A DNA stretch of 34,550 nt from Fibrobacterota bacterium (GCA_003164335.1 PLTF01000072.1:78464-113013); one strand, 5' to 3'; positions 1-34,550 are shown, numbered from the stretch's first letter. Numbers and translations are program-made. Notes: generated by a model not told the origin, from the sequence alone.

Positions 1-33
1 GCACGCGTCTTTAGGCACACCCCTTCCAGCGGA

Positions 34-74
34 AGTGGGCGGCTATGTTTGCGTTCCGCAAACGCTCGCCCACT
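34..74. repeat. long imperfect hairpin
   Basis: Outer arms AGTGGGCG (34-41) and CGCCCACT (67-74) are perfectly complementary. Inner arms TTTGCG (48-53) and CGCAAA (57-62) close a three-base loop. No T-run follows directly, so it is not a typical intrinsic terminator. It could be a structured RNA segment or a remnant of a mobile palindrome. The pairing is seen directly; the role is unknown. Confidence 0.6.
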
Positions 75-202
75 CCTGCAACGCTCACATTCGGTAGAAA
101 ACACATTAAAAGGCCAAAAAAAAAGGAGCGGTTCGATTTTTTTTCCTGAAGCCTGAAGCCTGTGTTTATCCCCGCAACGCCCTCCATTAGGTAGAAAAAC
201 AC
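75..202. repeat. degenerate direct repeat of about 30 bases plus a 7-base tandem repeat
   Basis: The segments at 75-104 and 171-202 are similar: both begin CC(T/C)GCAACGC and both contain GGTAGAAAA followed by CAC. They lie about 96 bases apart. Between them the heptamer CCTGAAG is repeated about 2.6 times (145-162). No coding sequence is convincing here. The repeats suggest non-coding, possibly mobile-element-derived DNA. Confidence 0.5.
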
Positions 203-415
203 TGGAAAGAAAGAAATACCAGAACCGGCAAATTAAAACCATATCAAGAGTATTATATTCCTACATGTCAAATGGCATACGTAGCGAGTCTGGATATGCG
301 AACTGCGCAAGAGAAGTCAACGTCATAAACTGTACTGGTCACGGATGCGGAGGTACCCATGGTTCGCAATATTACCTGAACCATAGCTGCGCTAATGAAG
401 CGGATGCATTATCGG
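203..415. other. non-coding stretch upstream of the intron-like domain
   Basis: I see no credible gene here. A short open frame starts near 265, but it has no recognisable domain and runs straight through the structured element at 416-487. A perfect 7-base-pair hairpin (ATGGTTC / GAACCAT) lies at about 359-384. If the domain V call is right, this stretch could be upstream intron RNA, but no reverse-transcriptase motif (such as YADD) is visible. Confidence 0.4.
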
Positions 416-487
416 GAGCCGGATGCCTTAATAGGGCAAGTCCGGTTCTGAGAGGGGGGCGGTCGGTAACGGTCGTCCCTACCTCAC
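416..487 (+). mobile_element. group II intron 3' end (domains V and VI), probable remnant
   Basis: Positions 416-448 form a 33-base hairpin with the layout of group II intron domain V. The lower stem GAGCCGGA/TCCGGTTC carries the catalytic AGC triad near its base. A small 3'-side bulge separates it from an upper stem GCC/GGC capped by an AT-rich loop. Positions 452-485 fold as a domain VI-like stem with an unpaired A at 481, and an AC dinucleotide at 486-487 would be the 3' splice end, a normal branch-point distance. Domain V is usually 34 bases with a GNRA-type loop, so this copy is one base short. No intron-encoded reverse transcriptase is visible in the preceding 415 bases, so it is either truncated, ORF-less, or has its 5' part outside the window. 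Confidence 0.6.
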
Positions 488-616
488 CGGCTTTGGCATT
501 AAGCCCGGGTTCCCCACCTGAGCTGTAATTTCTATTTTGCCCTTTCTTGCCCTCGCCCCCGCTCATCGCCTATTTTTTAACGTCACAATCGCTATTTTCG
601 AAGGGAGTCACCACCT

Positions 617-2452
617 ATGGCAATTAAACTTCGCAGCGCTGCAACCACCGAGGGCCGGCGCATGGCCGGCGCGCGCAGCCTCTGGCGGGCAAACGGCATG
701 AAAGAATCGCAGATCGGAAAACCGATCATCGCCGTCGTCAATTCCTTCACCCAGTTCGTGCCCGGGCATGTGCATCTTCATGAAATAGGACAATATGTCA
801 AGCGCCGGATCGAGGAGCAGGGGTGCTTTGCCGCGGAATTCAATACTATTGCCATCGATGACGGCATCGCAATGGGGCATGACGGCATGCTGTACTCGCT
901 GCCCTCGCGCGAGCTTATCGCCGACAGCGTCGAGTATATGTGCAACGCGCATAAGGCAGACGCCATGGTCTGCATCTCCAACTGCGACAAGATCACGCCG
1001 GGAATGCTCATTGCCGCCATGCGGCTCAATATTCCGGCAATTTTCGTATCCGGCGGGCCCATGGAGGCGGGAGTCGGCAACGGCCGCAAGTACGATCTTA
1101 TCGACGCCATGGTCATGGCGGCCGATAAAAACGTTTCCGACGAGGAGGTCGCCTCGGTGGAGCGTGCGGCGTGCCCTACCTGCGGGAGTTGTTCAGGCAT
1201 GTTTACCGCCAATTCCATGAACTGTCTCACCGAGGCTCTCGGCATGGCGCTGCCCGGCAACGGCACGGTGGTTGCAACCCACAAGCAGCGCCTGAGGCTC
1301 TTCGAGCAGGCGGCGAAGCGGATTGTGGCGCTTGCAGCGGCCTATTACGAACGCAGCGACGAGTCGGTCCTGCCTCGTTCTATTGCCACGCGGCAGGCAT
1401 TCTTGAATGCCATGGCACTCGATATCGCCATGGGCGGGTCCACCAATACGGTGCTCCATCTCCTCGCAATCGCGCGGTCGGCCGGTGTGGACTTTACGAT
1501 GAAGGACATCGATGCCCTTTCCCGCAAGGTGCCGGTACTCTGCAAGGTTGCTCCGAGTTCGCACTTCCACCTCGAAGATGTCCATCGTGCAGGCGGAGTC
1601 ATGGCGCTTCTGGGTGAACTTGAGCGCAACGGGCTGGTCGATGCCTCGGTCCGCCGTGTCGATGCTCCGGGCCTGAAAATGATTCTGGACGATTACGATC
1701 TCATGAGCCCCAGGCTCCTGCCCGAAGCGGCGCAACTGTATACGAGCGCGCCCGCCGGCACGGTCGGCAACCTCGTCCTTGGTTCGCAGGAGACCTACTA
1801 TCCCTCCCTCGACCTCGACCGCAAGTGCGGCTGCATCCGCGATTTCTCCCACTGTTACACCCGGGAGGGCGGACTGGCGGTGCTTTTCGGCAACATTGCG
1901 GCCAGGGGGTGCATCGTGAAAACCGCCGGGGTCAGCGAATCGATTTTCACATTCTCCGGGAAGGCCCGGGTGTACGATTCCCAGGATAGCGCCGCCGAGG
2001 GGATCCTCGGCGAGGTGCAGGCGGGCGATGTCGTGGTAATCCGCTACGAAGGGCCGAAGGGCGGGCCGGGGATGCAGGAGATGCTCTACCCCACCGCCTA
2101 CCTCAAGTCGCGGCATCTTGACAAAGAGTGTGCCCTGATCACGGACGGTCGTTTCTCCGGCGGCACCTCGGGTCTGTGCATCGGCCATGTTTCGCCCGAA
2201 GCGGCATCGGGCGGCGAAATCGGGCTCCTGCGCACCGGCGATGGTATAGAAATCGATATTCCGAACCGCACCATCAAGGTGCTGCTCACCGAAGACGAGC
2301 TGGCTCGCCGGAGGCAGGAAGAACTGGCGAAGGGATCAGGCGCCTTTAAACCGGTTCGGGAGCGCATCGTTTCCGATGCGCTCCGGGCCTATGCGCTCTT
2401 TGCGGCTTCGGCCGATGAGGGTGCGGTAAGAGTGGTGCCGGAAAAGCTTTAA
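617..2452 (+). CDS. ilvD: dihydroxy-acid dehydratase
   Basis: This enzyme dehydrates 2,3-dihydroxy-3-methylvalerate and 2,3-dihydroxyisovalerate to the 2-oxo acids, the third shared step of isoleucine and valine synthesis, in the cytoplasm. The 611-residue product is full length for the IlvD/Edd family. It shows the N-terminal RSLWRANGM-type start, the [12 protein letters not shown] block and the [16 protein letters not shown] block that supply iron-sulfur cluster cysteines, and the late [12 protein letters not shown] and [16 protein letters not shown] signatures. An AGGGAG-type ribosome site lies about 10 bases before the ATG. It stands alone here, without ilvB/N/C or leu genes, and is closed by the double terminator downstream. 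The leader carries an intron-like remnant rather than a recognisable attenuator or riboswitch. Family assignment is very secure. Confidence 0.97.
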
Positions 2453-2481
2453 AATACCTGATCTTATCGAATAAAAAAAGG

Positions 2482-2505
2482 GGGGGGAGGGCGAATCCTC
2501 CCCCC
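2482..2505 (+). terminator. stem-loop after ilvD
   Basis: GGGGGGAGG (2482-2490) pairs perfectly with CCTCCCCCC (2497-2505) around a GCGAAT loop. An A-rich tract precedes it and A-rich rather than T-rich sequence follows, so alone it is a poor intrinsic terminator on the plus strand. It probably acts together with the next hairpin. Confidence 0.55.
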
Positions 2506-2512
2506 ATCTAAT

Positions 2513-2553
2513 AAAAAAAATCCGGATCGCATATCAGGATCCGGATTTTTTAA
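2513..2553. terminator. bidirectional intrinsic terminator
   Basis: ATCCGGATC (2520-2528) pairs with GATCCGGAT (2538-2546). The hairpin is flanked by a run of A on the left and T on the right, so it works as a terminator in both directions. It sits between the convergent ends of ilvD and the minus-strand outer-membrane protein gene, where a shared terminator is expected. Confidence 0.9.
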
Positions 2554-2575
2554 TTATCGATACCATTGCCACTAA

Positions 2576-3931
2576 CTACAGATTATACCGAAGCTCGACA
2601 TACCATTGCCAGTCGCCATGAGTACGCATGAACTGTTCGCTGCAGTTCTGGTCCTGCGGACTGAACGTTTTGTAAATATCATGGTCATTCATGGCCATCA
2701 GCTTGAGTTCAAATTTTTGAATCGACTTGTCCAGATAAATACTCCATTTCACCTGGTTCGGATAACCATACGTACTCATATCGCCCTGATAGTCCATCGG
2801 CTCTGCGTTAAAAGTTCCGTTAGTCGCAGCATATCCGAGCCAGTCGTTCGGATAGGGGTATTTCCACCATTCAACCTCGACTGATAGAACATCCCAGGTA
2901 TATCCCGAAAGGAGCTTGCTGAAGGAGGGAACGTTGAAGCCCGCCATCATCGGCATATTCTGCAATGGCAGCCCATTCCAATAGTATGGCCTTGGAATAC
3001 TAAGATCATTAGGATAATACTGGTATGATTTCTGGCCCAATACCGCTGCTTCTCCGTAAATCTTGAAATCTTCGGATCCGCAGATTTTATCCAGACCGCC
3101 CACCAATGGCTTGGGATCAAAAATAAGCGTTGCATCTTCCTTGGTCGCCTTATAGAGCTTGTCGAGGCTATCCGGGAAAGCCTGAGCATTGCCATTCATA
3201 TCAAGAGCATGATCAAAACAGATGCCATACATCAGGCTAAGGACATCACTCGGTTTATAGGTGGCGGTAAAACCGAAGTTCCAGTCGTGCCACGGAAGGT
3301 AAATATAATCGCAGTTAGCAAGCGCTTCGATTTTAAGCTTGTCATGAAATAAACCCACCTGAGCCCGCGCTCCTTCGAGATTGGCCACCGGGTAATCCAA
3401 CTGGGTCTCAATGTATGCCGGATAAGCCTGGGTGCGGTATAAATAATTTCCAAGATCCTTGGTTTCGGCATTATTGGTATATTGGAAAAGGCCCGATTCA
3501 AGCAGGAAAGAAGAAACGGTAGAACCCAGGTTATTCCAGTGAAAAATTCCTTCAGCAGAAGGAATGTCTGCGTTATAGACCTCATAGTATGAAGATTTAT
3601 CCATTGAGCCATATTGCAGAGTCAGGAAAGTCGACATTTCCAAGGCCGTTTTCGCGGTAAACCATGGGGTCGGATTTGAAATCACTCCGATATGAGCGAA
3701 TCCATTATTCTGGCCATAATGAGATACGGCATGTCCCCCGTTATTCAGCGGTCCATCGGGATAGTAATCTCCTGCAACGAGTTGCCCGAACATTATGTAA
3801 CCAAATCCTTCCACTTGTACTATGGGCTTGGCCGTGTCTTTAACATGGATAGTATCCGTTTCGGCCAGCGCCATTGCCTGAAAACCAACAATAAGTAATC
3901 CCACTGCAATTAAAGCCTTTGCACGTTTCAT
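2576..3931 (-). CDS. predicted outer-membrane beta-barrel protein, paralog of the gene at 19912-21315
   Basis: The 451-residue product starts with a signal peptide (MKRAKALIAVGLLIVGFQAMALAE) and is rich in aromatic residues and alternating polar/hydrophobic strands. It ends in ...WYVELRYNL, a hydrophobic strand ending as expected for barrel proteins. It shares clear blocks with the protein at 19912-21315: an N-terminal GQ(I/L)V.G.Y turn, a central (R/K)(D/N)LG(E/N)YL(F/Y)R..AYP block followed by DYP, and a (K/C)(I/L)YGEA stretch. The gene lies 78 bases downstream of the GH116-like gene on the same strand and is probably co-transcribed, with a stem-loop in between. A role in uptake or anchoring of glycans or their products is inferred from this pairing. 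I do not recognise a named family, and barrel topology is predicted only by eye. Confidence 0.75.
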   Translation of the reverse strand: MKRAKALIAVGLLIVGFQAMALAETDTIHVKDTAKPIVQVEGFGYIMFGQLVAGDYYPDGPLNNGGHAVSHYGQNNGFAHIGVISNPTPWFTAKTALEMSTFLTLQYGSMDKSSYYEVYNADIPSAEGIFHWNNLGSTVSSFLLESGLFQYTNNAETKDLGNYLYRTQAYPAYIETQLDYPVANLEGARAQVGLFHDKLKIEALANCDYIYLPWHDWNFGFTATYKPSDVLSLMYGICFDHALDMNGNAQAFPDSLDKLYKATKEDATLIFDPKPLVGGLDKICGSEDFKIYGEAAVLGQKSYQYYPNDLSIPRPYYWNGLPLQNMPMMAGFNVPSFSKLLSGYTWDVLSVEVEWWKYPYPNDWLGYAATNGTFNAEPMDYQGDMSTYGYPNQVKWSIYLDKSIQKFELKLMAMNDHDIYKTFSPQDQNCSEQFMRTHGDWQWYVELRYNL

Positions 3932-3956
3932 GAAATAATCCGCTCCGGTGAATAGT

Positions 3957-3997
3957 GATTGAAAAAGAAAGGGGATTCCCCGTAAGCAGGGAATCCC
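3957..3997 (-). terminator. stem-loop with T-rich tail between GH116-like gene and OMP gene
   Basis: GGGATTCCC (3972-3980) and GGGAATCCC (3989-3997) form a perfect 9-base-pair stem with an 8-base loop. Read on the minus strand, the stem is followed by CTTTCTTTTTC. This resembles a leaky intrinsic terminator or an mRNA-stabilising stem. It would lower or separate expression of the downstream membrane protein gene relative to the enzyme gene. Confidence 0.6.
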
Positions 3998-4009
3998 GAC
4001 AAATACGAA

Positions 4010-6748
4010 CTACTTGTTTATCGATACGGTCCTCGAAACCGATTTGCCTGCAGAAGTCAATCTTAGTACCGCAACCCCGGAGCCGACCCATGAGCCCTGC
4101 GAGGTCCTGCCGTTCCAGACATAATTGTGCGATCCGGCCGAAGCGTATTCGTTCATGATGGTGCCGATCCGCGCACCGTTTACAGCGAAGAGTTCCATTT
4201 TAACCGCCCCAGACGAAGCTACAGCGAAACGAATCGGCGAGTTCGCGCCGATGATGCCGCTTACCAGCGCAAGAACATTCTGGTGCATTGCGGCTTTTAC
4301 TACACCCCTGACGCCGACTGCGCCGTTAAATACTTTAATCTGGACGCCCTGCTGAATTGTGATCGCCGGGTTGAAGGTCAGCTTGATCACCTTTTCGAGC
4401 GGGGAGGCCAGCGTGTCGGTCGTTACCGTGACCCCGGTTACCGTAGAACCGTTGATTCTGACCAGAACCCCCGGGGTGTCAACAGTAGTGTTGTTTTTCA
4501 AAATGATCTGGTTGAAAGTAAGGGCTGAATCGAACGAAACCGTCATGTTTTGATAGCAATTATCAACGGTGCTTATTTTGTCGGTGTAATTCAGCGTTCC
4601 CCATCCGTTCGGGTTGATCAAGGGGCAGTTAGTCAGAACATGCGCCATGGAATCCGCCGCCGTATCAGGAATGCTTGGCCTGATCCACAGGCGATGGTTC
4701 GCATTGTCGATAAGTGTTCCGGTCATCTGGAAATAGCCGCGCCAGACATCAGGCGCCGTCGAATAGCTGGCAAAATTATTGTTATCGGCCTCAAGATCCT
4801 GCCAGAATACATACGGCGGATTTCCAGGAAAATAGTACTGCCAATCCCAATAATTGACTAATATGCCGGTATTCGGCAATCCGCTTGAAATCGCAAAGCC
4901 GCCCCAGTGATCGTACGTGTAAAAATGCCACTTGCCAAGTCTGTCACGGATTCCGGATAAATTAGCATAATTGGCATACAATCGGGAATTGGAAGCATTA
5001 ACAATATTCGTATCGAAAATTGCCGGCAGGCAGAAATAATGAGCCCACGAGTACCCGGCGACATCGCCTTCAGAATAGTTGGACCCGGTTGCAAAATTGG
5101 AATTAAAGCATGTACTGGGGAATTGCGCCCGTGCACTATTGTAGAAGGCGGTGTATTTATTGGCTGAAGCTGTATCACCCAGCCATTGGGCCATTGCAAT
5201 CAACGCTTCCCATGCGGCAAGGGCAGTAGACGAGCAATAATTTCCATCGGGCACTCCGGTATTATCGTAAGAGCTATATGCTTGGTTCGGCAGATAGCCG
5301 CTGCCATAACCGCTAGCTGTAGTGCTCATGTATGCAAGGCGAGTTGCCGTGTTTTTAAGGCTGTCCCAGTATTCCTGCAGGGAATCCTTGTGGGCAGAGG
5401 CAAGCATCAACTCATACGCCTTGAAAATGAACATGCAGTTTAAGTCTGCCCATCCTGTGGTATTGGGCTGATACCAGTAATCGTTGTGGGTAGTATTGTG
5501 CCAGCCATCCATGAAATGATTTGAATCGCTACTATTGTAGTTCCAGGATCCCGATGCACATCCGTTGAAATCATGATGTACTTGTCCTAGCAGATTACCA
5601 CCTTCGGAAGCTACATGTGATGATGTCGCCCAAAATTTCAATTCGCGCCAGAAGATGCTCGGCCAGATGTAGTTGTACCACACCGCTGCATGCTCGGTCT
5701 GATCGATGGTACCGATAATCGGATATGCTCCCTCCCATATACCAACGCGGCCATCTTTTGCCATGACTGTGTTATGGACCATGGGGTAGAGATCGTTGAG
5801 CAGGCGATCCTTATACCAGTAGGGAAAATTGCTTGCCATTACTCGATTGACGATTGAAGTTGCTCCGGCCTCGACCTGCGCGAAATAGGGCCAGCCAAAA
5901 ACGCCTGCTGCTTTCGAGTTCGCATACCAGTTATGGTAGTAATGTTGTTCTGGACCTTTGGCGGCGTTTACCCATGGATTCCACCAGGACATGAGGAACC
6001 TAAAATGAACCGTTGCTCCAGCCGCAACATGAATTTTGTCTGCGACGAGGTTGCCCGCACCGGAGGTCAAAAAACCGGTAGTGGTAAGGAAAGCTCCCAT
6101 GGAGCCACTGGATACGGTATCGGTAACCTGATCGCTTCCAACCATCATGTAGGCATTGCCACTGTTAGTGTCGCCTGCCCACGTAATAGCATTTGCACCA
6201 TCGCTGGTGCCGATATTTGCACCGCCCATAAGATTGGTGTTGCCGGAGGTTATGTTCGAGAATTCAAGGGCTGCTGCAATATCGACGGCTCCGCTGTTCG
6301 TATTTTTTGCCGCAACATCGAAATAAGCGAGCGGCGATTGTGCGAGTTGTGCATAAAGGGGGGCATCGCCCGGAATATAGGGCCCGAATGCCGTCAGCGT
6401 GAGGTTCACGCCGCCAAGGTTCGGAAAAGTATCGTAATAGACGGGTACTTTAGCATCTTCCTTCATGGTGGAAGCTTTTTGCTTGTAGGTAATTGTCCCA
6501 TTGTTTTTTACAAAAAAATGGAATCCGCATGATGAGGATCCATAACTCGTGAACTCATTTTGTTCAACGGAAGCCGGTGGCATGACTTTCCCGACAAATG
6601 CCAGGCTTCCCGTCTGTGCATTAAAAGTGACATATCCTGTTCCCATGCCGCCGAGGGGAGTTCCCCCGGTCCCGGCATAGGCCCAAAGACTCGATGTTGC
6701 TCCCAACACCGCCAATACTCCTAAACGCAGCACGTACTTGAATAGCAT
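4010..6748 (-). CDS. secreted GH116-like glycosidase with T9SS-type C-terminal domain
   Basis: The 912-residue protein has a signal peptide (about 1-24), an N-terminal beta-sandwich-like part beginning GGTPLGGMGTGYV (28-40), an (alpha/alpha)6-type catalytic part (about 310-700) and a C-terminal part (about 815-912) ending like a sorting domain (KMELFAVNGARIG... then VLRLTSAGKSVSRTVSI). GH116 hallmarks are the GRVGIWEG segment, matching the family GRFGYLEG block and placing Glu339 at the nucleophile site. The second is YLPNQAYSSYD (485-495) followed by Y..STALAAWEA.IAMA..LG, matching the family DQTYD...LWLAALEA...MA block. The general-acid Asp falls on Ser492 in a simple alignment; Asp495 could replace it. 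Family members cleave beta-glucosides, beta-xylosides or glucosylceramides; the substrate here is unknown. Start supported by GGAGGAGG just upstream. The family call is from motifs, not from a search. Confidence 0.75.
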   Translation of the reverse strand: MLFKYVLRLGVLAVLGATSSLWAYAGTGGTPLGGMGTGYVTFNAQTGSLAFVGKVMPPASVEQNEFTSYGSSSCGFHFFVKNNGTITYKQKASTMKEDAKVPVYYDTFPNLGGVNLTLTAFGPYIPGDAPLYAQLAQSPLAYFDVAAKNTNSGAVDIAAALEFSNITSGNTNLMGGANIGTSDGANAITWAGDTNSGNAYMMVGSDQVTDTVSSGSMGAFLTTTGFLTSGAGNLVADKIHVAAGATVHFRFLMSWWNPWVNAAKGPEQHYYHNWYANSKAAGVFGWPYFAQVEAGATSIVNRVMASNFPYWYKDRLLNDLYPMVHNTVMAKDGRVGIWEGAYPIIGTIDQTEHAAVWYNYIWPSIFWRELKFWATSSHVASEGGNLLGQVHHDFNGCASGSWNYNSSDSNHFMDGWHNTTHNDYWYQPNTTGWADLNCMFIFKAYELMLASAHKDSLQEYWDSLKNTATRLAYMSTTASGYGSGYLPNQAYSSYDNTGVPDGNYCSSTALAAWEALIAMAQWLGDTASANKYTAFYNSARAQFPSTCFNSNFATGSNYSEGDVAGYSWAHYFCLPAIFDTNIVNASNSRLYANYANLSGIRDRLGKWHFYTYDHWGGFAISSGLPNTGILVNYWDWQYYFPGNPPYVFWQDLEADNNNFASYSTAPDVWRGYFQMTGTLIDNANHRLWIRPSIPDTAADSMAHVLTNCPLINPNGWGTLNYTDKISTVDNCYQNMTVSFDSALTFNQIILKNNTTVDTPGVLVRINGSTVTGVTVTTDTLASPLEKVIKLTFNPAITIQQGVQIKVFNGAVGVRGVVKAAMHQNVLALVSGIIGANSPIRFAVASSGAVKMELFAVNGARIGTIMNEYASAGSHNYVWNGRTSQGSWVGSGVAVLRLTSAGKSVSRTVSINK

Positions 6749-7255
6749 AGTCCTCCTCCGAAAATGTACTTAAATGACTGGTTGGTAGAATGATCCATCA
6801 TCATAATCTTTTATAGAATATAGTAATAAAAATCTCAACTTCCAAACGCTCAATGCCATGCAAATATACGATATACAAGAAATCCAAAACCTATTACCGA
6901 AAAACCGCTGCAAACCTATTTAAAATAATACTATCCATGAAAAAAGCAAGACAATTCAAAATAGGACGGTCGCCGAAAAATCCCAAAAGTAATTATTTTG
7001 CCGGATTGTTGCATTTGATATATTTATGAATAGGTAAGGCGAGCGAATTACAAATATTTCCTGACATATAGAAGATAGCGGGCTGCTTCGCGGTCTCCGC
7101 AGCTTGCTGCGGGAGCTTCAAAATACCTGTCGGCGATAATGAGTGCGAGGCATACCATTTCAGGGGACACGCTTAAAATGCTTTGACGGACCTTCGGAGC
7201 AAGGTTTTGGCAGCCGCCGGACCGAGGGGCGCTGAGGAAACTAAAGGATATTCGC
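6749..7255. other. divergent intergenic region between glycosidase and regulator
   Basis: This 507-base stretch holds the minus-strand promoter described separately. It is AT-rich from about 6780 to 7060. A small hairpin CCGCAG/CTGCGG lies around 7097-7112. No convincing gene is seen: open frames on the minus strand simply mirror the start of the regulator. The region is the natural place for operators of the divergent regulator, but I could not identify a clear repeated operator by eye. Confidence 0.5.
6810..6838 (-). promoter_or_regulatory. sigma-70-type promoter for the GH116-like/OMP pair
   Basis: On the minus strand TTGAGA (6833-6838) and TATAAA (6810-6815) are separated by exactly 17 bases, in an AT-rich stretch. 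Transcription would begin near 6803, giving a leader of about 55 bases before the ATG at 6748, with the strong GGAGGAGG ribosome site inside it. The match is visual; no start site is known. Confidence 0.5.
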
Positions 7256-8884
7256 ATGAATAAAGCGGTAAGAAGAAAGCCCGGCATAAAAAAAGCACTT
7301 GAATTTCTCATAGACGGGATCGATTCCGGTCGCTTCGGGACATCCTTACCCTCTATCCGGCGCCTGGCGAGGAATGCCGACGTTTCATTCGTCACCATGT
7401 GGAAGGCGATAGGTCAATTAAGGGAATCAGGGGGTATCGGCCCCTTTTCCGCCGGTCGGCCGGTCATCCAGGGGGCGGCTGCAGCAGGGGACCTTTTTTC
7501 CTATGAAAAAGGAATGACCGGATCCGATGCCGATAGCGACTATCCCGGAGCACTGTGGCTCAAGCTGAAGGCGCAGATCCGCAAGGATATCCTCACCGGG
7601 AGATTCGTGCCGGGAGAGGCGTTGCCGTTTATCAAAGAGCTGCAGTACCGGTACGATGTCTCGTTCGCGACCATAAAAAAAGCGCTGGAGTCGCTCGAAA
7701 GCGACGATACGATCCGCTCCAGGGGGAAGGGATATATCGTTCCCTCACTGACCTCCGCCGACCGTAACGACCGCATCGTTGCCATCGGATGCGGATGGGA
7801 GGACGCAAAAATCTGGTCCGACCACCAGGACAAGCTCAGTTTCCGCCTGCTTGAAGCCGAGTGCATCCAGAAGAAAATCGGCCTCGACATTGCGGTATAT
7901 TTCCATCAGAACGGCAGGCTCCGCTATATTCACTCTGCCACGCGGCTGCCGTATAACCTCAGGAATGACGCGCTGCTCGGCATTGCCTATATAGTAGCCA
8001 ACCTCGAAATCGATCCGGCGGACATCCTGCGGGAACTTGTCGCCTTTGATAAGCCCATCGCGGTTCTGGATGTCGTGGGCGGGTGGAGCGTTCCCGATTC
8101 CCTGCGCCGCCACCACGCCATACGATTTTTTACGGTAACGGCATCGTTCCATCCGGCGCGGCAGATTGCCCGGTACCTGTTGAATCTCGGCCATATAAAG
8201 GTCGGTTTTTTCTCGCCGTTTCATAAGGGGGCATGGTCACAGCTCCGGCTTGAAGGGGTAACGGATATTTTCCGCGATGCCGGAATCACGGACGGGGTAA
8301 CGCCGTTTGTGCTCAACACCTATGCCTATCAATGGGAGTTCATTCACCATTCCGATAATAAGGAGGATATCCGGGCGTTTTTCGAACAGTATGAACCCGG
8401 CAAATCCCGATTGAAATTTTCAGGAAAAGGCGGCATGATAAGCTACAGCATTTCCAAGTATCTTACCGAACAGAACTGCGCCACCGGTGAAATTTATCAG
8501 AAGATGCTGCCGCTATTTACCCGGGCGCTTAGTGACCGGAACATAACCTCCTGGATATTCGCCAATGATTTCGCAGCAACGCTGGCCCTGGATTTCCTCA
8601 AAACCGCCGGTCGAAGCGTCCCGCAGGATCTCTCGGTCATCGGATTCGATAATTCGCTGGATGCCATGGAATATCAGTTGACATCGTACGATTTCAATAC
8701 CACCGGGATTATCAACGCGATGATCCGGTATATTATATCACCGTCAATATTTCCCATGCAAACCGTTATCGAAGCCGAGGGTACCATTATCGAGCGTCGC
8801 TCGACGGCACGGATCCGCGATCCGGCGGCGAACGTCGATACTGCAAAAAAAACAATGGTTGAAACCGATAAGGGGAGCGTTTGA
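7256..8884 (+). CDS. transcriptional regulator with two GntR-type HTH domains and a LacI-type sensor domain
   Basis: The 542-residue protein has a winged-helix GntR-like domain at about 8-70 (LPSIRRLARNADVSFVTMWKAI, LRESGGI) and a second at about 98-165 (LKAQIRKDILTGRFVPGEAL, YDVSFATIKKALESLE, RGKGYIV). A C-terminal part from about 170 ends with a periplasmic-binding-protein-like fold of the LacI/AraR type (ARYLLNLGHIKVGFFSP; IFANDFAATLALDFL; SVPQDLSVIGFDNS). Such sensors usually bind a sugar. Ordinary AraR-type proteins have only one GntR domain, so the doubled DNA-binding part is unusual. It is divergent from the GH116-like operon, which it probably controls in response to a glycan breakdown product. 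The ATG is preceded by AAAGGA at a usable distance. Confidence 0.8.
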   Translation: MNKAVRRKPGIKKALEFLIDGIDSGRFGTSLPSIRRLARNADVSFVTMWKAIGQLRESGGIGPFSAGRPVIQGAAAAGDLFSYEKGMTGSDADSDYPGALWLKLKAQIRKDILTGRFVPGEALPFIKELQYRYDVSFATIKKALESLESDDTIRSRGKGYIVPSLTSADRNDRIVAIGCGWEDAKIWSDHQDKLSFRLLEAECIQKKIGLDIAVYFHQNGRLRYIHSATRLPYNLRNDALLGIAYIVANLEIDPADILRELVAFDKPIAVLDVVGGWSVPDSLRRHHAIRFFTVTASFHPARQIARYLLNLGHIKVGFFSPFHKGAWSQLRLEGVTDIFRDAGITDGVTPFVLNTYAYQWEFIHHSDNKEDIRAFFEQYEPGKSRLKFSGKGGMISYSISKYLTEQNCATGEIYQKMLPLFTRALSDRNITSWIFANDFAATLALDFLKTAGRSVPQDLSVIGFDNSLDAMEYQLTSYDFNTTGIINAMIRYIISPSIFPMQTVIEAEGTIIERRSTARIRDPAANVDTAKKTMVETDKGSV

Positions 8885-8964
8885 GGCCCGGGTCGGGTGG
8901 TTTCCGGCAACAGGCTCAAGGGATCCGCCTGAACAGCCTCGGATGAAGTTTTCAGGGAGGGATA

Positions 8965-9564
8965 GTGCATTTTCAGTTGAAGGCATTCTGGCTCTGTTTT
9001 GTGCCGCTTTTCGTTGCGGTGGATGCGCTGGGCGTGCTGCCCATCTTCGCCTCGCTGGTAGGAGCCGCCGAAGACGGCCAGGTCAGGAGGCTTATCCGGA
9101 CCTCGGTGATAACGGCTCTCGGCGTTGCTCTACCTTTCATTTTTCTCGGGGAGTGGGTGTTGCGGCTTCTCGGCATCACGGTCGCCGATTTCATGATCGC
9201 CGGGGGACTCATCCTGCTCGTCCTCTCCGTTCGCGATCTCCTATCAACCGAAAAACGACCGATAGCGGTCGATGTGGAGGAACTGGGGCCGGTCCCGCTT
9301 GGTGTTCCGCTTATCGTCGGGCCTGCGGTGCTGACTACCATCATGCTCCTGGTCCGGCAGCACGGGTTCGGGTTGACGGCCATTGCAACGACCCTCAACA
9401 TCGGGATTGCCGGCGCTGTTTTTATCTTTTCGGGGAGGATCATGCGCTTCATGGGTGCCTCGGGATCGCAGATCGCCTCTAAAATTGCCAATCTGCTGCT
9501 TGCAGCCATTGCAATCATGCTGATGCGCAAGGGGATCTTCATCATCATCGGTTGCAATCCCTGA
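8965..9564 (+). CDS. MarC/NAAT-family inner-membrane protein
   Basis: The 199-residue hydrophobic protein has about six membrane segments and the family signatures: FVPLFVAVDALGVLPIFASL in the first segment, the FMIAGGLILLVLSV segment, the VPLGVPLIVGPAVLTTIMLL block and a C-terminal GSQIASKIANLLLAAIAIMLM segment. The MarC family (UPF0056) has no settled function; amino-acid export has been proposed for some relatives. The start is GTG at 8965, supported by GGGAGG five bases upstream. The end nearly touches folC. The length is normal for the family. Confidence 0.88.
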   Translation: MHFQLKAFWLCFVPLFVAVDALGVLPIFASLVGAAEDGQVRRLIRTSVITALGVALPFIFLGEWVLRLLGITVADFMIAGGLILLVLSVRDLLSTEKRPIAVDVEELGPVPLGVPLIVGPAVLTTIMLLVRQHGFGLTAIATTLNIGIAGAVFIFSGRIMRFMGASGSQIASKIANLLLAAIAIMLMRKGIFIIIGCNP

Positions 9565-9575
9565 ACCCTGTGCCT

Positions 9576-10859
9576 ATGGAGCGCGCCTCGACTATCAGGG
9601 AACACCTGTTCAGCCTTACCACGCTCGGGATCAAGTACGACCTCGACCGGATGGTTGCTGCCGCATCGGCTATCGGCAATCCGGAGAGGAGCTATCCCGC
9701 CTTCCATGTTGCCGGGACTAACGGCAAAGGGTCGGTCTGCACCTATCTCGAATCCTGCCTTCGGGCGGGCGGTCGCAAAACCGGACTTTTCATGTCTCCC
9801 CATATAGCCCATTTTGAGGAGCGTTTTCTCATAAACGGCAGGCCGGTCGCGGAACCCATCTGGCTTTCGGCTTACGACACATTGCGCCCGGTCATCGACG
9901 ATTTGCAATTGACCTTTTTTGAGGCGACGACGCTCATGGCTTTTGAGATTTTCAAGCGGGAGCGAATCGACTGGGCGGTGTTCGAAACCGGTCTCGGGGG
10001 AAGACTCGATGCGACGAATGTCGTCATTCCCCGGGTGTCGGTCATAGCCCGTCTTGCCATGGACCATACCGGCTATCTCGGCGACGAGCTCCTGTCGATC
10101 GCCGGGGAGAAGCTCGGGATAGTCAAGAACGGCGTTCCTCTTGTCATGGCACGGCCGGAGTTGCCGGGGATCGCGATGCTTGCGGAAAAGGTTTGCGCCA
10201 CGCGGCAGGCACCACTGCATCTGGTCGGCCGGGAGATGGCTTCGGAAACCGTGCTCGACGATTCCGGCGCTGCTTTCGTCTTCGAGGGGAGGCGACATCG
10301 GATCAACCTTGCGGGGGAGTATCAGGTGACAAACGCCCTGCTCGCCCTGGCGGCACTCAGGGAAGCGGGTATCGATGACCATTCCGCACATGCACGAGGC
10401 ATGGAAAATGCCCGCCTGCCGGGCCGGTTCCAAATTGTCACTGCCCGGGGCAGGGAGATCGTCTTCGATGTCGGCCATAACCCCGATGCAGCGGAATCGT
10501 TCTGCCGGGCCCTGGAGCGGCATATTCGCCGTCAATCCCGCGAGATAGATGCACAATCCCTCTGCATAGTCCTCGGCATCATGAAAGACAAGGACATCGC
10601 AGGAATGCTGCCGCACTATGCGGGTCTTGCCCGGAGGCTCATTCTCGTACAGCCCGCTGTCGATCGCGCAGCCGCGACCGCCGACCTCCGCCGGTGCGTG
10701 CCGGTTGATTTTGCTGGATCGTGCCTCGAATGCCGGGATATTCCGCAGGCAGTCGACCTGGCGCTTAACGGAAGTGAAGAGGTCGTCGTCGTTGCCGGGT
10801 CGTTTTATACCGTCGGTGAGGCAATGCGGCACCTGGGAATCGAGCCGTATGAGAGTTAG
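9576..10859 (+). CDS. folC: folylpolyglutamate synthase / dihydrofolate synthase
   Basis: This is a Mur-ligase-family enzyme that adds glutamate to dihydropteroate and/or folates in the cytoplasm. The P-loop is HVAGTNGKGSVCTYL, followed by the family blocks FMSPHIAHFEERFLINGR, DWAVFETGLGGRLDATN, the AMDHTGYLG segment, LAGEYQVTNALLALAAL and the C-terminal VFDVGHNPDAAESF and VVVAGSFYTVGEAM blocks. I chose the ATG at 9576 (428 residues). A TTG at 9552 would extend the protein by eight residues and overlap the MarC gene, and there is a GTG at 9570. None of these has a strong ribosome site, so the exact start is open. Spacing suggests co-transcription with the MarC gene. Confidence 0.93.
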   Translation: MERASTIREHLFSLTTLGIKYDLDRMVAAASAIGNPERSYPAFHVAGTNGKGSVCTYLESCLRAGGRKTGLFMSPHIAHFEERFLINGRPVAEPIWLSAYDTLRPVIDDLQLTFFEATTLMAFEIFKRERIDWAVFETGLGGRLDATNVVIPRVSVIARLAMDHTGYLGDELLSIAGEKLGIVKNGVPLVMARPELPGIAMLAEKVCATRQAPLHLVGREMASETVLDDSGAAFVFEGRRHRINLAGEYQVTNALLALAALREAGIDDHSAHARGMENARLPGRFQIVTARGREIVFDVGHNPDAAESFCRALERHIRRQSREIDAQSLCIVLGIMKDKDIAGMLPHYAGLARRLILVQPAVDRAAATADLRRCVPVDFAGSCLECRDIPQAVDLALNGSEEVVVVAGSFYTVGEAMRHLGIEPYES

Positions 10860-11045
10860 AGAGTTGAAGGGTTAGAGGGTTACTAAGCAGTTCATAAGTA
10901 GGGGTACGTACAAACCGTTCGTGGTGAGCAAGCCTGTGCTGAGCCTGTCGAAGCAAACCATGAACGGTGCGAGTCTGCAGCTCACCCTTCGACAGGCCCA
11001 GGGCGAACGGCGGCTATTTTCAGGGCAGAGCAAAATCAGTGGTTC
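10860..11045. repeat. repeat-rich intergenic region with palindromic element
   Basis: Just after folC there is a GTTAGAG-like imperfect tandem (about 10856-10882). Next comes a palindromic element at 10914-11010. ACCGTTC (10914-10920) pairs with GAACGGT (10962-10968), GCCTGTCGAAG (10943-10953) is the exact inverse of CTTCGACAGGC (10987-10997), and a further GAACGG lies at 11005-11010. This looks like a dispersed intergenic palindrome of the REP/MITE kind. Only one copy is in the window, so repetition in the genome cannot be judged. Confidence 0.55.
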
Positions 11046-11819
11046 TCACCGGTGGAAAAACTTCATAATATCGGGCTGAGACCCGCCGACCATCGCAATT
11101 GCCGCGACAATGATAATAATGATAACCACCAGGAAAATGAAGATCAGGACTAACGGCAGCAGCAGCGCCCCGGCTGCGCGGGCACGACTGATGCCATGCA
11201 CCGCACGGAGCCCGGCGATCGCCAGATAGATCCAGGCGATGAAGGAAAGTACCGGCCCGATTGCCGGAATGCAGGTGAAGATCTGCGCGCCTCCCGCAAA
11301 GCACATGATCCTGAAGGTCCTCCCGAACGGCCTCGGTTTACTGCCGCTGATTTTCAGCATGAGCTGTACGTACGCGGCCTCGATGAGGAATTGAACTATA
11401 AGTAAGAAGGGGGTCAGGATCAGGATCGCCGGAGTATACCGTGTCGCGTTGCGGTAAAGTCCGTTTTCGTCGAAAATCGATGATACCGTCGGGGGCAGCA
11501 CGGCGGATAGGCCGAGGGTAAACAGGATACCGAGACTGCCCATGACCAGGCCGTACAGGATTGCCTGCTGCGGCACAACGCGTGTACCGATCCCTGCGAA
11601 AAAAGCATCGGGCCGGGCGAAGGAGTCGTAAAGTACACGAAAATATGATTTCAGGGGGATTTCGGGCGAATCCGCCGAATTTTTTCCTCCGGGCTGAGAA
11701 TCCTTCCGGAAAAGGCCCGCCTCACCGGAAACGATACCCATTGCAGATGCACCGCACAGCGCACAGACGCCGGCAATCGAATATTCATTGGTCTGGTGTC
11801 CGCACTGGGGACATTTCAT
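11046..11819 (-). CDS. Yip1-like membrane protein with N-terminal zinc ribbon
   Basis: The 257-residue product starts with a zinc ribbon (MKCPQCGHQTNEY...GVCALCGAS, four cysteines in two CxxC pairs). A cytoplasmic linker follows, then about five membrane segments between residues 90 and 250, including LYGLVMGSLGILFTLGLSAVL, FLLIVQFLIEAAYVQLML and the very hydrophobic run near the C terminus. The segment SKPRPFGRTFRIMCFAGGAQIF with IPAIGPVLSFIAWIYLAIAGLRAVHGIS is characteristic of bacterial Yip1-domain proteins. Their function in bacteria is unknown. A strong AGGAGG site lies nine bases before the start codon. It is divergent from the TPR gene. Confidence 0.75.
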   Translation of the reverse strand: MKCPQCGHQTNEYSIAGVCALCGASAMGIVSGEAGLFRKDSQPGGKNSADSPEIPLKSYFRVLYDSFARPDAFFAGIGTRVVPQQAILYGLVMGSLGILFTLGLSAVLPPTVSSIFDENGLYRNATRYTPAILILTPFLLIVQFLIEAAYVQLMLKISGSKPRPFGRTFRIMCFAGGAQIFTCIPAIGPVLSFIAWIYLAIAGLRAVHGISRARAAGALLLPLVLIFIFLVVIIIIIVAAIAMVGGSQPDIMKFFHR

Positions 11820-11951
11820 GGCACCTGCCTCCTCTGCTCCTGATTAAACGAAAATACTCTCCGGAAGGAAGTCCCGAAGGGTGATGCTCTATGGTACCAC
11901 CGGTTTCCGCATGCGGCAAATACTGCCTTGAACCCGTATACAATCAATCGT

Positions 11952-13544
11952 ATGATTATGCCTATGAATGTGAAAATCATTTTCTGCATGGCATTTTTTG
12001 TGAGCTTGGCGAATATTTGCGGGCCTGCACCCGCCCTGGCCGATTCGGTGGGAAACATCCATTACAGCCTCGGGTTGAAATACAAGGCTGAAAAGCAGTA
12101 TGAAAAAGCGGTTGAGGAGTTCCGCAAGGATATTGCCGATTGTCCCCAGGATTTCGATGTGTATCTTCAAATAGCCGAAATCCGTGCCCTGCAGGGAAAT
12201 GCACGGGTTGCTATTTCGGACTTGAAACAGGCGATAGCGGCAAATCCGCTGTGGGGTCGGGCGCACCGGATGCTTGCAGCGGCGTACGAGGACGGCGGGG
12301 AACTGTCAAAGGCTGTGGAGCAGTACCAACTATATCGGCAATTATGCGATTCCACGGAAGGCGCGGGGGTGCAGGCGGATCTTACCCGGCTTCTTAGCAG
12401 AATCGGGAAGGGACCGTCGGGAGATACGACAGCCAAAGCGACTACCCGCAAGTCGGCAAATTTTACCCCGGACCCGGGCAAAGCACCGGTTGCGGCAGGA
12501 AGCATAACCAGGCATGCGGCGACACCGGTGAAACATTCCGGGAAGGGTACGGCGGATCGAGCCTTGCCTGGAACCGAAATACTATCCGCCCGAACCGCCG
12601 GAGAAAGCGGAGGGGTACCCGGAACCCTGCTTCCGACTATTGAAATTCGAATCGACTCGCAGTATGCCCTGGTGACCGCCGATACGCTCAGCGAGCCTGG
12701 TCAGACCATGCTTTCCGGGATTCACGAATTTCAGAACGGTGACTATGATAATGCTCTCAGGGAGTTTAAAGCTGCATCGGCCAGATTCGCTTCGGGGTCG
12801 GTCGGGGCGCAATGCCTGTACAATATCGGCGTCTGCTATCTCCGGCTGCACCTGTTCCAGGAGGCTGAAAATCAATTCCAGCAGGTATTGAACCGGTTCG
12901 GGCACGATTCCCTGGCAGCACGCAGCCTCTTTCTCAAGGCCGTCACCTATAGCGAACGTAAAGATCAGCCGACCGCCGAGCTGCTCCTGCGAAATTTTCT
13001 GGTCAATTATCGGAATCACCCCTGGAGAGCTGCTGCATGGACACGTCTGGGAGATATCTATGCAGGAATGCAACAGCCCGGAAAAGCCATCGATGCTTTC
13101 CAGCAGGTGCTGGCATCAACAGCCGATTGCCGGGAGCGATCCGCAGCCTGGTTTAAAATCGGGAACGCCTACTCCGCACTAGGCAACGATCTGCGCGCCC
13201 GGGCAGGGTTTGACTCGGCCGTTACCCTGGGAGATAAATGCGGTTCAGAGTGCATTCCGCAAGCCTGCTACTCCCTGGGAGATGAGGAGTACAAGGCAAA
13301 AGAGTATCAGCTGGCCCTTGGTACCTACTCCGGGGCCGTTTATAAATACCCGGGATTCAGGGAAACACCATGGGGTCTCTTTCAGATAGGAAGCATCCAC
13401 CGGATTCTGCGCCGGTACACCGAGGCGGGTGACTGGTTCCGGGGGCTCATCAGGCGTTTCCCGGAGTCGTACTGGGCGAAGCAGGCGCAATGGAAACTTG
13501 ATGATACCGCATGGGAACAGGAGTATCAGGCGAGCAGCCGGTAG
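11952..13544 (+). CDS. exported tetratricopeptide-repeat protein
   Basis: From the ATG at 11952 the product has 530 residues, starting with a signal peptide (MNVKIIFCMAFFVSLANICGPAPALA is the core). Two TPR blocks follow: about 30-135 (GLKYKAEKQYEKAVEEFRKDI..., AISDLKQAIAANPLWGRAHRMLAAAYEDGGELSKAVEQY) and about 220-525. A Thr/Gly/Pro-rich linker of about 90 residues separates them. The C-terminal block resembles the YbgF/CpoB and BamD-type periplasmic TPR arrangement (GAQCLYNIGVCYLRLHLFQEAENQFQQVL). It is probably a periplasmic scaffold. It heads a plus-strand run that includes the two-component system. Other in-frame starts (TTG 11928, ATG 11958, 11964) exist, and no strong ribosome site distinguishes them. 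Confidence 0.75.
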   Translation: MIMPMNVKIIFCMAFFVSLANICGPAPALADSVGNIHYSLGLKYKAEKQYEKAVEEFRKDIADCPQDFDVYLQIAEIRALQGNARVAISDLKQAIAANPLWGRAHRMLAAAYEDGGELSKAVEQYQLYRQLCDSTEGAGVQADLTRLLSRIGKGPSGDTTAKATTRKSANFTPDPGKAPVAAGSITRHAATPVKHSGKGTADRALPGTEILSARTAGESGGVPGTLLPTIEIRIDSQYALVTADTLSEPGQTMLSGIHEFQNGDYDNALREFKAASARFASGSVGAQCLYNIGVCYLRLHLFQEAENQFQQVLNRFGHDSLAARSLFLKAVTYSERKDQPTAELLLRNFLVNYRNHPWRAAAWTRLGDIYAGMQQPGKAIDAFQQVLASTADCRERSAAWFKIGNAYSALGNDLRARAGFDSAVTLGDKCGSECIPQACYSLGDEEYKAKEYQLALGTYSGAVYKYPGFRETPWGLFQIGSIHRILRRYTEAGDWFRGLIRRFPESYWAKQAQWKLDDTAWEQEYQASSR

Positions 13545-13602
13545 CGATGAAGACCCCGTGGCGGTTGCTGCGGTCCATGTTTGACATGAGGGGTTGCAGG
13601 CG

Positions 13603-14013
13603 ATGAACGAACATGATACAATGGTAATCCGGCGATTGACCTGCTCCTACCGCCGGCAGATCGATTGGTACGATACGCTGTGCGGCGTGGTGGAAAAAAT
13701 TCTCGGCCGTCTCATTCTGAGCAGGGGAGATTTTTCCGGGGTGAAGGTCTGTTTTGATGAAAAGAAACGGTTGCTGGACCTGATAGAACAGGAGAGGTCT
13801 GAAACGATCCGGGAGGTCGAAACCTGGAGAATCCGGAAGGGCGCCTTGCTGGGTGAACCGGAAGCCTGCGACTTCGATCAGGTTCTCCGGCACACCGAAG
13901 AGGCCATCGGCCGGTTCCTGGAGACGGAAGGTCAGCTTAAAAGATGCATCGAACAGCGAATGCTGGAATCCTCCCCCGGGCCGGTCGGCCGGTACCCGGA
14001 AAAGATCCTATGA
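13603..14013 (+). CDS. small helical protein, FlgN-like by size and pattern
   Basis: The 136-residue product is predicted to be almost all helical, with heptad-like stretches (FDEKKRLLDLIEQERSETIREVE; VLRHTEEAIGRFLETEGQLKRCIEQRM). Size, charge and the long antiparallel-helix look match FlgN-type export chaperones for hook-associated proteins, which often sit near flagellar regulators. No diagnostic motif proves this. The stop codon overlaps the start of the kinase gene in an ATGA arrangement (14010-14013), so the two are probably translationally coupled. The ATG at 13603 is chosen over a TTG at 13594. Confidence 0.5.
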   Translation: MNEHDTMVIRRLTCSYRRQIDWYDTLCGVVEKILGRLILSRGDFSGVKVCFDEKKRLLDLIEQERSETIREVETWRIRKGALLGEPEACDFDQVLRHTEEAIGRFLETEGQLKRCIEQRMLESSPGPVGRYPEKIL

Positions 14014-15272
14014 TGACGGTAAACAGTGAAGAAACGGCGCCGCTGCCGTTTGAACTGATCGAATCGCTCCAGAAGGCCTTCGGGGACTTCCAGGTCCGGT
14101 CCGAGGGTCTGCGGCGCGCCTATGACGGCATGCGCGCCGATTTTAAGAAAGTCAACATAGAGCTTGACAGGAAAAATATCGAACTGCAGAAGAGCCTTGC
14201 GGTCCAGGAGGAGATGCGCACCTATCTCACGAGTATCCTGCAGAGCATGGATAACGGGGTAATCGGGATCGACATCGCGGGAGCCATAACGCATTTCAAC
14301 CGGGCTGCCGCAGAAATCACCGGATTTGATCCGGAGTCGGTTCTTGGAAAATCGTATGAGGAGTTTTTCCGCAGCGGCGGCTCCGAACCGTCACTGCTCG
14401 CAGCCCTGCGAAAAGGGGTTCCCCTGAAGCGCGACGAAAAGGTAATGTGGCGCAAGGACGGCCATCCGGTGCCGGTTTCGTACCAGACGGCGATCCTCCG
14501 CGACCAGACCGGGAATTGCCTCGGGGCGGTGGAAATCTTCAGCGATATCTCCCGGATCAAGGCGCTTGAAGGGGAAATGCAGCAGGCTCGAACCATGGCG
14601 GCGCTCGGCGAAATGTCGGCCACGGTTGCGCATGAAATCAGGAATCCGCTCGGGGCAATGGGAATGTGGGCGGGACTCCTCGAACGCGACCTGGCTCCCG
14701 GCGACGAGCGCGGCAAAACCCTGAAGAAAATCATCGGAGGACTTTCGAGGCTCAATAAGATAGTTTCGAATCTATTGATTTACACGCGACCCATCAGGGC
14801 CGAGCTTCGCAAAATGTCCCTGGAGGACAGCCTTTCGGAAATCGTGGATTTTGTCGAAATCGAAATAGACCGTCTCGGGCTGAAAATTGATCTTGCCAGG
14901 GATTGGGCCACTCCGGGAAAGACCCTGGTGCTTGCCGATCCGGAAAAAATCGAACAGGTGGTCATGAATCTCTGTCTCAACGCCATGCAAGCCATGCCCG
15001 ACGGCGGAGTTCTTTCAGTGGGCATCGAAAACAACCCGGATAAAGCATCCGGATATGTCTGTTTTGCCGTCCGGGATACCGGTGTCGGTATTGCCGAGGC
15101 GGACCGGTCGAAGATATTCGACCCATTCTTTACTACACGGGAGAACGGCACCGGGCTTGGTCTTGCCATTGTGAAAAAATTCGTGGAGTTTCATGCGGGA
15201 TTCATCGATGTACAATGCGAGGGGACGCGCGGCGCGACGTTCCGGATATTTCTACCGAAATTGAAAGAGTAG
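14010..15272 (+). CDS. PAS-domain sensor histidine kinase, FleS/FlrB type
   Basis: From the overlapping ATG at 14010 the protein has 420 residues and no membrane segment, so it is cytoplasmic. A coiled-coil (about 20-70) leads into a PAS domain (about 72-185: ILQSMDNGVIGID, FNRAAAEITGF). The DHp H-box is MAALGEMSATVAHEIRNPLG with phospho-acceptor His208, and the ATPase domain has the N box (NLCLNAMQAMP), G1 (DTGVGI) and G2 (GTGLGLAIV) motifs. The H-box wording ALGEM...AHEIRNPLG with a following LLERDL is typical of FleS/FlrB kinases that phosphorylate the flagellar sigma-54 activator. The partner gene lies 11 bases downstream. The long reading frame starting at 13944 would overlap the previous gene by 70 bases and is not favoured. 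Confidence 0.88.
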   Translation: MMTVNSEETAPLPFELIESLQKAFGDFQVRSEGLRRAYDGMRADFKKVNIELDRKNIELQKSLAVQEEMRTYLTSILQSMDNGVIGIDIAGAITHFNRAAAEITGFDPESVLGKSYEEFFRSGGSEPSLLAALRKGVPLKRDEKVMWRKDGHPVPVSYQTAILRDQTGNCLGAVEIFSDISRIKALEGEMQQARTMAALGEMSATVAHEIRNPLGAMGMWAGLLERDLAPGDERGKTLKKIIGGLSRLNKIVSNLLIYTRPIRAELRKMSLEDSLSEIVDFVEIEIDRLGLKIDLARDWATPGKTLVLADPEKIEQVVMNLCLNAMQAMPDGGVLSVGIENNPDKASGYVCFAVRDTGVGIAEADRSKIFDPFFTTRENGTGLGLAIVKKFVEFHAGFIDVQCEGTRGATFRIFLPKLKE

Positions 15273-15283
15273 GCGGGAGAGCA

Positions 15284-16654
15284 ATGGACAGGAAAAAGAT
15301 TCTGGTGGTCGACGACAATGAGTTGTTCAGGGATTCGATAGCGGATATGCTCATCCGTCAGAATTTCGACGTCGTGCAGGCGCCGGACGGCCGGAGTGCA
15401 CTCAATGAGGCTTCGCAACGCCGGTTCGATCTCGTCATTTCCGATATGAAAATGCCGTACATGTCCGGCATCGAACTGCTGGATAAGATGAAGCAGGTCG
15501 TTCCCGACGTGCCGTTTCTCATCATTACCGCGTTCGGCGCGGTTGAAACGGCGGTTGAGGCCATGAAGAAGGGTGCGTACGATTTCATCCAGAAATCGGA
15601 TACGCTCATGCGCGAGCTGGAGCTGACCGTAATCCGGGCACTGCAGTACCAGACGCTGGTCGATGAAAACCGGCGGCTGAAAACGGCGCTCAACGGTAAA
15701 TGGACTTCGATAGGAAAGACCGCAGCCATGGAGGAGGTTCGGGCCATGGTGGCCCGGGTTGCCGACAGCCGCTCAACCGTCCTCATTACCGGCGAGTCGG
15801 GAACCGGCAAGGAGCTTATCGCCCGGTCGATTCATTTCCAGAGTCGCCGGAATCACGGGCCATTTGTGAAAGTCAATTGTGCGGCGCTTCCGGACGGTCT
15901 TATCGAATCGGAGCTGTTCGGCCATGAAAAAGGCGCCTTTACCGGAGCCATCATGCAGAAGCGCGGAAAGTTTGAAGCCGCTTCGGGGGGGACCCTGCTC
16001 CTGGATGAAATAGGGGAGTTGCCGATGGCGGGACAGGCGAAACTGCTGCGCGCGCTCCAGGAACGGGAAATACACAAAGTGGGAGGAGACCAGCCCATCG
16101 AGGTCGACGTCCGGATTGTAGTTACCACCAACCGGAAACTCGAGGAGGAGGTCGGCCGGGGCAATTTTCGCGAGGACCTGTACTATCGCCTGAATGTGAT
16201 GCGAATCCATCTCCCGACACTGCGCGACCGGCGCGAGGATATCCCGAGCCTGGCGGATCATTTCCTGAAGCGATATAACGAGGAGAACGGGTTCAGTGTC
16301 GAGGGCTTTGCCGAGGGGTGCCTGGATACTCTCGTGCGCCATCCCTGGCCGGGCAATATCCGGGAGCTTGAAAACGCCATCGAACGGTCGGTGGTTCTCA
16401 CCCGTACCGGGAAGATACGTCCCGATATATTTCAATTCGTTTCGCCCGCAGATTTCGGAAGGGACGACAGCGGAAATCTTGAGGCCGGTATGACGGTCGG
16501 CGAGGCGGAAAAACAGCTCATTATGAAAACGCTCAGCCATTGCGGCGGAAACCGTACCAGGGCAGCCGACATGCTGGGAATCTCAATCCGCACCCTGCGC
16601 AACAAGCTCAACGAGTATCACTCAGTCAAGGAGTTGGACCTCGTTGAGGCATAG
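15284..16654 (+). CDS. sigma-54-dependent response regulator, FleR/FlrC type
   Basis: The 456-residue protein has a receiver domain (1-120, phospho-acceptor Asp54 in VISDMKMP), a central AAA+ domain (about 138-370) and a C-terminal Fis-type helix-turn-helix (about 415-450: ADMLGISIRTLRNKLNEY). The AAA+ domain has Walker A GESGTGKE, the sigma-54 contact loop GAFTGA, Walker B TLLLDEIGELP and the arginine-finger region REDLYYRLNV. All elements needed to activate sigma-54 polymerase are intact. It is encoded directly after its kinase. Given the sigma-54 promoter in front of flgB in this window, control of flagellar genes is the likely job. The ATG at 15284 is preceded by GCGGGAGAG. Confidence 0.9.
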   Translation: MDRKKILVVDDNELFRDSIADMLIRQNFDVVQAPDGRSALNEASQRRFDLVISDMKMPYMSGIELLDKMKQVVPDVPFLIITAFGAVETAVEAMKKGAYDFIQKSDTLMRELELTVIRALQYQTLVDENRRLKTALNGKWTSIGKTAAMEEVRAMVARVADSRSTVLITGESGTGKELIARSIHFQSRRNHGPFVKVNCAALPDGLIESELFGHEKGAFTGAIMQKRGKFEAASGGTLLLDEIGELPMAGQAKLLRALQEREIHKVGGDQPIEVDVRIVVTTNRKLEEEVGRGNFREDLYYRLNVMRIHLPTLRDRREDIPSLADHFLKRYNEENGFSVEGFAEGCLDTLVRHPWPGNIRELENAIERSVVLTRTGKIRPDIFQFVSPADFGRDDSGNLEAGMTVGEAEKQLIMKTLSHCGGNRTRAADMLGISIRTLRNKLNEYHSVKELDLVEA

Positions 16655-16921
16655 CCGGACGGATCCCGATCCATCTCCGCAATAGTGGACCGTGCCTTCG
16701 GTCCCGGCAACCATCACCTGTTTCCCGCGAATTTTATTGACTGGAATTGCATCTGAAGCTATTTTCATTGCTGCGTAGTTGATTGAATCACCTCGCAATA
16801 ATTCCGCCGGGCCGTCCGATCGGGGCATGTCTAGTGTTCCCCGGTTTGATGTTTAGGGCAGCAACACCGGTGCTTGAAGCGTTCCCCGACTGAACAGCGT
16901 GTTGTCGAAAGAGGGTGGAAG
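16655..16921. other. intergenic region upstream of the secreted-protein cluster
   Basis: No convincing gene is seen in these 267 bases. A candidate promoter lies at 16737-16765 (separate entry). A weak minus-strand open frame running back into the regulator gene has no ribosome site or recognisable domain. Confidence 0.5.
16737..16765 (+). promoter_or_regulatory. sigma-70-type promoter for the GH3 cluster
   Basis: TTGACT (16737-16742) and TATTTT (16760-16765) are separated by 17 bases. A start near 16772 would give a leader of about 150 bases before the first gene. The -35 box matches consensus in five of six positions and the -10 box in four. The match is visual only. Confidence 0.4.
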
Positions 16922-17329
16922 ATGATGATCAGATATTGGGTTGGCGGCGCGTGTATTCTCTGTCTCTGCGCATTTGCAGTGAGTGCGGACAAAGTCAGCG
17001 CTTCAAGCCGTGCTTTTTCATTCCCTGCGTTCACGGGCGTTAAGCAGGGAACGGTCGTTGCCCATCCATCGTACTTTAAATTTTTGCAGAATTCCGCCAG
17101 CGCCCGGGTCATGACCTTCATGTGGTCGTTTCCGGCGCAATCGTCCGGGCAGAGGGGCGCAATCACCGTTTATTCGTTGCGCGGTCAGGTCATTAAATCT
17201 TTTCCATGCACTGCTCCCTCGGGCATGGTGAAATGGAATACGGCAAAGGATGGGGCTGCCGGGATTTATGTCGCCAGGCTCGTTTACGGATCGGTCAGGC
17301 AAAATATTCGGATGATGCTTTGCAATTAA
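16922..17329 (+). CDS. small secreted protein consisting mainly of a sorting-like C-terminal domain
   Basis: From ATG 16922 (GAGGGTGG just upstream) the product is 135 residues: a signal peptide (MMIRYWVGGACILCLCAFAVSA) followed by about 110 residues. The last 65 read like a T9SS-type or FlgD-Ig-like C-terminal domain: AITVYSLRGQVIKSF, a W in VKWNTAKDG, then AAGIYVARLVYG and a basic end. This matches the usual ...V.(I/L)YD..GR.V....W.G.d..G..sG.YF..l... pattern. No other domain precedes it. It lies seven bases upstream of the GH3 gene, which lacks such a domain. It could be a surface anchor or chaperone for its neighbour, or a remnant of a larger protein. The domain call rests on pattern only. 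Confidence 0.6.
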   Translation: MMIRYWVGGACILCLCAFAVSADKVSASSRAFSFPAFTGVKQGTVVAHPSYFKFLQNSASARVMTFMWSFPAQSSGQRGAITVYSLRGQVIKSFPCTAPSGMVKWNTAKDGAAGIYVARLVYGSVRQNIRMMLCN

Positions 17330-17336
17330 GGGGAGC

Positions 17337-19883
17337 GTGATGATTAAAAAGGCAATCGGGGAAATTCTCCTGGCTTCGTTACTGTTTACGGCCGGTGCGA
17401 CGAGCGTATCGAACGTCCAGGTCAGCCTGGTCAAGGGATATGCAACGGGCCTGAATAACTCGGGCGATTCCCTGTATTATTACATGGGGCGGATTACCTA
17501 TACCTTTTATGCTCAGGGAATGGATTCGGTTATTGTCGGCGTCACCATCACCAATCGGTCAACCGGGACGCCCCTTACTCTGCTGGAAGCCGGCGGGGAT
17601 GTCGGACAGGTTCAGCAGAAGAACGCCACCGATACCCTTAAAACCATCTATTTCCGCACCAAATTGGGCGGCAATTATTCAGACTCCTATTTTGCGACCG
17701 TGACGGCGAACGGCAATAAGAGCCAGATGCGGCTGCTCGCCGATTCACTGGTGAAGCAGATGACGGTGACCCAGCGGATGTCTCAGCTATTCAATGCTGC
17801 GGATAAGCAGTGGTTCGGTGCAGATGATCAGCTTTTGAGTAATGGAAAACGGGTGCTTGGCTGGGCGTGTTCCGATGGACCTAACGGCGTTCGGTGGCCC
17901 ATAGGGCCCGCCGACGATTCCGTAGGAATTTACGGAGCAGGAAATCCGGCGACGAATTTCCCCACCGAGGTCGCACTTGCCAGCACCTTCGATACCTCTT
18001 TGCTGGACAGCGTGGGCTGGGCGATCGGACGCGAAACCCGCGCAAATGACCTCTACTGCAATCTCGGCCCGATGTGCGATGTAGTCGTCAATCCCCGCTG
18101 GGGCAGGACCTTCGAGACCATGGGGGAAGATCCCATCCTTTCGGGAAAATTGGTTGTGAACAGAATTATAGGAACCCAGAGCGTGCATTGCATTTCCAGT
18201 CCGAAGCATTTTGCGCCTTACCTGATGGAACAGGATCGGCAATGCGGCATGAGAGCCGGTGCGTCGGAGGAGGCTTACCGCGAGTTGAACTGCGTTCCCT
18301 TTGAAATGGCGCTCACCCAGGGCTATGCACAGGCGATCATGACCTCCTACAACAAGGTAAAGGTTCCAGGATACACGACGACCAACCCAACGTTGCTGGC
18401 CGATTTTTGCGACATCTCCGGTGTCAATAAGCACGGTGTCAACGATATTATCAGGCACGATTGGGGATACACGGGAATTATCATGACCGATTGGAGTGCT
18501 CTCTCGTGTGTAACCGACGGGGTCTATGCATACGACACCGCTCAGCTGGATATGAGTACCCCCTACGGCGACGGCGGCTATAGCAACATAGCTACGGGCA
18601 TCGCTTCCGGAGTATATGATACCGCTCCATTGAACCAGAAAGCCGCCGATGTCGTTTATGGAAAACTATGGGCATGGGGTGGCACGTTGCTTCCCTCCGA
18701 CAGCGCCATCAATAACGTACCTCCGAATACGATTCTCTGTGCCCAGCACAAGGCCATCGCACTCAAGGCGGCGCGAGAGTCCATCGTACTTGCAAAAAAT
18801 GATACCGTTGCGGGAAGCCCCATCCTCCCCCTTGACACCAATGCAACATTCAAGATTGCGGTCGTCGGGCCGGACGCGAGTTATGGTCGGCCGGGAGGTG
18901 GAGGAAGCAGCTATGTGACTCCGGACACCATCATTTCTCCACTGGCGGGAATTAAAACGCTTCTCGCAGCGCATCCGAATATTTCGCTGGTGAGCAATTA
19001 TACTTCAGCAACCGGACCCAACGACGTAGCGGTCGTCGTCATCGGAACATTGACGGGGATAATCGGGGGAGAGAGCGAATCGGTGGACCGGCCGAATCTG
19101 CTGCTCTCCTCCAGCATGCTGGCGCTGGTTTCGAGCGTGATGAGCGTTGTTCATAAAACGGTCGTTGTTTATACCGGCGGAAGCCCCTCGGACTCCGGAA
19201 GCTGGTCGGATGCCCCGGCCGTGGTTATTGAACTCTTCGGGGGAAGGTCCCAAGGCCAGGCACTTGCCGAAATCCTCTTCGGTATAACCAATCCAAGCGG
19301 CCATCTGAGCCTTACCTGGCCATTGTCTGAAAACGATCTCCCGAACAATCGGAATTTTGGATCGAATCTTAACACTTCGACACTCGAATTCGATGAACTG
19401 TCGGCCGATTCGGCTTACGGGTACTTCTATTTCGAGAAAACCGGCAAGACTCCGCTCTTCTGGTTCGGACACGGGCTCAGCTATACGACCTTTAGTTTTA
19501 ACAGCATTGAACCGTTAGGCCCGGCCACCATAACTGCCGGAGACCGAATCGACCTTGCGGTTAACCTCAGCAATACCGGCACGCGGACCGGAGACGCCGT
19601 GGTCCAGCTTTATGTGCGGCCGACCAGCCTCACGATTCCGCATAGAGTCAAGGATCTCCGGGGGTTCCAGCGCGCGACCCTCACTCCGGGCCAGTCCTCG
19701 ACGCTCACCTTTACGCTTGGTCCCCGGGATTTTTCCACCTACTATGCCGATTCGGCGCATCGGACCGGACAGTGGCAGGTCAACCCCGGAACCTACGATA
19801 TCATCGCCGGCTCGACCTCCAATCCAGCGGAGTTAGTAAACGGCAATGGTAAATGTGTTATAACGTCAATAACGGTACAATAA
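17337..19883 (+). CDS. secreted GH3 beta-glucosidase-like enzyme
   Basis: The 848-residue protein has a short signal peptide (1-21), a beta-rich N-terminal extension (about 25-128) not usual in GH3, and a catalytic TIM barrel (about 130-450). The barrel carries DGPNGVR (180-186), NPRWGRTFETMGEDP (252-266) and KHF (290-292). The nucleophile is Asp385 in IIMTDWSAL. An alpha/beta sandwich domain follows (about 480-710), in which GESESVDRPNL (578-588) places Glu581 or Glu579 at the general-acid position. An Fn3-like domain (about 740-830) closes it. Both catalytic sites look intact. The family cleaves terminal beta-glucose or beta-xylose units. No T9SS-like domain is present at its C terminus. 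The gene sits between the orphan sorting-domain protein and the second outer-membrane protein, and is probably co-transcribed with both. Confidence 0.9.
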   Translation: MMIKKAIGEILLASLLFTAGATSVSNVQVSLVKGYATGLNNSGDSLYYYMGRITYTFYAQGMDSVIVGVTITNRSTGTPLTLLEAGGDVGQVQQKNATDTLKTIYFRTKLGGNYSDSYFATVTANGNKSQMRLLADSLVKQMTVTQRMSQLFNAADKQWFGADDQLLSNGKRVLGWACSDGPNGVRWPIGPADDSVGIYGAGNPATNFPTEVALASTFDTSLLDSVGWAIGRETRANDLYCNLGPMCDVVVNPRWGRTFETMGEDPILSGKLVVNRIIGTQSVHCISSPKHFAPYLMEQDRQCGMRAGASEEAYRELNCVPFEMALTQGYAQAIMTSYNKVKVPGYTTTNPTLLADFCDISGVNKHGVNDIIRHDWGYTGIIMTDWSALSCVTDGVYAYDTAQLDMSTPYGDGGYSNIATGIASGVYDTAPLNQKAADVVYGKLWAWGGTLLPSDSAINNVPPNTILCAQHKAIALKAARESIVLAKNDTVAGSPILPLDTNATFKIAVVGPDASYGRPGGGGSSYVTPDTIISPLAGIKTLLAAHPNISLVSNYTSATGPNDVAVVVIGTLTGIIGGESESVDRPNLLLSSSMLALVSSVMSVVHKTVVVYTGGSPSDSGSWSDAPAVVIELFGGRSQGQALAEILFGITNPSGHLSLTWPLSENDLPNNRNFGSNLNTSTLEFDELSADSAYGYFYFEKTGKTPLFWFGHGLSYTTFSFNSIEPLGPATITAGDRIDLAVNLSNTGTRTGDAVVQLYVRPTSLTIPHRVKDLRGFQRATLTPGQSSTLTFTLGPRDFSTYYADSAHRTGQWQVNPGTYDIIAGSTSNPAELVNGNGKCVITSITVQ

Positions 19884-19911
19884 CATGCCGCCGGTGCGGG
19901 AGGGAGTAACC

Positions 19912-21315
19912 ATGAAGTTTCGGGCGATGGCGGTAGGTCTGGGTGCGGCTATTGCATTATTGTATTGTCCAGGCGTTATCGGGGGCGGAACCGATGACAT
20001 TGTTTTCACACCTATCGGCGATGCCTATCTGCAGGTCGGTCAGATTGTAAATGGTTATTATCAGTCGAAGGGTTCATCGATTTTTCAAATATACCATATG
20101 TGGCAGCAGCAGGCTTATGCGCATGTCGGATACGATGCACTGATAAATAAAAAGCTCGACATCAATATCAGCGTCGGCGGGACGATGGAATACTCAGACC
20201 CCCAGGTTTTAGCGGACCCTGCCACGTTGAAAACGGACCAGACATTTTTAATCAATTCCGCCTATGCCAGCTATCCGCTCATCCAGGATTCCCGGCTATT
20301 CTCCCTTACGTTGCAGGGCGGATATTTTCCCTATAAATACAACCCCGATGTCCGTAACCTCGGCGAATACCTTTTCAGGGCGAATGCCTACCCCATGCTG
20401 GTTTACAGCACGTTCGATTACCCGCTGGTTCGTATTCTCGGCGCAAGGATCGGGATGCAGGCGCTGGATTCGACGATTACCAATGATGTCATCCTTCATA
20501 GCGAAGTGCTCGGCGTTCCGGTTCAGGACTGGTCGATTGCCGACATTTTCAATGTTCGCCTGTTCAAGATGCTTACTATCGGCGGTGGAATTGATTTAAC
20601 CCATTTATTATCGGTATATCCGGGTCCCTACAACAGCTCATTAAACGATGTCTGGTACGATTTTTATTATGATGTCAATTCTAAAAACGATAAGAATTTG
20701 ATTTTAAGAGATATTACCACGAATGCCGACGGCACAAAAGATACGACCTGGGCCGATACGCTCAACTGGAGATCGGTAAAATTGATGGGCAGATTCAGTT
20801 TCGATCCTAAAAAGGCCTTGACGAAATTATTCGATGGAGCTTTTTTCGGCAGGGATGATTGCAAGCTTTACGGAGAGGCAGATATTATCGGCGTTGAAAA
20901 TTACCCCAGCTCTAACCCTGATTTAGCCGAACTGTATAATCGTAACATGCGAACCATCTACTCGTTCGGCTTTAACTTCCCGACCTTTGGGATCCTGGAT
21001 GTTGTTAATATGGAGTTGGAATACAACGCCGACACCACGAGCGCTTTTTCGGATTACAATATAGTGAACGCTACAGATGGACCCGTATTAAGTCCCCTCC
21101 TCCTGCCGGCCGGTACCGTAAGAAATCCCTGGCGATGGTCAATCTATGTGAAAAAATCGGTGTGTAACAATCATGTCAGTTTTATCGCGCAGGCCGCCAG
21201 GGACCATACCAAGATCAATTTTAACTATTGGGATCCAACGTATATGTCCCTGGGGGAGGCGCTGCCTACAACCCGGAACTGGTGTTGGGATTTCAAGACC
21301 GAGGTCAGGTTTTAA
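19912..21315 (+). CDS. predicted outer-membrane beta-barrel protein, paralog of the gene at 2576-3931
   Basis: The ATG at 19912 follows GGGAGG closely and gives 467 residues with a signal peptide (MKFRAMAVGLGAAIALLYCPGVIGG). An upstream in-frame ATG at 19885 would add nine residues before it and is not favoured. The mature part has the alternating pattern and aromatic girdle of a barrel and ends in WDFKTEVRF, with the terminal Phe expected for the BAM signal. Shared blocks with the first paralog include VGQIVNGYY, RNLGEYLFRANAYP, DYPL and KLYGEAD, plus a WRWSIYVKKS-like penultimate strand. Both genes lie immediately downstream of a glycosidase gene (here by 28 bases), so it probably helps import or retain the sugars released. 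No named family is recognised. Confidence 0.75.
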   Translation: MKFRAMAVGLGAAIALLYCPGVIGGGTDDIVFTPIGDAYLQVGQIVNGYYQSKGSSIFQIYHMWQQQAYAHVGYDALINKKLDINISVGGTMEYSDPQVLADPATLKTDQTFLINSAYASYPLIQDSRLFSLTLQGGYFPYKYNPDVRNLGEYLFRANAYPMLVYSTFDYPLVRILGARIGMQALDSTITNDVILHSEVLGVPVQDWSIADIFNVRLFKMLTIGGGIDLTHLLSVYPGPYNSSLNDVWYDFYYDVNSKNDKNLILRDITTNADGTKDTTWADTLNWRSVKLMGRFSFDPKKALTKLFDGAFFGRDDCKLYGEADIIGVENYPSSNPDLAELYNRNMRTIYSFGFNFPTFGILDVVNMELEYNADTTSAFSDYNIVNATDGPVLSPLLLPAGTVRNPWRWSIYVKKSVCNNHVSFIAQAARDHTKINFNYWDPTYMSLGEALPTTRNWCWDFKTEVRF

Positions 21316-21363
21316 TATCGTTGCGGCAGCGGGTATCTGAACCATATTGTCAAAGGATGAAAC

Positions 21364-22815
21364 ATGTTTTTCCAAAGCTGCGTGCGGTTTTTTCTTCTTC
21401 TGCCCACGCTGTTTATTTTCTTTTGTACCGCCGGCGCTCCGGTTAATTCCATACCCTCCAAGCCGTTGACCGCTCCTGCCCTTGCATCGCCGGCTGATGG
21501 CGCAACGGGTCAGAATACAACGTTGAAGCTTGTCTGGGATAGTGTGACCGCAGCAACGATGTACGATGTGGAGGTTTCGTCGAACAGCGCTTTTTCGAGC
21601 GTAACCGTTGCCGATTCGATGATAAAGGGCGATTCGGCAACTGTCGGTGCTCTTTCTGCAAGTACAACCTATTACTGGCGGGTGCAGGCCAGGAACAGCG
21701 CCTCCATCGGCGTGTGGTCAGGCGCATGGCATTTTGCCACTGCGGCCGTGACGGCACCGATCCTTGTTTCACCGGCTAACGGCGCAAACAGTCAGCCGGC
21801 AACTCTTTCCGTAAGCTGGGAAGGGGTGACAAGTGCAGCATCATACAGCATCCTTCTATCGACGGTATCCAACTTTGCATCGACGGTCGTCGGCCTGACG
21901 GGTGTCACGGGGACAGCAGCTTCGGTCAGCGATCTCGCAATTTTCACCACCTACTATTGGGAAGTAAACGCCACCAATACCGACAGTACGAGCGCATGGT
22001 CCGGCGCATGGCATTTCACCGTCGGGGGGACCAAAGTTCTCTCCATGGTGCAAATTCCCGGAGGCACATTCCGGATGGGATCAACGGACACTGATTTTTC
22101 CGACGAACAGCCGGTTCATCCTGTTACGGTTTCCACTTTTTATATAGACACGACTGATGTAACACAGGCTGATTACCAGGCTCTCATGGGAGTGAATCCA
22201 TCCTATTTTACCGGGGTTCCGCAGAGACCGGTCGAGCAGGTCACCTGGTTCGATGCGGTTCTCTACTGCAATGCCCGGAGCAGGCGTGATGGGTACGATA
22301 CGGTCTATTCGTACAGTTCCATTACCGGGGCGCCGGGCAACGGATGCTCCAATCTTGGCAATTTAACGATGGACTTTACCCACCATGGTTACCGGCTGCC
22401 GACCGAGGCCGAGTGGGAGTATGCATGCCGTGCCGGAACAGCTACCGACTATTACTGGGGCGGGAGTTACCCCCCGCTCATTGCCTCCGACACATCGACA
22501 ATAGATGCCGATGCAGTCTGGTGGCATAATTCGCCTGACAGTACCCAACCGGTAGCGAGCAAACTCCCGAATGCCTGGGGACTATACGATATGGCGGGGA
22601 ACGTCTGGCAGTGGTGCAATGACTGGTACGGCAGCTACAGCAGCAGCGCCCAGTCGGACCCGACGGGACCATCCAGCGGTACTTACCGGGTCATGCGCGG
22701 GGGATCGTGGGCCAATTACGATTACAACCTGCGCTCTGCAGACCGGTATGTAAGCGGCTACGCCATTCCGGGAGGCTGGAACGGCGATAATGGGTTCCGC
22801 TGCGTCAGGCGGTAG
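21364..22815 (+). CDS. secreted protein with two Fn3-like repeats and an FGE/SUMF1-like domain
   Basis: The 483-residue product has an N-terminal signal segment (about 1-25; a Cys at 21 could be lipidated but the lipobox is poor). Two Fn3-like repeats follow at about 36-126 and 130-220, each ending VWSGAWHF or AWSGAWHF. The FGE-sulfatase-type fold spans about 226-483 (MVQIPGGTFRMGSTD, YRLPTEAEWEYACRAGT, WGLYDMAGNVWQWCNDWYG, YRVMRGGSW, GFRCVRR). The cysteine pair that true formylglycine-generating enzymes carry after RGGS is absent: the segment reads RGGSWANYDYNLRSADR (445-461). A non-catalytic, ligand-binding or structural role is therefore more likely. It lies 48 bases after the outer-membrane protein gene and probably belongs to the same operon. 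Confidence 0.85.
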   Translation: MFFQSCVRFFLLLPTLFIFFCTAGAPVNSIPSKPLTAPALASPADGATGQNTTLKLVWDSVTAATMYDVEVSSNSAFSSVTVADSMIKGDSATVGALSASTTYYWRVQARNSASIGVWSGAWHFATAAVTAPILVSPANGANSQPATLSVSWEGVTSAASYSILLSTVSNFASTVVGLTGVTGTAASVSDLAIFTTYYWEVNATNTDSTSAWSGAWHFTVGGTKVLSMVQIPGGTFRMGSTDTDFSDEQPVHPVTVSTFYIDTTDVTQADYQALMGVNPSYFTGVPQRPVEQVTWFDAVLYCNARSRRDGYDTVYSYSSITGAPGNGCSNLGNLTMDFTHHGYRLPTEAEWEYACRAGTATDYYWGGSYPPLIASDTSTIDADAVWWHNSPDSTQPVASKLPNAWGLYDMAGNVWQWCNDWYGSYSSSAQSDPTGPSSGTYRVMRGGSWANYDYNLRSADRYVSGYAIPGGWNGDNGFRCVRR

Positions 22816-23172
22816 GTTCATCTCTCCGGCAATATCAAGATTTACGAAAGACAAGAGGCTGGGTTTCATGTGGACATGGCGCTATTCATAAGGCATTGAA
22901 TATATTATAGTTAAACTATTCCATGGTAATCGGGCCTGCCGATATCGACCCCTCTCGATGTTCGTCATTTCCGGAGATCCTCCCAAAACTTTCCGGGAGT
23001 TTATACCTTCCATAAAAATCAATAAGTTCCAAGTTTCTGCGAGTCCAAAACGGCTTTCGAAAGGGGAGTCGAATTTGAAAACGGCAGCTGCAGGACATAA
23101 ATTAATAAATAAGTGGGAGTGCAGGAACAGTACGCATGATAAGGAATATTACCCTCGAAAGGAAGTGTCACC
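22816..23172. other. intergenic region before the YVTN-repeat gene
   Basis: No convincing gene is seen in these 357 bases; an open frame from 22958 overlaps the next gene out of frame and has no domain. A short perfect palindrome, ATAGTT-A-AACTAT, lies at 22907-22919 in an AT-rich patch with TATTAT/TATAGT sequences that could be a -10 box. It could be an operator at a promoter for the gene at 23173. The ribosome site AAAGGAAG sits just before that gene. Confidence 0.4.
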
Positions 23173-25914
23173 ATGGAATTTCTTAAAAAAATGGGGATTT
23201 GCGCCGGAATGCTCATGCTTGCCTGCAATGCCATGGTATTTGCCGATTTTGTAACGGCTACCCTTACCATGGGGACCGGCCCTAAGGCAATCGCGGTAAA
23301 TCCGGTAACCAATGAAATGTATGTCGCGAACAAAGGGAGCGGCACCGTTACCGTCATCGGAGGGTCAAACGATTCGACCGCAACCTTGACAGTAGGATCG
23401 GGGCCCTGTGCCGTTGCCGTAAACCCGGTTACCGGCATTATCTACGTGGCGGACAGCGCCGGCAATAATGTCACGGTAATCAATGGAGCGACCAATTCAT
23501 CCCTTACGGTAAATACCGGAACGGCCCCGGTGGCACTTGCGGTAAATCCGGTGACCGATATGATTTATGTGGCAAACAGGGGCAGCGGTACCGTAACGGC
23601 CATAAACGGAGCGACCAATACGACATCCTCAATATCTGTGGGGACCAATCCCGTCGCGCTCGCGGTGAATCCGGTGACCAATATGGTTTATGTGGCAAAT
23701 TACGGCAGCGCTAATGTGACCTCCATTAATGGATCCACCAACGCTTCGGCAAACATTGCTGCCGGGACGAATCCCATTGCCCTCGCGGTAAATCCGGTGA
23801 CCGACATGATTTATGCGGCGAATTACGGCAGCAAAAATGTAACGGTCATAAACGGTACGACCAACACCGTTGCCACTACGGTAACTGCAGGAACCAATCC
23901 CTGTGCAATCGCCGTGAACCCGGTAAGCGATGTCATATTCGTCGCCAATTACGGGAGTGGAACGGTTACGGCGATCAGCGGGACGAATAATACCAGCACC
24001 ACGTCCATTGGCGTCGGGACCAATCCTTTTGCCATTGGCGTGAACGCCATGACCGATAAAATTTATGTTGCCGATTACGGAAGTGCCGCCGTGACGGTAA
24101 TTACCTGGGCAACCAGTTCAACTGCTACCGTTAATGTCGGGAGCAATCCCGATGCCATTGCAGTAGACCCGGTGACCGATAAGATTTATGCGGCAAATTA
24201 CGGGGGCGGCACGGTCACGGTTATCGATGGCTCGACCAATGCTGCGGCAACCGGACCTGCCGGGTCTTCGCCTTACGCAATAGCGGTAAATCCGGTGACC
24301 AACATGATTTATGTGGCAAATAACGGCGGCAGCAATGTCACTGCAATCAATGGGGCGACTGATTCGTCCACGGCCATAGCAGCGGGCTCCGAGCCCTGGG
24401 CGATTGCCGTGAACCCGGTATCCGATAAAATCTACGTCGCGAATTACGGCGGCAATAATGTTTCAGTCATTAACGGGGCAGCCAATACAGCGGCGACCGT
24501 TAACGTGGGGACGAATCCCGCAGCCATTGCGGTGAATCCGGCAAGCAATACGATCTATGTCGCCAATGAAGGAAGCAATACCGTCACGGTTTTGAACGGA
24601 ACGACCAATGCAACGAACTCCATCGGTGTCGGATCGGGTCCATTGGCGATTGCGATAAATCCCGTGACCAATATGATTTATACGGCAAACAACGGCGGCG
24701 GCAATGTTACGGCTATCAATGGGGCAAACGGTTCAACTGCGACTATCACTGCAGGATCGGGTCCGCGGGCTATTGCGGTTAACCCGGTAACCAACATGAT
24801 TTATGTGGCGAATCAAAACGGCAATTCGGTTACCGTGATTAATGGAGCATCGAGTGCAACTACAACCATAAACGCAGGAAGCGCCCCTTTTGCACTAGCG
24901 GTTAATCCGGTCACCAACAGAATTTATGTGGCAAATTACGGCGGCAGCAGTATCACGGTAATCAATGGAGCAAATAATGCAACCACGACCGTCAGTGCCG
25001 GGTCGAACCCCGACGCCGTCGCAGTGAATCCGGTGACCAACAAGATATATATCGCAAACTATAACAGCGGCAATGTTACCATCATCGACGGTATCTCCAA
25101 TGCTACGACCACAGCGACCGCGGGATCGAGTCCCTTTGCCGTTGCGGTGAACCCGGTAACCGGAACCGCCTACGCGGGAAACCAACTTGATAATGATGTG
25201 ACCGTGATAACCGAATCGCCGGTAGCCGATACAAAAATATGGGCGATCAACGATTCGCCGGCAGGTCACCTCAGTTACAGCGCAACGCCGGTTTTAAGCG
25301 GCAAAGGGGTCAACAGGGCCTTCAGCGGCCAGAGCGGTATCGAGGGAGTATATACCAGGGTCAACACCTGCCAATCGGCCTGGAATATGGCCACCATTAC
25401 ATCGGGAGCCGGCAGCGATTCCGTGCGCTGGAGCGTTAATTGGGGAACCGATTCACTGATTTATGGGGAAAACTTCCTTTGCATGTTTGCCGCCGATTCC
25501 CAGTGTGCAACGATCAACAGTCTCGGTCGGGGTACTCCGCTGACCGGGAATGTCATGGTTTATCCGCTCTATCGCGTTAATTCGGGAGTGGCGGTTGCGC
25601 GGGAGCCTGCGTTGCAAAATCATTCGGGATTTGCCCTGACCGGTGTGTATCCCAACCCATTCAGGGACCGGTTGGAGGTGGAATTTACCGTTCCGGGGCT
25701 CTCTGAATCCGCAATGAGCAATGTTGCCATCGCTATTTATGATATGAGCGGAAGGCTGGTACACCGGATCGCCGGCGGCGCCTATGCGCAAGGGCATTAT
25801 CGCATAGCGTGGGATGCCGGCGGCAGTTCGGGATTGCTGAGCTCCAATGTATACCTTTTGCAAATGAAAGCGGATAACTTCGAAAAGAAAGTAACGCTGC
25901 TCAGGGTACGGTGA
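23173..25914 (+). CDS. secreted YVTN-repeat beta-propeller protein with T9SS-type sorting domain
   Basis: The 913-residue protein has a signal peptide (MEFLKKMGICAGMLMLACNAMVFA). About 16 repeats of roughly 41 residues (31-683) follow, with the core P.AIAVNPVTN.IYVAN.GS..VTVI.G..N. A region of about 140 residues containing two Trp-rich strands comes next. The C-terminal domain (about 825-913) starts GVYPNPFRDRLEVEF and continues IAIYDMSGRLV...W.A....GLLSSNVYLLQM...KKVTLLRVR. That last part is a textbook T9SS type A-like sorting domain, so the protein is probably delivered to the cell surface. YVTN propellers occur in surface-layer and adhesion proteins; the ligand is unknown. The ATG is preceded by AAAGGAAG. 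Confidence 0.88.
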   Translation: MEFLKKMGICAGMLMLACNAMVFADFVTATLTMGTGPKAIAVNPVTNEMYVANKGSGTVTVIGGSNDSTATLTVGSGPCAVAVNPVTGIIYVADSAGNNVTVINGATNSSLTVNTGTAPVALAVNPVTDMIYVANRGSGTVTAINGATNTTSSISVGTNPVALAVNPVTNMVYVANYGSANVTSINGSTNASANIAAGTNPIALAVNPVTDMIYAANYGSKNVTVINGTTNTVATTVTAGTNPCAIAVNPVSDVIFVANYGSGTVTAISGTNNTSTTSIGVGTNPFAIGVNAMTDKIYVADYGSAAVTVITWATSSTATVNVGSNPDAIAVDPVTDKIYAANYGGGTVTVIDGSTNAAATGPAGSSPYAIAVNPVTNMIYVANNGGSNVTAINGATDSSTAIAAGSEPWAIAVNPVSDKIYVANYGGNNVSVINGAANTAATVNVGTNPAAIAVNPASNTIYVANEGSNTVTVLNGTTNATNSIGVGSGPLAIAINPVTNMIYTANNGGGNVTAINGANGSTATITAGSGPRAIAVNPVTNMIYVANQNGNSVTVINGASSATTTINAGSAPFALAVNPVTNRIYVANYGGSSITVINGANNATTTVSAGSNPDAVAVNPVTNKIYIANYNSGNVTIIDGISNATTTATAGSSPFAVAVNPVTGTAYAGNQLDNDVTVITESPVADTKIWAINDSPAGHLSYSATPVLSGKGVNRAFSGQSGIEGVYTRVNTCQSAWNMATITSGAGSDSVRWSVNWGTDSLIYGENFLCMFAADSQCATINSLGRGTPLTGNVMVYPLYRVNSGVAVAREPALQNHSGFALTGVYPNPFRDRLEVEFTVPGLSESAMSNVAIAIYDMSGRLVHRIAGGAYAQGHYRIAWDAGGSSGLLSSNVYLLQMKADNFEKKVTLLRVR
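23263..25221 (+). repeat. 16 coding tandem repeats of about 123 bases
   Basis: The propeller repeats are visible at DNA level. Phrases such as GTAAATCCGGTGACC, AATATGATTTATGTGGCAAA and TACGGCAGC recur with few changes along the tract, at a period close to 123 bases (41 codons). The tract is favourable to unequal recombination, so repeat number may vary between strains, and short-read assembly could be unreliable here. Confidence 0.85.
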
Positions 25915-25997
25915 GCGGCGGACTACGGGACGGATTATCTTTGGCCCGTTAAAGCCGGCCGGGGACTATTTATCGGGCATGAGGGGGAGGGGAGAGA

Positions 25998-26996
25998 TTA
26001 TTCGGCGACGGAGCCGGAATCCGGCGTGAGTTCGATTACCCCATTGCCCTCGCCGGTGCATGCTGCAGCAGAATGCGGTCTTCCGCTCATCACCGAGGTC
26101 AGGGCCTCTTGCCCCGTCTCCTTTTCGGCAATCTCGATGGCATAGGAAAGATCGAGTGCCAAGGTGTCAAGGAGAGGCAGCTCGTCGGCATCGAAACAAT
26201 CCCGGTCGGCAGAAAAAAGGGTGAGTACACCCTGAATTTTGTCCGATGTTGCGAGCGGAAACGATGCCATGGAACGAAATCCGGGATCAGGATCAACCTT
26301 CATGCCGGGCGCCGCGGAGGAAGGCGGAGGTTGCAGAATGCGTACGGCCCGTTTTCCTTCCCGCAAAGCCGCGAATATCGGGGAATCCACTGCGCTACCG
26401 CTCCGATTAAATGGTCCGCCATCGTCAAAATATCCGGCCGTTTCTCCAGCCGAGGCTACCGGCACCGGTCGTCTGTCGGCAGAACCGGTAAGGCCGATCC
26501 AAACCATCGCAAATCCGCCGTCGTTGACCGCGATCATGCAGGCTTTCTCAAAAAGCTCCCCAAGGTTGCGGATGCGGACGATTGCCCTGTTCACATTGGC
26601 AAGTACATGGTGTGTCCTGGAGAGCCGCCGTGCAAGTTCCATTGCACGTACCCGGCCGGTGATATCGGTCGATAGTACCAGAACCCCTTCAGGCACCCTT
26701 TCGACCGAAACCTCGAACCAGGCAGAATCGCCGTTTCCAAAGTCGAATGCACCGGTCATACGGCCTCCGGCGCCGCTGCGTCGGCATTGCTGGAGCAGGC
26801 TGAAAAGGGGGTTCCTTTCTATACCGGGAAACACATCGAGAAGTGATCGGCCGATGAGTTCCTGCCGTGATCTGCGGGCCTGGCGTACCGCCTCGTCGTT
26901 GAGGTAGAGGCAGGTCCAGTCGGGTGAAAGAATCCGGCAACCTTCAAGCCGGTCGAATACCTCCCGGTAAAAACCCATTCTGTCAAGCGCAGTCAT
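25998..26996 (-). CDS. PAS-GAF sensory protein without an output domain
   Basis: From the ATG at 26996 the product has 332 residues. A PAS domain covers about 8-118 (ILSPDWTCLYLNDEAVRQARRSRQELIGRSLLDVFPG; ends VLVLSTDITGRVRAMELARRLSR). A helical linker leads into a GAF domain at about 135-300 (LANVNRAIVRIRNLGELFEKACMIAVNDGGFAMVWIGL; FRSMASFPLATSDKIQGVLTLFSADRDCF). This PAS-linker-GAF order normally precedes a histidine kinase or GGDEF domain. Here the protein ends about 30 residues after GAF with no such domain. The open frame extends upstream to 27176, but that part lacks domain character. It may act by protein-protein contact, or be a truncated kinase. It is divergent from the flagellar operon. 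Confidence 0.7.
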   Translation of the reverse strand: MTALDRMGFYREVFDRLEGCRILSPDWTCLYLNDEAVRQARRSRQELIGRSLLDVFPGIERNPLFSLLQQCRRSGAGGRMTGAFDFGNGDSAWFEVSVERVPEGVLVLSTDITGRVRAMELARRLSRTHHVLANVNRAIVRIRNLGELFEKACMIAVNDGGFAMVWIGLTGSADRRPVPVASAGETAGYFDDGGPFNRSGSAVDSPIFAALREGKRAVRILQPPPSSAAPGMKVDPDPGFRSMASFPLATSDKIQGVLTLFSADRDCFDADELPLLDTLALDLSYAIEIAEKETGQEALTSVMSGRPHSAAACTGEGNGVIELTPDSGSVAE

Positions 26997-27370
26997 GCCG
27001 GATCCGGCCCTTTCATAAGAGGACTCTCTTCGGATTATACCATCGAAACCGCTGCTGCAAAAAGTAAAATGCAGCGGCAGAGGCAAAATGTCCCTCATTC
27101 GCAACAGGCAAAAATTCCCGGAGTGCGGGCAAAAAGCTTCCGCCGGCTTCATCCTCCCCCGACAGCAGGATTTCAATTACACTGAACTCAGCTTCAACCG
27201 GTTTATCGTATCCCTGTAGGTAATTAATTGTATGGCATTGAGTTATGATTTTGGATGACATCCCGGTTATTTTCACGGCGCCAAAAATTACCGTCTGGCA
27301 TCATGGTTGCTCTTTTGCCTCGGTTCAGGGATTGGTGCAGTCCAACCGAATTTTATTCCGGATCGGGATT
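26997..27370. other. divergent intergenic region upstream of flgB
   Basis: This 374-base stretch between the PAS-GAF gene and flgB contains the sigma-54 promoter described separately. Open frames on both strands cross it but have no ribosome site or domain. Activator-binding sites expected 80-200 bases upstream of the promoter were not identified by eye. Confidence 0.5.
27296..27311 (+). promoter_or_regulatory. sigma-54 promoter of the flagellar operon
   Basis: The sequence TGGCATCATGGTTGCT has GG and GC separated by exactly ten bases, the invariant spacing of -24/-12 promoters (consensus TGGCAC-N5-TTGC). Only the sixth base differs from consensus. Transcription would start near 27322, about 49 bases before the flgB ATG. 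A FleR/FlrC-type sigma-54 activator is encoded at 15284-16654, which supports the call. Confidence 0.75.
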
Positions 27371-27796
27371 ATGCTCAGCGAGTTGCTATTCAATAAAACC
27401 GACTTGCCGATTGTGACGAAATCGCTCGATGCAGCAATGCTTCGGTCGCGGGTCATTGCGAATAATATTGCTAATGTCAACACTCCCGGATTTCGCCGGA
27501 CCGAGGTGTCGTTTGAAAATGAACTGCGGCAGGCGCTCAACGAGACTTCCCTGCAGGGGAGCCAGACCGATGCGCGCCATCTTACGCCCGGTCGGGCGGA
27601 CATCGGCGCAGTGGCACCGAAAGCCTACATACCGAATGATCCAACCCAGCCGAGCGGGATAAATAATGTGGATATCGACAATGAAATGGCGAAGCTTGCC
27701 GAAACACAGATCCAGTATGACTATGGCATAAAATTCGGCCAGCAAATTTTCAAAAAGCTCAATGCTGCTATCCAGGAAAAATCAATGCCGCAGTAA
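27371..27796 (+). CDS. flgB: flagellar basal-body rod protein FlgB
   Basis: The 142-residue protein is a proximal rod subunit assembled above the MS ring in the periplasm after export by the flagellar type III system. It begins MLSELLFNKTDLPIV and carries the rod signature SRVIANNIANVNTPGFRR. A C-terminal helix (EMAKLAETQIQYDYGIKFGQQIFKKLNAAI) fits the second half of the rod-protein coiled coil. I chose the ATG at 27371, preceded by GGATCGGGA and matching the usual FlgB start. The longer frame beginning at 27245 would include the sigma-54 promoter in coding sequence. First gene of the operon. Confidence 0.95.
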   Translation: MLSELLFNKTDLPIVTKSLDAAMLRSRVIANNIANVNTPGFRRTEVSFENELRQALNETSLQGSQTDARHLTPGRADIGAVAPKAYIPNDPTQPSGINNVDIDNEMAKLAETQIQYDYGIKFGQQIFKKLNAAIQEKSMPQ

Positions 27797-27881
27797 CGAT
27801 GAGCCGGTCGATGGTAACGGAAAATAAGAGACCGTGAGAGGTCGTGACAAGACGGTTGTGTCTATAAGGAGGAAGTGTCCC

Positions 27882-28391
27882 ATGCCCTTAGCGGGCTTGT
27901 TTTCAGGACTATCCATCAGTGCCTCGGGAATGAGAGCCGAACGCATTCGGCAGGATGTAATCTCCACCAACCTGGCGAATGCGGAAACCACCCGATCGGA
28001 TAAGGGCGGGCCGTACCGGCGGCAGTTCGTCGTTGTTAAGGAGGCCGCGGATGAGCGATCAACCAGCCTTCTTTCGGCAAATACCGCAGATTTGTCGGGT
28101 GACGCAACGCAACCCGACCACCTGGCGATTCCCTCGACCGGATTATCGCGGGATGAACGATTTTCCGGGGGCGGTGTTGCGGTGGCTGAAATTCGGGAAG
28201 ATTCGCGACCGCCAAAGCTCGTCTACGATCCCTCGCATCCCGATGCCGATGCGAAAGGATATGTCGCAATGCCAAATGTAAATGTCGTGGAAGAGATGAC
28301 GGATATGATTTCCGCCACTCGTGCCTATGAGGCAAATGTTACTGCCTTCAATGCCACCAAGGGCATGCTGACACAGGGGCTGCAACTGTAA
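27882..28391 (+). CDS. flgC: flagellar basal-body rod protein FlgC
   Basis: The 169-residue rod subunit partners FlgB in the proximal rod. It opens MPLAGLFSGLSISASGMRAERIRQDVISTNLANAET and ends with the FlgC block GYVAMPNVNVVEEMTDMISATRAYEANVTAFNATKGM. The ATG at 27882 is preceded by an ideal AAGGAGG site. An upstream in-frame ATG/GTG-type start at 27834 is disfavoured because it would add residues not found in the family. The gap of 85 bases after flgB is longer than others in the operon and holds the ribosome site. Confidence 0.96.
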   Translation: MPLAGLFSGLSISASGMRAERIRQDVISTNLANAETTRSDKGGPYRRQFVVVKEAADERSTSLLSANTADLSGDATQPDHLAIPSTGLSRDERFSGGGVAVAEIREDSRPPKLVYDPSHPDADAKGYVAMPNVNVVEEMTDMISATRAYEANVTAFNATKGMLTQGLQL

Positions 28392-28402
28392 GGGAGTGCG
28401 GA

Positions 28403-28669
28403 ATGAACATCCAGGCTGCCGGGAATACCGATTCATGGAATCAATTTGTCAGGCTCGTCGCCGAGGCACGCACGCGATCACAGGGGACTGCCGCCGCTTC
28501 CGGAACTGCCGCACGGGCACCGGCTGCCACGCCGGCCGGGAAATCGGAAGATCCCGGTACTGCTCCGGAATATCCGGGTGTCGCCGGTGTATCATCTTCA
28601 AACGGGGTAACCCGTGCATCGGCAGGAATGGTACGGGCCCTCGGAAGTTTTTTTGATGCATACGCTTGA
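28403..28669 (+). CDS. small uncharacterised protein between flgC and fliE
   Basis: The 88-residue product has a predicted helix at the N terminus (SWNQFVRLVAEARTR), an Ala/Gly/Pro-rich flexible middle (about 27-60) and a C-terminal helix-like segment ending VRALGSFFDAYA. It has no signal peptide, no membrane segment and no domain I recognise. GGGAG lies just before its ATG and it begins 11 bases after flgC, so it is very probably translated within the flagellar operon. By position it could be a rod or MS-ring accessory protein exported with FliE. This is inference. Confidence 0.7.
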   Translation: MNIQAAGNTDSWNQFVRLVAEARTRSQGTAAASGTAARAPAATPAGKSEDPGTAPEYPGVAGVSSSNGVTRASAGMVRALGSFFDAYA

Positions 28670-28702
28670 AAATAGGGTACAATAGAGGAGAGTCGCAATA
28701 AA

Positions 28703-29014
28703 ATGGTACCGAACCAGATCAACGCCATCGGCCCAACCGGCATGGAAGGAGTGTCCGCACCGTCGCTCACTGCCTCCCAGAAACCCAATGATGGGCCTTC
28801 GTTCAAACAGACCCTCAGTTCGTTTCTCAATGACGTCGATTCTCTTCAGACCAAGGCCGATGTGTCGATTCAAAAGATGGCCACCGGTGAAATAAACGAT
28901 GTGCACCAGGTGATGGAGAGTGTGGAAGAGGCCAATACGGCGTTTAATATGATGATGGAAATCAGGAATAAGGTGATGGACGCGTACCAGGAGGTCATGC
29001 GTATTCGATTGTAA
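28703..29014 (+). CDS. fliE: flagellar hook-basal body complex protein FliE
   Basis: FliE links the MS ring to the rod. The 103-residue product has the family layout: a variable N terminus, SFKQTLSSFLNDVDSLQTKAD (a helix), and the strongly conserved C-terminal part MATGEINDVHQVMESVEEANTAFNMMMEIRNKVMDAYQEVMRIRL. Length and C-terminal Arg-Leu ending are normal. It sits in the canonical flgBC-fliE-fliF order, 33 bases after the small ORF. Confidence 0.96.
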   Translation: MVPNQINAIGPTGMEGVSAPSLTASQKPNDGPSFKQTLSSFLNDVDSLQTKADVSIQKMATGEINDVHQVMESVEEANTAFNMMMEIRNKVMDAYQEVMRIRL

Positions 29015-29094
29015 CTATACGCAACTTTCCGGCAGGGTGAAAAGCAGCGCGAACGGCGTCGATGGTTCTGGGGCAATCAACGGCAGGAGCGGCA

Positions 29095-30663
29095 ATGTCT
29101 GATTTTTTCAAGCAACTTATTTCTCAACTAACGGCTATCTGGCACAAGCTTTCGGTACAGCAGAAGGTTATCACCGCAACGCTCGTGATCTTCACGGTCT
29201 TCGGACTGGTCGGGCTTCTGGTATGGGCGCAGGACAACGGACGCAAATCGTCGGATTCGAGCTATAAGGTACTTTATTCGGACCTCGAACTCGAAGATGC
29301 CGGTGCAATCACCGAGCAGCTGCAAAAATCCAACTATCAATATAAACTTGACAACGGCGGAAGAACCGTTCTCGTGCCGTCGAAGCAGCTCTATGAAGCG
29401 CGCATAGCGCTTGCGAGGGAGGGATTGCCCAAATCGCACGGATTGGGGTATGAGCTCTTCGATAAGACGAATTTCGGCATGACCGATTTCGTGCAGAAGA
29501 TCAATGCGCGGCGGGCCATGGAAGGTGAGTTGCAGCGGACCATCGAAGGTCTTGAAGAGGTCAAGGGCGCACGGGTGCATATCGTCATTCCCGAGGCGAG
29601 CGTCTTCCTCGAACAGCAGAAGGACTCCAAAGCCTCGGTAGTGGTGCTGTGCAAACCCGGAAGGCAGCTCTCCAAGGACCAGATCCGGGGGATCGGTTAC
29701 CTCGTTTCGTCGAGCGTCGACGGGCTGAAGCCGGAGAATGTTTCGATTCTCGACTGTGACGGAAAACTCCTGACCAGCCCGTTTGCGGACGATGAAACCG
29801 CCCTTCTCGGATCGCATAATATTGAGCTCCAGCAAAACGTCGAACACTATCTCGAAAACAAGGCGACCCAGATGCTTTCCGGGATACTCGGCCCATCCAA
29901 GGCTTATGTCAAGGTATCGGCGGAACTCGATTTCAACCGGGTCGACAAGACCATGGAGCAGTACAATCCCGAATCCCGGGTGGTCAGGTCGGAGGAACGG
30001 ACCGACGAAAATGTGAAGAATGCGCCCGACGGCGACAATCAGAAAGAGCGCTCCCTTACCAATTACGAAATTGACAAGACCGTGCAGCATGTGATCCAGG
30101 AGACGGGCAATGTCAAGAGGCTGACCGTGTCGGTGGCAGTGGACGGCAAGTACCGGAAGGGCGACAAGGGAACCACCGTGTACGTCGCCCGTTCCGCGGA
30201 AGAGGTCAGCAGCATCGAGGATATCATTAAGAATGCCGTCGGCTACGATTTAACACGGGGCGACCAGATTACCGTTTCACAATTGCAATTCGATAATGAG
30301 TTCCTGCGCCAGGAACAGGAGGATTTCCAGAAGAACGAACAGTGGCAGTTCCGCCTCACCGTAATCAAGTATGCCATCGGCGCCCTGATCGTAATTCTTC
30401 TCCTGCTGTTCCTCCGCTGGGCGGCTAAAACCGTCGTGGAAGCGATGAATCCGCCGCTGCCGGTACTGGAACCGATTGCGCTTCCGCCCCCCAGTGAAGA
30501 TCAGCCGGACGAACTGCCCGAGGAGGTGCGTAAAGCGCTCGGACTTGTCGATAGACTCGAAGGTATGATCATCGAGGAACCGGCCAATATTTCGGCAATC
30601 ATCCGCCATTGGATTTCCGAACCGCAGGTTGGAAAGAAAAAGAAGAAAAAGAACGGCAAATAA
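29095..30663 (+). CDS. fliF: flagellar MS-ring protein FliF
   Basis: FliF forms the inner-membrane MS ring and C-ring mount. The 522-residue protein has two membrane segments, about 24-44 (VITATLVIFTVFGLVGLLVWA) and about 424-443. The periplasmic ring-building motifs lie between them, including YEARIALAREGLPKSHGLGYELFDK, the FVQKINARRAMEGELQRTIE block and VKGARVHIVIPE. The C-terminal cytoplasmic tail (LPEEVRKALGLVDRLEGMI..) is the FliG-binding part, and the protein ends in an unusually lysine-rich tail. The ATG at 29095 follows AGGAG. An upstream in-frame ATG at 29062 would add 11 residues. Confidence 0.96.
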   Translation: MSDFFKQLISQLTAIWHKLSVQQKVITATLVIFTVFGLVGLLVWAQDNGRKSSDSSYKVLYSDLELEDAGAITEQLQKSNYQYKLDNGGRTVLVPSKQLYEARIALAREGLPKSHGLGYELFDKTNFGMTDFVQKINARRAMEGELQRTIEGLEEVKGARVHIVIPEASVFLEQQKDSKASVVVLCKPGRQLSKDQIRGIGYLVSSSVDGLKPENVSILDCDGKLLTSPFADDETALLGSHNIELQQNVEHYLENKATQMLSGILGPSKAYVKVSAELDFNRVDKTMEQYNPESRVVRSEERTDENVKNAPDGDNQKERSLTNYEIDKTVQHVIQETGNVKRLTVSVAVDGKYRKGDKGTTVYVARSAEEVSSIEDIIKNAVGYDLTRGDQITVSQLQFDNEFLRQEQEDFQKNEQWQFRLTVIKYAIGALIVILLLLFLRWAAKTVVEAMNPPLPVLEPIALPPPSEDQPDELPEEVRKALGLVDRLEGMIIEEPANISAIIRHWISEPQVGKKKKKKNGK

Positions 30664-30729
30664 GCGGCCCGAACCGACGGCGAGCAGTCGTCGGACCCGT
30701 CACCATCTACCATCGAAAGTTACGCGATA

Positions 30730-31818
30730 ATGGAATCCGATTCGAAAGCCGGTTTTTTCCGCGACCGCTACGATAAACCCGGCATGGAAGCCGAAAAACC
30801 ATTCCGAGTCAACATCGACGACCTGTCCGGACTTAAGAAAGCCGCCATCGTCATGATCTCGCTTGGCCATGAGACGTCATCGAAAATCTTCCAGAATCTT
30901 GATGAACACGAAATCGAACGGCTGTCCACCGAAATCGCCCGGTTTGAAAATGTTCCGACCGGTGTTCGTGAGGCTGTACTCGAAGAATTCCATACCCTCT
31001 GCCTTGCCCAGCAATATGTAAACCAGGGCGGCATTGACTACGCCCGGAAGGTCCTTGAAGCCTCGGTCGGCGCGCGCAAGGCAAAGGACATCCTTGATAA
31101 AATCAAGGAAACCATCCGCACTACCGGTTTTACCCTTCTTGAAAATATCGATTCCAAGCAGCTGGTTAATTTTATGCAGAAGGAGCATCCGCAGACCATT
31201 GCTTTGCTTCTGGCGCATATCGATTCCAAGAATGCCGCCCCGATTATTTCAGCATTGCCTGCCGAGCTGCAGGTTGATGTCGCCAGCCGCATCGCAACGA
31301 TGGAATCGATCGCCCCTGAAACCCTCGAACAGGTCGAGGAGGTACTCCTCAATCAGATAAAATCGATGTTCGGGAGCGAAGCTTCGGAAATAGGCGGTAT
31401 CAAATCGGTTGCCGAGCTGCTCAACAACATGGATCGCGGCGCGGTAAAAAATATTCTCGGCAACCTTGAACGCGAAAACCCGCAACTCGCTACCGATATT
31501 AAAAACCTCATGTTCGTTTTTGAAGATATCCTGCTTCTCGACGACCGGTCGATGCAGCGCGTACTCAAGGAAGTCGATACCAAGGAGCTCTCCATGGCGC
31601 TCAAAGGGGCCTCCGAAGACCTGCAGGCCAAATTTTTCCGCAATATGTCTTCGCGTGCAGCCGAGATGATCCGGGAGGATATCGAGTTCATGGGACCGAT
31701 CCGCGTCAAGCAGGTGGAAGAGGTCCAGCAAAAAATTGTCGATATCGTGCGCCGCCTGGAAGAGGAAGGTGAAATTATCATTTCCGGCCATGGCGGTGAA
31801 GAAGCGGTCATCATGTAG
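30730..31818 (+). CDS. fliG: flagellar motor switch protein FliG
   Basis: FliG is the rotor subunit that contacts the stator and switches rotation direction. The 362-residue protein has the three family domains: N (about 30-110, FliF-binding, LSGLKKAAIVMISLGHETSSKIF), middle (about 130-215, KEHPQTIALLLAHI) and C (about 220-345) with the charged torque helix around DDRSMQRVLKEVDTKELSMALKG. The C-terminal EEGEIIISGHGGEEAVIM tail is typical. About 18 extra N-terminal residues precede the usual start; ATG 30784 is an alternative start. The ribosome site is weak in both cases. Confidence 0.95.
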   Translation: MESDSKAGFFRDRYDKPGMEAEKPFRVNIDDLSGLKKAAIVMISLGHETSSKIFQNLDEHEIERLSTEIARFENVPTGVREAVLEEFHTLCLAQQYVNQGGIDYARKVLEASVGARKAKDILDKIKETIRTTGFTLLENIDSKQLVNFMQKEHPQTIALLLAHIDSKNAAPIISALPAELQVDVASRIATMESIAPETLEQVEEVLLNQIKSMFGSEASEIGGIKSVAELLNNMDRGAVKNILGNLERENPQLATDIKNLMFVFEDILLLDDRSMQRVLKEVDTKELSMALKGASEDLQAKFFRNMSSRAAEMIREDIEFMGPIRVKQVEEVQQKIVDIVRRLEEEGEIIISGHGGEEAVIM

Positions 31819-31831
31819 GAAGGGGAGAGGC

Positions 31832-32659
31832 ATGAGCACCGAAACGTTTATTCCGGGAGGACCCGAAACACTCGCTGCAGCGACAAACCCCTCCGGCAGG
31901 GATCCTGCCGCGGTGGGGTTGCGCCGTATTCTCAGCCGCAGGGCTGCAGAATCGATCGGTGCTACCCTGCATCCACATGATCTGGAACAATTACTAGGTA
32001 ATAATAAGACCACGGCGGCGGCAGCATGCAATGAGCTTCAGCTGGTGAAACTTGAGCGGATCGTTGAAGAAATCCGGGAAGATGCAGCCGGAAAACAGGG
32101 ACTTGCCCGACAAGCAGTGGCGCGGGCCTATGAGGGGGGATACCAGGCTGGGTGCGCGAAAGGTGCCGCGGAGGCGCGTGCCGAGGAAGAAAAGGAATGC
32201 GCGAAAAAAATCGACAGTTTGCAGGAACAGCTTAATTCCTTTTTAATGGCACTTGAACGGGAGAAACGGGCTTTCTTCTCCTCGGCTGAAAACCTGCTCC
32301 TTGCATTGAGTTTCCGGATGGCAAAAAAAATACTGGATGCGGAACCGACCCTGAACGATGGAGCGGTCCTGCCGGTATTGAAGAAAGCGCTGGCGACCGT
32401 TGCCGATAGGGAAACCCTCATTGTGCGGGTTTCACCCGAAGATCATACCATGGTTACCGGATGCCTTGATTTCCGGGCAACGCCCGGCCAACGGCAGGCG
32501 GGTATTACCGTCGAGCCGGACGATCGCATCAAAAAGGGCGGCTGCATCATCGAATCGACCGGAGGCATCATCGATGCCACGCCCGGGGTACAGATGAGTG
32601 AACTTGAGGCAATCGTGCAACAGGCCTGGGATGCCTCGATACGGGAAGTGACAAAGTGA
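31832..32659 (+). CDS. fliH: flagellar assembly protein FliH
   Basis: FliH binds and regulates the export ATPase FliI and docks it to the C ring. The 275-residue protein starts at ATG 31832 with GGGGAGAGG upstream. A variable N terminus is followed by a long helix (about 65-150) with the glycine-rich YEGGYQAGCAKGAAEARAEEE segment, the GxxxG-type signature of FliH. A C-terminal globular part (about 170-270) reads SFRMAKKILDAEPTLN and DRIKKGGCIIESTGGIIDAT. It lies 13 bases after fliG and 5 bases before fliI. Confidence 0.9.
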   Translation: MSTETFIPGGPETLAAATNPSGRDPAAVGLRRILSRRAAESIGATLHPHDLEQLLGNNKTTAAAACNELQLVKLERIVEEIREDAAGKQGLARQAVARAYEGGYQAGCAKGAAEARAEEEKECAKKIDSLQEQLNSFLMALEREKRAFFSSAENLLLALSFRMAKKILDAEPTLNDGAVLPVLKKALATVADRETLIVRVSPEDHTMVTGCLDFRATPGQRQAGITVEPDDRIKKGGCIIESTGGIIDATPGVQMSELEAIVQQAWDASIREVTK

Positions 32660-32664
32660 AATAA

Positions 32665-34011
32665 ATGACAACCCCGGATACTGCCACTTTGCAGGAGCGA
32701 TTTCGTTCGATTATGGCAACGGTGGACGAAGCCGACCCGGTCCGGGTCTACGGCAGAGTCATCGAAGTGATCGGTCTCCTGATCGAATCGACCGGTCCCG
32801 CCGCATCGATCGGCGATGTGTGCAGGATGGAATTTGACAATAAGTTAATCGGCCTGGCGGAGGTCGTGGGATTCCGCCATAAGCGCACCTTGCTCATGCC
32901 CCTCGGGACCATTGAGGGAATTCATCCGGGAATGCTGGTGGTCGGCACCAAGCGGCCGCTCATGGTCGGTGTCGGGAGCGGACTTCTCGGCAGGGTTCTC
33001 GACGGGCTCGGGGAACCTCTCGATGGCAAGAGAGCGCCCTGCGCGGAAAAATTCCGGCCCGTGTTTTCATCCATTCCCAATCCACTCACCCGCAGGCGTA
33101 TCGGTGAAGTATTCCAGACCGGCGTCCGGTCGATCGATGCCCTGATGACGGTCGGCAAAGGCCAGCGCATGGGCATTTTTGCGGGCAGCGGGGTGGGGAA
33201 GAGCGTTCTCATGGGAATGATGGCGCGAAACTGCAATGCCGATGTCAATGTCATTGCGCTTATCGGCGAACGGGGGCGTGAAGTCCGGGAGTTTATTGAA
33301 CGCGATCTTGGCGAAGAGGGTCTTAAAAAATCGGTCGTCGTTGTTGCAACCTCAGACCAGCCAGCGCTTATTCGGCTCAAGGGAGCTATGGTCGCGGCAT
33401 CGATCGCCGAGCATTTCCGCGACGCGGGGCTGGACGTCTTTTTTCTTGCCGATTCGGTGACCCGTCTTGCTTCAGCTCAGCGTGAGGTCGGACTTGCCAT
33501 CGGCGAACCACCGGCTACAAAGGGATATACGCCGTCGGTTTTTGCCATGCTTCCGAAATTTCTCGAACGGGCCGGGACCTCGGAGCATGGATCGATTACC
33601 GGGATGTTCACGGTTCTTGTCGACGGCGATGACATGGATGAACCGGTCGCCGATGCCGTGCGAAGCATCCTCGACGGTCATGTTGTCCTGTCACGGCGTC
33701 TTGCCGGCAGGAATCATTACCCGGCCATTGACGTGCTCCAAAGCATTTCCCGGTGCATGGGCGATGTCGCCGGGAGCGGGCACCTCGCGACCGCCGGGGT
33801 CGTGAAGGACCTTGCCGCAGCCTATAGGGAAAACGAGGACCTCATTCAAATCGGCGCCTATGTTGCCGGTTCAAACGACCGGGTCGACCGCGCTATCAGG
33901 ATCAATGATTCCCTGACAACCTTTTTACGGCAGGATCGCACCGAAACCAGTGCGTTCGAGACAACCGTTACGCGCCTTGCCGGACTTGCCAAAGGAATAA
34001 AAACTCCGTGA
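32665..34011 (+). CDS. fliI: flagellum-specific export ATPase FliI
   Basis: FliI is the hexameric ATPase that energises unfolding and entry of flagellar type III export substrates. The 448-residue product has the N-terminal beta-barrel (about 25-95), Walker A AGSGVGKS (173-180), the VIALIGERGREVREFIE block, Walker B in FFLADSVTRLASAQREVGLAIGEPP, and the DGDDMDEPVADAVRSILDGHVVLSR segment. All catalytic motifs are intact and the length is normal. It is five bases from fliH and overlaps the start of fliJ by four bases, so translation is coupled. Confidence 0.97.
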   Translation: MTTPDTATLQERFRSIMATVDEADPVRVYGRVIEVIGLLIESTGPAASIGDVCRMEFDNKLIGLAEVVGFRHKRTLLMPLGTIEGIHPGMLVVGTKRPLMVGVGSGLLGRVLDGLGEPLDGKRAPCAEKFRPVFSSIPNPLTRRRIGEVFQTGVRSIDALMTVGKGQRMGIFAGSGVGKSVLMGMMARNCNADVNVIALIGERGREVREFIERDLGEEGLKKSVVVVATSDQPALIRLKGAMVAASIAEHFRDAGLDVFFLADSVTRLASAQREVGLAIGEPPATKGYTPSVFAMLPKFLERAGTSEHGSITGMFTVLVDGDDMDEPVADAVRSILDGHVVLSRRLAGRNHYPAIDVLQSISRCMGDVAGSGHLATAGVVKDLAAAYRENEDLIQIGAYVAGSNDRVDRAIRINDSLTTFLRQDRTETSAFETTVTRLAGLAKGIKTP

Positions 34012-34472
34012 AGCAGTTTCAGTTCAGGCTCGAATCGCTTCTCAACCTCCGGAAAAGGCGGGAGGAGGAGTGCAAAACGCTTCTCGGCAGGAAGAACGGC
34101 GAGATCCTCGGGGCACGACAGACCCTTGACCGCCTCAGTCGCGCATTAAATGAACTCCAGGCCTCGGAGAAAAGAAAACGCTGTGAGGTGCAGAACGTCA
34201 TTGAATTGCGCTATTCGGTAAGCTACCGGTTCAAGCTCAGGCAGGATATTCTCGGGCAGGGTAAAACCCTCGAAAATCTGAAAGGCCAGGCAGTCGAACT
34301 CCGCAACCGGCTTATCCGTGCAACGCAGCAGCGGCGCGCCATCGAACTGGTCCGCGAACAGCGCCTGGCGCTGTGGAGGATCGAAAGAAACCGCGAGGAG
34401 CAGAAATTTACAGATGATATTGCGCAGGGGAGGAGCGGGAGGGCGGGGGCAATGAGAATGAAAACAGTTTGA
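34008..34472 (+). CDS. fliJ: flagellar export protein FliJ
   Basis: FliJ is the small coiled-coil stalk and chaperone-escort protein of the flagellar export ATPase. The 154-residue product is almost entirely predicted coiled coil, opens FQFRLESLLNLRKRREEECK in the typical FliJ way, and is highly charged. It starts at GTG 34008, overlapping the fliI stop in a GTGA arrangement. Sequence conservation is low in this family, so the call also rests on its position after fliI. It appears to be complete. It is the last gene in the window; the following hairpins may end the operon. Confidence 0.88.
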   Translation: MKQFQFRLESLLNLRKRREEECKTLLGRKNGEILGARQTLDRLSRALNELQASEKRKRCEVQNVIELRYSVSYRFKLRQDILGQGKTLENLKGQAVELRNRLIRATQQRRAIELVREQRLALWRIERNREEQKFTDDIAQGRSGRAGAMRMKTV

Positions 34473-34492
34473 CATAATATAAAGCCTCTGGT

Positions 34493-34550
34493 GGGGGAAC
34501 CGCTTAGGCGGTTCCCCCTGGTCGGAGCCGCGCAAAGCCGCGTCTCCGAC
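34493..34550. repeat. two adjacent hairpins at window end
   Basis: GGGGGAACCGC (34493-34503) and GCGGTTCCCCC (34508-34518) form a perfect 11-base-pair stem with a TTAG loop. A second stem GTCGGAG (34521-34527) / CTCCGAC (34544-34550) contains an inner CGCG/CGCG pairing. No T-run is visible before the window ends, so termination cannot be confirmed. They could mark the end of the flagellar operon or be a dispersed palindrome. Confidence 0.6.

Follow-up and report, generated by a model that had tools for sequence, protein, structure and literature searches.

How sugars pass the outer membrane of Fibrobacterota is unsettled. Proteomics of Fibrobacter succinogenes revealed no MalA-like oligosaccharide receptor and TonB-dependent uptake was only hypothesised (PMC6851124), and TonB-dependent transporters were likewise invoked in a genome study across the phylum (PMC4704652). 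The 34,550-nucleotide stretch of Fibrobacterota DNA analyzed here (the window) raised this question in a concrete form: two different glycosidase genes are each followed by a gene for an outer membrane protein (OMP), and the role of these two proteins, OMP A and OMP B, had to be explained. The results presented below make it likely that OMP A and OMP B belong to a Fibrobacterota-specific family of 16-stranded porins, each encoded in operon-like fashion with a secreted enzyme that cleaves glycans; each porin is probably adapted to the product of its enzyme.

Two glycosidase genes are followed by paralogous outer membrane protein genes

The positions, strands, and neighbors that the initial annotation gave for both glycosidase-OMP pairs were correct (Table 1), and its GH116-like and GH3 enzyme calls held up in Pfam scans. 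Specifically, the GH116 protein matched DUF608/GH116 with an E value of 4e-12, which passes the Pfam cutoff, and the GH3 protein matched the N and C domains of its family with E values of 2e-29 and 2e-38, respectively. In the tail of the GH116 protein, Pfam FlgD_ig matched positions 845-891 under the family cutoff (E = 1e-4), and the sorting-domain model matched positions 838-910 with an E value of 6e-17, although the training set of this model included the same tail.

Table 1. Coordinates of the features discussed in the text
Feature	Position	Strand	Basis
Terminator-like hairpin, 3' of OMP A	2482..2505	-	Consensus scan only
OMP A, predicted 16-stranded porin, GH116 partner	2576..3931	-	AF2 model, Foldseek, porin tree
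Hairpin (11 bp) with T-rich tail, in the GH116-OMP A gap	3972..3997	-	Consensus scan only
GH116-family glycosidase, signal peptide-like N-terminus, C-terminal FlgD_ig/T9SS-like sorting domain	4010..6748	-	Pfam, sorting-domain model
GntR-type regulator with LacI-like sugar-sensing domain, divergent	7256..8884	+	Pfam GntR (2 stretches), Peripla_BP_3
Small secreted protein, 135 aa, mainly a stand-alone T9SS/FlgD-like sorting domain	16922..17329	+	Homologs precede GH3
GH3 glycosidase, without C-terminal sorting domain	17337..19883	+	Pfam Glyco_hydro_3, _3_C, Fn3-like
OMP B, predicted 16-stranded porin, GH3 partner	19912..21315	+	AF2 model, Foldseek, porin tree
FGE-sulfatase (SUMF1-like) domain protein, two fn3 domains	21364..22815	+	Pfam

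The OMPs had been described as paralogs that lie directly downstream of the glycosidases and fit no named family, and all three points were borne out. OMP A and OMP B shared 23% identity (E = 2e-20), and the gaps to the preceding glycosidase genes were 78 bp (GH116 to OMP A) and 28 bp (GH3 to OMP B). Neither protein had a family match in the Pfam or NCBIfam scans, and when 92 family members were compared with Pfam, just two weak, unrelated matches were returned. PDB sequences yielded no match for OMP A and none for the family profile. Membership in a named porin family was therefore rejected, since these searches gave nothing relevant.

The ATG of OMP B is preceded by GGGAGG, a ribosome-binding-like site. 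The hairpin behind OMP A is likely to mark the end of an operon, as judged from its sequence, and the hairpin between GH116 and OMP A might be a partial terminator or attenuator. The gene for the FGE-sulfatase domain protein is on the same strand as OMP B and starts 48 bp 3' of it; its assignment to the GH3-OMP B module was uncertain.

OMP A and OMP B are predicted to be 16-stranded porins

Structure prediction with AlphaFold2, for which alignments of 92 and 64 rows were supplied, yielded the barrels that the initial annotation had expected. Both models had 16 strands, with a pLDDT of 85 and a pTM of 0.85 for OMP A and a pLDDT of 86.8 and a pTM of 0.84 for OMP B. When the models were compared with the PDB using Foldseek, both matched OmpM1, OmpF/OmpC-type porins, a Rhodobacter-type porin, chitoporin, and Occ channels, and OprB was among the matches for OMP A. 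The top match of both models was OmpM1 (TM to target of 0.64-0.66, 11-12% identity), and fold similarity was moderate throughout (TM to target of about 0.4-0.66). TonB receptors and FadL/PorV-type barrels were absent among the 50 matches listed for either model. We are confident that both proteins are predicted to adopt a 16-stranded porin-like barrel fold, and this modeled fold suggests a channel rather than a glycan-binding protein, the capture role that the initial annotation had also considered.

Of all loops in the family, the one that connects strands beta5 and beta6 is the most conserved. It spans 31 residues with a mean of 2.66 bits and has the consensus F-P-Y-K-Y-N-P-D-x-R-N-L-G-E-Y-L-F-R-S-G-T-Y-P; porins of the GH116-linked clade carry their own variant, with LGNY instead of LGEY. 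In classical 16-stranded porins, the constriction loop L3 is found between strands 5 and 6. The conserved loop occupies the same position in the models, and strand order suggests that it may fold inward.

The genome that contains the window has eight copies of the porin gene. Members were detected in 30 of the 168 genomes and 16 of the 41 genera of the phylum, and the largest copy numbers were 48 (genome G156) and 43 (genome G001). When about 85,000 genomes were scanned, 78 loci were returned, all assigned to Fibrobacterota. The family thus appears to be restricted to this phylum, as far as a scan with one conserved peptide pattern can tell, given that a degenerate motif outside the phylum would escape it.

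Porin genes are enriched beside genes for carbohydrate enzymes

All eight porin copies in the window's own genome lie inside glycan-enzyme clusters. In addition to the GH116 and GH3 pairs, the arrangements were GH2 with two tandem porins, GH31-porin-GH31, porin-GH43 with GH2 genes beyond, GH27, and GH29. The GH29 arrangement is a fucose cluster in which the porin is accompanied by a beta-helix protein, GH29, an MFS carrier, and FucU.

We then considered 108 distinct blocks of porin genes. The flanking gene was co-directional in 75 of 102 cases upstream and 79 of 103 cases downstream, and the median gaps were 71 bp and 33 bp, respectively. Genes were taken as the longest non-overlapping ORFs; since false ORFs were possible, chiefly in the control set, comparisons were kept to ORFs of at least 200 aa. 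Among the 70 upstream genes in the Pfam scan, we found 3-keto-disaccharide hydrolase (12), GH3 (5), GH20, GH31, GH2, and GH116 (4 each), and GH27 (2), and the 73 downstream genes included ThuA (12), GH43 (7), and GH29 (4). At least 35 of the 70 upstream neighbors had a glycoside hydrolase or 3-keto-disaccharide hydrolase domain. In contrast, 104 control genes, which came from regions of same-phylum genomes picked blind to content, had one glycoside hydrolase among the matches listed (25 families). The upstream enrichment corresponded to a P value of about 3e-17 at an assumed base rate of 10%. Thus, the enrichment beside CAZyme genes that had been put forward as a check on the initial annotation was strong, and neither of the two outcomes that would have spoken against that annotation, a lack of such enrichment and models with no barrel, was observed.

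With a coverage-filtered classifier, 71 of the 108 blocks directly adjoined a recognized carbohydrate-related enzyme, which was a classical glycoside hydrolase in 48; about one-third of the blocks had no such neighbor. By offset, enzymes were counted at 47/90 (-1), 36/100 (+1), 10/76 (-2), and 0/69 (+2) positions versus 1/154 in the control, figures that lean toward adjacency because the reference enzymes came from adjacent genes; the Pfam neighbor scans provide a test with less bias. Most partners in one phylum branch were proteins of the 3-keto-disaccharide hydrolase, ThuA, or sugar-dehydrogenase type, whose function is less certain, and a few porin subclades adjoined other genes (a beta-propeller protein and a ResB-like protein, or a SAM synthetase downstream).

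Porins and their partner enzymes form co-inherited modules

The initial annotation had regarded the OMPs as a portable partner of unrelated enzymes. Free portability was rejected on the basis of a tree built from 74 porins, with a partner-enzyme label (15 states) on 60 of them. The labels changed 20 times on the tree (the minimum was 14), compared to 36-46 times in 1,000 shuffles; because the shuffled labels ignore kinship among genomes, these figures are strong but are not exact probabilities. OMP A grouped with the GH116-linked porins of loci L006 and L007, and OMP B grouped with the GH3-linked porins of loci L050, L051, and L059 (SH-aLRT of 100 in both cases). In each case, the tree partners were porins of other genera.

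The enzymes followed the same pattern. The GH3 proteins of L050, L051, and L059 shared about 50% identity with the window GH3, whereas other GH3 enzymes were 29-34% identical, save one short fragment at 42%. Likewise, the figures for GH116 were 38-42% in the module of OMP A and 28% for the GH116 from an unrelated module. Within classes, porin identity and enzyme identity were correlated (Spearman 0.78, with non-independent pairs). The same three GH3-porin modules are also adjoined by homologs of the divergent regulator in the window. Because porin clades track the partner enzyme, the pairs are best described as co-inherited rather than freely portable, and trees and identities together indicate that they are old modules.

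These data bear on the possibility that the proteins are ordinary, non-selective diffusion porins that happen to be in sugar operons and raise permeability when sugar is present, with no specificity. The predicted fold is as close to general porins (OmpF) as to sugar porins, which is what such a role would lead one to expect. However, the presence of as many as 48 diverged copies in one genome argues for specialization, as do the tracking of enzyme class by porin clades and the clade-specific LGNY motif in the conserved loop. We consider non-selective porins unlikely and favor porins that are matched to the enzyme beside them.

Sorting domains and the question of a secretion partner

The small sorting-domain gene lies directly upstream of the window GH3 gene, and homologs were found in 12 of the 41 genomes searched. 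Fifteen relative loci were fetched; the small gene was immediately followed by GH3 in all 14 in which the contig continued, and in 8 of these 14, one or two porins of the family came after GH3. One member of the small-protein family matched Por_Secre_tail above the cutoff and the others matched weakly, and the window copy had no significant Pfam match; the sorting-domain assignment is thus solid for one member and weak for the others. The arrangement suggests that the tail-less GH3 enzyme may be routed or anchored in trans by the small protein.

T9SS-like tails, with type A and type B C-terminal domains pooled, were present on 22 of 143 porin neighbors compared to 1 of 155 controls. A SprA-like translocon is also present, which makes surface exposure plausible for GH116 and other tailed enzymes. 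These findings, together with the stand-alone sorting-domain protein in GH3 modules, would fit a SprF/PorP-like role in which the barrel receives or anchors the neighboring enzyme at the surface and transports no sugar. In fact, one barrel per cargo gene with co-inheritance is the SprF pattern (PMC9143113), which makes a role as T9SS cargo partner the best alternative mechanism. On the other hand, PorP-like proteins and PorV are 14-stranded barrels of the FadL family (PMC9143113), whereas the Fibrobacterota proteins are predicted to have 16 strands and matched porins. Furthermore, none of the 92 family members matched PorP_SprF (PF11751), and about 85% of the neighboring enzymes lacked a recognizable sorting tail. 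A search for PF11751 in the genome of the window was negative as well, although its control gave no signal either. The number of strands, the fold, and the scarcity of sorting tails speak against the secretion role, which we regard as quite improbable. Sugar passage through an enzyme-linked porin agrees better with the results.

Some gene clusters encode putative complete routes for sugar uptake

Some clusters encode inner membrane sugar importers, kinases, and regulators in addition to the enzyme and the porin. Locus L006 has GH116, a porin, a sugar-binding protein, an ABC ATPase, and a permease, and L051 has GH3, a porin, a GntR/LacI-type regulator, an FGGY kinase, and an SSF (Na+/solute) symporter. 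Locus L001 has a porin, GH29, MFS, and FucU, and this fucose set is shared with L057. SusD_RagB was not found in the genome of the window and was found once each in 6 of the 41 genomes searched. The window's own genome had five matches to the TonB-receptor plug, and none of the four examined directly adjoined a glycosidase of the searched classes. Given these findings, we propose that the family consists of enzyme-coupled sugar porins.

According to this proposal, the enzyme would cut its glycan either in the periplasm or, if it has a sorting domain as GH116 does, at the cell surface. The porin paired with it, presumably co-transcribed with the enzyme gene, would then pass the matching oligosaccharide or monosaccharide by facilitated diffusion through the putative constriction loop, which is conserved and rich in aromatic and charged residues. 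Uptake would be finished by inner membrane carriers of the ABC, symporter, or MFS type and controlled by local sugar-sensing regulators. Several observations count against sugar porins: the hairpin between GH116 and OMP A, the moderate fold similarity and undetectable sequence similarity to known porins, the one-third of blocks that adjoin no carbohydrate enzyme, the 3-keto-disaccharide hydrolase/ThuA branch, and the subclades beside other genes.

A surface scaffold, in which the barrel serves as a dock for enzyme or glycan on the outer membrane and has no transport role, would be in line with an attachment porin as the top structural match and with enzyme-barrel co-inheritance as the mark of a physical complex, but the strongest conserved loop is at the pore-eyelet position and the clusters include inner membrane sugar importers, which makes this role very unlikely.

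Comparison of the proposed enzyme-coupled porins with known systems

Sugar porins in sugar operons were already known. LamB, ScrY, the chitoporin ChiP, and OprB resemble the Fibrobacterota proteins in their porin fold, their location in sugar-gene operons, and facilitated diffusion via a constriction loop, which for the Fibrobacterota proteins is proposed here. Unlike these porins, the Fibrobacterota family has no detectable sequence similarity to any solved porin, is massively expanded within its lineage, and is paired directly with a secreted enzyme. OmpM1 of Veillonella parvula, the best Foldseek match, differs in being an outer membrane attachment porin with 11-12% identity, and we know of no link between OmpM1 and glycan enzymes. 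PorP/SprF of Bacteroidota is similar in that each secreted partner has its own barrel, the two genes are adjacent, and the pair is co-inherited; it differs in strand number (14 versus 16) and family profile (PF11751), and most partners of the Fibrobacterota porins are tail-less.

In its logic, the arrangement parallels SusC/SusD of Bacteroidota, as the initial annotation had suggested, and the predicted barrels encoded beside carbohydrate enzymes support this comparison. In both cases, an OMP has expanded to dozens of paralogs, each by its own glycan enzymes and with local regulators. However, the Fibrobacterota porins are about 450 aa long with 16 predicted strands, have no SusD partner, and show no sign of energy coupling; a TonB plug or TonB Pfam match was absent from all 92 family members. 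In the literature that we searched, we did not find a large porin family that has one member per enzyme and apparently replaces SusCD. We tentatively suggest that the system may be a porin-based counterpart of SusCD, with dozens of enzyme-specific, co-inherited porins per genome and, in the GH3 modules, a sorting domain that may act in trans. Enzyme-coupled porins would offer a concrete, testable answer to how environmental lineages of Fibrobacterota take up sugars, and the family could be used as a marker gene for glycan-use loci and for substrate prediction in uncultured genomes. Such porins would also mean that the problem addressed by SusCD in Bacteroidota has been solved a second time, independently.

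Genes adjoining the porins

The porin modules, each a porin gene plus its adjoining enzyme gene, were repeatedly neighbored by one sequence cluster that included a secreted FGE-sulfatase (SUMF1-like)/fn3 protein. This cluster, which fn3 domains in common may inflate, occurred in the window and at the Fibrobacterota loci L002, L003, L005, L013, L029, L056, L061, and L080. One Fibrobacterota branch had single or tandem porins (L053, L074, L076, L078, L019, L048, and similar loci) whose partners were 3-keto-disaccharide hydrolase, ThuA, and glucose/sorbosone dehydrogenase proteins, a pairing that suggests a 3-keto-sugar route. At L070 and L073, genes for a 3-keto-disaccharide hydrolase and an S-adenosylmethionine synthetase flanked the porin, an order kept in two genomes. 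A porin subclade (L037, L042, and L058) was conservedly adjoined by YNCE-like beta-propeller and ResB-like genes instead of a glycosidase gene.

Sorting domains and nucleic acid elements

GH3 genes were directly preceded by a stand-alone T9SS/FlgD-like sorting-domain protein in the window, at L174-L184, and at L186-L188, and a possible arrangement is a sorting domain acting in trans. The hairpin between the GH116 gene and OMP A, the porin downstream of it, may set apart the expression levels of enzyme and porin. Just downstream of the group II intron match began an ORF that, by eye, looks like ilvD.

Additional features of the window
Feature	Position	Strand	Detail
Group II intron domain	414-487	+	Rfam match, 44 bits (gathering 40)
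ORF	617-2452		
Hairpin	3972-3997	-	11 bp, T-rich tail
Stand-alone sorting-domain protein	16922-17329		
FGE-sulfatase/fn3 cluster member	21364-22815		
Beta-propeller protein, repetitive, lactonase/NHL-type	23173-25914		FlgD_ig/Por_Secre-type C-terminal tail
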